Origin: Chloroflexota bacterium
GTDB taxonomy: Bacteria > Chloroflexota > Dehalococcoidia > Lucifugimonadales > UBA1127
Assembly (NCBI GenBank): GCA_026713825.1
Contig: JAPONS010000013.1
Span: 1-39,777 of the forward strand
Direction of reading: 5' to 3'
Length of the DNA stretch: 39,777 bases
In this document: piece after piece, positions 1-39,777 of the stretch
Layout of the letters: the number at the start of each line of letters is the position of its first letter
How positions within the stretch are numbered: the stretch's first letter is position 1
Position numbers and translations under genes: made by a program
The notes under the pieces: model-generated
What the model saw: only the letters and a program-made list of their open reading frames with translations
Database searches by the model: none
Told to the model about the DNA's origin: nothing

Positions 1-2
1 CG

Positions 3-1466
3 ACAGCTAGCGACGAGAACGCGAGCGTGGCGGTCACGCCGGGGGATGCGGACGGCGGGACAGAGGGCCATCAGGTGGATCTCCCTGTGGGCGAGGCAGT
101 CATCACGGTAGAGGTGACGGCGCAGGACGGGGAGACGACGGCGACGTATGTCGTGAGGGTCACACGGCAGGAGGAAGTAAGCTCCTTGCTGGAGAGCCTC
201 GATATCAGCCGTGTGACCCTCATGCCGCAGTTCAGTCCGGAAACGCCGTTTTACAAGACGGAGGTGGAGCACGACGTTCACGTTGTGACGGTTGATGCGG
301 TAACGGAGGACGTAGCCGCAACCGTCGTGATAATGCTGGATGGTGTGGTTGACCAGGACGGGGCGCTCGCATTGGGTGAGGGAGCGTCGGTGGTGCAGGT
401 GGTGGTGACCTCGGGCGACGGGACTGCCGAGACGACGTACACCATCGTGGTAACACGGGCCAAGGAGCAGCTTGTTCCGCTGCCGACGCCGGTGCGGTCG
501 AGTGGTGGACTCGGTTCTCAACGGTCGGTTACTTCACCCACGCCGACACCAACTCCAACACCAACTCCAACCCCGACAGCCGTTCCAAGCGGCATTGGAC
601 TTTCAGAGAAGGTTCTCCTCTTAAAGTCCTCCGGAGTGGATGGCGCGCCGCTGGAGGTGACGTTTGAGGTGTGGAACCGGGGCGCGGGCCGGATGATATT
701 CAACTTGTCTGACGACGCGCCCTGGCTTAAGTCGACGCCCGCGTTTGTGGTGAGCTCGGGTCCGAGCGACCGGAAGACCGTGACCCTGACGGCCGAAACG
801 TGGTTCCTAGGCGCCGGCAGTCACTCGGCGACGGTCTATGTGGGCGTCAATGAGTTGGCCGACTCCCCGAAGACTATATCGGTGGCACTTACGGTTGAAC
901 AGAAGCCGACTCCGACCCCTACGCATACTCCTATTCCAATGCCGACACCGACGATGACAGCGACGCCTGCAGTCGGGCCGGCGCCGACGCCCACGATGAC
1001 AGCGAAGCCTGCAGTCGCGCCGACGCCGCTGCCCACGATGACAGCGACGGCTGCTCCGGGCCCCATACTTGGGCCCACGCCCGAAGTTTCGCCACCTACG
1101 GAGACGGCGGCGCCGCTGCCGACGCCAACAAGTACACCGTCGCTGAAACCCACGCCCTTGCCAGCCGCCATTCCCACACCGGGTGTGGCGGCGTTGATTG
1201 GGAGTTTGGATCTCCCAGGGCCCGGAGGTGACCTGGACGCATCCGTTTCCGAGGACATCAAGGGGCGTGAGATTGACGCGCAGTCGCAGTCCAATGCTCA
1301 TGCGGCAGTCGGCGAACCTGCCATCAAACTCCCGAGGGAGTTTGCGAAGTTCTACCGTTCGCCAGGGCCAATAGGCTTAGGGAACCCGATGTCGTTCTTC
1401 CTCGGCTTCTTCACCATTAATGTCATGATCAAGTCTCGGCGCAGGATGGACCGTCTCCTGGATTGA
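3..1466 (+). CDS. Secreted/surface protein, cadherin-like and BACON-like domains, 5' truncated
   Basis: The reading frame is open from the window edge, so the true start lies upstream. Residues before and after the first GTG match the cadherin-like beta-sandwich repeat found in many bacterial surface proteins (pattern 'NASVAVTP...GHQVDLPVG...ITVEVTAQDG...YVVRVTR'). A second copy follows, ending 'TYTIVVTR'. A Thr-Pro linker comes next, then a BACON-like beta-sandwich of about 100 residues ('NRGAGRMIFNLSDDAPWL' to 'ISVALTVEQ'). A second long Pro-Thr/Ala linker follows, and the C-terminus has a weak hydrophobic patch before basic residues. The architecture suggests an exported adhesive or spacer protein; no enzyme motif is visible. 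The ligand is unknown. Fold recognition is fairly sure, function is not. Confidence 0.7.
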   Translation, partial: TASDENASVAVTPGDADGGTEGHQVDLPVGEAVITVEVTAQDGETTATYVVRVTRQEEVSSLLESLDISRVTLMPQFSPETPFYKTEVEHDVHVVTVDAVTEDVAATVVIMLDGVVDQDGALALGEGASVVQVVVTSGDGTAETTYTIVVTRAKEQLVPLPTPVRSSGGLGSQRSVTSPTPTPTPTPTPTPTAVPSGIGLSEKVLLLKSSGVDGAPLEVTFEVWNRGAGRMIFNLSDDAPWLKSTPAFVVSSGPSDRKTVTLTAETWFLGAGSHSATVYVGVNELADSPKTISVALTVEQKPTPTPTHTPIPMPTPTMTATPAVGPAPTPTMTAKPAVAPTPLPTMTATAAPGPILGPTPEVSPPTETAAPLPTPTSTPSLKPTPLPAAIPTPGVAALIGSLDLPGPGGDLDASVSEDIKGREIDAQSQSNAHAAVGEPAIKLPREFAKFYRSPGPIGLGNPMSFFLGFFTINVMIKSRRRMDRLLD

Positions 1467-1530
1467 CGACGCCCTGAGAAGGGACAGGACGACGGAATGA
1501 GCAGTGTGAGGTGAGGGCGTAAGAGGGAAG

Positions 1531-1603
1531 CCCGCCCGGAGGGATTCGAACCCCCGACACCTGGGTCCGAAGCCCAGTGCTCTGTCCCCTGAGCTACGGG
1601 CGG
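1531..1603 (-). tRNA. tRNA-Arg (TCG)
   Basis: On the minus strand a complete cloverleaf can be drawn. The acceptor CCGCCCG pairs perfectly with CGGGCGG, and the discriminator base is G. The D-stem is GCTC/GAGC. The anticodon stem is CTGGG/CCCAG around loop CTTCGGA, so the anticodon is TCG. The T-arm GGGGG-TTCGAAT-CCCTC has one G-U pair. Length is 73 nt and CCA is not encoded. Confidence 0.95.
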
Positions 1604-1666
1604 ATTGCGGCGGGACACTTCCAGTATCCGCCGCCCAGCGGGGGCGGGCAACGGCCACCGGGGCTG

Positions 1667-2572
1667 CTAGACGGGGCGCTGGCGTGGATCGAGGACATCA
1701 CGGAGGGCGTCGCCAAGGAGGTTGAAGCCGTAGACGGCAAGGGAGATGGCGAGTCCCGGCCACAGGGCCATCCACGGGGCGGCGTTGAAGTAATCGCGGC
1801 CGGGGCCGGCGAGCATGCCGCCCCACGATGGAGCGGGGGCCGGCACCCCGAGACCCAAAAAGCTCAGCGACGCCTCCAGCACAATCGCGGCGCCAAGGGC
1901 GCTGGTGGAGATGACCAGGAAGGGCGCGACGCAGTGGGGCAGGACGTGACGGAGCACGACTCGGGGGCTACCCGCGCCAACGATCCTGGCCGCGGCCACG
2001 TATTCCGCGTTCGACACTGCCAGCGCCTGGCTGCGCACGACGCGGGCGGCGCGAGGGGCCTGGACGAGCGCGATGGCAAGGATGACGTTGGCAGTCGAGG
2101 CGCCGAGCACGGCCATGATGCCCAGCGCCAGCACGAGGGTGGGGAAAGCCAAGAGGGCATCGGCGGCCTGCTGCAGCGCGGCATCGACGTAGCGACCGTA
2201 GTAGCCGCCCACGACGCCGGCCAGGGCCCCCACGGCCGAGCCCAGCAGGACAGAGAGGAATCCGACCCCCAAGGAGACCCTGGCACCGAAGGCGATGCGG
2301 CTCCAGATGTCGCGGCCGAGGTTGTCAGCGCCGAGCCAGTGCTCGGCGCCGGGCGAGTGGAGGACGCTGTCGGCGTCCTGCGCGACAGGGTCGTAGGGTG
2401 AGAGCAGGGGCGCGAAGAGGGCCATCGCCACGAGCAGTATTACAACGGCGCTTCCTGCCGCGCCAAGGGGGTGGATGCGGAGGAGCCGCAGCGTTCTCCG
2501 CCAAGCGCCGATCGGGGGCGGAACGGCGCCGGGGAACTGGGCTGCTGCGGGGATTGGCGTCGAGCTAGCCAT
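1667..2572 (-). CDS. ABC transporter permease, DppC/OppC type
   Basis: Inner-membrane permease of the peptide/nickel/opine ABC importer family, 301 aa, the normal length. An N-terminal TM segment ('AGSAVVILLVAMALFAPLL') is followed by the family hallmark 'HWLGADNLGRDIWSRI'. Four to five further TM segments and the EAA loop that contacts the ATPase follow ('EYVAAARIVGAG', 'VLRHVLPH'). The ATG overlaps the stop of the upstream permease by 8 bp, so the two are translationally coupled and probably form one heterodimeric channel. No ATPase or binding protein lies next to them; a family-5 binding protein sits about 24 kb away on the other strand. The substrate cannot be told from sequence. Confidence 0.93.
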   Translation of the reverse strand: MASSTPIPAAAQFPGAVPPPIGAWRRTLRLLRIHPLGAAGSAVVILLVAMALFAPLLSPYDPVAQDADSVLHSPGAEHWLGADNLGRDIWSRIAFGARVSLGVGFLSVLLGSAVGALAGVVGGYYGRYVDAALQQAADALLAFPTLVLALGIMAVLGASTANVILAIALVQAPRAARVVRSQALAVSNAEYVAAARIVGAGSPRVVLRHVLPHCVAPFLVISTSALGAAIVLEASLSFLGLGVPAPAPSWGGMLAGPGRDYFNAAPWMALWPGLAISLAVYGFNLLGDALRDVLDPRQRPV

Positions 2573-3539
2573 AGCGCACCTGCGGGTTGAGCCATGTGTA
2601 CAGCATGTCGACAGTCAGGTTGACAAGCACCACCCACGCGGCGAAGAAGACGATGACGGGCTGCACGACGGCGTAGTCGCGGAACTTGACCGCGTCCAAC
2701 AGGTAGAGGCCGGTGCCTGGCAGCGAAAAGACCTGCTCCAGCACGACGGAGCCGCTGATGAGCGTCGCGAAGGCGATGCCAGCGACGGTGATGACGGGCA
2801 GCAGGGCGTTGCGCAGGATGTGACGCTGGACCACGTCGGCGGGGAAGATGCCCTTGGCCCGGGCAGTGCGGACGTACTCCTGCCGCATCACCTCCAGCAC
2901 GGTGTAGCGAGTCATGCGGGTGAGCAGCCCGGCACCGGAGTAGCCGAGCACCAGCGCCGGCCAGAGGAACTGGGTCAGGTTGGCCCACGGTTCCGACAGG
3001 GGCGGCTGGTAGCCGGGGGGCGGGCTCCAGGTGAAGTAGCGGACGCCGGCCAGCAACACCAGCGTGGCGAGCCAGAAGTGCGGTAGAGAGACGCCGCCGA
3101 GAGCGAAGACGCGAACGGAGTAGTCGACCCAGGTGTCCTGACGGAGGGCCGCCGCGACGCCCAGCGGCACGCCGAGTCCCACGGCAACGGCGATGCCCAT
3201 GATGCTGAGCTGCAGAGTGACGGGAATGCGCCGCAGAAACTCATTCCATACGCTGCGACCAGAGACATAAGACTCGCCCCAGTCGAGGGTGACCATGTCC
3301 GAGAGCCAGACGGCGTACTGTCGCCAGAGGGGGCGGTCGAGGCCGAGCTCGGAGCGGAGGGCGGCGCGTTCGCCCTCGGAGCCGGCTTGGGCGGCTTCGG
3401 CGCCCGCGCCACCGGCGGCGATGAGGTCGGCGGCATCGCCGGGCGCGGCCCGCAGCGCGGCGAAGATGGCGATGGAGACGAGGAGCAGCGTGAGAGCGCC
3501 CTGCAGGAGGCGGCGCAACAGGTAGACGCGCATGTTCAT
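2565..3539 (-). CDS. ABC transporter permease, DppB/OppB type
   Basis: First permease of the pair, 324 aa, membrane-embedded. The N-terminal TM segment after 'MRVYLLRRLLQG' is typical of DppB. The periplasmic 'LGLDRPLWRQYAVWL' and 'LDWGESYVSGRSV' motifs come next, then five TM helices. The EAA loop reads 'EYVRTARAKGI' and 'VLRNALLPVITV'. The start ATG has no strong Shine-Dalgarno sequence; an ATG six bases downstream is an equally good alternative. It leads a two-gene unit with the DppC-type gene. Family assignment is firm; the substrate (peptide, nickel, glycoside or other) is open. Confidence 0.93.
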   Translation of the reverse strand: MNMRVYLLRRLLQGALTLLLVSIAIFAALRAAPGDAADLIAAGGAGAEAAQAGSEGERAALRSELGLDRPLWRQYAVWLSDMVTLDWGESYVSGRSVWNEFLRRIPVTLQLSIMGIAVAVGLGVPLGVAAALRQDTWVDYSVRVFALGGVSLPHFWLATLVLLAGVRYFTWSPPPGYQPPLSEPWANLTQFLWPALVLGYSGAGLLTRMTRYTVLEVMRQEYVRTARAKGIFPADVVQRHILRNALLPVITVAGIAFATLISGSVVLEQVFSLPGTGLYLLDAVKFRDYAVVQPVIVFFAAWVVLVNLTVDMLYTWLNPQVRYG

Positions 3540-3610
3540 GGGGAGAGGGTACTTGCGGGGTAGGGTGGGCGCAATGCGGGGTCATCGGTCTCAACCGACA
3601 GGCCAAAGCG

Positions 3611-3642
3611 AAAGGGCGGGAGGCAGAAGCCTCCCGCCCTTT
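3611..3642 (-). terminator. Intrinsic terminator-like hairpin after the NIPSNAP gene
   Basis: A perfect 14-bp inverted repeat (AAAGGGCGGGAGGC / GCCTCCCGCCCTTT) with a 4-nt loop. On the minus strand it follows the stop of the NIPSNAP gene by about 20 nt and separates it from the permease pair. The T-tract is short (TTTCGCTTT), so it is terminator-like rather than canonical. Confidence 0.7.
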
Positions 3643-3664
3643 CTATTGCTCTTACGGCGTTTTC

Positions 3665-4294
3665 CTAATGCAGGGTGGAGCAGGCGGCCGGGAGCATGTG
3701 CCGGACGAGTTGGTGCTGCGGGCGTGCGTCCGAGTGCGGCGGCCAGGCGCCGGATTCCAGGTAGACCTTGCGGATTTCGTCCCGGTGGTTCCAGTCCTTG
3801 TAGGGGAAGAGCTGGTAGAGGCGGTTCAGGTTGCCGAGCTGGGAGGTGAAGATGCCGGCGACCGGGTAGATCTCGTTGCGGCCGGGCAGGGCCTCGCTGA
3901 AGGCCTTGGCGACGTCGCGGAGGGCGCCGGGGGCGTAGGTGTACTGGCGCAGCTCGTAGATGCCGCCCCACTCCTGGGGGGTGCCGTCCCAGGGCTCCAT
4001 GCCGGGGATGGGGTCGAGGATGTCGGTCTCCTGGGTGGCGAGGCAGTGGACGGCGGAGGAAGGGGGCCACTTGCCGCTGGCGTCCTTGGCCGCGGCGGCG
4101 CGGGTGTCGGCCCGGTGCTGGAGGCTCTCGTAAGGCCAGATGTGGATGACCTCGTTCAGCGGGCCGATCTCCGTCTGAAAGAGGGCGCCGAGGGGTGAGT
4201 ACTGGGCGCGGACCTCGTAGGCGTCGCAAAAGGCCTTGACCCATTCGCCCGTCTTGCCCGGGTGCAGGGTGTACCGTCGAATCTCATAAATCAT
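3665..4294 (-). CDS. NIPSNAP-family protein, two dimeric alpha-beta barrel halves
   Basis: 209 aa, with two NIPSNAP repeats. The first starts at residue 1 ('MIYEIRRYTLHPGKTGEWVK') and the second at about residue 113 ('IYELRQYTYAPGALRDVAKAF'). Each ends with the family's tryptophan/tyrosine-rich beta strand ('EVIHIWPYESLQHR', 'RLYQLFPYKDWNHR'). NIPSNAP proteins adopt ferredoxin-like folds; some bacterial members sit in catabolic clusters, but a general activity is not established. The start ATG has a good AGGAGG Shine-Dalgarno sequence. The class II aldolase gene lies 80 bp upstream in the same direction, so they may be co-transcribed. Cytoplasmic; no signal peptide. Confidence 0.85.
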   Translation of the reverse strand: MIYEIRRYTLHPGKTGEWVKAFCDAYEVRAQYSPLGALFQTEIGPLNEVIHIWPYESLQHRADTRAAAAKDASGKWPPSSAVHCLATQETDILDPIPGMEPWDGTPQEWGGIYELRQYTYAPGALRDVAKAFSEALPGRNEIYPVAGIFTSQLGNLNRLYQLFPYKDWNHRDEIRKVYLESGAWPPHSDARPQHQLVRHMLPAACSTLH

Positions 4295-4374
4295 GTGCCA
4301 TTCCTCCTGTGCGGAAGTGATTTTCCTTACGGCGCGGCGAGTGTATCAGAGGCGCGGGGCGCAGGCAAACGGGG

Positions 4375-5061
4375 CTACGCCCGCTGCTCGCCCACCTGGG
4401 CGAAGGACTGGGCGCGCTGCTGCGCGGCGACGCGCATGTCGACGGGGATTTCCTTGGGGCCGCCGAGGTTGTAGGAGTACATGATGATCTCGGCGCACTC
4501 TTCCATGACAAGGTTGGCGTCGACGGCGGCGGGGACGTCGGCGCCGAATGTCAGGACGCCGTGGTTCTCAAGCAGGATGCCGCGGAGGTTGTCCTGCCCG
4601 TTGAGGACCTTCTCGATGTTGTCGACGGAGGCCTGCGAGCCGCGGGGGCCGTATCCGGCCACGGGAATGCCCTCGGCCATGCCGAAGCGGACCATGGGCT
4701 CGTAGGAGACGGGCATGGCGCGGCTGGCGACGGCGAAGGCGGTGGCGAAGGGGGAGTGGGTGTGGAGGGCGCCGCCGGAATCGGGGCGTGTCTTGTAGAC
4801 GATGCCGTGCATGGGGATGATCTCGGCGCTGATGGGCATGACGGAGCCATCGAGCAGGTTGTTGTCGAGGTCGAATAGGCCGATGTTGTCCATCGTGATC
4901 TGCGCGAGGTTGCTGACGGAGGTTAGCAGGAAGGTGTCCGAGTCGGGGATCCTGGCGCTGATGTTGCCGTGGTTGCTCTTGGTCAGGATGCCGGACTTGA
5001 CCAGCCGTTCGGCTGCGTCCGCGATGATCTTTCGGTACTCGGAAAGCTTGGTCGTTGCCAT
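4375..5061 (-). CDS. Class II aldolase/adducin family protein
   Basis: 228 aa, the full length of the AraD/FucA-type class II aldolase domain. Zinc-ligand motifs are visible: 'HTHSPFATAFA' (about residue 100) supplies two His and 'ENHGVLTFG' (about residue 165) the third. 'KSNHGNISAR' near residue 29 matches the phosphate or substrate loop. These enzymes cleave or epimerise phospho-sugars, and relatives decarboxylate or hydrolyse hydroxy acids, so the substrate is open. The ATG has an AGGAGG ribosome-binding site eight bases upstream. It is divergent from the aminotransferase gene and co-directional with NIPSNAP. Confidence 0.88.
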   Translation of the reverse strand: MATTKLSEYRKIIADAAERLVKSGILTKSNHGNISARIPDSDTFLLTSVSNLAQITMDNIGLFDLDNNLLDGSVMPISAEIIPMHGIVYKTRPDSGGALHTHSPFATAFAVASRAMPVSYEPMVRFGMAEGIPVAGYGPRGSQASVDNIEKVLNGQDNLRGILLENHGVLTFGADVPAAVDANLVMEECAEIIMYSYNLGGPKEIPVDMRVAAQQRAQSFAQVGEQRA

Positions 5062-5141
5062 GGGAAGTCCTCCTTACAGGCGGTCGCTGCGGGGATTATG
5101 GACGTTGCGGCACTTGGCGGCAAGGGAGGAATGGCAGTGCA

Positions 5142-5170
5142 TCGACGTTATGGTGCGGATTTCGTAGAAT
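5142..5170 (+). promoter_or_regulatory. Putative sigma70 promoter of the aminotransferase gene
   Basis: TCGACG (4/6 to the -35 consensus), a 17-bp spacer, then TAGAAT (-10), about 36 nt before the ATG. Found by eye only. Confidence 0.35.
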
Positions 5171-5206
5171 GGGACTATAGGCAACCTCGAACATTGGAGT
5201 ATCCCC

Positions 5207-6490
5207 ATGACCCAGACAAACGTCAGCACCAAGGCAACCATCGCCGCCAAGCACTGGGAAGGTCAGGACGTGACGGAGCTGTTGGCGCGGTCCGCCGCGG
5301 TGCTGCCGGCAATCAGCGCGACTGAAGCGGGGACGCAGGGACGGTCCATCGTCTTCTCTAGGACCGAGCATGCGTCGCCCATAAACTTGGGCGGCGGCAT
5401 TCCGGACCCGGACTCGCTGCCCGTCGCAGGGCTGCAGGCGGCCATCAACAGGGTCTTCGAGACGACATCCGAGCCGGCGCTGCGGTACGGCGGCATCTTC
5501 GGCTTCGAGGACCTGCGCGCGGTGGTAGCGGAGCGGCAGGGGCGGATCCAGGGCATCAAGCTCTCGTACGAGAACTTCCTGATGACGCACGGCGGCTCGG
5601 GCGGCATCGACGCCGTGTGCGACACGTTCCTCAACCCGGGGGACGTGTGCATCGTCGAGCGGCCGCACTTCTCGGGGTCGCTGCGGACGATCCGCGGGCA
5701 CCTGTGCGAGGTCGTCGAGGTGGAGCTGGGCGAGGACGAACTCTTCGCCGAGCGGGTGGAGGAGACGCTGCAACGGCTGGAGGCGGAGGGCAAGCACGCC
5801 AAGCTGCTGTACACGGTGCCGGACCATCACAACCCCTCGGGCGCGACGATGCCGCTGGCGGTGCGGGAGAAGCTGGTGGAGGTCTGCGCACGGCACCGGG
5901 TCTTCATCATGGAGGACATGGCGTACACGGAGCTGTATTTCGACGCGCCGCCGCCTCCATCGCTGTACGCGGTGGCCGACGGGCACGGGGTGATCCAGGT
6001 GGGGAGCTTCAGCAAGATTGTCGCGACGGGGCTGCGGGTTGGGTGGATACAGGCGCGGCTGCCGGTCATCGAGTCCGTGGGCCGGGTGCGGTTCGACATG
6101 GGCGGGAGCCCGCTGCTGCACCGGGCGCTGACGCTGTACGTCGGGAGCGGCGACCTGGAGCCGCACGTGGACATGCTGCGGGGCATCTACCGCCGCAAGT
6201 GCGATGCGCTGGTCTCGACGCTGCGGGAGCACTGCGAGCCGTACCTGCGCTTCGAGGAGCCCGCGGGCGGGTTCTTCCTGTGGGCCGAGTGCATCGGCGC
6301 GACGGCGCAGGACGTGGCGCAGGCGGGGGCAGAGGAAGGCCTCACCTTCGCGGCGGGCTCCAACTTCTACAAGGACCGCGAGGCGGCGGACACGTCGCAC
6401 GTGCGGCTTGCGCTGAGCTACGCGTCGCTGACGGAGCTGGAGGACGTTGGGCCGCGGTTCCTGCGGGCGTTCCAGCGCGTGGTGGACTAG
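5207..6490 (+). CDS. PLP-dependent class I/II aminotransferase (2-aminoadipate/MocR-like fold)
   Basis: 427 aa fold-type I aminotransferase. The substrate-side loop 'LGGGIPDPDSLP' (about residue 62), 'YGGIFGFEDLR' and the cofactor-stacking 'THGGSGGIDAV' are in order. 'DHHNPSGATM' is the Asn loop, 'MEDMAYTELYF' holds the pyridine-N Asp, and 'SFSKIVATGLRVGW' carries the Schiff-base Lys. The C-terminal domain ends with the substrate-carboxylate region 'LALSYAS'. Closest recalled relatives are LysN/2-aminoadipate-type and valine-pyruvate-type enzymes; exact amino donor and acceptor are not predictable. The ATG follows 'TTGGAG'. Cytosolic. The next gene converges on it and the stops overlap by 4 bp. 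Confidence 0.9.
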   Translation: MTQTNVSTKATIAAKHWEGQDVTELLARSAAVLPAISATEAGTQGRSIVFSRTEHASPINLGGGIPDPDSLPVAGLQAAINRVFETTSEPALRYGGIFGFEDLRAVVAERQGRIQGIKLSYENFLMTHGGSGGIDAVCDTFLNPGDVCIVERPHFSGSLRTIRGHLCEVVEVELGEDELFAERVEETLQRLEAEGKHAKLLYTVPDHHNPSGATMPLAVREKLVEVCARHRVFIMEDMAYTELYFDAPPPPSLYAVADGHGVIQVGSFSKIVATGLRVGWIQARLPVIESVGRVRFDMGGSPLLHRALTLYVGSGDLEPHVDMLRGIYRRKCDALVSTLREHCEPYLRFEEPAGGFFLWAECIGATAQDVAQAGAEEGLTFAAGSNFYKDREAADTSHVRLALSYASLTELEDVGPRFLRAFQRVVD

Positions 6491-8004
6491 CACTTCAGCG
6501 AGTCCCGGGCCTCGGCGATGGCGCGGAGCTTGGCCTCCGCGGTGCGGGCCGAGGCGACGGGGTTGTCGGCGAAGGTGGCGAAGCCGCAGTCCGGCGTTAG
6601 CAAGACGCGCTCCTCTCCGAACAGGTTGACGGCCTGTTCAATGCGCCCTCGGACTTCCTCTAGTGACTCCACGGTGTCCAGCTTCTGATTGACCACGCCT
6701 ACGGCTATGCGCTTGTCGTCCGGGAGGGACTTGAGGACGGCGGCCTCTCCGGCGCGGGGCGTGGAGAGCTCGAGGAAGAGGGTTCCGACGTCGGCGCGGG
6801 AGAGGGCGTCGAGGAGGGGGGCGTAGTCACCGGCGAGGGCGGCGGACTCGTCGGGCGTCCAGTTGCCGCGGCAGACGTGGAGGCCGAGGCGGTCGCTCGG
6901 CAGGCCGTGGGTGACCTCGTTCAGCAGACCTACCGCGAAATCCAACTCCGGGCCCGGCTCCAGTTTCTCGCTTAGGGCGCCGCACATGAAGCTGCGGTTG
7001 CCGGACTGTGCCCCAAACACCACCTCGGTCAGTACAGGCTCATCGAACTGCACCAGGGACGCCCCGGCGGCGAGCAGGTAGTGCAGCTCCTCACGCAGCA
7101 CCCGGACTACGTCGCGGGCGAGGTCTTCGCGGGTGTTGTAGGGCATCTCTTCGAGGCAGTCGAGCCACATGGTGCGGGTGAGCAGGTAGGGGCCGGGGAG
7201 GGCGATCTTGACCGGGCGGCCGGCGCACTCGCGGACGAACGCGAGCTCGTGGACGGCGAGGGAGCGGCTGCGGCCGAGGTGGCCGAAGACGACGGGGTGG
7301 CGGACCTCAGCGGTGGGGACGTCCAGGGCGCGGAGCTCTCTCTCGAACTTGTCCGGGTCATCGACCATGGCGGTGAGGTCGCTGAGGGGGATGAGCTGGC
7401 AGTTGTCGAGGAGGCTGCCGACGAAGCTGGCGTAGCTGTCGCGGCGCTGCTCGCCGTCGGTGAGGACGTCGGCGCCGGCGCGGAGCTGGGCGTCGACGGC
7501 GAGGCGGACGGCGTCGTCAGCGGTGGCCTGGAAGTCGGCGTCGCCGAGGCGGCCCTCGAAGCGGTCGTGGACGGCCTGAATCATCCAGCGGGGGCGCGGC
7601 CAACTGCCGACGCCCATGATGGAGAGGGGGGCGATAGCCGGCGCGGGCCGCGGGTGCGGCAGGGTATCGGGGATGGTCACCGGGACGCGCTCGTGGACGG
7701 CGGCGATGGGGGTGGGGGCCTCGGCGACGGCGGGGGCGCGCTCGGTCAGCGATCCCTTGCAGACGAGGAAGCTGCGCTGGCCGTCCTCCTTCGTCCAGGA
7801 GACGAGCTGGTTGCTGGTGAGGCGGCACCAGGCGGGGAGCTCGACCTCGACAGTGCGGTCTGTGGAGAGGATCTCCAGGAGGCCGCCGCGGTCCAAGGGG
7901 TCGATGTGGCGGCGGATGAGGAGGAGGAGACCGCTGCCGCAATCGAGGTTGCCGCCGTCAAAGCTGACGTCGGGCGTGTAGTCGTGGCGTTCGACGGGGT
8001 CCAT
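6487..8004 (-). CDS. TusA-like domain fused to a MetE-type (cobalamin-independent methionine synthase-like) methyltransferase
   Basis: 505 aa. Residues 1 to about 85 form a TusA-like sulfur-carrier domain: 'NLDCGSGLLLLIRRHIDPLD' then 'VELPAWCRLTSNQLV'. The usual CPxP motif reads CGSG, and one Cys keeps the catalytic position. A Pro/Ala linker leads into a MetE catalytic-barrel domain from about residue 128 ('SIMGVGSWPRP'). It includes 'DVLTDGEQRRDSY', 'VQFDEPVL', the zinc ligands 'LHVCRGNW' (H-x-C) and 'LTPDCGFAT' (Cys). The MetE N-terminal half is absent, as in core-MetE proteins. Zinc thiolate methyl transfer is the expected chemistry; acceptor and donor are unknown. It is last of a tight TusA-DsrE-fusion set (18 and 16 bp gaps). 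Confidence 0.85.
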   Translation of the reverse strand: MDPVERHDYTPDVSFDGGNLDCGSGLLLLIRRHIDPLDRGGLLEILSTDRTVEVELPAWCRLTSNQLVSWTKEDGQRSFLVCKGSLTERAPAVAEAPTPIAAVHERVPVTIPDTLPHPRPAPAIAPLSIMGVGSWPRPRWMIQAVHDRFEGRLGDADFQATADDAVRLAVDAQLRAGADVLTDGEQRRDSYASFVGSLLDNCQLIPLSDLTAMVDDPDKFERELRALDVPTAEVRHPVVFGHLGRSRSLAVHELAFVRECAGRPVKIALPGPYLLTRTMWLDCLEEMPYNTREDLARDVVRVLREELHYLLAAGASLVQFDEPVLTEVVFGAQSGNRSFMCGALSEKLEPGPELDFAVGLLNEVTHGLPSDRLGLHVCRGNWTPDESAALAGDYAPLLDALSRADVGTLFLELSTPRAGEAAVLKSLPDDKRIAVGVVNQKLDTVESLEEVRGRIEQAVNLFGEERVLLTPDCGFATFADNPVASARTAEAKLRAIAEARDSLKC

Positions 8005-8022
8005 GTCTCGCTCCGCGCAGGG

Positions 8023-8385
8023 TTAGAAGGAGACGCTGGCCGCGCCGTTCGACAGGTACTCGACGAGGACTGCGCCGCCGACGATCTGGGCGCCGTCGAC
8101 GAGGTTGTCAGGGTCGAGGCCGCGCTTGTTGAAGCAGGGCGAGCAGACGTAGATGGTGCCGCCGGCCCCGGTGAAGTTGTCCATCAGGTCCTTCAGGGGC
8201 AGGAAACCCTCCTCGTGGGCGTCGTCGGCGTAGCCCTTCTGGGAGAGGCGGACGCCCTCTGTGCTGAGGAAGACGACGGTGTCCTTCTCCGAGCCGAGGG
8301 CGGCGTTGGCGATGACAAATGCGACGGTTGCGCGGTCGGGGTCCTCCAGGGCACGGGTGAGGAAGACGCAGAACTGTCCAGCCAT
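8023..8385 (-). CDS. DsrE/DsrF-like sulfur relay protein
   Basis: 120 aa, a one-domain DsrE-like fold. It has 'FCVFLTRALEDPDRATVAFVIA' at the N-terminus and 'DTVVFLSTEGVRL', with 'IYVCSPCFNKRGL' (about residue 80) carrying two Cys at the place of the active Cys in this family. The ATG at 8385 is chosen because AAGGAG lies seven bases upstream; a longer frame from 8439 overlaps the TusA-like gene and adds low-complexity sequence. DsrE-type proteins pass persulfide sulfur to TusA partners, and here it is sandwiched between two TusA-like modules. Cytosolic. The family is reasonably sure, the exact role inferred. Confidence 0.82.
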   Translation of the reverse strand: MAGQFCVFLTRALEDPDRATVAFVIANAALGSEKDTVVFLSTEGVRLSQKGYADDAHEEGFLPLKDLMDNFTGAGGTIYVCSPCFNKRGLDPDNLVDGAQIVGGAVLVEYLSNGAASVSF

Positions 8386-8401
8386 TTGGGCTCTCCTTGT
8401 A

Positions 8402-8647
8402 CTAGCGTTGTTTGATCCAGTAGTCGGGGTGGTCTGCATGGAGCAGGGCGCGGCTGGTGAGGCGGCACCATGCAGGCATCTCGACGGGCGCGGCCTGGTC
8501 GCGGGCGGTGAGCTTGAGCACCTGACCCGATTGGAGGGACTGCATATGGCCGCGCAGGAGGATGAGGATCTCGCCGCAACCGAGGTGACCTGCGTCCCAC
8601 TCGGCGTCGGCGCGAATGTCGTCCGAGGTCACGTCGCGCTCCGGCAT
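8402..8647 (-). CDS. TusA-like sulfur-carrier protein with altered CPxP motif
   Basis: 81 aa from the ATG at 8647; a GTG at 8689 would add 14 residues and neither start has a strong ribosome-binding site. The fold pattern matches TusA: 'EWDAGHLGCGEILILLRGHM', 'LQSGQVLKLTARD', 'PVEMPAWCRLTSRALL'. The catalytic Cys is kept but the motif is CGEI rather than CPxP. The segment 'PAWCRLTS' is shared exactly with the TusA-like domain of the fusion protein downstream, so the two modules are paralogues. It lies 16 bp before the DsrE-like gene. The likely role is a thiol sulfur or alkyl carrier for that pair; this is inference. Confidence 0.75.
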   Translation of the reverse strand: MPERDVTSDDIRADAEWDAGHLGCGEILILLRGHMQSLQSGQVLKLTARDQAAPVEMPAWCRLTSRALLHADHPDYWIKQR

Positions 8648-8784
8648 CGAGTTCCCGGGGCTGCCAGCTTCGCCGATGCTCGCCGGCACGGGCGCAGGAT
8701 GCTGGGGCAGCTACCACTGGATACGAGAAGCGTACGGGGAGAGGGTTGGGAGTGTCAAGAGAACGGTGTCAGGGCGCGCCGCAA

Positions 8785-10011
8785 CTACTCCCAAGCGGGA
8801 CATTGGTGGGTCATGGCGATCTCGCGGCGCTCGCGGCCGGACTGCATCATGCCAAGCACGCACTCCAGGGTTGCCATGCCCCAACGGCCGTCGTGGTGGA
8901 CGGGGCGTCCCTCCCTGATGGCGTTGTACATCTCGTCCAGCTCCGCCATGCGCTCGTCGTGGACTCCCTCGACGGGGATCTCGTGCTGGCCGTCGTCGTC
9001 GTAGATGGTGAGGCCGTTGGCGGACTGGCGGATGTCGCCCGCCTCGCAGCTCACGATGACCAAGCCAGCGTCGGGCTGGAAGCCGGAGCGGAGGACGTTC
9101 CCGCGGGGGCCGAGCAGGGTGTTGGTGTCGGAGCCGCCGAAGCGCTGGGCCTCCTTGCCGCTGGCCTCATCGAAGGGGAGGCCGTTGCGGAGGGCTTTGC
9201 GCAGGTCGCGGTTGCGCTGGCGCTCCGGGACGTCGTGGGCCCAGGGCACAAGCTCAGTGGTCATGAAGTAGCCGTAGCCGTTCTTCACGATGGTCGCCGG
9301 GGTGTCGTCCTCGAACTCGAGGTAGGCGACGTAGTAGCCGGGCGACGTGCGGGCGTCCATCCACCTGGAGACGCTGCCGCGCACGCTGCGCACCATGCCG
9401 CCGCCCATCATGCGGACGACATCAAACTGGTGCGGGCCGTTGTTGTAGGGAAGGGCCCCGCCGATCTCCATATCGAGCTCATGGGGCATGCGGGGGCGGA
9501 ACATGAAGTCCACGTAGGACCAGCAGTTGATGGCCGTGACCTTGCCGAGCCGCCCGGAGGTGATGACGCGTCGCATGGCGCGGAAGCCGGCCATGAGGCT
9601 GGCGGTGTGGCCGCAGAGGAGGTTGACGCCGTTGCGCTCGGCGGCTTCCACCATGCGCTCGGCTTCCTCCAAGGTGACGGCCATGGGCTTCTCGACGACA
9701 ACGTGCTTGCCGTTGTTGGCGAGGGCCACGGTGTTCTCACAGTGGTAGATGTTGGGGGTGGATACCCAGACGACGTCCACGTCCGGGTCTTTGGCGAGGC
9801 CCTCAACGTTGTCGTAGGTGCGGCCCTCATAGCGCTCGCGGAAGGCGGAGAGGGCCTGCGGGCGGGTGTCGGCGGCGGCGACGATGTCGAGGTAGGGGGC
9901 GGCCTCCATGGCGCGGATCACCTGCACGGCGCCCGCTCCAAGGCCGGCGATGCCGACATTGAGCTTCTTCTCCGGTGCGCCGCCTCCGTTGCCCGACGGT
10001 CCTGCGATCAT
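8785..10011 (-). CDS. Gfo/Idh/MocA-family NAD(P)-dependent oxidoreductase
   Basis: 408 aa, two-domain dehydrogenase. The N-terminal Rossmann fold has 'NVGIAGLGAGAVQVI' (about residue 18) and the acidic strand end 'AAADTRPQAL'. The family signature 'VVEKPMAVTLEEAE' contains the EKP Lys. The C-terminal beta-sheet domain includes 'GRLGKVTAINCW' and the active-site 'GPHQFDVVRMMGG'. The gene is 39 bp after a phthalate 4,5-dioxygenase-like Rieske gene. In known phthalate pathways the cis-dihydrodiol dehydrogenase is also of this family, so oxidation of the diol made by the neighbour is a reasonable inference, not proof. Confidence 0.9.
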   Translation of the reverse strand: MIAGPSGNGGGAPEKKLNVGIAGLGAGAVQVIRAMEAAPYLDIVAAADTRPQALSAFRERYEGRTYDNVEGLAKDPDVDVVWVSTPNIYHCENTVALANNGKHVVVEKPMAVTLEEAERMVEAAERNGVNLLCGHTASLMAGFRAMRRVITSGRLGKVTAINCWSYVDFMFRPRMPHELDMEIGGALPYNNGPHQFDVVRMMGGGMVRSVRGSVSRWMDARTSPGYYVAYLEFEDDTPATIVKNGYGYFMTTELVPWAHDVPERQRNRDLRKALRNGLPFDEASGKEAQRFGGSDTNTLLGPRGNVLRSGFQPDAGLVIVSCEAGDIRQSANGLTIYDDDGQHEIPVEGVHDERMAELDEMYNAIREGRPVHHDGRWGMATLECVLGMMQSGRERREIAMTHQCPAWE

Positions 10012-10050
10012 AAGTCGTTCCTATCCGCGGCAAGGCCGCTCGAATGGGTG

Positions 10051-11319
10051 TTACACCATTGTCTCCATGAGCTCCTTGACCTTCTGGTTCTCCATGAAAT
10101 CGATTTCGCGGCTGAGTTCGTAGGACCAGGCACGGACGCGGTAGAGGCCGCCGTTGTAGGGCTCCTGCGGTTCCTTCCCCTCAATGAAGGCTTTGGCGGA
10201 GTTCACGAGGTAGCGGCGCATGGCGATGATGGCGCTGTCGCTGGTGCCGAGGTGCTCTTTGGTGCGGTCGGCGATGGCGCCCATGCCCTCGACGACGGCG
10301 GTGTCCTGCTCGCGGACGCCGAGGATGCCGGTGAACGTCTGGGTGCGCTGATTGTGGCGGTCCTGCAGGAAGTGGTTGGCCCTGGTGGCGCGCAGCTTGC
10401 CGGTGGCCGGGTCCAGGCTGGAGATATGCGGGGAGGGGCCGCCCAGGATGGCGTCGCGCTCGGACTGGGGCAGGGGCTCGACGGGCGACCAGATGACGCA
10501 CCAGACGTCCGTGTGCTCGTCGTCGACGGGCACCCACATGTGGCCGTGGCCGCGCTTCTGCTCCAGGTCCATCGCGATCATGGTGTAGTAGGGCATGAGC
10601 CACTGGTTGATGCGCCAGTAGTGGGTGTCATCCTCGGCGTTGCGCTGGGCGGCGAGCATGACGCCGTAGTCCGTGGGCTGGATGATCCAGCGAGGGGCCG
10701 TGTCATTGACGCGCCAGAGCATCTCCTTGCTAGAGGGGGCTGTCTTCTGATCCAACCTGGTGTGGAGGAAGCCGATGTGGCTGGAGTCGATGTCGCCCTC
10801 GGTGGCCTGGACGAAGTTGCACTCCTGGTTGTACTTCACCAGGTTGCGGTACTCGGCGGGGACGCGGCACCACTCGAGCTGGGGGAGCTCCGGGATGCGG
10901 TCCTGGGGGCCGATGTAGGCCCAGATGATGCCGCCCCACTCGCGGGTGGGGAAGCCGATGGGGCGCACCTTCCTGGCGAACTCGTACTGGGCGGGCTCGG
11001 AGGGCATGTCGACGCAGGCGCCCGCGACGTCGAACTTCCAGCCGTGGTAGATGCAGCGCAGGCCCTCGTGCTCATTGCGGCCGTAGAAGAGGGGCGCGCG
11101 CCGATGGGGGCACAGGGCCTCCACGAAGCCGATCTCGCCGTTGGTGTCGCGGAAGGCGACGAAGTCCTCGCCGAGGAGGCGGACCTCCCTGGGGTCGCAG
11201 TCCGGGTGCGGGAGGTCCTCGGAGAGGAGGACGGGGGCCCAGAAGCGGCGAAGGACCTCACCCATGGGGGTGCCCGGGCCAACCCGGCACATCAGTTCAT
11301 TGTCTTGCGCGTTCAGCAT
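10051..11319 (-). CDS. Rieske non-heme iron ring-hydroxylating oxygenase, phthalate 4,5-dioxygenase-like alpha subunit
   Basis: 422 aa. The N-terminus 'MLNAQDNELMCRVGPGTPMG' matches the phthalate 4,5-dioxygenase subgroup. The Rieske cluster is complete: 'CPHRRAPL' (C-x-H) and 'CIYHGWKFD' (C-x2-H). The mononuclear iron site shows as 'EGDIDSSHIGFLHTR' (Asp and two His), about residue 175. Such enzymes use a reductase partner, which is not seen in this window, to insert O2 into aromatic or other carboxylated substrates; members also demethylate or hydroxylate. AGGAGGG precedes the ATG. It sits between a hypothetical protein and the Gfo/Idh dehydrogenase in one minus-strand series. Substrate is unknown. 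Confidence 0.92.
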   Translation of the reverse strand: MLNAQDNELMCRVGPGTPMGEVLRRFWAPVLLSEDLPHPDCDPREVRLLGEDFVAFRDTNGEIGFVEALCPHRRAPLFYGRNEHEGLRCIYHGWKFDVAGACVDMPSEPAQYEFARKVRPIGFPTREWGGIIWAYIGPQDRIPELPQLEWCRVPAEYRNLVKYNQECNFVQATEGDIDSSHIGFLHTRLDQKTAPSSKEMLWRVNDTAPRWIIQPTDYGVMLAAQRNAEDDTHYWRINQWLMPYYTMIAMDLEQKRGHGHMWVPVDDEHTDVWCVIWSPVEPLPQSERDAILGGPSPHISSLDPATGKLRATRANHFLQDRHNQRTQTFTGILGVREQDTAVVEGMGAIADRTKEHLGTSDSAIIAMRRYLVNSAKAFIEGKEPQEPYNGGLYRVRAWSYELSREIDFMENQKVKELMETMV

Positions 11320-11373
11320 GTTTCTTCCCTCCTGTAACTGCGTCCTTTGTGAGCCTATTGATACATTGCGGCG

Positions 11374-11745
11374 CTAGGCCTGTGCCCGAATGCCGGCCTG
11401 AAGCTGCGCCATGGCCTCTTCCTTTTTGCTGACGGAAACCAGGTCGTGGGCGGCCACCACGCAGTCGAGCAAGACACGGAGCCTGTCAATGTCCTTGTGC
11501 TCCGGGCCGCTGGACTGGGCGTTGACGAGGGCATACTCGACCTGACGCCAGAGGTCGTCGAGCTCGGCCTCGCGGAAGATGAAGTGCTGGAAGCCGGAGG
11601 AGCTCTCGATGCGCTCCACGAGACTGAGGAGCGTATCCGGCGAGAAGTCGTGGATGGGCAGCGGCCGGTTGAGGTCCAAGTCCCCCTCCATAAAGGAGAT
11701 TGCGAGGCTCTCGGTGAACATATACCCGAGGGCGTTCCCAGTCAA
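11374..11745 (-). CDS. Hypothetical protein between amine-oxidase and Rieske genes
   Basis: No family recognised. 123 aa from a TTG at 11745, or 115 aa from the ATG at 11721; neither has a convincing ribosome-binding site. The sequence looks mostly alpha-helical and acidic ('SPDTLLSLVERIE', 'ELDDLWRQVEYALVN', 'DIDRLRVLLDCVVAAHDLVSVSK'), with no signal peptide or metal motif. Gaps of 18 bp upstream and 54 bp downstream put it in the same transcript as the FAD oxidase and the Rieske oxygenase. It could be a small accessory protein of that pathway. Coding is supported by location and codon use, function is unknown. Confidence 0.7.
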   Translation of the reverse strand: MTGNALGYMFTESLAISFMEGDLDLNRPLPIHDFSPDTLLSLVERIESSSGFQHFIFREAELDDLWRQVEYALVNAQSSGPEHKDIDRLRVLLDCVVAAHDLVSVSKKEEAMAQLQAGIRAQA

Positions 11746-11763
11746 TGCGACGTGTCAGTGTCC

Positions 11764-12951
11764 CTACTGGTGCAGGGGGCCTTTGTACGGGTGCTCGGCG
11801 CCGAGGGGGTCGTCCTCGGCGAAGCGGGAGGCGCGGAAGGGGCGGATGGGGTGGCCCGCGCTGTCGCCGGTCAGGACGAGCTCGGCCACCATGCGGCCGA
11901 CGACGGGGGAGAGCTTGAAGCCGTGGCCGCTGAAGCCGGTCGCGTAGTACAAGCCGCTGACCGTCGCTGAGGCGTCGAGGATGGGGTTGCCGTCGGGCGT
12001 GAGGTCGTAGAGGGAGCCGTAGCCGCCGAGGGGGGTCGTCGAGGCGAAGCCGGGGACGCGTCGTGACGCGCGGCCCCAGAAGGTGACGATGGTGTCGTGG
12101 TCGGCGTTGAGGCCGTAGTCGTCGGGGTCCACGACCTCGCTGAGGTCCTCCTCGAACATGGCGCCGGCGAGGGTGGTGGAGCCGGCGTTCACGCGGAGGT
12201 ACGTGCCGGAGGTGTGGTCCATGACGATGGGGGAGAAGGACTCCAGCGACGGGGGCCGCCGGAGGACGACCATCTGGACGCGGATGGGCGACACGGGCAG
12301 CGATTCGCGGAGGGGGGCGGCGAGCTGGTTGACCCAGGGGCCGGTGACGGCGACGACGGCGTCGGCTTCGACGAGGCCCGCGTCGGTCTCGACGCCGGTG
12401 ACGCGGCCGGCTGACGTGGCGATGGCGCGGACGGGGCAGCCGGTGACGATCTCTGCGCCGTAGTCGCGGGCGCGGTCGGCGAAGGCGTAGGTGGTGGCGA
12501 GGGGGTCGGCGTGGCCGGCGTCGGGCTCGTAGGCGGCGACTGCGACGCCGTCAAGGTCGAGCGCCGGGGCGATCTCGGCGGCATCGGCAAGGGAGACGAG
12601 GCGGATGTTGGCGCCCACGTCGCGGTTCATGGCGACGTTGGCGCGGGCGGCGTCGGCGTCGTGCTCGGCGAAGAGGAGGAGGCGGCCGGTCTGCTGGAAG
12701 CGGGGGTCGCCGCCGACGGCGTCGGCGAAGTTGCGGAAGACGGCGCCGGCCTCGACGGCCATGCGGACGAGGACGGGGTGGAGGTAGTGCTGGCGGACCA
12801 TGGCGCCGGAGCGACCGCTGGCGCCGCTGGCGAGGTGGCCCTTCTCAAGGAGGAGGACGCGGCCGGCGCCCATGCGTGCGAGGTGCATGGCGATGGAGGC
12901 GCCGTTGACGCCGCCGCCGACCACCACCACGTCCGCCGATCTCATTGTCAT
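11764..12951 (-). CDS. FAD-dependent amine/amino-acid oxidoreductase (DAO superfamily)
   Basis: 395 aa from the ATG at 12951, chosen because the FAD-binding strand begins at once ('ADVVVVGGGVNGASIAMHLA') and AGGAGG lies 12 bases upstream. The longer frame to 13059 would add a Pro-rich tail. The FAD fingerprint continues with 'VLLLEKGHLASGASGRSGAM' (Glu for ribose). The C-terminal 'YYATGFSGHGFKLSPVVGRM' is the second FAD contact typical of sarcosine oxidase beta and glycine oxidase relatives. It should oxidise a secondary amine or amino acid to an imine, giving H2O2 or passing electrons on. The substrate is unknown. First gene of the long minus-strand run. Confidence 0.88.
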   Translation of the reverse strand: MTMRSADVVVVGGGVNGASIAMHLARMGAGRVLLLEKGHLASGASGRSGAMVRQHYLHPVLVRMAVEAGAVFRNFADAVGGDPRFQQTGRLLLFAEHDADAARANVAMNRDVGANIRLVSLADAAEIAPALDLDGVAVAAYEPDAGHADPLATTYAFADRARDYGAEIVTGCPVRAIATSAGRVTGVETDAGLVEADAVVAVTGPWVNQLAAPLRESLPVSPIRVQMVVLRRPPSLESFSPIVMDHTSGTYLRVNAGSTTLAGAMFEEDLSEVVDPDDYGLNADHDTIVTFWGRASRRVPGFASTTPLGGYGSLYDLTPDGNPILDASATVSGLYYATGFSGHGFKLSPVVGRMVAELVLTGDSAGHPIRPFRASRFAEDDPLGAEHPYKGPLHQ

Positions 12952-12979
12952 GCTAGCTGTCCGCCTCCTGTTGGTGAGG

Positions 12980-13009
12980 ATTGTAGGGGGCGCGCATGGG
13001 GCGGGTAAA
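12980..13009 (-). promoter_or_regulatory. Putative promoter of the amine-oxidase/Rieske operon
   Basis: On the minus strand, TTTACC, an 18-bp spacer and TACAAT lie about 29 nt before the ATG of the FAD oxidoreductase gene. The -10 is good and the -35 is weak. Confidence 0.35.
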
Positions 13010-13461
13010 GGCGGCGGCCGCGCAGGCCGGACTGCGGTTGTCGAGGCCTGGTGCAACAAAACAGTTGGTGGCGATTAGAGGCACGCCCACCATTCGTTTG
13101 ACATTGGTCGTGATTTTCCCGTAGCTGGGTCGGAGGTTGTTTCGCCTTTGATTTATAGGGGTGGTGTCGCAATTTAGATTCAAGACAGAGAATTCTTGCA
13201 TTCTGGCCGATCCCCCGTGCACAACCGCTGACTCGGACGCCGGGGTCAACGAAAAACTCGGTGGCCTGAGAGGTTGGGCGTTGCGGGAGTTTCGGTTGGG
13301 AGGGGCGGATACGTGTTGCATGGGGAGAGGGTAAGGGGTGGGTGTGCATTCGCGCGAGGGGTTGGTGTCAGGGTGGCGGTGCCCCTGGAGCCCGGCGCCG
13401 TATGGGGTACGGGGCAGGCTTTGGCCAGGATGGAGGTTGCCGGTTTGGTCTGTTTGTCGGG

Positions 13462-13481
13462 GTTCCTGCCTGCGCAGGAAC
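13462..13481. repeat. Dispersed hairpin repeat, copy 1
   Basis: GTTCCTGC-CTGC-GCAGGAAC, a perfect 8-bp stem with a 4-nt loop, followed by GACGGG. The same architecture (stem, 4-nt loop, then GACG) recurs near 26876 and 29054, so this is a short dispersed palindrome of this genome. Confidence 0.7.
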
Positions 13482-13555
13482 GACGGGAGGGGCGCAGGAA
13501 TGATGGGAGGAGGGGGCAGGAATGACGGGAGGAGGGCGTGGGCATGACGGGGCGG
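13474..13555 (+). repeat. Degenerate tandem repeat derived from the hairpin's 3' arm
   Basis: Three 17-nt units of the form GCAGGAAYGAYGGGAGG begin at 13474, 13494 and 13516, with a fourth, more decayed unit near 13541. They repeat the right arm and tail of the adjacent hairpin, as if by slippage or repeated partial insertion. Confidence 0.65.
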
Positions 13556-13636
13556 TGGGCGAGACGAGCATCCTGAGGCGTGCGGGGCTGAGGATGATGC
13601 GGGCGGCTCGAACGTAGCTGGTGGCTGCGGAGGGGG

Positions 13637-13770
13637 GCCTTCGGGACGGACCTGCTGCGCGAGGACCTGACGGCGGAGGGCCTGATGTTCGGCGACGGGG
13701 GGATGCTTGACGTGTCGGACAGCGCCGGGCCGGGTTGGCGGTGCGGGAGGGGATGCAGGCGCACTTGTAG
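13637..13770 (+). pseudogene. Remnant of an enolase-superfamily (mandelate racemase-like) C-terminus
   Basis: The frame from 13637 reads 'GAFGTDLLREDLTAEG', then 'LMFGDGGMLDVSDSAGPG'. After a frame change near 13733 it continues 'LAVREGMQAHL' and a stop. This resembles the tail of mandelate racemase/muconate-lactonising family proteins, which end with a 'DLL..PL...DG.l.VP..PGLGVev.e' pattern. No upstream barrel with the catalytic Lys, Asp or Glu residues is present, and there is no start. It is therefore a short decayed relic, not a functional gene. The family match is from memory of the tail motif only. Confidence 0.4.
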
Positions 13771-13827
13771 CGCGGTCAGCGTTGCGGGTATGCCAACGAG
13801 GGCATGAGGGACGGCCGCTTTCCCGGG

Positions 13828-14358
13828 CTACTGGTCTTCGGCGTAGGTGAGGAGCCACTCACCGTCGAATTCCTCGTAAATGAACACCATCTTCAGTGAA
13901 CCCAGGGGGAAGCTGGCGTCGTGCCGGACCTCCCACTTGCCGGGTTCGACCTCCGTGGGCGGCGACGTTTCCTCCCCCGCAATCGTAATGCCGAAGAGTT
14001 TGAAGGGCTCCATGTTTGACTCGACCTCTTCCGCTTTCTCCGCCCAATAGGCTTCGGAGTAGAAGGCCTTCAGCGCTTCAGGATCGTACGTGTTGTAGAC
14101 GTCCCACAGTTCCATGGTCTTTGCGCTGAGGTGTGCGGCGACGTCAAAGGGTTCGGCGGGAGCGGTCTCGACCTGGGGTGTGCCGGCGGCAGGCTGGGCA
14201 GCCGTGGGCTCCGATTGCGGGGCGCCGGAGGACGGTTGCGTTGGTGCGGACGGCTCTGTAGCGACGGTGTCGGTCGGTTCGCCGCCTGAGCCGCCGCAGG
14301 CGGCGAGGAGGAGGGATAGCGCCAAGATGACCGCCACTGCCGTCCGCCACTTCATCAT
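13828..14358 (-). CDS. Predicted lipoprotein, function unknown
   Basis: 176 aa from the ATG at 14358, which follows GAGGGGGG and opens the signal peptide directly ('MMKWRTAVAVILALSLLLAAC'). The lipobox LLAAC predicts lipid attachment. A Thr/Pro/Ala/Gln-rich linker of about 60 residues leads to a small C-terminal domain: 'MELWDVYNTYDPEALKAFYSEAYWAEKAEEV', then a beta-rich 'GKWEVRHDASFPLG' and 'FIYEEFDGEWLLTYAEDQ'. The last part resembles SnoaL/NTF2-like cone folds, common in exported proteins, but this is a weak impression. A promoter with a dyad lies just upstream. No partner gene is evident. Confidence 0.8.
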   Translation of the reverse strand: MMKWRTAVAVILALSLLLAACGGSGGEPTDTVATEPSAPTQPSSGAPQSEPTAAQPAAGTPQVETAPAEPFDVAAHLSAKTMELWDVYNTYDPEALKAFYSEAYWAEKAEEVESNMEPFKLFGITIAGEETSPPTEVEPGKWEVRHDASFPLGSLKMVFIYEEFDGEWLLTYAEDQ

Positions 14359-14416
14359 GCTGCCCCCCTCGTTTATTGAGCCCCAAAGCATTGCGTGCGC
14401 CGTTGTCAGTCTCAAG

Positions 14417-14446
14417 ACGATAGTTGAGCGCAGTTTCCGCGTCAAC
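14417..14446 (-). promoter_or_regulatory. Putative promoter with overlapping dyad, lipoprotein gene
   Basis: Minus strand TTGACG, 17-bp spacer, TATCGT, about 59 nt before the ATG. The spacer and -35 lie inside an imperfect dyad (GTTGAGCGC...GCGTCAAC on the plus strand, 14423-14446) that could bind a regulator. Confidence 0.45.
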
Positions 14447-14484
14447 AAATGCGTATTTGGGCCTATGCGCTCTTACCCCCTGGC

Positions 14485-15927
14485 CTACTCTTCCTCAATA
14501 TCGTCGTAGTAGTCGGGGTCCGGCATGAGGACGAACTCCGGGTAGGACTCCATGTGGAGCTCGCCGGCGTCCTGGCCCAAGCGCTCGACCTGATGGGAAA
14601 TGCGGGCGCCAAGGGTCATGTCGAGGACCTTCCATGCGCTCCAGGAGATGCCGAACACCGTCGCGCCTATGACGGCGACGCCGAGGAGTTGGATGTGGAG
14701 TTCGGCGCCTCCGGCGATGCTGGCGGCGAGGGTGCCCCAGATGCCGGCGAAGAGGTGGGCGGGGACTGCGCCGACGACGTCGTCGATCTTCACGTACTCC
14801 AGGAAGCGCAAGCCGGCAACGACGATCAGGCCGCCGATGGCGCCAATGAGGATGGCCCAGTAGTGGTCGACGAAGTTGGGCGCGGCGGTGATGGAGACGA
14901 GGCCGGCTATTGCGCCGTTCAGGACGGCGAAGAGGTCAGTGCGGCCAAGGATGTGCCGGGACACGATGAGGGCCACCACGACGCCGGACGCGGCAGCGAG
15001 GTTTGTGTTCACGAGGACGATGCTCATCCAGACGGCGTCTACGGCGCTGCCGAGAGCGAGCTGCGAGCCGCCGTTGAAGCCGAACCAGCCGAACCAGAGG
15101 ATGAAGACGCCCAGCGTGACGACGAGGATGTTGGAGGGGGGCGTGGGGCGGACGCTGCCGTCGCGGGCGAACTTGCCGAGGCGGGGGCCGATGACGACGA
15201 GGCCGGCGAGGGCGGCCCAGCCGCCGGTGCTGTGGACGATGGTGGAGCCTGCGAAGTCGGTGAAGCCGAGGGCACTGAGCCAGCCGCCGCCCCCGGTCCA
15301 GGCGCCGATGAGGGGGTAGGTGAATCCCGTGAGGAAGAGGACGAAGAGGAAGAAGGACCACATCTTGACCCGCTCGGCGAGGGCGCCGGAGACGATGGAG
15401 GCGGTGGTGGCGACGAAGACCATCTGGAAGAACCAGCCGGACATGGAGGCGTAGGAGGACTTGGCGAGGACACCCGCTGCGGACGCACCGGCCTCGGCTT
15501 CGAGCAGCGCGGCCTCGGCGGCGGACGAGCTGTAGGTGAAGGCGAACGTGCCGATGAGCTCGCCGAGGTTGAGGCCGAGGATGGTGAGGTCTCGGCCGAC
15601 GTCGACGTACATGAGGTTGTAGCCGATGACGAAGTAGGCGAGGCCGGCGATGGAGTAGAGGCCGATGTTCTTCATGCAGATCATGGAGGCGTTCTTGGTG
15701 CGGACGGACCCGGCCTCCAGCATGGTGAAGCCGGCGCACATCCACATGACCAGGGCGCCCCAAACGAGGAAGGAGAAGGTGTTGAAGACGAAGGCGGCCT
15801 CCTCCTCAACGCCCATGGCGTGGGCGACGCCGGGGCGGAGGAGCATGAGGAGGAGGGTTGCGATGCCGGTTGCGGCGAGCATCGAGGGGATGCGGTAGCT
15901 GGTCACCAGGCCGCCAAGCGCTCTCAT
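14485..15927 (-). CDS. amt: Ammonium transporter (Amt/MEP/Rh family)
   Basis: 480 aa from the ATG at 15927, which has GAGGAGGA eight bases upstream; the longer frame to 15987 has no such site. A cleavable signal peptide ('IATLLLMLLRPGVAHA') precedes eleven expected TM helices, as in other Amt proteins. The twin pore His are visible in 'FAGSTIVHSTGGWAAL' and 'AVPAHLFAGIWGTLAA', and the signature 'GAWTGGGGWL' lies before the first. It forms a trimeric NH4+/NH3 channel in the inner membrane for nitrogen uptake. No PII (GlnK) gene is adjacent. It is divergent from a nucleobase transporter across a shared regulatory region. Confidence 0.95.
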   Translation of the reverse strand: MRALGGLVTSYRIPSMLAATGIATLLLMLLRPGVAHAMGVEEEAAFVFNTFSFLVWGALVMWMCAGFTMLEAGSVRTKNASMICMKNIGLYSIAGLAYFVIGYNLMYVDVGRDLTILGLNLGELIGTFAFTYSSSAAEAALLEAEAGASAAGVLAKSSYASMSGWFFQMVFVATTASIVSGALAERVKMWSFFLFVLFLTGFTYPLIGAWTGGGGWLSALGFTDFAGSTIVHSTGGWAALAGLVVIGPRLGKFARDGSVRPTPPSNILVVTLGVFILWFGWFGFNGGSQLALGSAVDAVWMSIVLVNTNLAAASGVVVALIVSRHILGRTDLFAVLNGAIAGLVSITAAPNFVDHYWAILIGAIGGLIVVAGLRFLEYVKIDDVVGAVPAHLFAGIWGTLAASIAGGAELHIQLLGVAVIGATVFGISWSAWKVLDMTLGARISHQVERLGQDAGELHMESYPEFVLMPDPDYYDDIEEE

Positions 15928-16045
15928 GGCAGTCCTCCTCCACGGTATCTGTGAACGAGTGGCCAAACGCCAACCGGAATCTATCACTAGGGGCTATATC
16001 CGCGCTAGGTACCGTCGCGGGCCTTCCACGCAGGTTGCGGGCAAG

Positions 16046-16075
16046 ATTGTATCGCCGTAATCGCGTTGCTGTGAA
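16046..16075 (-). promoter_or_regulatory. Putative amt promoter
   Basis: Minus strand TTCACA (5/6 to -35), 18-bp spacer, TACAAT (5/6 to -10), about 120 nt upstream of the amt start. A perfect dyad lies directly upstream of the -35. Confidence 0.5.
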
Positions 16076-16079
16076 CGCA

Positions 16080-16106
16080 GTCTCAATTCTATTGCGGAAT
16101 TGAGAC
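16080..16106. promoter_or_regulatory. Perfect 10-bp dyad between divergent amt and NCS2 promoters
   Basis: GTCTCAATTC, 7 nt, GAATTGAGAC. It is AT-rich in a GC-rich setting. Its centre falls about 54 bp upstream of the predicted amt start point and between two divergent promoters, a place typical for an activator or shared operator. It could fold as an RNA hairpin followed by TTTCTT, but no gene ends here, so a protein-binding site is the better reading. Confidence 0.5.
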
Positions 16107-16110
16107 TTTC

Positions 16111-16139
16111 TTGCTTGCTACCCTGCTGCCCGGTACCAT
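16111..16139 (+). promoter_or_regulatory. Putative promoter of the NCS2 transporter gene
   Basis: TTGCTT, 17-bp spacer, TACCAT on the plus strand, about 60 nt before the ATG at 16201; both hexamers match 4/6. Confidence 0.3.
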
Positions 16140-16200
16140 CGGCGCGGCCGGGACCGGAGTCCGCGTGGGGGACTAGAGACGATCAATTGCGGGGTGTGGG

Positions 16201-17958
16201 ATGGCAAGGGAAGTGGTCAATGAGCATGTGCGGTACGAGCCGGAGGAGAACCCGCCGCCGTTAATCGCGCTGGGGGCGGGGGCACAGGCGGCGATGCTCA
16301 TTGTCGCGCCGGTGGTGCTGACCGTCGTGATCGTGGTGCGCATCGCGGACGCGTCCGACAGCTACCTGACGTGGGGCGTGTTCGCGGCCATGCTGGTGTG
16401 CGGCATCTCGACGGTGCTGCAGGCGGCGCGGGTCGGGCGCATCGGGTCCGGGCACGTGCTGATCATGGGGACGTCGGGGGCGTTCATCGCGGTGTGCGTG
16501 GCGGCGCTGGACCTGGCGGGCCCGGCGACGCTGGCGAGCCTGGTGGTCATCTCCTCGCTGTTCCAATTCCTGCTGGCGGCAAGGCTTTCGCTGCTCCGGC
16601 GGATCTTCACGCCCGTCGTGACGGGCACTGTCATCATGCTGATTGCGGTCACGGTGGCGCCGATCATCTTCGGGTCGTTGACGGACGTGCCGGAGGGGAC
16701 GGACGACATGGCGACGCCACTGGCGGCAGGGGTGACGCTGCTGGTGGTGGGGGGCATGGTGCTGCGCGCGCCGTCGTCGCTGCGGCTGTGGTCACCGATA
16801 TTGGGGATCGCGGCCGGCTGCGCTGTGGGCGCGCCGTTCGGCCTCTACGACACGGGGGCAATTGCCGACGCAGCGTGGGTGGGCGTGCCCTTCCGCGACT
16901 GGCCGGGCTTCGACGTGACGCCGGGGCCGGAGTTCTGGGCGCTGCTGCCGGCGTTCATCGTCGTGACGCTGGTGGGGGCGATCGAGACGATCGGGGACGG
17001 CGTGGCCATCCAACGGGTGTCGCGGCGGCGGCCCCGGGCGACGGACTTTCGGGTGGTGCAGGGCGCGCTGAACGCGGACGGCGTGGGGAACCTGCTGTCC
17101 GGGATGGCGGGCACACTGCCCAACACCACGTACTCGACGAGCATCTCACTGGCGGAGGTCACGGGCATCGGCGCGCGGCGGGGGGGCATCATCATCGGCG
17201 TGATCATCCTGGCGCTGGCGTTCTTCCCGAAGTTCGCGGCGCTGCTCATCGGGATACCGTCACCGGTGGCCGCGGCGTACCTGCTCGTGCTCATCTCGCT
17301 GCTGTTCGTGCAGGGGATGCGGATCGTCGTGCAGGACGGCGTCGACCACCGGAAGGCGACGGTCGCGGGGGTAGCGTTCTGGGTGGGCGTGGGGTTCCAG
17401 AGCGAAATGATCTTCGCCGACCTGCTGGGCGACGGGTTCCTGGGCATCCTGCTGGGGAACGGGATGACGTCGGGCGCGATCGTGGCCGTCGCCATGATGG
17501 CGTTCCTGGAGCTGACCGGGCCCCGGCGCAGGCGGTTGCGGGTGGATGCGGGGGATGAGGCGTTGCCGCGGGTGAGCGGCTTCCTGCGAGAGTTCGCGAC
17601 GGGCGCGGGGTGGAACGCGGCATCGGCGGAGCGTCTGGTGCTGGTGGGTGAGGAGACGCTGGCGAGCATGGCTGACGGTGGGGAAGAATCAGCCACGGAA
17701 GACCCCCGGCGGCTGGTGGTAACCGCCCGATCGGTGGGCGGCGCCGCCGAGCTGGAGTTCGTGTCGGCGGCGGAGGGTGAGAACATCGAGGACCGGCTGG
17801 CCTACCTGGGAGAGAACCCGGAGATCACGGACGGCCGGGATATTTCCTTCCGGCTGCTGCGGCACCTGTCATCGTCAGTAAGCCACCAGAAGTACCACGG
17901 TGTGGACGTGGTGGCGGTGCGGGTGGCGGCGCGGCAGGGCGGGGAGGACGGGGGGTAG
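16201..17958 (+). CDS. NCS2-family nucleobase transporter with C-terminal degenerate GHKL-ATPase-like domain
   Basis: 585 aa. Residues 1 to about 440 form an NCS2 (UraA/xanthine permease, SLC23) transporter of the inner membrane with about 12-14 TM segments. Key regions are 'GSGHVLIMGTSGAFIAVC' in the TM3 half-helix zone, 'TLVGAIETIGDGVAIQRVSR' (the TM8 Glu binding site) and 'AGTLPNTTYSTSISLAEVTG' (TM10). The last 144 residues are soluble: 'GFLREFATGAGWNAASAERLVLVGEETLASM' followed by alternating strands and 'GRDISFRLLRHLSSSVSHQKYHG'. That order resembles RsbW/HATPase_c_2 anti-sigma domains, but the N-box Asn and the DxGxG box are missing. The substrate is probably a purine or pyrimidine. Confidence 0.85.
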   Translation: MAREVVNEHVRYEPEENPPPLIALGAGAQAAMLIVAPVVLTVVIVVRIADASDSYLTWGVFAAMLVCGISTVLQAARVGRIGSGHVLIMGTSGAFIAVCVAALDLAGPATLASLVVISSLFQFLLAARLSLLRRIFTPVVTGTVIMLIAVTVAPIIFGSLTDVPEGTDDMATPLAAGVTLLVVGGMVLRAPSSLRLWSPILGIAAGCAVGAPFGLYDTGAIADAAWVGVPFRDWPGFDVTPGPEFWALLPAFIVVTLVGAIETIGDGVAIQRVSRRRPRATDFRVVQGALNADGVGNLLSGMAGTLPNTTYSTSISLAEVTGIGARRGGIIIGVIILALAFFPKFAALLIGIPSPVAAAYLLVLISLLFVQGMRIVVQDGVDHRKATVAGVAFWVGVGFQSEMIFADLLGDGFLGILLGNGMTSGAIVAVAMMAFLELTGPRRRRLRVDAGDEALPRVSGFLREFATGAGWNAASAERLVLVGEETLASMADGGEESATEDPRRLVVTARSVGGAAELEFVSAAEGENIEDRLAYLGENPEITDGRDISFRLLRHLSSSVSHQKYHGVDVVAVRVAARQGGEDGG

Positions 17959-17965
17959 GGGTGTA

Positions 17966-18001
17966 GCCGCGTGGTGGAACGTTTGAAGACCACCACGCGG
18001 C
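17966..18001 (+). terminator. Terminator-like hairpin after the NCS2 gene
   Basis: A perfect 12-bp inverted repeat (GCCGCGTGGTGG / CCACCACGCGGC) with a 12-nt loop, 7 nt after the stop codon. There is no T-run after it, so it may be Rho-aided or an RNA-stabilising hairpin. Confidence 0.55.
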
Positions 18002-18088
18002 CGCAACTCACTTATATGCTGGCCTAGAGGGGATCACTGTCCCAAGGGTTCCCTTAGAACCGTTAGCTATTCGCCCGAGAGTATCTGG

Positions 18089-18343
18089 CTAGCAATTGGG
18101 CAGAGTGTCGAGATTATCCGAACACGAGGAGTTTGGGTCGGTTCGCAGGTATTTGCCCGTAAGTCCATTAATGACACGAACGTCTGCCCGACGGAAGTAG
18201 GGATCCTGCACGAAGTAGGTATGCCACCGTTGCTCGATGTGGTAGATGGCGTCTGACTTGGAGACTTGCCACCCTGAGCCGCACAGCGCCGTGATATCCC
18301 CGTAAATGTCCTTGCCAGTCCTGGTCACTCTTAGGTCTGCCAT
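18089..18343 (-). CDS. DUF3892 domain protein
   Basis: 84 aa. The ATG at 18343 is preceded by GGGAGG. The sequence covers the whole small DUF3892 domain: 'MADLRVTRTGKDIYGDITAL', then 'WQVSKSDAIYHIEQRWHTYFV', the strand 'RADVRVINGLTGKYLRT' and the closing 'DNLDTLPNC'. The family occurs beside prophage and defence or regulatory genes and has no established function. Here its promoter carries two TTGCGCAA-type sites that also occur at the start of the XRE gene about 1 kb away, so it is probably a repressed target of that regulator. Base composition is lower in GC than in neighbouring housekeeping genes. Confidence 0.8.
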   Translation of the reverse strand: MADLRVTRTGKDIYGDITALCGSGWQVSKSDAIYHIEQRWHTYFVQDPYFRRADVRVINGLTGKYLRTDPNSSCSDNLDTLPNC

Positions 18344-18369
18344 GTTGGGCGCCTCCCATAGTGTATTGT

Positions 18370-18420
18370 GTACTTGCGCACAAACACACTTTAACGTGAG
18401 TTGCTCAGTTGCGCAAGTAC
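18370..18420. promoter_or_regulatory. Double operator in the DUF3892 gene promoter
   Basis: A perfect 11-bp inverted repeat (GTACTTGCGCA ... TGCGCAAGTAC) spaced by 29 nt. Each arm contains a palindromic core, TTGCGCAC at 18374-18381 and TTGCGCAA at 18409-18416. Between and over them a promoter can be drawn on the minus strand: TTGCGC, 17 bp, TAAAGT. The TTGCGCAA core recurs at 19366-19373 before the XRE gene. Confidence 0.6.
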
Positions 18421-18450
18421 CTACAGAAGGCCAAAATGATGCATTTCTTG

Positions 18451-19038
18451 CTAAATGAGTATGCCCAAGTCTTGGAGGCGGATTCCGAGAGCTGTAAGGG
18501 AAACTCCCCACGCCTTCGCCGCGACGGACAAGTCTCTAAGCTTCTCTCTGTGTTCTGGCCGGCGCAGCAGTGACTCCGGTAGCAGGAGGTGCGCTGCTAG
18601 TTTGTTGGCGTTCATTTCCCGAATACGGTGATCCTCAGACAACCCGGCAGGCTCCTTAGCATAGCAGTAGGGCTGTAAACCTACTGTATCAAGGTCCAAG
18701 CTAAGTTGTTCAGGGCTGTCCGCGTCGTACACCCAGTGAGCAAACTCATGAGCGAGCGTGAAGCGTTCTGGGCCTATGATATCGACAAATAGGGCCTCGT
18801 GTTTCGAGTTGAGGACAATTCTCCGTTGACGTGGGGCCAACCCCCCAAGAATCGTTGTTCCATTGGGCTCATCAATTTCTTCCCAGAGGATTTCAAGCCC
18901 GTATGTTTGCTCGATGATCATTTCAATGGGGATGGGTAAGTCAACTTGCTGGCCAGTCCGTGATGCATGCCGTATGAGAATCTTGCTGGCAGTGCTTGCA
19001 TGTTGGTGGTTGGGACGGGGGTAAGTCATGCGAGGCAT
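18451..19038 (-). CDS. ImmA/IrrE-family zinc metallopeptidase
   Basis: 195 aa from the ATG at 19038, whose A is the last base of the XRE stop codon (TGATG), a classic coupled arrangement. An in-frame ATG 21 bases earlier is possible. The zinc motif 'HEFAHWV' lies near residue 98 ('PERFTLAHEFAHWVYDADS') and the downstream metal-ligand region is 'REMNANKLAAHLLLPESLL'. The N-terminal 'IRHASRTGQQVDLPIPIEMI' fits the family. Such proteases cleave a cognate XRE repressor on a stress signal, as ImmA does for ImmR and IrrE for DdrO. Adjacent pairing here supports the same job. Cytosolic. Confidence 0.9.
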   Translation of the reverse strand: MPRMTYPRPNHQHASTASKILIRHASRTGQQVDLPIPIEMIIEQTYGLEILWEEIDEPNGTTILGGLAPRQRRIVLNSKHEALFVDIIGPERFTLAHEFAHWVYDADSPEQLSLDLDTVGLQPYCYAKEPAGLSEDHRIREMNANKLAAHLLLPESLLRRPEHREKLRDLSVAAKAWGVSLTALGIRLQDLGILI

Positions 19039-19337
19039 CAGGACTTGTTGGCCTTCCATTGTCGTAGGAATTGGAGGGAACTCTGAGGGTCTGACGCGAG
19101 TGACTGCATCAAATCGGCGGGGAGTCGCCCTGCCGCCAACATCAGTTCGTCGTAGTCGCAAGACAGTGCTTGAGCAATCCTGCGCAAGAGTTCATCACTC
19201 GGACTCTCACGACCGGCTTCAATCTTGGAGATGTGTGGGGTTCCCACGCCCACCTTCTCGGCTAGATTGCGCTGAGTCATGGAGAGCCTAAGGCGTTCTC
19301 GCCTAATCCGCTGACCGATGGGCTCAAGGCTGCTCAT
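19038..19337 (-). CDS. XRE-family HTH transcriptional repressor
   Basis: 99 aa from the ATG at 19337. The DNA-binding domain is clear: 'IGQRIRRERLRLSMTQRNLA' then 'EKVGVGTPHISKIEAGRESPS' and 'LRRIAQALSCDYDELMLAAG' (residues 6 to about 70). The short C-terminal tail ends 'FLRQWKANKS' at the stop that overlaps the protease start. A TTG at 19373 would extend it by 12 residues but lies inside a palindromic TTGCGCAA site, so the ATG is preferred. The likely role is an autoregulating repressor that is inactivated by the coupled ImmA/IrrE protease. Operator copies also lie before the DUF3892 gene. Confidence 0.92.
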   Translation of the reverse strand: MSSLEPIGQRIRRERLRLSMTQRNLAEKVGVGTPHISKIEAGRESPSDELLRRIAQALSCDYDELMLAAGRLPADLMQSLASDPQSSLQFLRQWKANKS

Positions 19338-19365
19338 GAACCCTAGTATTGCTACTCTTGTGTAA

Positions 19366-19373
19366 TTGCGCAA
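19366..19373. promoter_or_regulatory. TTGCGCAA operator before the XRE gene
   Basis: A palindromic TTGCGCAA about 30 bp upstream of the repressor ATG. It overlaps any plausible -35 or spacer there (for instance TTGCGC, 17 bp, AATACT on the minus strand). The same core occurs twice in the DUF3892 promoter. It fits an autoregulatory site. Confidence 0.55.
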
Positions 19374-19379
19374 CTAGTC

Positions 19380-19686
19380 TTGCCTCAACATGCAGACGTA
19401 AACAGCAACTCGGTACTCAGGCCATCAATCCAGCGAGAAACAGCTCTAAGCCAAGACCCTGAGCACAAGCGTAATCGCATGCAAAACACCAAGGCCCTCG
19501 CACCGATGTGCCCTGTTGTTTGCTTAGCGTCATTGGCACTCCTGCAAAACCGTTGCCAAGCGACTCCAATATAGTGGGTCCACGACACCTCGCACGTCTC
19601 CACCATTCATGTCGTATGCTTTCATAAAGAGGGTGCAGCGTACTTGCTCTGCCTGCTCCCTTTCACCACACTGAGGCGGGGCCTGC
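19380..19686. other. Intergenic region with no recognised gene
   Basis: About 300 bp with lower GC than the flanking genes. No RNA family or coding sequence is recognised. One spaced inverted repeat, TTGGCA-N15-TGCCAA (19533-19559), could be a protein site but has no clear promoter around it. The region may mark the right edge of an acquired island. Confidence 0.5.
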
Positions 19687-20328
19687 ATGACGCATCTCCT
19701 GGAGCTGGTTGGCGGTTGGATTGAGGAACTGATCCTTGCCATTGGGTATCCGGGGATTGTGCTGGTCATGGCGATTGAGAATGTGTTTCCGCCGATACCC
19801 TCTGAGGCGGTGCTGCCGTTTGCGGGGGCGCTGGCGGCGGACGGGGAACTGAGCTTCTGGGGCGCCGTCGCCGCGGGGACGGCGGGGTCGGTGCTGGGGG
19901 CCGTCGTGCTGTACGCCGTGGGGTACGTGGCGCACGAGGCGGGGGTACGGCGGCTGGTGGCGGCGTACGGGCGGTACGTTTTCATCTCGGAGCACGACCT
20001 GGACCGGGCCGCGGGGTGGTTCGAGCGGTACGGCGAGGCCGTGATCTTCTTCGGACGGCTCATCCCCATCATCCGGAGCATCGTGTCGGTGCCGGCGGGG
20101 TACACGCGGATGAACCCGGTGCGGTTCCTGCTGTACACGACGCTGGGCACGGCGCTGTGGAGCCTGCTGCTCACGTACGCGGGGTGGGCGCTCGGCGAGA
20201 ACTGGGAGACGATCCGGGAGTACACGGGGCCGTACGAGAACGGGGCGCTGGCGGTGATTGTGCTCGGCGCCGTGGGGTTCGTCGGGTGGCGGGCGTGGCG
20301 GCGATGGCAGTCGCGCGGCGAGGGGTGA
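19687..20328 (+). CDS. DedA-family membrane protein (VTT domain)
   Basis: 213 aa, typical DedA length. Signature segments are present: 'MAIENVFPPIPSEAVLPFAG' (residues 29-48) with the conserved Pro and Glu of the re-entrant loop, and 'FFGRLIPIIRSIVSVPAGYTRM' holding the conserved Arg, Pro and Gly of the second loop. Five to six TM helices are expected and the C-terminus is basic ('WRAWRRWQSR'). DedA proteins act in the inner membrane; some bacterial members flip undecaprenyl phosphate or phospholipids. No coupling with neighbours is seen. The stretch to the next start (about 220 bp) holds no recognisable element apart from a TAGAAT box. Confidence 0.93.
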   Translation: MTHLLELVGGWIEELILAIGYPGIVLVMAIENVFPPIPSEAVLPFAGALAADGELSFWGAVAAGTAGSVLGAVVLYAVGYVAHEAGVRRLVAAYGRYVFISEHDLDRAAGWFERYGEAVIFFGRLIPIIRSIVSVPAGYTRMNPVRFLLYTTLGTALWSLLLTYAGWALGENWETIREYTGPYENGALAVIVLGAVGFVGWRAWRRWQSRGEG

Positions 20329-20548
20329 GGCGGCGGTTGGGCAGCCTCACGAATGGACATAACGGCGAGCTTCTGGACGTTCCTCGCGGGCTCGCGATTT
20401 GGGCGCTCGCGGCGATGGACGGGCGGCACGCAGGGGGGTAGAATCGCGCTGTCCAACGCGCCGGGGCATCGGTCGAGGCGCGGCGGGGTGGAAATCGAGT
20501 CGGGCAACGGGCTCCCGTGAACGGAAAGCGGGGGCAAAGGAGGGACTT

Positions 20549-21346
20549 ATGACTCAGGTATTCAACGCGTACGCGGTGGGCGCCGCCAAGGGCATCGAGG
20601 AGCACGTGGCGTTCCTCGATCCGACGCCCAAGCGCATCCGGGCGACGTTTGCCGGCGAGACGATCGTCGACTCCCGGAATGCGGTCATCATGTACGAGAC
20701 GCGGCACCAGCCGGTCTACTACTTCCCGCTCTCGGACGTGAGGATGGACCTTCTGGCGGAGACGGCCCACGGCACCCACTGACCGATCAAGGGAGACGCT
20801 CAGTACTGGAGCGTCAAGGTTGGCGAGCGCGAGGTGGAGAACGCCGTGTGGGCGTACCCCGATCCGCTGGAGGACTGCGTGGACGTTCGGGAGTACGTGG
20901 CCCTCTACTGGAACAAGATGGACGCCTGGTTCGAGGAGGACGAGGAGGTCTTCATTGGGCCGAAGGACCCGTACACGCGGGTGGACTGCCTGGCGAGCTC
21001 GCGGCACGTGCGCGTCGAGGTGAACGGCGTGACGGTGGCGGAGACGACACGGCCGGTGCTGCTGCTGGAGACGGGGCTGCCGCACCGCTACTACATCCCC
21101 CGCGAGGACGTGAACATGGACCTGCTGCAGGCCAGCGACCGCGTTGCGGGCTCGCCTTACAAGGGCGAGGCGAACTTCTTCCACGTCGAGGCCGGGGGCG
21201 AGACCATCGAGAACCTCGCGTGGACGTACAACGAGGCGTGGGCGGAGTCGAGCAAGGTCTCTGGCCTCATCTGCTTCCCGCAGGGCAAGGCGGACACGTA
21301 CGTCGACGGGGAGCTGGAGCCGAAGCCGAAGAGCCGCTGGGACTAG
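20549..21346 (+). CDS. Tandem DUF427 protein with in-frame TGA at codon 78; candidate selenoprotein or nonsense-interrupted gene
   Basis: The ATG follows a strong AAAGGAGGG site. One frame encodes two DUF427 domains (about residues 28-140 and 150-255), total 265 aa if codon 78 is read through. Domain 1: 'RATFAGETIVDSRNAVIMYE', 'YYFPLSDVRMDLL', 'HGTH-TGA-PIKGDAQYWSV'. In DUF427 proteins this spot is a conserved Cys (xxCPxKG). Domain 2: 'HVRVEVNGVTVAETTRPVLL', 'YYIPREDVNMDLL', 'GSPYKGEANFFHV', where the site is Ser. The 188 codons after TGA stay intact and family-like. Readings: selenocysteine (a hairpin of SECIS geometry follows), a recent nonsense mutation TGC to TGA, or a base-call error. 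Biochemical function of DUF427 is not established. Confidence 0.75.
20783..20823 (+). promoter_or_regulatory. SECIS-like hairpin directly after the in-frame TGA
   Basis: Upper stem GACGCTC (20795-20801) pairs perfectly with GAGCGTC (20809-20815) around a 7-nt loop AGTACTG. The lower stem CCGATC (20783-20788) can pair with GGTTGG (20818-20823), including G-U pairs, across an internal loop. The apical loop starts 19 nt after the TGA and has G as its second base. That fits the known bacterial SECIS layout (loop 16-37 nt after UGA, G in its first two bases). Chance pairing inside a coding region cannot be ruled out. Confidence 0.45.
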
Positions 21347-21400
21347 GGAGCGGATGACAACACCGGAGGCAAGCGGCCATCGAGGCGGCCTGATTCGTCC

Positions 21401-21448
21401 GGGGCAGGACTGCGCGGACCGGGTCTTCCTGAACCGCGCAGCTGCCCC
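21401..21448 (+). terminator. Long hairpin between the DUF427 and membrane-protein genes
   Basis: The arm at 21401-21417 and CCGCGCAGCTGCCCC (21434-21448) form 15 base pairs interrupted by one 2-nt bulge, loop about 16 nt. It lies 55 nt after the DUF427 stop. There is no T-tract, so it is either a Rho-aided terminator or an mRNA end-stabilising structure. Confidence 0.45.
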
Positions 21449-21535
21449 CGGGCGCAGGCCGGGCCAGCGTGAAGCCGGCCGTCGCGAGGGCGGCCACGGG
21501 TGGGGTCGGGGCGCCAGCCCTGAGAGGCGAGGGGT

Positions 21536-22192
21536 ATGGACATCAACGACTTATTCACCACCGGACTCAACGTGGATGACGCCCTGAACCTGCTGTATGA
21601 CGTGGCGGTCTACGTCCTGGGCATGTCCATCTACGCTGTCTTCGTCTTCAAGTACTACCGGTTCGTGGCTTCCAAGGACATGTTCGCGCTGGACCTGTCC
21701 AGATTCGAGGAACGGAGCCTCCGGTGGGCACGGTCAACCCTCCACGTCATCCTCTACGTGTTCAAGTACCTCATCGTCTTCCCGGTCTTCGCCTTCTTCT
21801 GGTTTGCCGTTCTGACGCTGATCCTGGCGTTCCTCTCGAAGGACCAGACTTTTTCCGAGACGCTGCTGGTGGCGCTCGCGACGGTCAGCGCGATCCGCGT
21901 GACGGCGTACTATAACGAGGACCTCTCGCGGGACCTTGCGAAGATTCTGCCGTTCGCGGTGCTGGCCATCTTCCTCATTGACGCGTCGTTCTTCTCTGTA
22001 GGGGAGTCTCTCGACATCCTGAAGGAGGCCGGGGACTACACGGAGAAGATCGTGTACTCCCTGACGTTCATCGTGGCCCTGGAGCTCGTGCTGCGGGTCC
22101 TGAACGGCATCGTGACGGCGATATCGCGCCTCGGGCAAGCGGCGGCGAAGGTGGACGAGCCGGAGGAGGACGCGGCGGGGCGGGAGCAGTAG
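21536..22192 (+). CDS. Integral membrane protein, function unknown
   Basis: 218 aa, not assigned to a family. Four to five hydrophobic segments are visible: 'LLYDVAVYVLGMSIYAVFVF', 'YLIVFPVFAFFWFAVLTLIL', 'ILPFAVLAIFLIDASFF' and 'IVYSLTFIVALELVLRVL'. The N-terminus has no signal peptidase site, and the acidic tail ('DEPEEDAAGREQ') probably lies in the cytosol. There is no enzyme or transporter motif. A Shine-Dalgarno-like GAGGCGAGG precedes the ATG. Neighbours (DUF427, SRPBCC) do not suggest a pathway. Coding is certain from codon bias and TM pattern. Confidence 0.8.
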   Translation: MDINDLFTTGLNVDDALNLLYDVAVYVLGMSIYAVFVFKYYRFVASKDMFALDLSRFEERSLRWARSTLHVILYVFKYLIVFPVFAFFWFAVLTLILAFLSKDQTFSETLLVALATVSAIRVTAYYNEDLSRDLAKILPFAVLAIFLIDASFFSVGESLDILKEAGDYTEKIVYSLTFIVALELVLRVLNGIVTAISRLGQAAAKVDEPEEDAAGREQ

Positions 22193-22331
22193 GGCCCGGC
22201 GTCCAGCCGGACGCAGTTTCGTTGGGGACGTGCTTGTGCAGCGCACGCGCCGGCGTGCGTTCCAAAGCATCATACGCCTTCATCATGCGTTATCATTCTT
22301 TGCCAGCACTTTTGAGAGGGTAGGTGGAACT

Positions 22332-22973
22332 ATGGAAATCGACACTCAAGGGCATCTCAGCACGATGGGGCGGTCTGTGTTGTATCTAGAGCGCGACGGG
22401 AAGGGGGCCTCCGCGGTCATCCTCGCCCGCAGCTTCCAGACGACGATTGAGGACGTGTGGGAGGCCATGACAACCAGCGATCGCATACCGCGCTGGGCTA
22501 TGCCCGTCTCCGGCGATCTGGAGCTTGGGGGCCGCTTTCAGCTCGAAGGCAACGCGGGCGGGACGGTGGTGGAGTGCGAGCCGCTGTCACGCTTCTCGGT
22601 CACCTGGGAGTTCATGGGGGACGTCAGCTGGGTGGACGTCCAATTTGCGGACGACGGGGCCGGCAACGTCACGGTGACCGTCACACACACTGCGATCCTC
22701 TCGCCCTTCTGGGACGACTACGGGGCGGGCGCGGTGGGCGTTGGCTGGGAGACGGCGCTCTTGGGGCTCGCACTCCACATTGCGGACCCGGATGCGGCGA
22801 AGCCGGACGAAATGGAGTTCGTCACGTCGCCGGAGGGGAGAGCCTACATAGAAGGCAGCAGCGAGGCATGGGGGCAGGCGTCGATCGCGGCTGGAACGGA
22901 CCCCGACGCGGCGCAGGCGGCGGCACGGCGCACGACGGGGTTCTACACGGGCGAGCCGGTGGAACCTGCTTGA
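22332..22973 (+). CDS. SRPBCC-family protein (AHSA1-like)
   Basis: 213 aa from the ATG at 22332, which follows GAGGGTAGGTGG; the frame upstream of it has no family sequence. The START/Bet v1-like helix-grip fold is seen in 'VILARSFQTTIEDVWEAMTTSDRIPRWAMP' and 'GGRFQLEGNAGGTVVECEPL'. Then come 'RFSVTWEFMGDVSWVDVQF' and the long C-terminal helix around 'GWETALLGLALHI'. This is the AHSA1 (Aha1 C-terminal/SRPBCC) subgroup, which binds hydrophobic ligands; no specific ligand can be named. The stop codon overlaps the start of a lipoprotein gene (TTGA), so both are made from one mRNA. Confidence 0.88.
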   Translation: MEIDTQGHLSTMGRSVLYLERDGKGASAVILARSFQTTIEDVWEAMTTSDRIPRWAMPVSGDLELGGRFQLEGNAGGTVVECEPLSRFSVTWEFMGDVSWVDVQFADDGAGNVTVTVTHTAILSPFWDDYGAGAVGVGWETALLGLALHIADPDAAKPDEMEFVTSPEGRAYIEGSSEAWGQASIAAGTDPDAAQAAARRTTGFYTGEPVEPA

Positions 22974-23644
22974 CGATTCGCCTTATATTCGTCGCGTTTG
23001 CGATTCTTGTGTTGGCGGCTTGCGATTCGACGGAGGAAGAGGTGGTGATTACCCCCGGCGTTGATAATTCTACGCCGGAAGCAATCCTGCCTTCGCCGAC
23101 TCCCGTGCCGCCGACGCCTGTGCCCGCCACGCCGACGGCGGCGGCTGTAGTCGCGTCCGACGGGGTCGCGGTGGATGCGGCCGTCGCCGCGCGGACGCTG
23201 GTGCAGCTTGTGGACCCGCTGGACGAGCCGGAGTTCTACTGCGTGGACGTGCCCGGCTTCGGGTCGAGCCTGAGGCTGGAGGCGGCGCTGATGGCGCATA
23301 CGTGCAAGCCGGGGGCGGACGACGAGATATTCGCGGTGAACCAGCCCGGGCCGGGCAACCTCGTCATGCCGGCATACGACCTGTGCATGGAGGCGAGCGG
23401 GACGGAGTCGCCCTCGGAGCTGCTGCTGCGGGAGTGCTCGGACTCGGCGATGCAGCAGTTTGTGCTGGACGACGAGGGGGCACTGACGCTTGCAGGGACG
23501 GGGCTGTGCGTCGCGGCGGCGCCGGGCGCCGGGGAGCCGACGGGCGGGCCGAGCCACGTGCGCCGCGACCTCGCGCTGGTGGACTGCGGCGAGGCGGAAC
23601 CTGCGCTGCGGCAGTGGGCGTTTCCGGGGCCGTCGCCGGCGTAG
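22970..23644 (+). CDS. Predicted lipoprotein with ricin-B-lectin-like domain
   Basis: 224 aa from a TTG at 22970 that overlaps the SRPBCC stop by 4 bp; no ATG or GTG lies between it and the signal peptide. The signal 'IRLIFVAFAILVLAAC' has a lipobox LAAC. After an acidic stretch a 'PSPTPVPPTPVPATPTA' linker leads to a Cys-containing domain: 'FYCVDVPGFGSSLRLEAAL', 'YDLCMEASG', 'LLLRECSDSAMQQFVLDDEG', 'GLCVAAAPG', 'ALRQW'. The repeated Cys-Leu-x-V/E and 'QxF/W' pattern resembles the beta-trefoil of ricin-type lectins, suggesting a surface sugar-binding or adhesion role (weak). Exported to the cell envelope. Confidence 0.75.
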   Translation: MTIRLIFVAFAILVLAACDSTEEEVVITPGVDNSTPEAILPSPTPVPPTPVPATPTAAAVVASDGVAVDAAVAARTLVQLVDPLDEPEFYCVDVPGFGSSLRLEAALMAHTCKPGADDEIFAVNQPGPGNLVMPAYDLCMEASGTESPSELLLRECSDSAMQQFVLDDEGALTLAGTGLCVAAAPGAGEPTGGPSHVRRDLALVDCGEAEPALRQWAFPGPSPA

Positions 23645-23668
23645 GGGCGCCGTCTCTCGCTTGTCACC

Positions 23669-24442
23669 CTAGCGCCGGCCGATGAACTCCAGCACGAGGC
23701 CGTTGAAGACATCGGGCCGTTCCCAGAAGCCCGCGTGTCCGGCGTCGGGCAGCAGCTCGAACTTGGAGCCCGGAATGTGTGCCGCGAGCATTCGCATGAG
23801 GGCCGGTGGAGCGAGGAGGTCGGCGTCTCCCGACAGCACGAGCGTTGGGGGCTGCATGGTCTGGAGCCGGGCGTAGGTGATGGGTTTGCTGACCGGGGGA
23901 AAGGGGCGAGTGCCTTCGGGCCTGGCGGCGTGGTCGATTTCCAGCCAGCGCGCCACTCCCTCGGGGTTGGTGGCGCGGTAGGAGGGGCCGAGCTCGCGCA
24001 GCTCCACGGGGAGGTCCTGGATCTCCGGCGGGCGGGCGCGCCGCTGGACCTCGAGGTAGGGCTCGTCCTGCACGCCGCCGATGGTGTTGGCGGCGACGAG
24101 GCTGCGGACGCGCTCCGGATGGGCGAGGGCGTAGTCGAGGGCGATGAGGCCTCCGGCGGCCGTCGCGACGAGGTGCACGGGCGGGAGGGCGAGGGCTTCC
24201 AGCAGGGCGTGAAGGTCGTCGCTGGCAGACTCGGTAGGGGGCTCAGGGCTGGTGGGGTGGGAGCGGGCCCAGCCTCGGCGGTCGTAGGTGACGCAGCGGT
24301 AGCCGGCGGCGGTGAAGGCGGGGAGCTGGTGGACCCAGGAGTCGGCGGCGCCGGTGAGCGCGTGGAGGAAGACGACCGGGTTACCGGGGCCGCCGGTGTC
24401 CTCATAGTAGAGGTTGACGCCGGGTAGGGGGAGGCAGGGCAT
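23669..24442 (-). CDS. Alpha/beta-hydrolase-fold protein lacking the nucleophile Ser
   Basis: 257 aa from the ATG at 24442, preceded by AGGAAGGA; a GTG at 24481 would add 13 residues. The fold is clear: oxyanion region 'VVFLHALTGAADSW', 'CVTYDRRGWARS', 'SDDLHALLEALAL', acid 'LVLSGDADLLAPP' and catalytic His 'LLPDAGHAGFWERPD'. At the nucleophile elbow the sequence is 'VATAAGGLIAL' where GxSxG is expected, so Ser is Ala. The His and Asp are kept. It is either a non-hydrolytic member (lyase, chaperone or ligand-binding) or uses another group. It reads towards the ricin-like lipoprotein gene. Confidence 0.85.
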   Translation of the reverse strand: MPCLPLPGVNLYYEDTGGPGNPVVFLHALTGAADSWVHQLPAFTAAGYRCVTYDRRGWARSHPTSPEPPTESASDDLHALLEALALPPVHLVATAAGGLIALDYALAHPERVRSLVAANTIGGVQDEPYLEVQRRARPPEIQDLPVELRELGPSYRATNPEGVARWLEIDHAARPEGTRPFPPVSKPITYARLQTMQPPTLVLSGDADLLAPPALMRMLAAHIPGSKFELLPDAGHAGFWERPDVFNGLVLEFIGRR

Positions 24443-24487
24443 GGGGGAACCGTCCTTCCTAGTGGTGGCCGTCAGGTTCACTCGATG

Positions 24488-24961
24488 TCAAAACCCCTTC
24501 CAGCCGGGGATGGCGGTTGCCTGGCGGACCCAGTCCGCCATTTGCTCCTCGTCGTAGTTGCCGTCCTCGTAGATGTGGACGTAGCGGGCGTCCGGGTCCT
24601 TGGAATCGACGGGGGGCATGGGGGTCAGCGACTTGCCGTAGAGGAAGGCGACCTTGATGTACTTCGCGAAGCAGTGGAAGCTGATGGACCAGCCCATGCC
24701 CTGGACGCCGTAGAAGGGGGAGTTCCAGCGCACGGCCTTCCGGATGCCGGGGACGGTGGCGACGATGAGGTCATCGAGGCGGCGGCCGATGTCGCGCTTC
24801 CAGCCGGGCATGGCGGCGATGTAGGCCTGGACGGGGCCGTCGCCGTCGCCCTTCGGGACCTGGGGGTTGCCGCCGGAGAGGAGGACGACGCCGTCGGCGT
24901 TGGGGACGAGGGGGGGCCTCTTCGCGGCGTTCGTTCTTGTTCCGGGCGACTTTTGGGCCAT
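24488..24961 (-). CDS. DUF1801 (YdhG-like) protein
   Basis: 157 aa from the ATG at 24961, which has AGGTGA six bases upstream; a GTG nine bases earlier is the alternative. The DUF1801 domain begins near residue 45: 'VQAYIAAMPGWKRDIGRRLDDLIVATVPG' followed by 'KAVRWNSPFYGVQGMGWSISFHCFAKYIKVAFL' and 'GKSLTPMPP'. The pattern fits the YdhG/frataxin-like fold; some members were proposed to help iron-sulfur assembly but this is not established. The N-terminal 30 residues are basic and probably disordered. The gap to the hydrolase start is 45 bp, so co-transcription is likely. Confidence 0.85.
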   Translation of the reverse strand: MAQKSPGTRTNAAKRPPLVPNADGVVLLSGGNPQVPKGDGDGPVQAYIAAMPGWKRDIGRRLDDLIVATVPGIRKAVRWNSPFYGVQGMGWSISFHCFAKYIKVAFLYGKSLTPMPPVDSKDPDARYVHIYEDGNYDEEQMADWVRQATAIPGWKGF

Positions 24962-25028
24962 TGCGTTCACCTGAAACGTAGCCTTGGAAGGCTGATTTGG
25001 CGAGGAACGGGGCCACGCATGTCAAGGC

Positions 25029-25103
25029 TGGTGGGCCCGGATGGATTCGAACCATCAACCCAACGATTATGAGTCGTTTGCTCTGCCCTTGAGCTACGGG
25101 CCC
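25029..25103 (-). tRNA. tRNA with CAT anticodon (Ile2-like or elongator Met)
   Basis: Minus-strand cloverleaf: acceptor GGGCCCG pairs with CGGGCCC, discriminator A, and CCA encoded. The D-arm is GCTC/GAGC, the anticodon stem AACGA/TCGTT with loop CTCATAA, the T-arm GATGG-TTCGAAT-CCATC. The core CGACTCATAATCG resembles tRNA-Ile2, whose C34 becomes lysidine, but elongator Met shares the same loop. It is not an initiator, since the first acceptor pair is G-C. Confidence 0.92.
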
Positions 25104-25149
25104 CAGATTTGATGATAGCATAGGCGCATCTCCGCTTGGGGGTTCTCTC

Positions 25150-25338
25150 TTGCTGCTGGGTGACGTGGTGTTCTGGGTGGGCATTGTGCTGCTGGCCGGC
25201 GGGCTGTTGTGGCGCGTCCGGCTCCGTCGCGACGATGAGGCTGTTGGAGGGCGGCTCGCCGGGCGCGCGCCGTACCTGCTCATGCTGGCCGGGGTTGTGC
25301 TTGCAATCGCGGGGCTTGTGCTTACCGGAACGCTGTAG
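25150..25338 (+). CDS. Small two-TM membrane protein, uncertain
   Basis: 62 aa from a TTG; a GTG shortly downstream is an alternative. The product has two clear hydrophobic helices, 'VVFWVGIVLLAGGLLW' and 'YLLMLAGVVLAIAGLVLTGTL', joined by a basic-acidic loop ('RVRLRRDDEAVGGR'). There is no good ribosome-binding site and no family match, so it may be a small envelope protein or a chance frame. It lies between the tRNA and the flavin reductase gene in the same direction as the latter. Confidence 0.4.
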   Translation: MLLGDVVFWVGIVLLAGGLLWRVRLRRDDEAVGGRLAGRAPYLLMLAGVVLAIAGLVLTGTL

Positions 25339-25474
25339 CGCGGAAGCCTCTCAATTCGCCCCGCTCTATGCCGCCTCGCGCGGGGGTATTATGGGAGCAG
25401 GGAAATCACGGAGACAGGGCGCGGTGCGGGCATCGGCCCGGAGGGCGCAGGAACCCCCGCGAAAGGAGGGCGTT

Positions 25475-26860
25475 ATGGCCGAGGAGTTTGATGTTGTCGT
25501 CATTGGCGGCGGGCCGGCCGGGGAGAATGTGGCCGGACGAGTGCGGGCCGGCGGACTGACGGCAGCCGTCGTGGAGTCGGAGCTGGTGGGCGGCGAGTGC
25601 TCGTACTGGGCGTGCATGCCCAGCAAGGCGCTGCTGCGGCCACAGGAGGCGCTGGCGGTGGCGCAGCGAGTGCCCTCGCTGCGGGGCGCGATCACAGGGG
25701 GCATCGACGTGGCGCGGGCGCTGCGGGCGCGGAACGCCTTCGCCAGCAACTGGAACGACGAGGGGCAGGTGCAGTGGCTGGCGTCTGTGGACGCGACGCT
25801 GGTGCGCGGGCACGGGCGCATCACGGGCGAGCGGACGGTGTCCGTGACCGGCTCGGACGGCGCGGTGCAGGAGCTTTCGGCACGGAAGGCCGTGGTGGTC
25901 GCGACGGGGACCGCGGCGGCGATGCCGCCCATCGAGGGGCTGGCGGACTCGGAGCCGTGGGACTCGCGGAAGATCGTCTCGGCGCAGGACGTGCCGGAGC
26001 GGCTGATCATCCTGGGCGGGGGCGTCATCGGCGTGGAGATGGCGCAGGCGTGGCGGTCGCTGGGGTCCGAAGTGACCATCGTCGAGCTGCAGGACCGGCT
26101 GCTGCCCGTAGAGGAGCCGGCGGCCGGGGAGTTCGTGGCCAAGGCCTTCGAGTCGAGAGGCATCGACGTGCGCACGGGGCAGGGCGTGACCAAGGTGTCG
26201 CGAGACGGCGGCACGGTGACGGCCACACTGGCCGACGGGAGCACGGTCGAGGGCACGGAGATCGTCGTGGCCGTGGGGCGGGCGGCAAACACGCGGGACA
26301 TCGGGCTGGACAGCGTGGGGCTGACGCCCGGCCGGTACATCGACGTGGACGACCACCTGGTGGCCACCGGTGTGCCCGGCGGGTGGCTGTACGCGATCGG
26401 CGACGTGAACCGCCGCAGCCTGCTGACGCACATGGGCAAGTACCAGGCGCGCAACGCGGGCGACCACATCCTGGGGCTGGACGTCACCTCGTGGGGAGAC
26501 AACATCGGCAGCCCGCGGGTGGTGTTCACGGACCCGCAGGTGGCCGCGACGGGGCTGACGGAGCAGCAGGCGCGCGACAAGGGGTTGAACGTGCGGGTGG
26601 TGACGTACCCCTACGGCGCCAGCGGCGGCGCGGCGGCGATGGGGGAGGGCATCGACGGGGAGTGCAAGTGGGTGGTGGACGAGGACCGGCGGACGCTCGT
26701 TGGCGCGACGTTCGTCGGGCCGGGCGCGGGCGAGCTGATCCACGCGGCGACCATCGCCATCGTGGGGGAGGTGACGCTCGACAGGCTGTGGCACGCGGTG
26801 CCGTCGTTCCCGACGGTCAGCGAGTTCTGGCTGCGGTTCCTGGAGATCTATGGGCTGTAG
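25475..26860 (+). CDS. FAD/NAD(P) disulfide-reductase-family protein (mercuric reductase/lipoamide dehydrogenase-like)
   Basis: 461 aa from the ATG at 25475 after GAAAGGAGGG. It is a class I flavoprotein disulfide reductase: FAD site 'DVVVIGGGPAGENVAGRV', redox motif 'GGECSYWACMPSKALL' with two Cys spaced by four, NAD(P) site 'LIILGGGVIGVEMAQAW', and FAD site 'WLYAIGDVN'. The dimerisation domain begins near residue 345 ('SPRVVFTDPQVAATGL'). The C-terminal His-x4-Glu catalytic dyad of lipoamide dehydrogenase ('HPTxSE') is 'FPTVSE' here, so the proton-relay His is Phe. The substrate is unlikely to be lipoamide; a quinone, thiol or metal reductase role is possible. Confidence 0.88.
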   Translation: MAEEFDVVVIGGGPAGENVAGRVRAGGLTAAVVESELVGGECSYWACMPSKALLRPQEALAVAQRVPSLRGAITGGIDVARALRARNAFASNWNDEGQVQWLASVDATLVRGHGRITGERTVSVTGSDGAVQELSARKAVVVATGTAAAMPPIEGLADSEPWDSRKIVSAQDVPERLIILGGGVIGVEMAQAWRSLGSEVTIVELQDRLLPVEEPAAGEFVAKAFESRGIDVRTGQGVTKVSRDGGTVTATLADGSTVEGTEIVVAVGRAANTRDIGLDSVGLTPGRYIDVDDHLVATGVPGGWLYAIGDVNRRSLLTHMGKYQARNAGDHILGLDVTSWGDNIGSPRVVFTDPQVAATGLTEQQARDKGLNVRVVTYPYGASGGAAAMGEGIDGECKWVVDEDRRTLVGATFVGPGAGELIHAATIAIVGEVTLDRLWHAVPSFPTVSEFWLRFLEIYGL

Positions 26861-26875
26861 CCGACGTGTGAGGGG

Positions 26876-26896
26876 CCTGCCTTCGCAGGAACGACG
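26876..26896. repeat. Dispersed hairpin repeat, copy 2
   Basis: CCTGC-CTTC-GCAGG followed by AACGACG, the same design as the copies at 13462 and 29054. It lies 16 nt after the flavin reductase stop and could serve as a 3' end structure. Confidence 0.55.
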
Positions 26897-26973
26897 AGGT
26901 TGAGATGGGGCGGGAACCTCATTGCCGGAAAGCGCGTCTATGTGTCTTATAGTAGGTAGTTGGAGAAAGGAGG

Positions 26974-27002
26974 TTGACTTTCAGCTAGGGCTTTGATACT
27001 GT
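26974..27002 (+). promoter_or_regulatory. Putative promoter of the substrate-binding protein gene
   Basis: TTGACT, 17-bp spacer, TACTGT, about 50 nt before the ATG. The -35 matches 5/6 and the -10 4/6. The leader ends with AGGAGGG. Confidence 0.5.
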
Positions 27003-27052
27003 TTGCGCACCTACTGCCCATAGGTTTGCCAACTTGTGACTAGGAGGGAGCT

Positions 27053-28897
27053 ATGAGGGCAATTTCGGTCGGTGTGAGGCCGATGGTACTTCTGGCGATG
27101 GCGATGGCGATGGCGCTCGCGTTTGCGTTTGCCTGTGGCGGCGACGACGAGACGAGCACCGGGACCACCGCGACCACGACCACGACCACCATGACAGAGG
27201 CCCAACAACCCGTTGCACCGGCAGCAGCGCCGACGGCAGCGGGCATTTTCGCCGCGCCGGCGCAGCCGGACGCCGCTGCGATGCCGATTCTTGACGCACC
27301 CACAGTGACGGACAATCCCGTGATGACAGCGAAGATCACGCGCGTGGTCTTCGGCATGGAGCCGGAGTCCCAGGAGCACAACACTCCGGGCAGGCTCGGC
27401 CCGCCGACCAACACCCAGAACAACCCAATGTACGAGTACCTCATCGGCATGGACCCGGTGACGGGCGCATGGGTGCCTGAGCTGGCGACGGAGTGGAGCA
27501 TCGAGCCCGACAACGCTTCCATCCGGTTCCAACTGCGCAAGGGCGTCCCGTTCCACAATGGTTGGGGCGAGATGACCGCCAAGGACGTCCGCCACACGTG
27601 GCAGGACATCACCCACCCCGAGGCTTCCCACGGTAACAGCGGAAACCTCCGCCGTGACGTCGAGGACGTACTGATCGTCAACGACTACGAAGTCATCTTC
27701 AAGTCGCCGTCCGCGAACGCGGGTCTCCTGTGGATCCTGACCCGCCAGGAGCAGAGCATCCTGGTGCAGAGCAAGGACCACTACGACGAGATTGGCGTGC
27801 CCGACCTGACGAAGCCGGCCATCGCTGGCACCGGTGTCTACCAGGAAGTGGAGCGGCGCCAGGGTTCCTACGTGCTCTACGAGCGCCCCCCCTACACCCA
27901 CTGGAAGATGACCCCGGACTTCCAGGAACTGGAGATCAAGTGGGTGCCTGAGGCTTCCACTCGCCTGGCAGGCCTGCTGACGGACGAGATTCACGTGACT
28001 GAGCTTCCGGACGACCTGAAGATTCAGGCCGAATCCGCGGGCATGGCTCTCGCAACTGGCAACGCCGCCGGTCTGCGTGCGTTCATGGGCCTGCGCTATG
28101 GCGCACGCTGCCCTTGCGACATCGACACCCGCACCACAATCCCGGCCCTTGATGCCTCCTACAAGTTCCCGGATGCACCGTTGCACGACATTCGCGTGCG
28201 CCGTGCGTTGAACCAGGCAATCGACCGCAACGCCATCAACGAGGCGTTCTTCGGCGGCAAGGGCGACCCGATGGTGCGGAACCACCATCACCCGACCCGC
28301 CCGGGCTGGGACCCTTCATGGGAGACCCGGTTCGAGGATGCCTACGGCTACAATCCGACGAAGGCCAGGGAACTCTTGACAGAGGCCGGATACGGGCCTG
28401 ACAACCCCTACGAGATCAACGTCCAGTTGACGCAGGCACTCGGCTGGCCCGGCGGTCCCGACGTTGCTGAAGCCGTCGCCGGTTTCTGGCGCGACGTGGG
28501 CGTCAAGACCAACTTGGTCACGCAAGACCCAGCCACCTACCGGGCGCAGGGCCGCAACTTCGAGTTCTCCAACCGAGCCATCATCAGCGGCACCAGTTCC
28601 CACATCCTGATGGGCACCCGCGTGTACGACATCGCGGCTAACCCAAGGATCGGCTCGCCGGAGGTCCCGGAGCGCGACGAGATTTACTACGAAATCGCTC
28701 GGACCCTTGACGCCGACAGGCAGGCGGAGTTGTTCAAGCAACTAGGCGAGATCTCGTTCCTCGGCTACTACGACATCCCGTTGTTCTGGCTGCCGCCTGA
28801 GGCCGCCTTCAACCCCAACTTCGTCAGCGACTACGTCTACCCCGGCTCCGTGACGGGCACGTGGACCCACATGGAGTTCATCCGGGCCGCACAGTAG
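27053..28897 (+). CDS. ABC transporter substrate-binding lipoprotein, family 5 (DppA/OppA type)
   Basis: 614 aa. The signal peptide 'VLLAMAMAMALAFAFAC' ends with a lipobox, and a Thr-rich linker follows. The mature protein fits the SBP_bac_5 family: 'NPMYEYLIGMDPVTGAWVPELATEW' and 'FQLRKGVPFHNGWGEMTAKDVRHTW' near the N-lobe, 'DIRVRRALNQAIDRNAINEAFFGGKGDP' and 'NPTKARELLTEAGYGPDNPY' in the C-lobe. It captures a peptide-like or other solute outside the membrane for an ABC importer. No permease or ATPase is adjacent; the DppBC-type pair at 1667-3539 may or may not be its partner. AGGAGGG precedes the ATG. Confidence 0.93.
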   Translation: MRAISVGVRPMVLLAMAMAMALAFAFACGGDDETSTGTTATTTTTTMTEAQQPVAPAAAPTAAGIFAAPAQPDAAAMPILDAPTVTDNPVMTAKITRVVFGMEPESQEHNTPGRLGPPTNTQNNPMYEYLIGMDPVTGAWVPELATEWSIEPDNASIRFQLRKGVPFHNGWGEMTAKDVRHTWQDITHPEASHGNSGNLRRDVEDVLIVNDYEVIFKSPSANAGLLWILTRQEQSILVQSKDHYDEIGVPDLTKPAIAGTGVYQEVERRQGSYVLYERPPYTHWKMTPDFQELEIKWVPEASTRLAGLLTDEIHVTELPDDLKIQAESAGMALATGNAAGLRAFMGLRYGARCPCDIDTRTTIPALDASYKFPDAPLHDIRVRRALNQAIDRNAINEAFFGGKGDPMVRNHHHPTRPGWDPSWETRFEDAYGYNPTKARELLTEAGYGPDNPYEINVQLTQALGWPGGPDVAEAVAGFWRDVGVKTNLVTQDPATYRAQGRNFEFSNRAIISGTSSHILMGTRVYDIAANPRIGSPEVPERDEIYYEIARTLDADRQAELFKQLGEISFLGYYDIPLFWLPPEAAFNPNFVSDYVYPGSVTGTWTHMEFIRAAQ

Positions 28898-28927
28898 CTG
28901 ACGCTGGTTAAGTAGCCAAGACAAAAG

Positions 28928-28957
28928 AGCGCCCCCGCCGGAAACGGCGGGGGCGCT
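28928..28957 (+). terminator. Intrinsic terminator-like hairpin after the substrate-binding protein gene
   Basis: AGCGCCCCCGCCG / CGGCGGGGGCGCT, a perfect 13-bp stem with a GAAA tetraloop, about 30 nt after the stop. The T-tract is poor (TTCACG). Confidence 0.7.
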
Positions 28958-29005
28958 TCACGTCCTTCCCCGCTCGCCCTGAGGGAATTTGAAGGGCCTC
29001 CCACC

Positions 29006-29025
29006 ATACCGGCGAGCGCCGGTAT
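29006..29025. repeat. Dispersed hairpin repeat, copy 3 (variant)
   Basis: ATACCGGC-GAGC-GCCGGTAT, a perfect 8-bp stem with a 4-nt loop. It lies 28 nt before copy 4 and shares the CCGGC/GCCGG stem core, so the two form a paired element. Confidence 0.55.
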
Positions 29026-29053
29026 TCAAAGGGGGTTGCGGCGAGCTTTCTGG

Positions 29054-29077
29054 ATTCCGGCTTCCGCCGGAATGACG
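29054..29077. repeat. Dispersed hairpin repeat, copy 4
   Basis: ATTCCGGC-TTCC-GCCGGAAT followed by GACG, matching the stem-loop-GACG design of copies 1 and 2. It lies 18 nt beyond the stop of the convergent core-MetE gene. Confidence 0.6.
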
Positions 29078-29095
29078 GTGGGCGCGGCTCGTCCG

Positions 29096-30157
29096 CTACG
29101 GGGCGGCGTCCTCCATGATCTCCAGCTCTCGCCGGACGATGGCGGCGCCCTGTACGAGGGCTTGGAGCTTGGCGTAGGCCACGGGCCTCGGGAGGTACTT
29201 CATGCCGCAGTCTGGCGCGAGGACGAGGCGATCGGGAGGGAGGTGGCGCAGGGCGGCGCGGATGCGGCCCGCGACGGTCTCGGGCAACTCGACGTCGGGG
29301 TCGGCGAGGTCCAGGACGCCGAGGATGATGGTCTTGGACGGGAGGAGCTGCAGGGAACGCAGATCAAGGCCGGGCTGCGCGGCCTCGACGGACACTTGCT
29401 GCACGCTGCTGGCGTCAAGCTCCTCGAGGAAGTCGTAGGCGTTGGGCTTGGCGCCGGGGACCTTGGCGGCGTAACCGAAGCAGAGGTGGAGCGCGGTGAC
29501 GCCTTCGGCGCCGCCCAGGGCGCGGTCGATGGCCTCGACGGCGAACTCGCGGGCGGCGCCGGCGCGGGCCTGCAGCCAGGGCTCGTCGAGCTGGACGACG
29601 TCTACGCCGGCGGCGAAGAGGTCGCGCACCTCCGCGTTGACGGCGCCGGCGAAGGCGAGCGCCAGGGCGCGCGGGTCGCGGTAGTAGTTGTCGACGCACT
29701 GCTGCGAGAGGGTGAAGGGGCCGGGGACGGTGACCTTGACGGCGCGGCCGGTCGCGCCGCGCAGGAAGCGGGCCTCGGCGAGCAGCACGGGCTGGGTGCG
29801 GGCGATGGGGCCGACGACGCGGGGCACCTCGACCGTCGTGCCGGCGCGGCGGCCAGGGACAATGCCCGGACGCTCCGGGTCGACGCCGCTGAGGGCGGTG
29901 GCGAAGGCGCTGGAGTAGCTCTGGCGGCGCACCTCGCCGTCGGTGACCACGTCGATGCCGGCGCGCTCCATGTCGCGGATGGCGACGGCGGCGGCGGCGT
30001 CGAGCGCCTCGGGCAGCGCCTCGTCCGGGACGCGCCAGAAGCCGCGCTGCAGGACGCGGGGCACCGTGCCCCGCGTCAGCACGTCGCGGTCGACGAGCCA
30101 GTCGGGCTGCGGGTAGCTGCCGACGACCGTGGTCGGCAGGAGCTTGTCGGGGATCAT
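29096..30157 (-). CDS. Core-MetE-type methyltransferase (cobalamin-independent methionine synthase family)
   Basis: 353 aa from the ATG at 30157, preceded by CCGGAGG. It contains only the catalytic barrel of MetE: 'TTVVGSYPQPDWL', 'GIDVVTDGEVRRQSY', 'VKVTVPGPFTLSQQ', 'VDVVQLDEPWLQ', zinc ligands 'TALHLCFGYAAKV' (H-x-C) and 'LVLAPDCGMKYLP' (Cys). Full-length MetE has an extra N-terminal half for folate; proteins without it usually take methyl groups from another donor such as a corrinoid protein. It lies 17 bp after a second MetE-like gene, so the two are made together, perhaps as partners. Acceptor (homocysteine or another thiol) is not proven. Confidence 0.9.
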   Translation of the reverse strand: MIPDKLLPTTVVGSYPQPDWLVDRDVLTRGTVPRVLQRGFWRVPDEALPEALDAAAAVAIRDMERAGIDVVTDGEVRRQSYSSAFATALSGVDPERPGIVPGRRAGTTVEVPRVVGPIARTQPVLLAEARFLRGATGRAVKVTVPGPFTLSQQCVDNYYRDPRALALAFAGAVNAEVRDLFAAGVDVVQLDEPWLQARAGAAREFAVEAIDRALGGAEGVTALHLCFGYAAKVPGAKPNAYDFLEELDASSVQQVSVEAAQPGLDLRSLQLLPSKTIILGVLDLADPDVELPETVAGRIRAALRHLPPDRLVLAPDCGMKYLPRPVAYAKLQALVQGAAIVRRELEIMEDAAP

Positions 30158-30174
30158 CGGGCCTCCGGCGGGGG

Positions 30175-31347
30175 CTAGCCCCAGAGCTCGGAAGTGGCCA
30201 GGTCCGCGCCCTCCTTGAGGGCCTTGAACTTGGCCCACGCGATCTGCTGGTGGACGCGCCCTCCGAGGCCGCAGTCCGTGCCGGCGATGACGTTCTCGCG
30301 GCCGACGAGGCTGGCATACTTGAGGATGCGGTCGGCGACGAGGCGCGGGTGCTCGACGACGTTGGTCGCGTGGCTGACGACGCCGGGGACGAGGAGCTTG
30401 CCGTCGGGCAGCTTGGTTGTCTCCCAGACGCGCCACTCGTGGTCGTGACGGACGTTGCCGGCCTCGATGGAGAAGGCGTCGGCGTTGACCTTGAGCATGA
30501 TGTCGACGATGTCCTCGAGGGGGATGTCGTAGGTGTGCGGGCCGTGCCAGCTTCCCCAGCAGATGTGGTAGCGCACGAGCGACGAGGGGACGTTGGACAA
30601 GGCGTAGTTGAGGGCTTCCACGCGCAGGTCTGCGTACTTGCGGTACTCGTCCAGGTCAGGGCGGGAGACGAGCATGTCCCAGGTGTCGGGCAGGCCGGGG
30701 TCGTCGATCTGGATGACGAAACCGGCGTTGGCGATGGCCTCGTACTCCGGCCGCATCATCTCGGCGATGGCGTAGACGAACTCCTCTTCCGTCTTGTAGT
30801 ACTCGTTGAAGAGCCGGTGGTCGATGGTGCCGGGGGCGAGGGTGGGGATGAACCCCTCGGCGTAGTCCACGCCCTCCAGCGCCGCTTGAAAGTTGGCGAC
30901 GTCCGTGTTGACGAGGTCATGGCCGATGTAGGAGAGGGGCCCCGTGCAGATCTGCATCTCGCGAGGCTGGTATTCGCTGCTGACCAACCTCAGGCCAAAG
31001 CCCGATTCCTCTGCGTAGAACTCCCGAAAGTCGGTGCGGTCGCGGCCGTCCATGCTCATGGAGGCCACCTGACCCTCAGCGGGCACCTTCATCTCGAAGC
31101 CGCTGATGCGCTCGTCCAAGTAGAGGTTGAAGCTGGGCTTGGACTCCTCGCCCTCGCCGATGACGTCTATGCCCAACTCGACCTGCCGGTCGACCACCTC
31201 TTTGACCGCCTGCTTCACCTTTTGGTCGAATTCGGCCGGGTCATACGGCTGACCGGTGCGCTTTGCGGTGAGCAACGGCTGCAGGTACTTCGGACGGGGC
31301 AGGCTTCCTGCGTGCGTGGTGAGAATGTGGTCTTCACTTCGCTTCAT
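30175..31347 (-). CDS. MetE/UROD-like zinc methyltransferase, first of a tandem pair
   Basis: 390 aa from the ATG at 31347, with AGGAGGG upstream; longer frames run into the promoter region. The catalytic barrel shows 'ILTTHAGSLPRPKYL', 'LGIDVIGEGEESKPSF', 'FVIQIDDPGLPDTW', 'VRYHICWGSWHGPHTYD' (H-x-C zinc ligands) and 'IAGTDCGLGGRVHQ' (third Cys). This subgroup, annotated variously as methionine synthase II-like or epoxyalkane:CoM transferase-like, transfers alkyl groups to thiols. It differs clearly from its downstream partner, so it is an old paralogue rather than a recent duplicate. A good sigma70 promoter lies about 95-120 nt upstream. Confidence 0.88.
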   Translation of the reverse strand: MKRSEDHILTTHAGSLPRPKYLQPLLTAKRTGQPYDPAEFDQKVKQAVKEVVDRQVELGIDVIGEGEESKPSFNLYLDERISGFEMKVPAEGQVASMSMDGRDRTDFREFYAEESGFGLRLVSSEYQPREMQICTGPLSYIGHDLVNTDVANFQAALEGVDYAEGFIPTLAPGTIDHRLFNEYYKTEEEFVYAIAEMMRPEYEAIANAGFVIQIDDPGLPDTWDMLVSRPDLDEYRKYADLRVEALNYALSNVPSSLVRYHICWGSWHGPHTYDIPLEDIVDIMLKVNADAFSIEAGNVRHDHEWRVWETTKLPDGKLLVPGVVSHATNVVEHPRLVADRILKYASLVGRENVIAGTDCGLGGRVHQQIAWAKFKALKEGADLATSELWG

Positions 31348-31438
31348 GGGGACGGTCCCTCCTGCGTTGAGTTGACACTTGTGCCTGGAGATGCGGCACG
31401 GGCGCAGTCCATGGACACCTGCACCGTGCGGCGCACGA

Positions 31439-31467
31439 ATGCTATGGGGAAGGTGAATGGGTGTCAA
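31439..31467 (-). promoter_or_regulatory. Promoter of the tandem MetE-like genes
   Basis: Minus strand TTGACA (consensus -35), 17-bp spacer, TAGCAT (-10), about 92 nt before the ATG. It starts just past the terminator hairpin of the upstream Cache lipoprotein gene. I see no SAM or cobalamin riboswitch in the leader. Confidence 0.6.
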
Positions 31468-31477
31468 GGGCGGAAGA

Positions 31478-31512
31478 GGAGCCCCCTGTCGAGCGCGTCG
31501 ACAGGGGGCTCC
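31478..31512 (-). terminator. Terminator hairpin after the Cache lipoprotein gene
   Basis: GGAGCCCCCTGTCGA / TCGACAGGGGGCTCC, a perfect 15-bp stem with a GCGCG loop, about 25 nt beyond the stop on the minus strand. It is followed by TCTTCC rather than a long T-run. Confidence 0.7.
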
Positions 31513-31537
31513 TTGGCCAGATACACAGGTCCGAGCG

Positions 31538-32044
31538 CTAGCGCTGGTACCAGCCCGAGCCGAATATGAGGCCGTCTTTCTCGACGACCCACGAGTGTTT
31601 CTGTTCCTCAGCACCGGTGTTGGGGTTCAGGTACGTGTAGCTGACCCAATCGCCGTCTTCCGTGGCGGCCGCAAGGGCGTTTCCGAAGTGGAACCCGTCG
31701 GCTCCCTTGAAATCGTCCGACGACAGGGGCTTGCCAACGTTGTCAGGAATGGTGGCGTGGGCGATGAGCACGCCGTCCTCGTCGGCAATGAAGACGTACC
31801 AGTCGCCGTCGACGCTTGCCATGGTGTTGTAGTAGGCGACCGTGTCGTCGAGGCCGTCGTCCTCGTATCGCACGATGGCGTCTTCAACAAAGTACCTGGT
31901 GTATGCGCCGGGCTCCGTGACGGGCGAAGGAGTTTCACTGGTGTTGACCGAGACGTTTACACAGGCTGCAGCGAGCGCAAAGGCCGCAAAGGCAATTAGT
32001 GCAAGGGAACCGGTATTCAGGCACCTGCCGGGGCTCCAGTTCAT
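31538..32044 (-). CDS. Lipoprotein with single Cache-like sensor domain
   Basis: 168 aa from the ATG at 32044, with GGAGGG upstream. The signal 'LALIAFAAFALAAAC' has lipobox AAAC. After a short Thr/Pro linker, residues 45-168 fit a single Cache (sCache_2-like) domain: 'YTRYFVEDAIVRYEDDGLDDTV', 'DWYVFIADEDGVLIAHATIP', 'VGKPLSSDDFKGADGFHFG', 'DWVSYTYLNPNTGAEEQKHSWV' and 'LIFGSGWYQR'. Cache domains bind small carboxylates, amino acids and similar ligands, normally in chemoreceptors or kinases. Here there is no TM or signalling module, so it is a free-standing lipid-anchored binding protein. It is divergent from another lipoprotein gene. Confidence 0.85.
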   Translation of the reverse strand: MNWSPGRCLNTGSLALIAFAAFALAAACVNVSVNTSETPSPVTEPGAYTRYFVEDAIVRYEDDGLDDTVAYYNTMASVDGDWYVFIADEDGVLIAHATIPDNVGKPLSSDDFKGADGFHFGNALAAATEDGDWVSYTYLNPNTGAEEQKHSWVVEKDGLIFGSGWYQR

Positions 32045-32211
32045 GGTGTTTCTCCCTCCACTTCGGAACCAAGTTTGCTTGATTGCCAATCTCAGAATAC
32101 GTTGGGCCTTTGTTTCTTACAAGCAAAAAGTACAAAAGCCCCTAACGTGGGGCCATTTGATAGTGTACCATCTGCGGGTGAAACCCTGATAAAAACGAAG
32201 GAGGGGTGGTA

Positions 32212-32829
32212 GTGAAGACACTGCGGACGACGATATTTGTCCTTGTCGCCCTCGTTGCCCTGTTTGCTGTGGCGTGCGGTGATTCCGAGGAGGAGACCGT
32301 GGTGGAGCCGACACCCGAGCCCACGGTGGCGCCAACGCCTGTGCCCCCGACACCGGTTCCCCCGACGCCGACTTCCGAGCCGGTCATGCCGCCCGCTGAT
32401 TCGACGGACGGCGACGCGACGGCCATGACGTTCGACGTGCCGGACTTCGGGCCCGAAACGACGGGCCAGGAAATTGCCGATGCGTTCTTCAGTCCGGAGG
32501 AGATTTCCTGCATCACCACCGCCATAGGTCCCGAAGGGGTCCAGGCATTGCTTGGGGCAAACGTACTGGACCCAGCCGCGCAAGGCTCGACAGAGGTGTT
32601 CGGCGAGTGCCTTACCCAGGAGAATTCCGTCACGCTCTTCCTTGCGGGGTTCAAGGCAGCAGCCGGCGGCGCCTTTGACGAGGACACCCTGAACTGTATC
32701 GGCAACGCGATTGCGCCGAACTACAAGGCGCTGTTCGCGGCTGAGACGGACCCGGCAGTGATGTTCGGGATATTGCCCTGTCTCTCTCCAGAACAGATGA
32801 CGGCGCTATCAGGTCTCGCGCCTCAGTAG
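32212..32829 (+). CDS. Predicted lipoprotein with internal Cys-containing repeats
   Basis: 205 aa from the GTG at 32212, chosen for AAGGAGG eight bases upstream; a GTG two codons earlier is possible. The signal 'TIFVLVALVALFAVAC' has lipobox AVAC. A Pro/Thr linker ('PTPVPPTPVPPTPTSEP') leads to an alpha-helical domain with two related halves: 'SCITTAIGPEGVQALL' to 'GECLTQE', and 'NCIGNAIAPNYKALF' to 'PCLSPEQM'. Each half has a Cys at the start and end, so two disulfides are likely. The family is unnamed. The linker is close in sequence to that of the ricin-like lipoprotein, suggesting one cell-envelope lipoprotein set. Confidence 0.82.
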   Translation: MKTLRTTIFVLVALVALFAVACGDSEEETVVEPTPEPTVAPTPVPPTPVPPTPTSEPVMPPADSTDGDATAMTFDVPDFGPETTGQEIADAFFSPEEISCITTAIGPEGVQALLGANVLDPAAQGSTEVFGECLTQENSVTLFLAGFKAAAGGAFDEDTLNCIGNAIAPNYKALFAAETDPAVMFGILPCLSPEQMTALSGLAPQ

Positions 32830-32856
32830 CGGGGCGGGCTTACAGTAATTGGTGAC

Positions 32857-32907
32857 GTGCCCTCCGGTGTGGAGGGCGGCACGGGCGGGGGCAGCGACCC
32901 CGCCCGT
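32857..32907 (+). terminator. Two consecutive hairpins after the Cys-repeat lipoprotein gene
   Basis: GCCCTCC/GGAGGGC (32859-32865 with 32871-32877), then ACGGGCGGGG/CCCCGCCCGT (32881-32890 with 32898-32907) followed by CTTGT. They lie 28-80 nt after the stop and are probably terminating. Confidence 0.6.
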
Positions 32908-33026
32908 CTTGTCGCCGTGAAGTACCGCGCAAGTGTCACTGTCACAGTTGCTCCCTGGCTGAGGGATTGGTAGGCTTCGCACCATCCCGGACCATTGAAC
33001 ATTGCAATCTTTGTGGGGGAACCGCA

Positions 33027-36000
33027 TTGCAGGTTTACCTGGAGCCATACGGCAGGCCATCGCGAGAGCGGCTGCAGGCGCTGGTGGCAGAGGCCAAGGC
33101 AACGAACCCGCTGGCACCGGTGACCGTCGTGCCGCCGAACGCCTACGCGGGCATCGGCCTGCGGCGCGTGCTGGCGGGGGAGAGCGGGCTGCTCAACGTT
33201 GGCTTCATGGCCTTCGCGCGCCTGGCAGAGCAGCTTGGCGCCCCGAGCATGGCGGCGCAAGGACGCCGGCCCCTGTCGGCCGCGGCGGAGATGGCCGTGA
33301 TCCGCGGGGTGGCGACCGAGCTCGCAGGGCAGGGGGGGCCGCTCGGCGGCGTCGCGACGCACCCGACGCTGCACCGCTCGCTGCAATCGACGTTCCAGGA
33401 GCTCGTGAAGCTGACAGAGAGCGAATTGGACGCGCTGGCGGCGTTGGACGACCTGAGGCAGGCGACGGTTGAGTTGTTCCGCAGCTTCCGGGACCAGACC
33501 AAGGGGTACTACGGGCGGGAGGACATGGCGTGGGCGGCTGCTGAGGCGGTGCGCTCGGGCAGGGGGGAGCCGGCGCTGCGAGACCTAGGCGGGCTGGTCT
33601 TCTTCCTCCTACCGAAACCCTCGCCCGCCGAAATTGCGCTTCTGGACGCGCTTGCCGGAGCGGCACCGTGCAACCTCGTGGTGGGCCGTGCGGGCGAGGC
33701 GGACGTCGACGACGCGGAGGGCGTGTGGTGGGAGAGCCTTGGCACGGCGACCGCCGCGGGGTCCAGCGCCGACTCGACGGGCGTTGACGCCGCGCCAGAG
33801 GCAATCGTGTCGGCGCCGGACGCGCGCGAGGAGGTGCGGCAGGCAGTGCGGGAGATGCTTCGCCTGGCGGAGGATGGCGTGCCCTTCCACCGCATGGCGG
33901 CGCTCTACCGACGGGTCGACCCCTACGCCTTTCAGCTACGAATGGAGCTTGGCTTCGGGGGGATACCGGTGGCCGGGCCGGACCCGTCGCCGCTGCGGGA
34001 CTCGGCGTCCGGGCGACTGTTCACCGGACTGCTTGCGGTCATCGAAGACGACTTTGGCCGGGCGTCGCTGATGCAGTGGCTGGCGGACGCGCCGGTGTGG
34101 AACGCCGCGAGCAACCATTCGGCCTCCGGCGAGCGCCAGCGGTGGGAGGCGCTCTCGCGGGAAGCGGGCATCGTGCGCGGCGTGGAGCAGTGGAAGGACA
34201 GGCTGCAGAAGCTCACCGCCGAGCTGGAAAAGCGCCTTGAGCCGTCGGAAGGACGGGGCGAGCTCAGCGAAGGCCAATCGAGGGCGTATGCCGAGCGGGT
34301 TGCCAGCGCCAAGCGGCTGGCCGCGTTTGTGGAGCGGCTGTCGGAGCAGGCGCCCCCGGTGAACGGCAGCGCGTGGAGCGCGTACGCAGGGTGGGCCAAG
34401 AGCGCTCTCAGGGACTATGCACAGGGACAACGCGGATGGACAGAGCCACAACTGGACGCGCTGCGCCGCATCGAACTGGCGTTGGAGGAGTTGGGCAAGC
34501 TGGACGCCGTGGAAGCTGAGACGACGCTGGCGAGGTTCCGGCAGGCGCTTGACCATGCACTCTCAAGACCCGTCGGCCGAAGCGGGGCCACGGGCACGGG
34601 CGTATTCGTGGCGGGGCTTGGCACGGCGACCGGCATGGAGTTCGAAGCTGTCTGGCTGCTGGGCATGTCGGAGGGTGACTCCCCGGCTCGAGCCAGCGAA
34701 GACCCGCTGCTGCCCGATGCGATACGGGCGACATTGCCCAAGCGGACGTTGCCGCTACGGCGGGAGGAGCAGCTGCTGGAGCGCGGCAGCTACCTGGCCG
34801 CGCTGGCGACGGGGCAACGCAGGCGGCTTTCATACTCCCGTGTGGATCCGGTTCAGCGGCGGCCGCAGTACCCCTCGCCCTGGCTCCTCGAGGCCGCATC
34901 GACGCTGGCCGGCGAGCCCGTGACGTCCGACAGGCTCAACGGGTACGGCGCACCCTGGATGACGGTGATCGAGTCGATGGAGGACGCGCTGCGGTTGGCG
35001 GAGAGAGGCCGCGCCGCCGACGGGCACGAGTATGACGTGCTGGCGCTTGCCGACTGGCGCAGGTCGGGGAACCGCCTTCGCTGGCACCCGCTGGCGTCGG
35101 GCGGCGCGCCGCTGGGCCGCGCGCTCGCGATGGAGCGAGGGCGCGGTTCGACGGAACTCACGGCGTGGGACGGGTATGTTGGCGACATCGCGCCGGGCAG
35201 CGCGCGGTTGGGGGGGTCGCTCTCGCAGGTCATGTCGCCGACGCGACTCGAGACGTGGGCCACCTGCCCGTACCGGCACTTCCTTGGAAGCGTCCTCCGG
35301 CTTGCGGCATGGGAGACGCCGGAAGAGGTGTTGACCATCTCCGCGCTGGAGCGGGGCAACCTGATCCACGGCATCCTGGAAGCGTTCATCAATGAGGCGC
35401 TCGCAGCGGGAGCTCCCCAGCCGGAGCAGGGGTGGACGGCACAGGACCGGGAGCGGCTCCGGGAGATTGCTGCCGAGAGGTTCGCGGATGCCGAGCAACG
35501 GGGCGTGACCGGACGGCGCGCACTGTGGGAGGTGGTGCAGGAGGACATTCTGCAGGACCTGGACCGGTTTCTGGAGGACGATGCGCGATACCGGGCCGCC
35601 GAGGGCATGCTGCCCCTTCACGCCGAGTACGGGTTTGGCTTTGGCAGCGGCGATCCGGTGTCACTGACGCTGCCCGGCGGCGCAGTGCAGTTTCGCGGTT
35701 ACATCGATCGGGTGGACGCCTCCGCCGACGGTCTGCGCGCGGTGGTGATGGACTACAAGACCGGCAACACTTACCAGTATCAGAAGATGAAGGATGACCC
35801 GCTGGTGGCGGGGAAGAAGCTGCAGCTGCCCGTCTATGCGCTGGCGGTGCGCGAAAGGATGCTGCCGAACGCCACGCTGCGAGCGGAATACTGGTTCGTG
35901 TCCGCCACGGGCGCTGCGGCGCACTACCCCGTTGACCTGGACGCCATCGAAGCAACGTTCAGAACGACGGTGCTGTCCATCGCCGAGGGGGTCCGCGGCG

Positions 36001-36200
36001 GCGTCTTTCCCGCCGTCCCAGGACCCAACCGCAACGGCGAGTTCGAGAACTGCCGCTACTGTGACTTCAAGCGAGTCTGTCCCGCCAACAAGCAAGCGTT
36101 GTGGGCGCGAAAGGCGGGCTCGCAGCAGGCGCAGGCCTACGCGAGGCTCGGCGCACCCGCGGGCGACGAGGACGACAGCGAAGAAGAGGACGTCGAATGA
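33027..36200 (+). CDS. addB: AddB-like PD-(D/E)XK nuclease and inactivated helicase subunit
   Basis: About 1057 aa from a TTG at 33027 (GGGGGA seven bases upstream); a TTG at 32967 would add 20 residues. It resembles AddB of the AddAB double-strand-break repair enzyme. The N-terminal helicase-like region keeps 'VTVVPPNAYAGIGLRRVLA' and 'LLNVGFMAFARLAEQL', but the first loop 'YLEPYGRPSRERL' lacks a GKT Walker A, so ATPase activity is doubtful. The C-terminal nuclease has 'VVMDYKTGN' (about residue 905). Fe-S cluster Cys are in 'TCPYRHFLG' (about 747) and 'CRYCDFKRVCP' (about 1008). Its stop overlaps the addA-like start by 4 bp (ATGA), so both subunits are co-translated. Confidence 0.88.
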   Translation: MQVYLEPYGRPSRERLQALVAEAKATNPLAPVTVVPPNAYAGIGLRRVLAGESGLLNVGFMAFARLAEQLGAPSMAAQGRRPLSAAAEMAVIRGVATELAGQGGPLGGVATHPTLHRSLQSTFQELVKLTESELDALAALDDLRQATVELFRSFRDQTKGYYGREDMAWAAAEAVRSGRGEPALRDLGGLVFFLLPKPSPAEIALLDALAGAAPCNLVVGRAGEADVDDAEGVWWESLGTATAAGSSADSTGVDAAPEAIVSAPDAREEVRQAVREMLRLAEDGVPFHRMAALYRRVDPYAFQLRMELGFGGIPVAGPDPSPLRDSASGRLFTGLLAVIEDDFGRASLMQWLADAPVWNAASNHSASGERQRWEALSREAGIVRGVEQWKDRLQKLTAELEKRLEPSEGRGELSEGQSRAYAERVASAKRLAAFVERLSEQAPPVNGSAWSAYAGWAKSALRDYAQGQRGWTEPQLDALRRIELALEELGKLDAVEAETTLARFRQALDHALSRPVGRSGATGTGVFVAGLGTATGMEFEAVWLLGMSEGDSPARASEDPLLPDAIRATLPKRTLPLRREEQLLERGSYLAALATGQRRRLSYSRVDPVQRRPQYPSPWLLEAASTLAGEPVTSDRLNGYGAPWMTVIESMEDALRLAERGRAADGHEYDVLALADWRRSGNRLRWHPLASGGAPLGRALAMERGRGSTELTAWDGYVGDIAPGSARLGGSLSQVMSPTRLETWATCPYRHFLGSVLRLAAWETPEEVLTISALERGNLIHGILEAFINEALAAGAPQPEQGWTAQDRERLREIAAERFADAEQRGVTGRRALWEVVQEDILQDLDRFLEDDARYRAAEGMLPLHAEYGFGFGSGDPVSLTLPGGAVQFRGYIDRVDASADGLRAVVMDYKTGNTYQYQKMKDDPLVAGKKLQLPVYALAVRERMLPNATLRAEYWFVSATGAAAHYPVDLDAIEATFRTTVLSIAEGVRGGVFPAVPGPNRNGEFENCRYCDFKRVCPANKQALWARKAGSQQAQAYARLGAPAGDEDDSEEEDVE

Positions 36201-39200
36201 CCGGGCATCAGGGTTTCGAGGACCAGCATCACCGTGACCGCATTCAGTCCAGCCTGGACGAGAACCTCTTCGTCGAGGCGGGCGCCGGCACCGGGAAGAC
36301 CACCGCGCTGGTGGGACGCATCGTCACACTGATCACTTCAGGACAGGGCCAGATGGCGGGACTGGCAGCCATCACGTTCACGGAGGCGGCCGCCGCCGAG
36401 CTGCGGGACCGTGTGCGGCGGGAGCTCGAGAAGGCGGCGGCGGACGAGGGCCTGGACGCGGACTCGCGTGCCAGGCGCCGAAAGTCTGTGGCGGAGATGG
36501 ACGCGGCGTCGATCCAGACGCTGCACAGCTTTGCGCAGTCGCTGTTGCGGGAACTCCCGCTGGAGGCGGGGCTGCCGCCGGGCTTCGAGATGATGGACGG
36601 TGTCGAGGCGGACCTGCGCTTCCAGGAAGCGTGGGACGCATGGCTGGACCATACGCTGGAATCAGACGACCTGGGGCCCAAGCTGGCCCGGGCGCTGCAC
36701 CTTGGCCTGAACCTGGAGCTACTCCGCCAAATCGCCATGCTTCTCGACCGTGACTACGACCTCGTAGCGAAGGCGTCCATCCCGGCAGCGCCCGAACCGC
36801 CGCTCACTATTGGCGCCCGGTTGGCTGAGGCGTTGCCGGAAATCGAACGACTGATGGATCTGTCGCAGATTGGCGCGGGCGACCCGCTGTACGACCTCGC
36901 GACGGAGGTTGCAGGGGTGGCGCAGCGGTTGCCGGAGGCTGGCAGCGCCAGCCTCGGAGGCAACAGTCCCGGCGGTAATCGTGGCAGCTATGAGCGGGCA
37001 ATCGTGCGACTGCTGGGCTGGCAGCGGCTGCACACCAACCGCGGCAGCATGAGGGACTGGGACAAGGACCCAGTCAGCGGCGACAACGCTTGCAGGCTGC
37101 TGAAGGCCCTCATGAAGGAGCTGGACGACATCCGCCAAGAGGAGATCCTGGCGCTGCGGAGGGCAGCCTTCACACCGGCGCTGGAGGCTGTGCGGGAGTT
37201 TGTGGTGGAGCAATCTCACAGGAGGAAATCGGCCGGGCAGGCAGGGTTCCACGACCTGCTTGTGTGGGCGCGGGACATGCTGCGCGACAACCGCGAGGCG
37301 CGTCGGCGGTTCCAGCGAAAGTTCCACCACATCCTTGTGGACGAATTCCAGGACACGGACCCCATCCAGGTGGAAATCGCCTTCTACCTTGCGGGTGACC
37401 CGGACGAGACCAATGCCGGCGCGTCCGGGGGCTGGGAGGCGGTCGCACCGGTCCCCGGCAAGCTATTCATGGTGGGTGACCCGAAGCAGTCGATCTACCG
37501 GTTCCGCCGGGCGGACATCGTGACGATGGCGCACGTACGCGACCACCTCGTCGACGAGAGCACACCGTTGCAGCAGAACTTCCGCTCGCAGCAGAGCATC
37601 ATCTCGTGGGTCAACCACGTTTTTGGGAAGTGGATGCGGGCAGACCACCAAGAACTGCAGGCGGAGTACCGGGACCTCGTCGCCACCCACGGAGTGACCG
37701 AGGAGGGCCAGGAAGCGCCGGAGCCGGCGGTGTACTACATGGGCGAGGACATCGACGCCAGTATGGACACCGCCAGGCGCATGGAGGGCCAGGCTTCGGC
37801 CGCCCTGGTGCGCGAGATCAGGGAGGACCGGTGGCAGGTGCGGGACCAGTCGACGGAGGCGTGGCGGGACGCCACCTACCGGGACGTTTGCGTTTTGCTC
37901 CCGACAAGAACAAACCTTGACACGCTGGAGCAGGCGCTGGAAGCGGCGGACGTGCCCTATCGAATTGAGAGCGAGTCAATCGTGCTTGGCACGGAGGACG
38001 TGCGGCAACTGCTGAATTGTCTACGGGCCATCGATAGTCCGGGTGACCAGGTGGCGCTGGTTGCCGCGCTGCGCTCGTCGGCATTCGCCTGCAGCGACGT
38101 GGAGCTTCTGCAGTTTGCCGACAGTGGGGGGCGCTTCGACTACCTGCATCCCGGGGCGGCCACGGGGCCCGTTGCCGACGCCCTGGCGGCGTTGCGCGAG
38201 TTCCACGAATCTTCCGGGCTGACGCCACCGGACGCGTTCATAGAGGCGTTCATCCGGGAACGCCGGCTGGTGGAACTCTCCTTCGACCGGCGGCGGCCGC
38301 GGGAGCGGTGGCGGCGGCTGCGGTTCGTGGTGGAACAGGCGCGAGCGTACCTTCGGGCGGGCGGCAGCTCGCTGCGGGGGTTTCTCGACTGGATCGAGCG
38401 GCAGGTGGCGGAGGGGGCTCGCGCGGTGGAATCGCCGGCGCCGGAGTCGGACGAGGACTGCGTGCGGATAATGACGATTCACGCGGCAAAGGGGCTGGAG
38501 TTTCCCATTGTGTTGCTCAATGGGCTTGGGGGTGGCCAACGCACTACACCGGAGGCCGTGATCGTGGACAGGAGCACTGGGCAGGCTGAAGTCAACATAA
38601 GCATTTCCCGGGGCGTTCACGTGTCAACGCAGGGGTATACGCCGGCGCAGGAACGGGAAAAGGCAGCGAGTGAGGCAGAGGGTGTTCGGCTGGCATACGT
38701 GGCCTGCACCCGCGCCAGGGACCATCTGGTTGTGAGCCTCTTTCGGAAGACCAGCAAGAATGACAATTCTCGGGCTGCCAAGATGGCAGGGTATTGCGAA
38801 GACCGCCCGGAACTTCATCGGGAGCTCGACTGGAGGCGGCTGGCGGCGGCCGCCGAGGCCTACGCGCCGCAGGCCGATGAGGACCGGGGCACGTCCGCTG
38901 GAGACTTCGACGGCGCGCGCGCCGAGTGGGCGGCGCGGCGCGAGTCGACCATTGCGGAGGCGTCTCAGCCGCAGGCGCAGGCGGTCACGGCCATCGCGCA
39001 GGGAACGAAGGGGCAGGCGCCCGGGTCCGCGCCGCCTGACGACACCGTGACGTCGGACAAGACAGAGGGCAGCGACGGCGAGGTATCGTACCGGCGTGGG
39101 CGCGCCGGCACGAACCTGGGCCGCGCAGTCCACGCCGTGCTGCAGAGCATTGACTTGCTGACGGGAGAGGGGCTGGAGGACATCTGCCGCGCGCAGGCGG

Positions 39201-39625
39201 AGGCGGAAGGCATCGGGGATATGGCGGAGGAGGTCATGGAGCTGTCACGCAACGCGCTGGCAATGAAGACCGTTCGGGACCTAGTTGCGATGGTTGGGCA
39301 GGGCTCTGCCAGCTACTACCGCGAGGTCTTCGTGAGCGCGAAGCTGGGCGGCAGGCTGGTGGAAGGGTTCATCGACCTGTTGATCGATAGGCCGGACGGC
39401 GTATCTATCGTGGACTACAAGACAGACCGCCTGACTCCGAAGGGAGTACAGGAGCTGGGGCCGGAGTATGAGATCCAATTGGGGCTCTATGCCTGGGCGG
39501 TCGCAGAGACCACCAAGAGGCCAGTGAAGGGGGCTACGCTTCTCTTCCTACGGCCCGAAGAAGAGCGGCCATTCACTGACGTCGATTCTCTCATTGGGCA
39601 GGCCAAGGCTGCTGCGGAGGCATGA
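36197..39625 (+). CDS. addA: AddA-like UvrD/Rep helicase-nuclease
   Basis: 1142 aa from the ATG that overlaps the addB-like stop. Superfamily 1 helicase motifs are all visible: I 'EAGAGTGKTTALVGRI' (about residue 30), Ia 'AITFTEAAAAELRDRV', II 'ILVDEFQDTDPIQ', III 'MVGDPKQSIYRFRRADI', IV 'QQNFRSQQSII', V 'IMTIHAAKGLEFPIVLL', VI 'VACTRARDHLVVS'. The C-terminal RecB-type nuclease shows 'NLGRAVHAVLQSIDL' and 'VSIVDYKTDRL'. Together with the upstream subunit it processes DNA ends for RecA-dependent repair. Length and layout match AddA. A strong terminator follows 28 bp after the stop. Confidence 0.93.
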   Translation: MTGHQGFEDQHHRDRIQSSLDENLFVEAGAGTGKTTALVGRIVTLITSGQGQMAGLAAITFTEAAAAELRDRVRRELEKAAADEGLDADSRARRRKSVAEMDAASIQTLHSFAQSLLRELPLEAGLPPGFEMMDGVEADLRFQEAWDAWLDHTLESDDLGPKLARALHLGLNLELLRQIAMLLDRDYDLVAKASIPAAPEPPLTIGARLAEALPEIERLMDLSQIGAGDPLYDLATEVAGVAQRLPEAGSASLGGNSPGGNRGSYERAIVRLLGWQRLHTNRGSMRDWDKDPVSGDNACRLLKALMKELDDIRQEEILALRRAAFTPALEAVREFVVEQSHRRKSAGQAGFHDLLVWARDMLRDNREARRRFQRKFHHILVDEFQDTDPIQVEIAFYLAGDPDETNAGASGGWEAVAPVPGKLFMVGDPKQSIYRFRRADIVTMAHVRDHLVDESTPLQQNFRSQQSIISWVNHVFGKWMRADHQELQAEYRDLVATHGVTEEGQEAPEPAVYYMGEDIDASMDTARRMEGQASAALVREIREDRWQVRDQSTEAWRDATYRDVCVLLPTRTNLDTLEQALEAADVPYRIESESIVLGTEDVRQLLNCLRAIDSPGDQVALVAALRSSAFACSDVELLQFADSGGRFDYLHPGAATGPVADALAALREFHESSGLTPPDAFIEAFIRERRLVELSFDRRRPRERWRRLRFVVEQARAYLRAGGSSLRGFLDWIERQVAEGARAVESPAPESDEDCVRIMTIHAAKGLEFPIVLLNGLGGGQRTTPEAVIVDRSTGQAEVNISISRGVHVSTQGYTPAQEREKAASEAEGVRLAYVACTRARDHLVVSLFRKTSKNDNSRAAKMAGYCEDRPELHRELDWRRLAAAAEAYAPQADEDRGTSAGDFDGARAEWAARRESTIAEASQPQAQAVTAIAQGTKGQAPGSAPPDDTVTSDKTEGSDGEVSYRRGRAGTNLGRAVHAVLQSIDLLTGEGLEDICRAQAEAEGIGDMAEEVMELSRNALAMKTVRDLVAMVGQGSASYYREVFVSAKLGGRLVEGFIDLLIDRPDGVSIVDYKTDRLTPKGVQELGPEYEIQLGLYAWAVAETTKRPVKGATLLFLRPEEERPFTDVDSLIGQAKAAAEA

Positions 39626-39653
39626 GCGCGGGTAGCTGTTCACGCCGGGGAGC

Positions 39654-39686
39654 AATGGTGGGGGCCGCTTTGCGGCCCCCACCATT
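39654..39686 (+). terminator. Intrinsic terminator of the addBA-like operon
   Basis: AATGGTGGGGGCCGC / GCGGCCCCCACCATT, a perfect 15-bp stem with a TTT loop, followed by CGTTTTCG, 28 nt after the stop codon. Confidence 0.8.
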
Positions 39687-39777
39687 CGTTTTCGCGACGG
39701 AGTGGCTAAACCAAGATTCCGGGGGGGGGGAACCGCACGCCCGCGGCGGGGAGCCCGCCTGCGGTGGTTCTGCCCAA

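Follow-up and report, generated by a model that had tools for sequence, protein, structure and literature searches.

Why would a MetE-type zinc methyltransferase carry a TusA-like domain of its own, and what could it do together with a separate TusA-like carrier and a DsrE-like protein? The question is raised by three genes of the 39,777-nucleotide stretch of Chloroflexota DNA analysed here (contig JAPONS010000013.1; hereafter the window), which follow one another on the minus strand, from 8647 to 6487, in the order T, D and M. An earlier note, made without database searches, had listed these parts and knew of no pathway that combines them. All three are now matched by Pfam domain search, and neither the trio nor a pathway for it is described in the papers searched.

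Carrier and methyltransferase parts of the trio

The architecture of the locus, its carrier cysteines and its MetE-type active site can be read directly from the sequence. T (8402..8647, minus strand) encodes a TusA-like carrier of 81 aa (MPERDVTS...; NCBIfam TusA 2.3e-7; Pfam TusA 2.5e-5, below the cut-off), and is followed after 16 bp (8386-8401) by D (8023..8385, minus strand, ATG at 8385), a DsrE-like protein of 120 aa, and after a further 18 bp (8005-8022) by M (6487..8004, minus strand), a TusA::MetE fusion of 505 aa (Pfam Meth_synt_2 6.8e-25, TusA 7e-6), the spacing being as close as had been noted. The flanking genes (Rieske/LigXa, Gfo/Idh, FAD oxidase, PLP enzyme, class II aldolase and NIPSNAP) were considered as pathway members and set aside, as their synteny is genus-limited and they are missing near the trio in other families.

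The N-terminal domain of M (about residues 10-85; 7750..7977, minus strand) had been called TusA-like, and this assignment is borne out. Pfam TusA (PF01206) covers residues 27-83 just below its cut-off (26.2 bits versus 28.6), and is matched independently by 21 of the 22 aligned M relatives at E<=0.001 (best 4.7e-9). In an AlphaFold model of M (mean pLDDT 79.9), the domain adopts the beta-alpha-beta-alpha-beta-beta arrangement of TusA (E13-16, H26-34, E42-47, H52-62, E66-73, E76-82), and it shares 41% identity with T. C24 of T aligns with the CPxP cysteine of E. coli TusA (3lvj), the next residue being G, not P, and a second cysteine, C61, lies in PAWC. The CPxP motif is absent from the TusA units of both T and M, which have C-G instead throughout the family while retaining the carrier cysteine: C-G of T is kept in 64 relatives, and C22 of M (codon 7939-7941) in 80. 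This departure from CPxP was overlooked in the earlier note. The scan of genome contigs used the peptides FDGGxLDC and VEVELPAW, and invariance around C22 might thus have been selected for; the motif is also present in pattern-free matches (Paracoccus plasmids, G026 and Burkholderiales whole-genome searches), and the aligned orthologue of G008 likewise retains it.

D scores well above the cut-off for Pfam DsrE (PF02635; 1.5e-14, 54.6 bits versus 22.7). The CxxC attributed to it is present as CSPC (C81, C84) within VCSPCFNKRGL; its relatives retain CxPCFxKRG, with C81, P83 and C84 conserved. It is quite likely that the trio proteins act as a carrier relay, in which T and D would exchange persulfide or perselenide between their cysteines (C24 of T, C81 of D).

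The remainder of M (about residues 126-505; 6490..7629, minus strand) is a MetE-type barrel, aligning with MesD (3rpd) at a VIA-align Z of 35.2 and with T. maritima MetE (1xdj) at 33.2. Its predicted zinc ligands (6586..6879, minus strand), H376 (codon 6877-6879), C378 (6871-6873), E412 (6769-6771) and C473 (6586-6588), align to H641, C643, E665 and C726 of E. coli MetE, and across 80 fusions their conservation is 97% or higher; the homocysteine residues S134, E185 and D321, and the pterin-stacking W280, also match E. coli MetE and are conserved family-wide. Fold, zinc and homocysteine residues thus agree with the zinc methyltransferase that had been proposed. The N-terminal folate-polyglutamate half of MetE is absent from M; TIGR01371 matches the C-terminal part only (53.9 bits versus a cut-off of 929.95), and wherever M matches a curated NCBIfam model for methionine synthase, its score falls short of the cut-off.

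What, then, would be methylated? According to the earlier note, the methyl group comes from or goes to a thiol or persulfide bound to protein, so that M would methylate or demethylate a group on its own TusA unit, in a chemistry of the methylthiol type. Such a scheme is favoured by the conservation of C22 and by the covalent bond that ties carrier and barrel together; the residues for free homocysteine are retained, however, and the recurrent neighbours of the trio include no recognised methanethiol oxidase or gene of sulfur oxidation. We regard the scheme as very improbable and the claim about the donor or acceptor as not established, a small amino-acid thiol or selenol being the likelier acceptor. 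Methyl transfer by M involving homocysteine has about an even chance of being correct.

Conservation and genomic company

Conservation of the cluster across phyla does not depend on the window. One scan of genome contigs placed M relatives at 282 loci, the best 80 of which match across most or all of the 505 aa and represent 56 lineages. Among these best 80 of 282, the trio spans at least 10 phyla, with D near M in 54 of the 56 lineages (roughly 60-78% identity) and a separate T in 49. As gene order and strand are kept across phyla at 60-95% identity, the trio is not a chance arrangement, and the genome survey that had been suggested as a check thus finds the cluster far outside the contig. 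Some proteobacteria have a transport-like cassette inside the trio operon, and some a secreted 520-aa protein between DsrE and the fusion, whose model (pLDDT 47) is too poor for a fold.

The trio is also rare (5/200 Burkholderiales, 1/249 Hyphomicrobiales) and plasmid-borne in Paracoccus, and therefore looks accessory rather than housekeeping. Among plasmids it was found in Paracoccus only; Nocardioides pNOCA01 has TusA and DsrE as a pair, and its annotation shows no fusion close to them.

In one Binatia group (L116, L122), metY, metX and metW lie directly beside the DsrE-fusion, an arrangement that points to plain methionine synthesis. Could M simply be a methionine synthase fed by sulfur carriers, T and D delivering protein-bound sulfur and M methylating homocysteine without the folate domain of MetE? 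In Wolinella, protein thiocarboxylates feed methionine synthesis, which offers a loose precedent. The homocysteine, zinc and pterin-stacking residues of M are all intact, as this explanation would have it, and DsrE and TusA proteins are known mainly as sulfur carriers. It is nonetheless unlikely: the accessory look of the trio argues against it, and its treatment of the selenium link as a by-product of lineage sampling leaves the genomic associations described below, above all SelD and the selA of Paracoccus, unaccounted for.

Association with selenium use

The link of the trio with selenium, a point overlooked by the earlier note, is a statistical one. Trio genomes have SelD above the cut-off in 70 of 74 cases, tRNA-Sec in 57, and tRNA-Sec or SelU in 71; SelU is found in 14 of the 17 genomes without tRNA-Sec, all 14 of them Burkholderiales-type, and the three with neither (G071, G540, G543) are draft MAGs. 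The trio is thus almost confined to selenium-using genomes (SelD, Sec or SeU). The association goes with either selenium trait, as expected if the trio acts upstream of SelD. With 17 of 74 trio genomes lacking it, tRNA-Sec was rejected as sole partner, SelD/SelU fitting better.

Counts of tRNA-Sec and SelB within the window's own order are uninformative, Sec being near-universal there, and Burkholderiales and Hyphomicrobiales were used as controls in its place. In Hyphomicrobiales, tRNA-Sec occurs in 4/4 trio genomes versus 22/248 non-trio genomes (p=9e-5); the corresponding Burkholderiales figures are 18/32 versus 55/195 (p=0.002) for tRNA-Sec, and 31/33 versus 141/195 (p=0.004) for SelD. SelD is common in Burkholderiales in any case (72.5%), which counts against the selenium reading. 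Co-occurrence fits selenium and sulfur as cargo alike and cannot tell between them.

Sec genes also adjoin the trio in several genomes. For example, on Paracoccus pFER4, selA lies 78 bp downstream, and selB, tRNA-Sec and a UGSC selenoprotein lie within about 13 kb; selB, selA, selD and tRNA-Sec adjoin the trio in a Verrucomicrobia lineage (L068), selB and tRNA-Sec are near it in a betaproteobacterium (L115), and selD is 2.4 kb away in G118. A selenium gene at 8 kb or less is found in 4 of 56 lineages (expected 0.5-0.7; p about 0.002-0.006); its absence within this distance from most trio loci (52/56 lineages) counts against the selenium reading. The SelB adjacency of Chloroflexota was downgraded as evidence, as SelB sits there in a general HemW-SelB-NurA block and adjoins NurA in trio-less genomes too. 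On balance, a link of the trio with selenium is probable.

A selenium link without methyl transfer has a known counterpart in YedF (TIGR03527), a TusA/SirA plus DsrE-type protein linked to SelD (PMC5322559, PMC2432076). The trio shares with it the TusA-like and DsrE-like parts and the SelD link, and differs in having T and D as separate genes, C-G and CxPC in place of CPxP and CGxC, and the additional TusA::MetE enzyme; TIGR03527 does not match T or D. On this model, T, D and the TusA domain would only relay selenium or sulfur to SelD, and the role of the barrel would be to bind a substrate or metal, not to transfer methyl groups. The model accords with the genomic association and with the SelD-linked YedF, a protein without a methyltransferase (PMC5322559). 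We judge this decidedly unlikely, as the strict conservation of four zinc ligands and three homocysteine residues argues for methyl-transfer chemistry.

Candidate mechanism and known systems

The reading we tentatively favour, at somewhat below an even chance, is that of a selenium-linked module of carriers (of selenium or sulfur) and methyltransferase, acting upstream of SelD. The TusA-like domain of M would carry persulfide or perselenide, on C22, to or from the barrel zinc site, where a methyl group would pass to or from a homocysteine-type thiolate. In its favoured version, homocysteine would take the methyl group from a methylated compound of selenium (or sulfur) and become methionine, and the freed selenide would stay on the carriers for use by SelD; proteobacteria whose operon has the transport-like cassette would probably import the compound. 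Selenium as cargo, the direction of transfer and methyl-selenium as substrate are here what we infer; methyl-selenium as the methyl donor is doubtful.

The closest published precedent is archaeal. In Methanococcus, SdmABC, which belongs to the UROD/MetE superfamily, has been connected with the use of methyl-selenide, and M. maripaludis responds to selenium depletion with a rise of both a TusAD pair and a locus of the SdmABC type (PMC10418091, PMC11097638). In both SdmABC/type I mlp and the trio, a zinc methyltransferase from the MetE/UROD superfamily is associated with Sec genomes; the trio differs in that its enzyme is MetE-type, not SCMT-type, with a fused carrier domain, and in that many of the bacteria that have it belong to Burkholderiales and other lineages of aerobic type. 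No corrinoid protein was recognised in the window neighbourhood or among neighbour families common to at least 3 lineages. It is possible, albeit somewhat unlikely, that the trio performs a corrinoid-free methyl-selenium salvage, in which M would transfer methyl groups to homocysteine from methylated selenium, whether imported or endogenous, and the TusA/DsrE carriers would pass selenide to SelD, serving users of selenocysteine and selenouridine in at least 10 phyla.

A specific high-affinity selenium transport system is not known in prokaryotes, according to a 2026 review (PMC13188914), and how bacteria bring selenium to SelD, and keep it from being lost in the much larger pool of sulfur, is still a question. 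A conserved and apparently mobile trio that tracks selenium use makes the delivery question testable in cultivable Paracoccus and Duganella.

With the TusA and DsrE/TusD sulfur relay, the trio has in common the fold, the positions of the carrier cysteines and the adjoining TusA and DsrE genes; it differs in its C-G and in having a methyltransferase as partner, not TusBCD, MnmA or sHdr. The trio would also widen the MetE family by a carrier-tethered form: M shares with the catalytic domain of MetE and with the core methionine synthases MesA-MesD (PMC7857596, where no TusA fusion is mentioned) the barrel fold, the zinc HCEC set, the homocysteine S/E/D residues and the pterin-stacking Trp, and differs in its TusA-like N-terminus, in place of the MetE folate domain, and in its partner genes T and D. 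Among MesA-D, the nearest fold to the M barrel is that of MesD (3rpd).

Architecture and active site of the gene set

The three closely spaced genes that the earlier note had read as a TusA-like, DsrE-like and TusA::MetE set hold up as real genes on coordinates and Pfam matches: on the minus strand of the window, they encode an 81-aa TusA-like carrier (T, 8647-8402, slightly under the Pfam TusA gathering score), a 120-aa DsrE-like protein (D, 8385-8023, Pfam DsrE match) and a 505-aa fusion (M, 8004-6487, matching Pfam Meth_synt_2 and TusA), with intergenic gaps of 16 bp (T/D) and 18 bp (D/M). The N-terminal domain of M is indeed TusA-like, as Pfam TusA is matched by 21 of 22 aligned relatives (Meth_synt_2 by all 22), and residues 1-85 of its AlphaFold model (mean pLDDT 79.9) follow the beta-alpha-beta-alpha-beta-beta order of TusA. 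By structure alignment, the rest of the model superposes on the MesD structure 3rpd (Z 35.2, 323 residues aligned, rmsd 2.6) and on zinc- and homocysteine-bound Thermotoga maritima MetE (Z 33.2). The window holds a second MetE-type gene (29159-30133, minus strand, Meth_synt_2 3.9e-29), and approximately 20 MetE-like matches occur genome-wide, so that this Dehalococcoidia-type lineage shows an unusual expansion of paralogues.

Whereas MetE has an N-terminal folate half, this half is missing from M, in which the barrel is preceded by the TusA-like domain and by a linker rich in proline. M W280 aligns with E. coli MetE W561, the tryptophan stacking on the pterin. The predicted zinc ligands H376, C378, E412 and C473 align with E. 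coli MetE H641, C643, E665 and C726, and the predicted homocysteine-binding residues S134, E185 and D321 with S433, E484 and D599; the roles of both sets of E. coli residues are described in PMC7857596. The zinc, homocysteine and W280 positions are all kept across the aligned M family. The carrier cysteine is also kept (C24 in T, C22 in the TusA-like domain of M), followed by glycine (C-G) where canonical TusA has CPxP. D carries a C81-x-P-C84 motif within a C-x6-R-G context that resembles DsrE/TusD. Since carrier cysteines and MetE active-site residues are retained, both the cysteine relay and the site of methyl transfer appear to be functional.

Conservation and distribution

The candidate system of the earlier note is kept far beyond the window's contig: a genome-collection scan returned 282 relatives of M, and among the best 80 (60-95% identity), clustered at 85% identity into 56 lineages, D is present in 54/56 and T in 49/56. 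These loci span Chloroflexota, Latescibacterota, Acidobacteria, Gemmatimonadota, Verrucomicrobia, Planctomycetota, Rokubacteria, Binatia, Obscuribacterales, Deltaproteobacteria and Alpha/Betaproteobacteria, with contig labels of metagenome-assembled genomes (MAGs) open to single errors, not to bulk mislabelling. Isolates with M include Burkholderia, Paraburkholderia, Duganella, Massilia, Achromobacter, Bordetella, Nitrospirillum and Beijerinckia, as well as Paracoccus, on plasmids. Within the same genus, M orthologues have the same flanking genes, while those from two further families within the order keep the T-D-M arrangement amid different flanking genes. The trio is an accessory unit, as it is carried by 5/200 Burkholderiales and 1/249 Hyphomicrobiales, the latter being the query's own.

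Association with selenium and possible mechanism

SelD (selenophosphate synthetase) is encoded in 70/74 trio genomes, tRNA-Sec in 57/74 and SelU in 35/74. Of the 17 genomes lacking tRNA-Sec, 14 encode SelU. The remaining three are draft MAGs, and in one of them (G543) the SelD gene contains an in-frame TGA. Ignoring phylogeny, and with trio genomes taken from a similarity scan rather than a random draw and orders assigned from record titles, tRNA-Sec is found in 4/4 trio vs 22/248 control Hyphomicrobiales and 18/32 vs 55/195 Burkholderiales, and SelD in 31/33 vs 141/195 Burkholderiales, where its background is high. As the link holds for either selenium trait, tRNA-Sec or SelU, the best-fitting position for the trio is upstream of SelD. 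The SelD of the window's own genome (L144; G000:C17:26857-27777) is itself a predicted selenoprotein, as an in-frame TGA occupies its active-site position (LAHCAG-TGA-AAK).

Selenium genes also lie near the trio in 4/56 lineages in the DNA examined around the loci, against 0.5-0.7 expected, which is only moderately improbable. On the Paracoccus ferrooxidans plasmid pFER4, T and D are followed by the secreted cassette, M, selA (starting 78 bp downstream of M) and trxB. Within approximately 13 kb lie selB, tRNA-Sec and a UGSC-family selenoprotein; the latter (L123 5496-6065, minus strand, GLAN-U-GSC) is annotated as separate truncated CDSs, because its in-frame TGA was read as a stop. In a Verrucomicrobia locus (L068), M is followed by selB, selA, selD and tRNA-Sec, selB and tRNA-Sec adjoin a betaproteobacterial trio (L115), and selD lies 2.4 kb from the trio in a further genome (G118).

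Alongside the observed architecture, active-site retention, conservation and statistical selenium link, a mechanism can be sketched, whose literature support comes from other organisms: T, D and M would form a relay via their cysteines, the carriers' cargo would be selenium, and a methyl group, possibly from a methyl-selenium donor, would be transferred at the M zinc to a homocysteine-type acceptor. The SirA+DsrE protein YedF has been linked to SelD (PMC5322559, PMC2432076). Use of dimethylselenide by Methanococcus has been tied to SdmABC, methyltransferases of the same superfamily, and on selenium depletion an SdmABC-type locus and a TusAD pair of M. maripaludis both rise by approximately 4.5 log2-fold or more, a TusAD response that the authors considered not obvious (PMC10418091, PMC11097638). 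An economical reading would make the trio a carrier-tethered, corrinoid-free counterpart of these systems, though it may instead be a sulfur-fed methionine synthase. No description of the trio or the fusion was found in the literature searched, most subscription-journal papers being outside its reach; each part is of a known kind, and what appears new is how they are combined and that this set is associated with selenium.

Neighbouring genes

Many proteobacteria have one of two cassettes between D and M: either a PhnD/PhnE/PhnC-like ABC transporter, or a small membrane protein with a secreted 520-aa protein that is anchored in the membrane at its C-terminus, belongs to no known family and has no Pfam match (L104 6402-7979; also L110, L065, L102, L111, L117, L084 and L123). 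These cassettes suggest, without proving, that the substrate of the trio is imported. A secreted transglutaminase-like protein recurs upstream of the trio in five lineages, and in two Binatia loci (L116, L122) metY, metX and metW adjoin D-M, divergent from the DsrE-fusion pair. Burkholderiales-type loci (L065, L075, L080, L081, L085, L087, L096, L102, L108, L112, L115) have a second, more distant DsrE-like gene (approximately 130 aa) nearby. The stand-alone TusA of Verrucomicrobia, Planctomycetota and some Deltaproteobacteria bears an extra N-terminal Cys-rich domain (CxxC...H...CxxC; L068 6393-7127, also L083, L066, L069, L098, L119 and L062). The TusA-DsrE pair may be a wider module: on pNOCA01 of Nocardioides sp. 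JS614 (L148 7080-8366), such a pair, with no fusion annotated nearby, adjoins a nickel-responsive SCO4226-like gene.

Follow-up and report, generated by a model that had tools for sequence, protein, structure and literature searches.

A probably imported XRE/M78 protease cassette with DUF3892 as its proposed target in a Chloroflexota bacterium

Introduction

The regulators that govern CBASS and other immune operons include types such as XRE/M78 pairs and WYL proteins. In the CapH+CapP pair, a protease activated by single-stranded DNA (ssDNA) cleaves the repressor (PMC13373217). PprI is also activated by ssDNA, and its GAF-like domain was described as critical for activation (PMC10904395). XRE-COG2856 pairs have been proposed to be toxin-antitoxin (TA)-like mobile stress systems, and XRE/M78 pairs are reported to occur in phages and to control ICEBs1 (PMC2701414). 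In a further pair, CapK+CapS, the small protein YegP follows the regulators in 57 of 443 cases (PMC13373217).

DUF3892 (PF13031) is rarely named in the literature that we searched, the available portions of which report no tested function. One study proposed that it adopts a dsRBD/HPF-like fold and, in fusions with Min-Wnt, serves in sensing (PMC12419801), and our search on PF13031 and Min-Wnt returned nothing further on DUF3892. Here we compare with these systems a three-gene cassette containing a DUF3892 gene, found in a stretch of 39,777 nucleotides from a Chloroflexota bacterium (contig JAPONS010000013.1, assembly GCA_026713825.1, genome G000). This whole stretch is called the window below.

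Results

Genes and borders of the cassette

The three genes lie on the minus strand and are read in the order XRE, M78 protease, DUF3892. The XRE-family repressor gene (19038-19337, 99 aa; Pfam HTH_3 2e-14, above cut-off) is followed by the gene of an M78 (ImmA/IrrE-type) metalloprotease with a HEFAH motif (18451-19038, 195 aa; Pfam Peptidase_M78 5e-9, above cut-off) and by the DUF3892 gene (18089-18343, 84 aa; Pfam PF13031 1.3e-9, 38.9 bits against a gathering score of 22.3), which is the proposed dedicated target. For XRE we preferred the ATG at 19337, the place where the homologues also begin, over a TTG at 19373; the latter falls inside the operator described below. The overlap between XRE stop and protease start (TGATG), reported in the initial annotation, is real and was found identically in two relatives (genomes G096 and G130), which supports the ATG at 19038 as protease start.

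The module sits in a low-GC segment of about 1.7 kb (17958-19672), delimited by the GC profile and by alignment with the congener G002. GC is about 0.53 in this segment and 0.68-0.71 in the flanks. In the congener, the flanks align up to 17957 and resume at 19673 (about 89 and 91% identity), and the interval is occupied by about 1.3 kb of different sequence that includes a DUF6414 gene (8.9e-31). Since the flanks were kept and the content between them was replaced, the cassette is probably an import at a site of exchangeable content. Open reading frames, Pfam and the comparison with the congener gave only three recognisable genes in the segment, and no integrase or phage gene.

Relationship to immune regulators

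The window protease matched the PADLOC model capP (5.3e-18), and the window XRE matched HTH_VI (3.1e-12) and capH (2.3e-7). A Pseudosulfitobacter relative of the protease matched capP (1.8e-46) and the solved CapP structure 7t5t (4.8e-23), whereas the window protease had no PDB match at 0.01. The window XRE/M78 pair resembles CapH/CapP. The alignment of the window protease covers capP 11-153 of 242 and then ends, whereas that of the Pseudosulfitobacter relative reaches position 203; the C-terminal region is thus missing and we did not file the window protease as CapP, although it would act in a similar way. The missing region includes the part reported to be ssDNA-critical in PprI. A related pair was also found in G034, a genome from the same order (XRE 41%, protease 31% identity to the window), where a CBASS operon with genes for a patatin-type effector (1.1e-87) and a CD-NTase (1.2e-112) comes after it. 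This operon lies near Mrr-like and AbiE genes.

Candidate operators and promoters

The initial annotation had pointed to a palindromic TTGCGCAA at the XRE promoter, and we recovered it at 19366-19373. It had also described two more copies around the DUF3892 promoter, read as the arms of a perfect inverted repeat. Both copies are present, one exact (18409-18416) and one with a single mismatch (TTGCGCAC, 18374-18381), and so is the 11-bp repeat (arms 18370-18380 and 18410-18420), but the reading as an inverted repeat did not hold: the repeat arises because TTGCGCAA and the flanking GTAC are both palindromic, and it was rejected as functional unit, being absent from the relatives L010/L025 (G096) and L144 (G130). 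On sequence comparison, TTGCGCAA is better read as part of a putative 16-bp operator, TTGCGCAANNNNRCAA. The three window sites of this form all have the same orientation, upstream of their genes on the minus strand. They are TTGCGCAATTACACAA at the XRE promoter (19358-19373), an exact match to TTGCGCAANNNNNCAA; TTGCGCAACTGAGCAA at the DUF3892 promoter (operator 1, 18401-18416), overlapping the proposed -35; and GTGCGCAAGTACACAA (operator 2, 18366-18381), just 3' of the proposed -10.

The proposed promoters were placed by eye on the minus strand. That of DUF3892 (18388-18416) reads TTGCGC - 17 bp - TAAAGT, a weak candidate with 7 of 12 consensus positions as counted by eye, and its counterpart in G096 reads TTGCGC - 17 - TATAGT. 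For XRE, the candidate (19345-19373) is TTGCGC - 17 bp - AATACT followed by 7 nt to the ATG, and that of G096 has the same geometry (TTGCGC - 17 - GACAAT - 7 - GTG), so that the XRE mRNA is possibly leaderless. Both window candidates are weak by consensus, and a promoter scanner called neither of them.

Conservation of the trio in distant genomes

Two distant genomes, G096 and G130, have the same gene order, the TGATG junction and an operator at the DUF3892 promoter. Identities to the window for XRE, protease and DUF3892 were 70, 61 and 73% in G096, and 68, 59 and 67% in G130. The HEXXH motif and the downstream Glu of the protease are intact in the window and conserved in G096. Near its C-terminus, XRE has an FLRQW stretch (HLRQW in G096, FLRRW in G130), a candidate cleavage region that is loosely analogous to the one around the cleavage site of DdrO (E116-L117-R118-G119; PMC10904395). 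No integrase or phage gene was recognised by eye in the surrounding 8-9 kb of either genome.

The sites in G096 are TTGCGCAAGCGCACAA at XRE, and TTGCGCAACTCTGCAA and TTGCGCAATGCCGCAA at DUF3892, and that in G130 is TTGCGCAACTGCACAA at DUF3892. TTGCGCAANNNNRCAA was exact in six of the seven sites from the window, G096 and G130, the seventh having one mismatch, and GTACTTGCGCAACT at the first DUF3892 site was kept in all three lineages. In G130 we found neither the second DUF3892 site nor, within two mismatches, such a site at the XRE promoter. The site at DUF3892 together with its lack at XRE counts against a simple story of autoregulation. The colinear arrangement extends to a more distant genome, G373 (L151), whose DUF3892 and XRE upstream regions have two 10-mers in common, one of them inverse (TCAACACAAT) at both promoters; we judged these weak as operator evidence.

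Chance expectation and rarity in the genome

Exact TTGCGCAA occurs twice in the window, against a mean of 0.34 in shuffled sequences, and 4 of 100 shuffles reached two. When the 100 bp preceding DUF3892 were shuffled by dinucleotides, 9 of 5000 shuffles gave an arm as long as that of the 11-bp repeat. For the longest exact word common to the DUF3892 and XRE upstream regions (8 bp), 721 of 5000 shuffles did as well, so that the 8-mer alone is unconvincing, whereas the best common 16-mer, with 14 of 16 identities, was reached in 1 of 500. We therefore rejected TTGCGCAA by itself as evidence; the extended operator and its rarity in the genome carry the case.

The scan of the genome for the motif gave a local picture, not that of a common motif, an outcome in favour of the interpretation in the initial annotation. 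In the 2.64-Mb genome, TGCGCAANTACACAA matched exactly at two places, the XRE site (19358-19373) and 18366, one at each promoter of the module, and it had no one-mismatch site. Exact TTGCGCAANNNNNCAA occurs three times in G000, twice at the module and once (C26:98749) where a 378-codon reading frame begins that is oxidoreductase-like by eye; in G096, three of its four exact matches were at the orthologous module. When one mismatch was allowed in the extended operator, we obtained 26 sites in G000 against 11 for a reversed control pattern, and 29 against 30 in G096. TGCGCAANTACACAA and TTGCGCAANNNNNCAA are thus near-unique to the module, and if the site is the operator, the regulon would be essentially confined to the module.

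DUF3892 beside M78 or sigma-like genes in other genomes

Contigs were scanned with a DUF3892 alignment and one C-terminal peptide pattern that retained 80 of 89 relatives, so that the fractions below hold for this DUF3892 subfamily only; M78 and XRE neighbours were found with profiles built in this analysis. The suggestion that DUF3892 might lie next to XRE/M78 pairs elsewhere was borne out in many other genomes. On the 5' side, 43 of the 80 loci have an M78 gene no more than 1.55 kb from DUF3892; on the 3' side, one locus has such a gene within 5 kb. For XRE, the corresponding counts within 5 kb were 37 (5') and two (3'). The 43 include neither L048 and L095, which lie at contig ends, nor L056, which has a divergent protein carrying HEXXH. 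Grouped with the window by protease identity, they fall into 28 groups at 90%, 23 at 70% and 12 at 50%.

Most M78-linked loci, mainly from Pseudomonadota, are divergent, with XRE-M78 read one way and DUF3892 the other. In divergent loci, the stretch that separates XRE from DUF3892 has repeated palindromes of its own. The patterns for these palindromes, and for the WYL loci below, were chosen after reading the sequences and the enrichments are therefore descriptive: the XRE-type pattern gave 16 sites in 3,964 bp of intergenic sequence versus 9 in 118,283 bp elsewhere (14 selected loci, two of them with no site), and the Sulfitobacter-type pattern gave 8 intergenic sites versus none elsewhere (4 selected loci). 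No XRE gene was detected by profile in nine of the 43 loci (L064, L066, L068, L069, L073, L075, L079, L081, L086). These nine have a sigma-like gene, of one family or another, between M78 and DUF3892, and in three of them (L069, L075, L081) a gene of about 140 codons stands between the sigma-like gene and M78. The sigma-like protein of L081 matched Sigma70_r2 at 4.5e-4, below the Pfam cut-off, and two other sigma-like proteins tested had no Pfam match.

Neither a 5' M78 gene nor a WYL match was found in 26 of the 80 loci, including L026, the second closest by identity. XRE/M78 genes were present in 6 of 14 plasmid or phage regions (14 of 16 matches covered; H10 and H11 left out), and M78 in two of eight DUF3892 loci on viral contigs. 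Several relatives are on plasmids and adjoin relaxase genes. In a sample of the phylum, DUF3892 was found in 13 of 400 genomes, with M78 beside it in three of the 13 within the flanks covered. Other genes recurring near DUF3892 among the 80 loci encode DUF2188 (19), a GRYVT-repeat protein (13) and an AASKVL peptide (7); one DUF2188 protein tested matched the PADLOC phage-defence candidate PDC-S16 (4.5e-31).

DUF3892 loci linked to WYL genes

In 11 of the 80 loci, none of which has a 5' M78 gene, a WYL gene lies directly downstream of DUF3892 and convergent with it. The lack of overlap between the 43 M78-linked and the 11 WYL-linked loci has a hypergeometric probability of 8e-5, computed on loci that are not independent. 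In the four of these 11 loci that were examined for it, the WYL gene is divergent from a gene whose product exceeds 1,100 aa, and on the Novosphingobium plasmid L015 the WYL-locus neighbour is annotated as a TM0106-family RecB-like nuclease. The palindrome CGACN7GTCG had 14 exact sites in the 112 kb of the 11 WYL loci plus L015, 13 of them at the two promoters, defined as the 450 bp upstream of DUF3892 and the 150 bp to each side of the start of the WYL gene. When a one-base deviation was allowed at one end, the palindrome was found at both promoters in seven of these 12 loci (six of the 11, and L015), at one promoter only in L053 (WYL) and L072 (DUF3892), and at neither in L054, L077 and L090. 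A common palindrome was thus present at one or both promoters in eight of the 11 WYL-linked loci.

The DUF3892 protein

AlphaFold2 modelled DUF3892 (mean pLDDT 86.6) as seven strands with a single helix. Foldseek gave no match to it at E<0.5, ribosome-hibernation entries appearing only at E around 3, and the best VIA-align match was 8gwa_D (Z 5.3, rmsd 3.4, 77 aligned residues). No confident structural relative was thus found with the predicted model, and the comparison speaks neither for nor against the proposed dsRBD/HPF-like fold. The only sequence-profile matches in the PDB were to designed beta-trefoils and similar designed proteins, each over a short stretch, and were taken as chance. 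DUF3892 had no match in PADLOC, and homology between DUF3892 and DUF2188 found no support (hhalign probability 1.2).

Discussion

A putative local XRE/M78 switch with DUF3892 as its target is well supported by the comparative evidence. We consider it probable that the cassette was acquired horizontally and acts as a derepression switch whose single dedicated output is DUF3892. XRE would bind the TTGCGCAANNNNRCAA sites overlapping its own promoter and the separate promoter of DUF3892, holding both low; upon a stress signal, the co-translated M78 protease would cleave the XRE repressor, and DUF3892 would then be expressed. We infer XRE binding, its cleavage and a DNA-damage trigger of the ssDNA type by analogy with CapH/CapP and PprI/DdrO.

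Other explanations should be weighed against this switch. The pair could be a TA-like XRE/COG2856 unit regulating only itself, with DUF3892 as a chance passenger of a mobile segment. This would agree with the proposal that such pairs are TA-like mobile stress systems (PMC2701414), with the foreign GC of the segment and the other DNA found in the congener, and with the 26 of 80 DUF3892 loci that have neither 5' M78 nor WYL match. We nevertheless regard it as quite unlikely, because a separate promoter region precedes DUF3892, where two operators, the most conserved site among them, lie 1 kb away from the XRE site, because M78 genes are strongly biased to one side of DUF3892 (43 versus one of the 80 loci), and because most loci of the WYL type also have an operator common with the DUF3892 operon. 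The small size of the segment, with three recognisable genes and no integrase or phage gene in 1.7 kb, and the persistence of the trio in G096 and G130 with no such gene recognised by eye in 8-9 kb, make it very unlikely that the cassette is what is left of a prophage or integrative element, with an ImmR/ImmA-like immunity switch that happens to keep an accessory gene, although XRE/M78 pairs are described in phages and in the control of ICEBs1 (PMC2701414) and several relatives are plasmid-borne, with relaxase genes next to them.

The protease could also be constitutive or inert, XRE being relieved by another signal and DUF3892 being a housekeeping or metabolic protein under repressor control. 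The window protease indeed misses the C-terminal region of its CapP-like relatives, and activation of PprI by ssDNA reportedly depends critically on the GAF-like domain (PMC10904395). The window protease retains its catalytic HEXXH and Glu, however, as does its counterpart in G096, and the gene with its overlapping start has been kept in three lineages, so that this explanation also seems unlikely to us.

Returning to the derepression switch with DUF3892 as output, we propose only tentatively that DUF3892 acts in stress or phage defence. At somewhat less than even odds, the family may be an unrecognised group of effector or protective proteins induced by DNA damage or phages. Unrelated regulators would then have been wired to it repeatedly, namely WYL proteins, XRE/M78 pairs, and M78 combined with a sigma-like regulator. 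It is equally a matter of conjecture that DUF3892 may travel with DUF2188 and the GRYVT-repeat protein as exchangeable output. In any case, the DUF3892 family gains a regulatory setting in several phyla, with defined putative operators, a named candidate repressor and protease, and a readout predicted to be inducible.

Among known systems, the module shares with CapH+CapP the adjoining XRE and M78 genes, but the window protease has no counterpart of the C-terminal third of the capP model, the XRE fits HTH_VI better than capH, and the proposed target is DUF3892 and no known immune operon. ImmR/ImmA of ICEBs1 and PprI(IrrE)/DdrO of Deinococcus also combine an XRE repressor with an M78 protease. 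The window segment differs from the former by having no mobile-element genes, and from the latter by an operator that is local to the module (plus one other site in G000), with no genome-wide regulon. The RDRM operator of PprI/DdrO presumably also differs in sequence from the window operator. The WYL-linked DUF3892 loci, most of them with a shared palindrome, are reminiscent of regulators of the CapW/BrxR type, but they match generic PADLOC WYL models only, which does not imply assignment to CapW, and a WYL gene is absent from the window module. CapK+CapS with YegP involves other regulators and another small protein than the window module; in both cases, a regulator pair, DNA-damage-responsive in CapK+CapS and possibly so here, is followed by a small protein with no assigned function, and DUF3892 may thus join the outputs of bacterial-immunity regulators, next to the YegP of the CapK/CapS study.

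Cassette site and surroundings

The site of the cassette, between a permease gene and a VTT gene, has exchangeable content, since the counterpart of window positions 17958-19672 in the congener G002 (positions 2901-3905 of its locus L164) lacks the cassette and carries a DUF6414 gene instead. A perfect 12-bp inverted repeat, terminator-like although without a T run, was located between the permease gene and the DUF3892 gene (window 17966-18001). Two adjacent DUF427 (NTP_transf_9) reading frames occupy window positions 20399-21346 on the plus strand.

DUF3892 neighbourhoods in other genomes

In many roseobacter loci, as well as in L012, L017 and L018, the first DUF3892 gene was directly followed by a second, divergent DUF3892 copy. 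In nine loci (L064, L066, L068, L069, L073, L075, L079, L081, and L086), a sigma-like gene stood beside the M78 protease in place of a recognised XRE gene, and these M78 and sigma-like genes were divergent from DUF3892. DUF3892 was convergent with a gene encoding a WYL regulator in L015, L046, L052-L055, L059-L061, L072, L077, and L090, and most of these WYL-type loci shared the palindrome CGACN7GTCG.

The record PP438431.1 (L011), labelled “Synechococcus phage Ssp-JY41,” appears to be a plasmid of roseobacter type and not a phage. It contains a RepA-like gene, and its relaxase and transfer-gene region showed 93% identity to a Pseudosulfitobacter plasmid across 4.1 kb; Paracoccus plasmids gave comparable matches.

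A related XRE-M78 pair in a genome of the same order (G034, locus L168) precedes genes for a patatin effector and a CD-NTase, which constitute a CBASS operon. Mrr-like and AbiE genes were found close by, and the surroundings of this operon resemble a defence island.

Follow-up and report, generated by a model that had tools for sequence, protein, structure and literature searches.

An in-frame UGA at the conserved cysteine codon of a DUF427 gene: evidence for a new selenoprotein family

Organization of the locus

We have analyzed a 39,777-nucleotide stretch of DNA (67% GC, here called the window) from a bacterium of the Chloroflexota, in which a gene encoding two DUF427 domains is interrupted by an in-frame TGA codon. 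The features of the locus are as follows.

20538 to 20543, plus strand: AGGAGG ribosome-binding site, identified from the sequence, upstream of the ATG at 20549
20549 to 21346, plus strand: predicted two-domain DUF427 selenoprotein gene, 265 codons plus a TAG stop (21344-21346)
20636 to 20911, plus strand: DUF427 domain 1 (Pfam PF04248), residues 30-121, with the putative Sec at position 78
20780 to 20782, plus strand: TGA codon of the CPxKG motif, standing where Cys is conserved and probably decoded as selenocysteine (Sec78); the TGA is kept in relatives and in four phyla
20783 to 20823, plus strand: whole SECIS-like element, with a predicted outer stem of 20783-20788 paired with 20818-20823 (minimum-energy and centroid folds, RNAalifold)
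20795 to 20815, plus strand: SECIS-like hairpin, with GACGCTC stem, AGTACTG loop and GAGCGTC stem
21008 to 21280, plus strand: DUF427 domain 2, where the counterpart of Sec78 is Ser (SPYKG) (Pfam, alignment)

The original prediction described an intact 265-codon frame split by TGA, preceded by a strong ribosome-binding site and continuing open for 188 codons. The start, stop and AGGAGG lie where this requires, the count of 188 agrees when the stop is included, and the TGA is the sole internal stop of the frame. The stretch containing the ribosome-binding site, AAAGGAGGGACTTATG, is the same in a relative (L010). When the TGA is read through, two stretches match PF04248 with 211.6 bits, against a gathering cut-off of 22.1. 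The TGA had been placed at the Cys of the CPxKG motif, and this is borne out by a paralog in the same genome with Cys at the site (TQCPYKGNAEYY, where the TGA gene reads THUPIKGDAQYW), and by the solved DUF427 structure 3djm, in which the Cys of CPLKG aligns with Sec78.

An open frame extending across a TGA is in itself little proof of readthrough, because 16 TGA codons split equally long open frames within this GC-rich window. We therefore dropped frame length as evidence, and it is homology and conservation that carry the weight of the case for selenocysteine.

Conservation of the TGA codon

The close homologs carry TGA at the same codon. The closest relative, an uncultured member of the Dehalococcoidia from the same genus (OX638292.1), whose finished genome is a single contig of 2.86 Mb, has a gene 95% identical with the TGA in place. 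Six more genomes of the order, at 55-75% identity, have it too, and within the class it recurs in a second family, in two DUF427 genes of the single-domain type. We scanned 84,980 species genomes with the pattern TGA-Pro-x-Lys-Gly-x-Ala-x-Tyr. This gave 45 matches: in 34 of them TGA replaces the Cys codon of a DUF427 gene, and the other 11 are chance matches. The TGA-containing DUF427 genes fall in four phyla, Chloroflexota, Actinomycetota, Gemmatimonadota and Pseudomonadota, the organisms being Chloroflexota, Acidimicrobiia (10), Gemmatimonadota (2) and alphaproteobacteria, together with one gammaproteobacterial exception that we discuss below. In a control on the phylum with TAA and TAG there was one TAA match, against three TGA matches that were all DUF427. 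Viral contigs gave chance pattern matches only.

Among 61 genomes around one Acidimicrobiia member, all 10 of its clade have TGA, and those more distant relatives whose codon we read have TGC or TGT. TGA is likewise mixed with Cys codons among the relatives of one alphaproteobacterial member. Two metagenome-assembled genomes, assigned to SAR202 (OSU_TB62) and to the Rhodospirillaceae (RS382), have identical DUF427 genes, and the upstream frame that we read is identical as well, which probably reflects a binning error in one of the two.

No other in-frame stop was found in 3132 codons surrounding the TGA at 36 loci (45 codons before and 42 after). Comparison with the gene at locus L051 gives dN = 0.021 and dS = 0.28 before the TGA, and dN = 0.023 and dS = 0.17 after it. 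The corresponding ratios of about 0.07 and 0.14 indicate purifying selection on both sides. Further nonsense mutations, which would have spoken for decay of the gene, are thus not seen.

These data bear on two simpler explanations. The original prediction cautioned that a single C-to-A change or a read error would look the same. TGC is indeed one step from TGA, and there is one apparent real case of such a mutation (below), but more than 30 assemblies, single-contig genomes being two of them, have TGA at this position. Read errors would need to have struck the identical codon in every one of these, an explanation that the conservation across four phyla refutes. With purifying selection on both flanks and no further stops, an error of sequencing or assembly is a highly improbable account of the locus, as is the recent loss of a TGC or TGT codon to one nonsense mutation in a Cys-type gene. 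We give equally little credence to a pseudogene or split gene, whose two parts, 77 residues from the N terminus and a C-terminal remainder (starting for example at GTG 20834), would be separate products or would not be made. A frame of 170 amino acids does begin at the downstream GTG, but the TGA interrupts domain 1 itself, at a point flanked by two conserved beta-strands, so that neither piece would hold the whole domain; the downstream start leaves out the conserved PIKGDAQYW, and the low dN/dS on both sides also argues against such an arrangement.

Selenocysteine machinery

The components for insertion of selenocysteine, for which the original prediction called, are all in the window's genome. 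It has a tRNA-Sec (68.5 bits; anticodon TCA according to ARAGORN), selA (544 bits), selB (347 bits) and selD (380 bits), the last itself carrying one in-frame TGA. We counted a tRNA-Sec only at 54 bits or above, since weaker matches are usually other tRNAs. On this basis tRNA-Sec is found in 34 of 36 genomes with TGA-containing DUF427, compared with 3 of the 11 genomes with chance matches (Fisher p = 2e-5, or 1.6e-4 when ten genomes are taken out to allow for the Acidimicrobiia clade). One genome with TGA-DUF427 (G317) lacks a clear tRNA-Sec, yet selA, selB and selD are present. A correlation inside the class proved uninformative: 204 of 294 Dehalococcoidia genomes already have tRNA-Sec, too many for a useful test, and we therefore used the contrast across phyla.

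The exception comes from Candidatus Thiodiazotropha (L080), in which the same codon is TGA near position 3584 on the minus strand. We found no tRNA-Sec, selA, selB or selD in this genome, and no qualifying hairpin after the TGA. The closest of its relatives that we examined has Cys at the site. Another relative has TGA at a Trp codon (L176, 233-235). From these sequences the Thiodiazotropha gene, a short DUF427 gene of a symbiont group, looks as if it had decayed independently by nonsense mutation. Since it has the TGA without the Sec genes, TGA at the DUF427 Cys site is not by itself sufficient proof of selenocysteine.

A SECIS-like hairpin

A bacterial SECIS element is a hairpin directly following the UGA, with an apical loop 16-37 nt away and a G near the start of the loop. 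In the window a hairpin (20795-20815) with a stem of 7 bp has a loop that starts 20 nt after the UGA, with G as its second base. The elements of most other clades have these same characteristics, while those of a few are weak. Tested against synonymous recodings that preserve each gene's own codon usage, the hairpins of 24 sequences have a mean z of -1.1 and a Stouffer z of -5.4, the latter inflated by kinship between the sequences. Among the two-domain genes, synonymous-codon identity peaks in the 12 codons directly 3' of the TGA, where it reaches 0.60, more than in any other of 249 windows (overall value 0.48). Two sequences exhibit a compensatory change, in which the C18-G34 pair becomes U-A through GAC to GAT on one side and GTC to ATC (Val to Ile) on the other. 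Taken alone, the window's hairpin does not stand out significantly from dinucleotide shuffles (z = -1.15), and no consensus fold like the hairpins that its sequences form individually was obtained from the A2 alignment, of the PWKG clades.

An in-frame TGA does not of itself tell which residue is inserted, and the codon might be read as Trp, Cys or Gly by a near-cognate or reassigned tRNA. Several observations make this very hard to sustain. At least four other long frames in the window end with TGA, and there is no second internal TGA within the gene. Those aligned homologs that keep the motif have Cys, never Trp or Gly. Moreover, the TGA copies accompany tRNA-Sec and a SECIS-like hairpin, and selD of the same genome also has an in-frame TGA.

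The conservation of the TGA in four phyla, the presence of the Sec genes, the hairpin and the lack of other stops thus all support the reading of the codon as selenocysteine. On these comparative grounds we estimate a probability of about 95% that the UGA at 20780-20782 inserts Sec, and that the gene encodes a genuine selenoprotein of 265 residues.

Exchange of cysteine and selenocysteine

We constructed a tree of 86 DUF427 domains, including the doubtful Thiodiazotropha sequence. It requires at least six changes between Cys and Sec (6-7 in bootstrap samples), of which at least four are forced by well-supported branches. The exact history is uncertain because the domains are short, and the tree as sampled does not support a single origin of Sec in DUF427. 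Recurrent exchange of Cys and Sec at one site is typical of catalytic redox residues.

Fold and proposed mechanism

With the TGA read through, the protein was modeled with AlphaFold2 (mean pLDDT 87, pTM 0.59), the individual domains being reliable and their arrangement less so. The model matches 3djm (Z = 18.4), Mis18 yippee (Z = 9.5), cereblon (Z = 6.3) and RIG-I-type domains. The predicted fold is the beta-tent, in which DUF427 had been placed earlier (PMC4287342). The same study noted that zinc is systematically absent from DUF427 (PMC4287342), and the window's protein contains no CxxC.

The model places Sec78 where one strand ends and the chain turns into the following one. Residues Y58, P60, D63, G82, W101 and Y103 are invariant in the alignment, among them those of the motifs Y-x-P-x-x-D and W-x-Y. 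Binding sites of other beta-tent proteins have W-x-Y or H-x-F pairs, namely W99 and Y101 in CULT, W82 and Y84 in yippee (predicted), and H111 and F113 in MsrB (PMC4287342). The invariant W101-x-Y103 of DUF427 resembles these pairs in sequence. Five single-domain members (L054, L059, L074, L075 and L088) have no Cys besides the Sec. This excludes an internal selenenyl-sulfide for these proteins, which would need an outside reductant.

We propose the following scheme. The UGA would be recoded co-translationally as Sec by SelB and tRNA-Sec of the cell, directed by the SECIS hairpin directly after it, to give a 265-residue selenoprotein with Sec in place of the conserved Cys of domain 1. The Cys or Sec may then supply the nucleophile for redox or group-transfer chemistry of the one-Sec type, next to an aromatic ligand pocket, and attack a bound small molecule or peptide. 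Regeneration would be by an outside thiol or reductase, as suggested by the several single-domain Sec members without another cysteine. Domain 2, with Ser at the site in this subfamily, is probably structural or ligand-binding. The redox-active role for domain 1 suggested in the original prediction is consistent with these features, and we think it likely that the Cys/Sec residue is catalytic.

It might instead be that Sec is inserted, but that the Cys/Sec position binds a ligand or has a structural role and is not a redox nucleophile. Some relatives of DUF427 in the beta-tent fold, CULT and yippee among them, are binding domains without catalytic activity (PMC4287342), Ser is tolerated at the site in domain 2, and DUF427 is a family of unknown function. 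The recurrent exchange of Cys and Sec at one site argues against such a role, as does the reported lack of zinc in the family (PMC4287342). We regard it as unlikely, and conclude that the DUF427 Cys/Sec is probably a redox nucleophile.

Genomic context

No single conserved partner of Sec-DUF427 was found, and the window's own neighboring genes differ from those at the other loci. At the two Acidimicrobiia loci that we examined, which come from close relatives, an FAD/NAD(P) oxidoreductase of ferredoxin-reductase-like type (Pyr_redox_2 plus Reductase_C) is convergent with Sec-DUF427 (L059, 2002-3303; L088, 2934-4193). It is possible that this enzyme is the electron donor at these loci. A TldD/PmbA-type metallopeptidase lies near Sec-DUF427 in one chloroflexotal and two alphaproteobacterial genomes (L076, 4846-6243; L075, 6184-7554; L095, 5296-6720).

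Elsewhere in the window, the minus-strand gene at 6487-8004 couples Meth_synt_2 to a weak, below-cut-off TusA-like stretch at its N terminus, an unusual pairing. A Rieske oxygenase with a LigXa-like C-terminal domain is encoded at 10051-11319 (minus strand), and at 32967-39625 a PDDEXK nuclease adjoins a UvrD helicase-PDDEXK gene as an AddAB-like pair.

Relation to known families

By both sequence and fold, the domain is that of DUF427/NTP_transf_9 (PF04248), represented by 3djm from Rhodobacter sphaeroides. It differs from the 3djm type in the predicted Sec for Cys in domain 1, in having two tandem domains and in the Ser of domain 2. As in bacterial selenoproteins, there is a UGA at a conserved Cys, a SECIS-like hairpin, selA, selB, selD and tRNA-Sec, known here from sequence.

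Most selenoproteins are thioredoxin-like. Unlike these, DUF427 is a beta-tent domain, and several single-domain forms have no CxxU or UxxC partner. The methionine-R-sulfoxide reductase MsrB (SelR) occurs with either Cys or Sec. It too has the beta-tent fold (PMC4287342). In contrast to MsrB, the DUF427 protein lacks the CxxC pairs that bind zinc, and the positions of the residues seem to differ, with Sec78 located before the W-x-Y strand and the catalytic Cys of MsrB after the binding-site strand. MsrB was not among the fold matches listed for the DUF427 model.

A 2026 inventory contains 119 families of prokaryotic selenoproteins, and neither DUF427 nor PF04248 appears in its Table 1 (PMC13188914). 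NCBIfam, whose models cover many of the listed families, gives no match to the DUF427 selenoprotein. In the full-text literature we found no treatment of DUF427 as a selenoprotein; supplements, subscription papers and preprints lay outside that search, so an earlier listing could have been overlooked. Apparent co-mentions were false leads, arising from DUF4277 and from the title of a reference.

We conclude that DUF427 is a new selenoprotein family with a non-thioredoxin, beta-tent fold. The broader proposal is more tentative, and we put it forward at a little under even odds: that DUF427 constitutes a new class of beta-tent redox enzyme, in which a single Cys or Sec nucleophile without an intramolecular partner lies next to an aromatic cage, with repeated switching between Cys and Sec in four phyla.

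The finding adds a selenoprotein family that current inventories have missed, and gene callers will truncate DUF427 genes of this kind at the UGA. It names a probable active-site residue in a widespread family of unknown function, making its chemistry testable. The exchange of Cys and Sec in four phyla provides natural matched pairs with which to ask what selenium buys an enzyme.

Follow-up and report, generated by a model that had tools for sequence, protein, structure and literature searches.

A gene that standard reading divides at a stop codon, in the 39,777-nucleotide window of Chloroflexota DNA that constitutes the whole stretch analysed here, is almost certainly intact, to judge from its sequence and that of its relatives: the TGA at 20780 would be decoded as selenocysteine (Sec) with the aid of a hairpin located directly downstream. 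When the TGA is read through, the gene matches the DUF427 profile (PF04248) in two stretches, with a score of 211.6 bits against a gathering cut-off of 22.1. The residue expected at the TGA is Cys, which occupies this site in 31 of 31 DUF427 domains sampled from the same phylum, and Cys homologues from the order align with the Sec site without gaps. We infer a mechanism in which the hairpin would recruit SelB with Sec-tRNA(Sec), and Sec would take the place of an invariant Cys in the first DUF427 domain (beta-tent fold), where a beta strand gives way to a turn; the selenol may then act as the redox or nucleophilic centre of an enzyme yet to be characterised. The mechanism is already known, and it is the DUF427 family that is new to the published list of selenoproteins. 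The features concerned are listed in Table 1.

Table 1. Features of the predicted DUF427 selenoprotein gene and its candidate SECIS element (window coordinates)
Feature	Position	Strand	Remarks and basis
Shine-Dalgarno-like AGGAGGG	20538..20544	+	4 nt upstream of ATG; read from sequence
Predicted selenoprotein gene, tandem DUF427, one in-frame TGA	20549..21346	+	265 codons, ATG to TAG
First DUF427 (PF04248) domain, contains TGA	20636..20911	+	profile match
TGA, predicted selenocysteine 78, motif HUPIKGDAQYW	20780..20782	+	invariant-Cys alignment, TGA conservation
Putative SECIS element, whole	20783..20823	+	fold, stem conservation, synonymous-site constraint
Lower helix, 5' side	20783..20788	+	pairs with 20818-20823
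Upper helix, 5' side	20795..20802	+	pairs with 20807-20809 and 20811-20815
Apical loop GUAC, G first	20803..20806	+	20 nt after TGA
Bulged A, 3' side of upper helix	20810..20810	+	consensus fold and pairing across relatives
Lower helix, 3' side	20818..20823	+	pairs with 20783-20788
Second DUF427 domain, Ser at Cys site (GSPYKG)	21008..21280	+	profile match, alignment

After the TGA the sequence reads CCGATC AAGGGA GACGCTC AGTACTG GAGCGTC AA GGTTGG. The initial annotation had described a perfect 7-bp stem, a 7-nt loop with G in second place that begins 19 nt after the TGA, and a lower stem of 6 bp, and all of these are present: 20795-20801 pairs with 20809-20815 around the loop AGUACUG (20802-20808), and the lower stem includes G-U pairs. 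Folding of the RNA returns two nested helices at -14.9 kcal/mol (42 nt; z -2.5, with 6 of 200 shuffles equally good), the z-score being just -1.4 for a fold of 50 nt that includes the TGA. An Rfam scan of the window returned two tRNAs only, and no SECIS match. Among the TGA trinucleotides of the window, 15 of 898 (1.7%) precede a Watson-Crick stem of at least 7 bp whose loop contains a G and lies within the permitted distance, and the share rises to 10.7% if G-U pairs are allowed; the hairpin alone is therefore weak evidence, and comparison with relatives had to decide. It is these comparative data, rather than the lone hairpin, that carry the case, and with them a bacterial SECIS element becomes the best explanation of the structure. 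They also bear on its exact form. In 11 SAR202-type TGA homologues, 100% of cells pair if the upper stem is drawn instead with 8 bp, a bulged A and the loop GUAC, compared with 94.8% for the 7-bp version. The latter sets C opposite A at its sixth pair in four relatives, which the 8-bp bulged form accommodates; this form, which also fits the published model of bacterial SECIS elements, is probably the correct structure. The lower helix is paired in 94% of cells in 11 relatives, and two of its pairs have altered on both sides.

The published model of bacterial SECIS elements (bSECISearch; PMC13188914, Fig. 2A) specifies an apical loop of 3-9 nt, an upper stem of 4-16 bp, a G as the first or second loop nucleotide, a distance of 16-37 nt from UGA to loop, and a minimum free energy of -7.5 kcal/mol or lower. 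The window element has a loop of 4 (or 7) nt, a stem of 8 (or 7) bp, an appropriate G in either GUAC or AGUACUG, a spacing of 19 or 20 nt and the folding energy of -14.9 kcal/mol given above, and so agrees with every rule. It shares with the model a stem-loop directly after UGA, and its GUAC loop fits G[G/U]NN; features absent from the model are the A bulging from the 3' strand and an additional lower helix, which starts right after the UGA. Its sequence differs from that of the E. coli fdhF hairpin.

The initial annotation had named two refuting observations, the same stem in homologues with Cys codons and stem pairs not conserved among those with TGA; neither is seen in the Cys homologues and SAR202-type TGA homologues compared. 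In the SAR202-type TGA relatives 95% of cells form the seven upper pairs, and 8 of 12 sequences retain all seven; none of 16 Cys homologues does, and only 32-38% of their cells pair. Compensatory change is seen in three relatives, in which a C-G pair has become U-A (GAC..GTC to GAT..ATC, a change that also replaces Val with Ile), although the covariation score was reached by 17 of 500 shuffles and reflects few independent events. Codons +1 to +12 are the most constrained in the TGA lineages, where synonymous differences number 0/216, 0/162, 0/71 and 0/96 in four separate lineages, lower than in every other comparable stretch of the gene, while the Cys homologues show 12/178 and no extreme at this position. 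Such low values show that selection acts on the RNA after the TGA, as expected of a SECIS element; farther downstream the gene is under ordinary purifying selection. Fold energy relative to synonymous shuffles differs modestly in the same direction (mean z -1.26 in TGA genes versus -0.42 in Cys genes) and is near zero in Acidimicrobiia. Under a permissive criterion, that is, any stem of at least 7 bp in range, a hairpin is present in 17 of 36 TGA genes compared with 4 of 16 Cys genes. The rarity of codons within the hairpin shows no clear trend overall (mean percentile of 0.39 for TGA and 0.46 for Cys). The rarer codons TCA, GTA and GCA are invariant in the 3' arm of the hairpin in seven Acidimicrobiia sequences (L061, L064, L068, L070, L073, L089, L093).

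The exact stem is lineage-specific. We considered a single hairpin common to all TGA lineages and rejected it, given that pairing in the register of the window falls to 29-54% outside the SAR202-type group; more distant lineages have other sequences in a slightly shifted position. These are GCUACU-GGUC-AGUAGC in Acidimicrobiia, GCGUCC-UAUU-GGACGC in Nitrospinota, the loop of which lacks the usual G and departs from the published rule, and AGGCCAG-GUA-CUGGUCU in a second Chloroflexota family and Gemmatimonadota. The GGUC loop of Acidimicrobiia resembles that of E. coli fdhF. That the lineages share the position of a hairpin and not its sequence, and that Nitrospinota lack the loop G, would be accommodated if Sec were inserted but SelB did not recognise this hairpin, the constraint on nucleotides having some other cause. 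Against this, the window element conforms to the whole bSECIS model, and the nucleotide constraint begins at the TGA and extends over the hairpin alone; we regard such an explanation as unlikely, and a SECIS element recognised by SelB as the better account.

The TGA itself is widely conserved. In 250 genomes of the order, 18 contain a homologue of full length that is interrupted by a single in-frame TGA, at the identical site in every homologue read; the equivalent pattern with TAA or TAG at the Sec site had no match in these genomes. A scan of 84,980 GTDB genomes for the DNA pattern around the TGA produced 42 matches, 39 of which are DUF427 genes with the TGA in frame. These 39 loci span Dehalococcoidia/SAR202 (Chloroflexota), Nitrospinota, Tectimicrobiota (Tectomicrobia), Gemmatimonadota (Gemmatimonadetes), Actinomycetota (Acidimicrobiia) and a few Pseudomonadota. 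One contig filed under Rhodospirillaceae (L069) encodes a protein identical to that of SAR202 locus L067 around the Sec site, with an equal profile score, and its placement is likely to be a binning error. This distribution bears on whether the gene is simply a pseudogene, or the product of sequencing error, with a nonsense TGA and a hairpin due to chance. The genome is a draft, and comparable hairpins do follow a small fraction of TGAs in the window, as noted above; but the TGA has been kept over dozens of species in several phyla, no TAA or TAG version occurs in the 250 genomes of the order, dN/dS downstream of the TGA is 0.14-0.45, much like the upstream value and indicative of purifying selection, and the genome has the full Sec machinery. 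Because the TGA is shared, a pseudogene is in effect refuted, and we consider it very improbable. The other 58 TGA-interrupted frames in the window, when viewed by eye, included no obvious candidate.

The host genome (2.64 Mb, 96% complete, in 114 contigs) encodes a tRNA-Sec with anticodon UCA, scoring above the cut-off at 68.5 bits, together with SelA, SelB and SelD, which completes the set. The host SelD has its own in-frame TGA at the active-site codon, in HCAGUAAK (L021:1531-1533, genome G000, contig C17), such that SelD is itself a selenoprotein. Within the order, SelA is present in 18 of 18 genomes with a TGA homologue, but also in 201 of 250 genomes overall; being nearly ubiquitous there, its co-occurrence is weak and uninformative evidence. 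Across genomes with TGA-containing DUF427 that lie mostly outside the order, SelA exceeds the cut-off in 20 of 23 tested, the remainder consisting of one with a SelA fragment at a contig end and two without SelA; no SelA was found in the three chance-match genomes tested. Candidatus Thiodiazotropha (L082:3555-3584) has a DUF427 gene with TGA in a genome without detected SelA, and a broken gene or incomplete assembly is possible. The initial annotation had argued that agreement between the Cys position and the hairpin favoured recoding, and this position is strengthened by the machinery, and by conservation of both the TGA and the stem.

Two further alternatives can be dealt with briefly. It is scarcely credible that the TGA is a true stop followed by a second gene, each encoding part of a split DUF427 protein, for although open reading frames called with table 11 are separate (20399-20782 and 20834-21346), this division would fall within a compact DUF427 domain and part the Cys site from PxKG, no initiation codon lies immediately after the TGA, Cys homologues are continuous, and the conserved hairpin would be left unexplained. 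There is likewise next to no likelihood that, through a change of code, the TGA specifies tryptophan or is decoded by a suppressor tRNA; the codon is in frame within a conserved protein, but homologues have Cys and never Trp at the site, neighbouring genes terminate at TGA (e.g., the VTT/DedA gene, at 20326-20328), and tRNA-Sec, SelA, SelB and SelD are all in place.

What the protein does may be approached through its structure. An AlphaFold model (pLDDT 87) places Sec78 at the end of a strand, in the turn before the next. Conserved residues of the protein include E50, Y57, Y58, D63, K81 and W101. Among solved structures the DUF427 protein 3djm lies closest to the model, with Mis18/Yippee and MSS4 next, in agreement with the published beta-tent fold (PMC4287342). 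The second domain of the model superposes on 3djm_C with a Z-score of 18.3 and 1.4 A over 110 residues. 3djm (PF04248, NTP_transf_9) has Cys at the Sec site (TACPLKG); unlike it, and the family Cys proteins, the window protein has a predicted Sec, tandem domains and Ser at the site in its second domain. Methionine sulfoxide reductase B (MsrB) is a Cys- or Sec-based enzyme, and a selenoprotein in animals. It has the same overall fold as DUF427, the beta-tent fold, without significant sequence similarity (PMC4287342). MsrB is not among the structures listed in the comparison for our model, but may still resemble it. That Sec can take over from an invariant Cys suggests this residue as the reactive group of DUF427, and its invariance, combined with the general behaviour of selenoproteins, points by analogy to a redox or nucleophilic role. 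Genes adjacent to the window gene are conserved with the nearest relative only, and the neighbourhood gives no functional clue.

Like the catalogued selenoproteins, this predicted one carries Sec where many members of its family have Cys; unlike them, it belongs to a family, DUF427/PF04248, that the 2026 inventory of prokaryotic selenoproteins (119 families and subfamilies; PMC13188914, Table 1) does not list. A literature search found nothing to link DUF427, PF04248 or COG2343 with selenoproteins, although unpublished database annotation may exist. Our analysis adds a selenoprotein family spanning several uncultured bacterial groups, the genes of which are split or truncated by open reading frame calling, and offers a functional pointer for a widespread domain of unknown function, the structure of which has been solved.

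The history of Sec in this family appears to be complex. A tree of the first domain, based on 98 columns and with many unresolved forks, requires four switches between TGA and Cys, of which well-supported branches force three; one of the four is the Thiodiazotropha gene, which is possibly broken. The TGA proteins of Acidimicrobiia cluster with Cys proteins of Chloroflexota, and repeated gain or loss of Sec is therefore probable. On balance we lean towards DUF427 proteins being unrecognised beta-tent thiol/selenol enzymes, in which Sec may have replaced a catalytic Cys repeatedly, each time with its own SECIS hairpin; the groups gaining Sec would be SAR202-type Chloroflexota with Gemmatimonadota, Nitrospinota with Tectimicrobiota, and Acidimicrobiia. 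Having several lineages with different hairpins provides a natural experiment on how SECIS elements originate inside coding sequence.

Sec and Cys forms can occur together in one genome. The host has a second tandem DUF427 protein (L002; G000 contig C103:15244-15984), a paralogue with 54% identity to the Sec protein and with Cys (TGC) at the Sec site. The corresponding residue of the second domain is mostly Ser in SAR202-type Sec proteins (GSPYKG or GSTYKG), and Cys is retained there in f27 and in Cys-type proteins. In tandem DUF427 proteins from one genus (L050, L051, L052 and L053), the first domain has Asp (EDDPVKG or a similar motif) in place of Sec/Cys, and the second domain has Cys.
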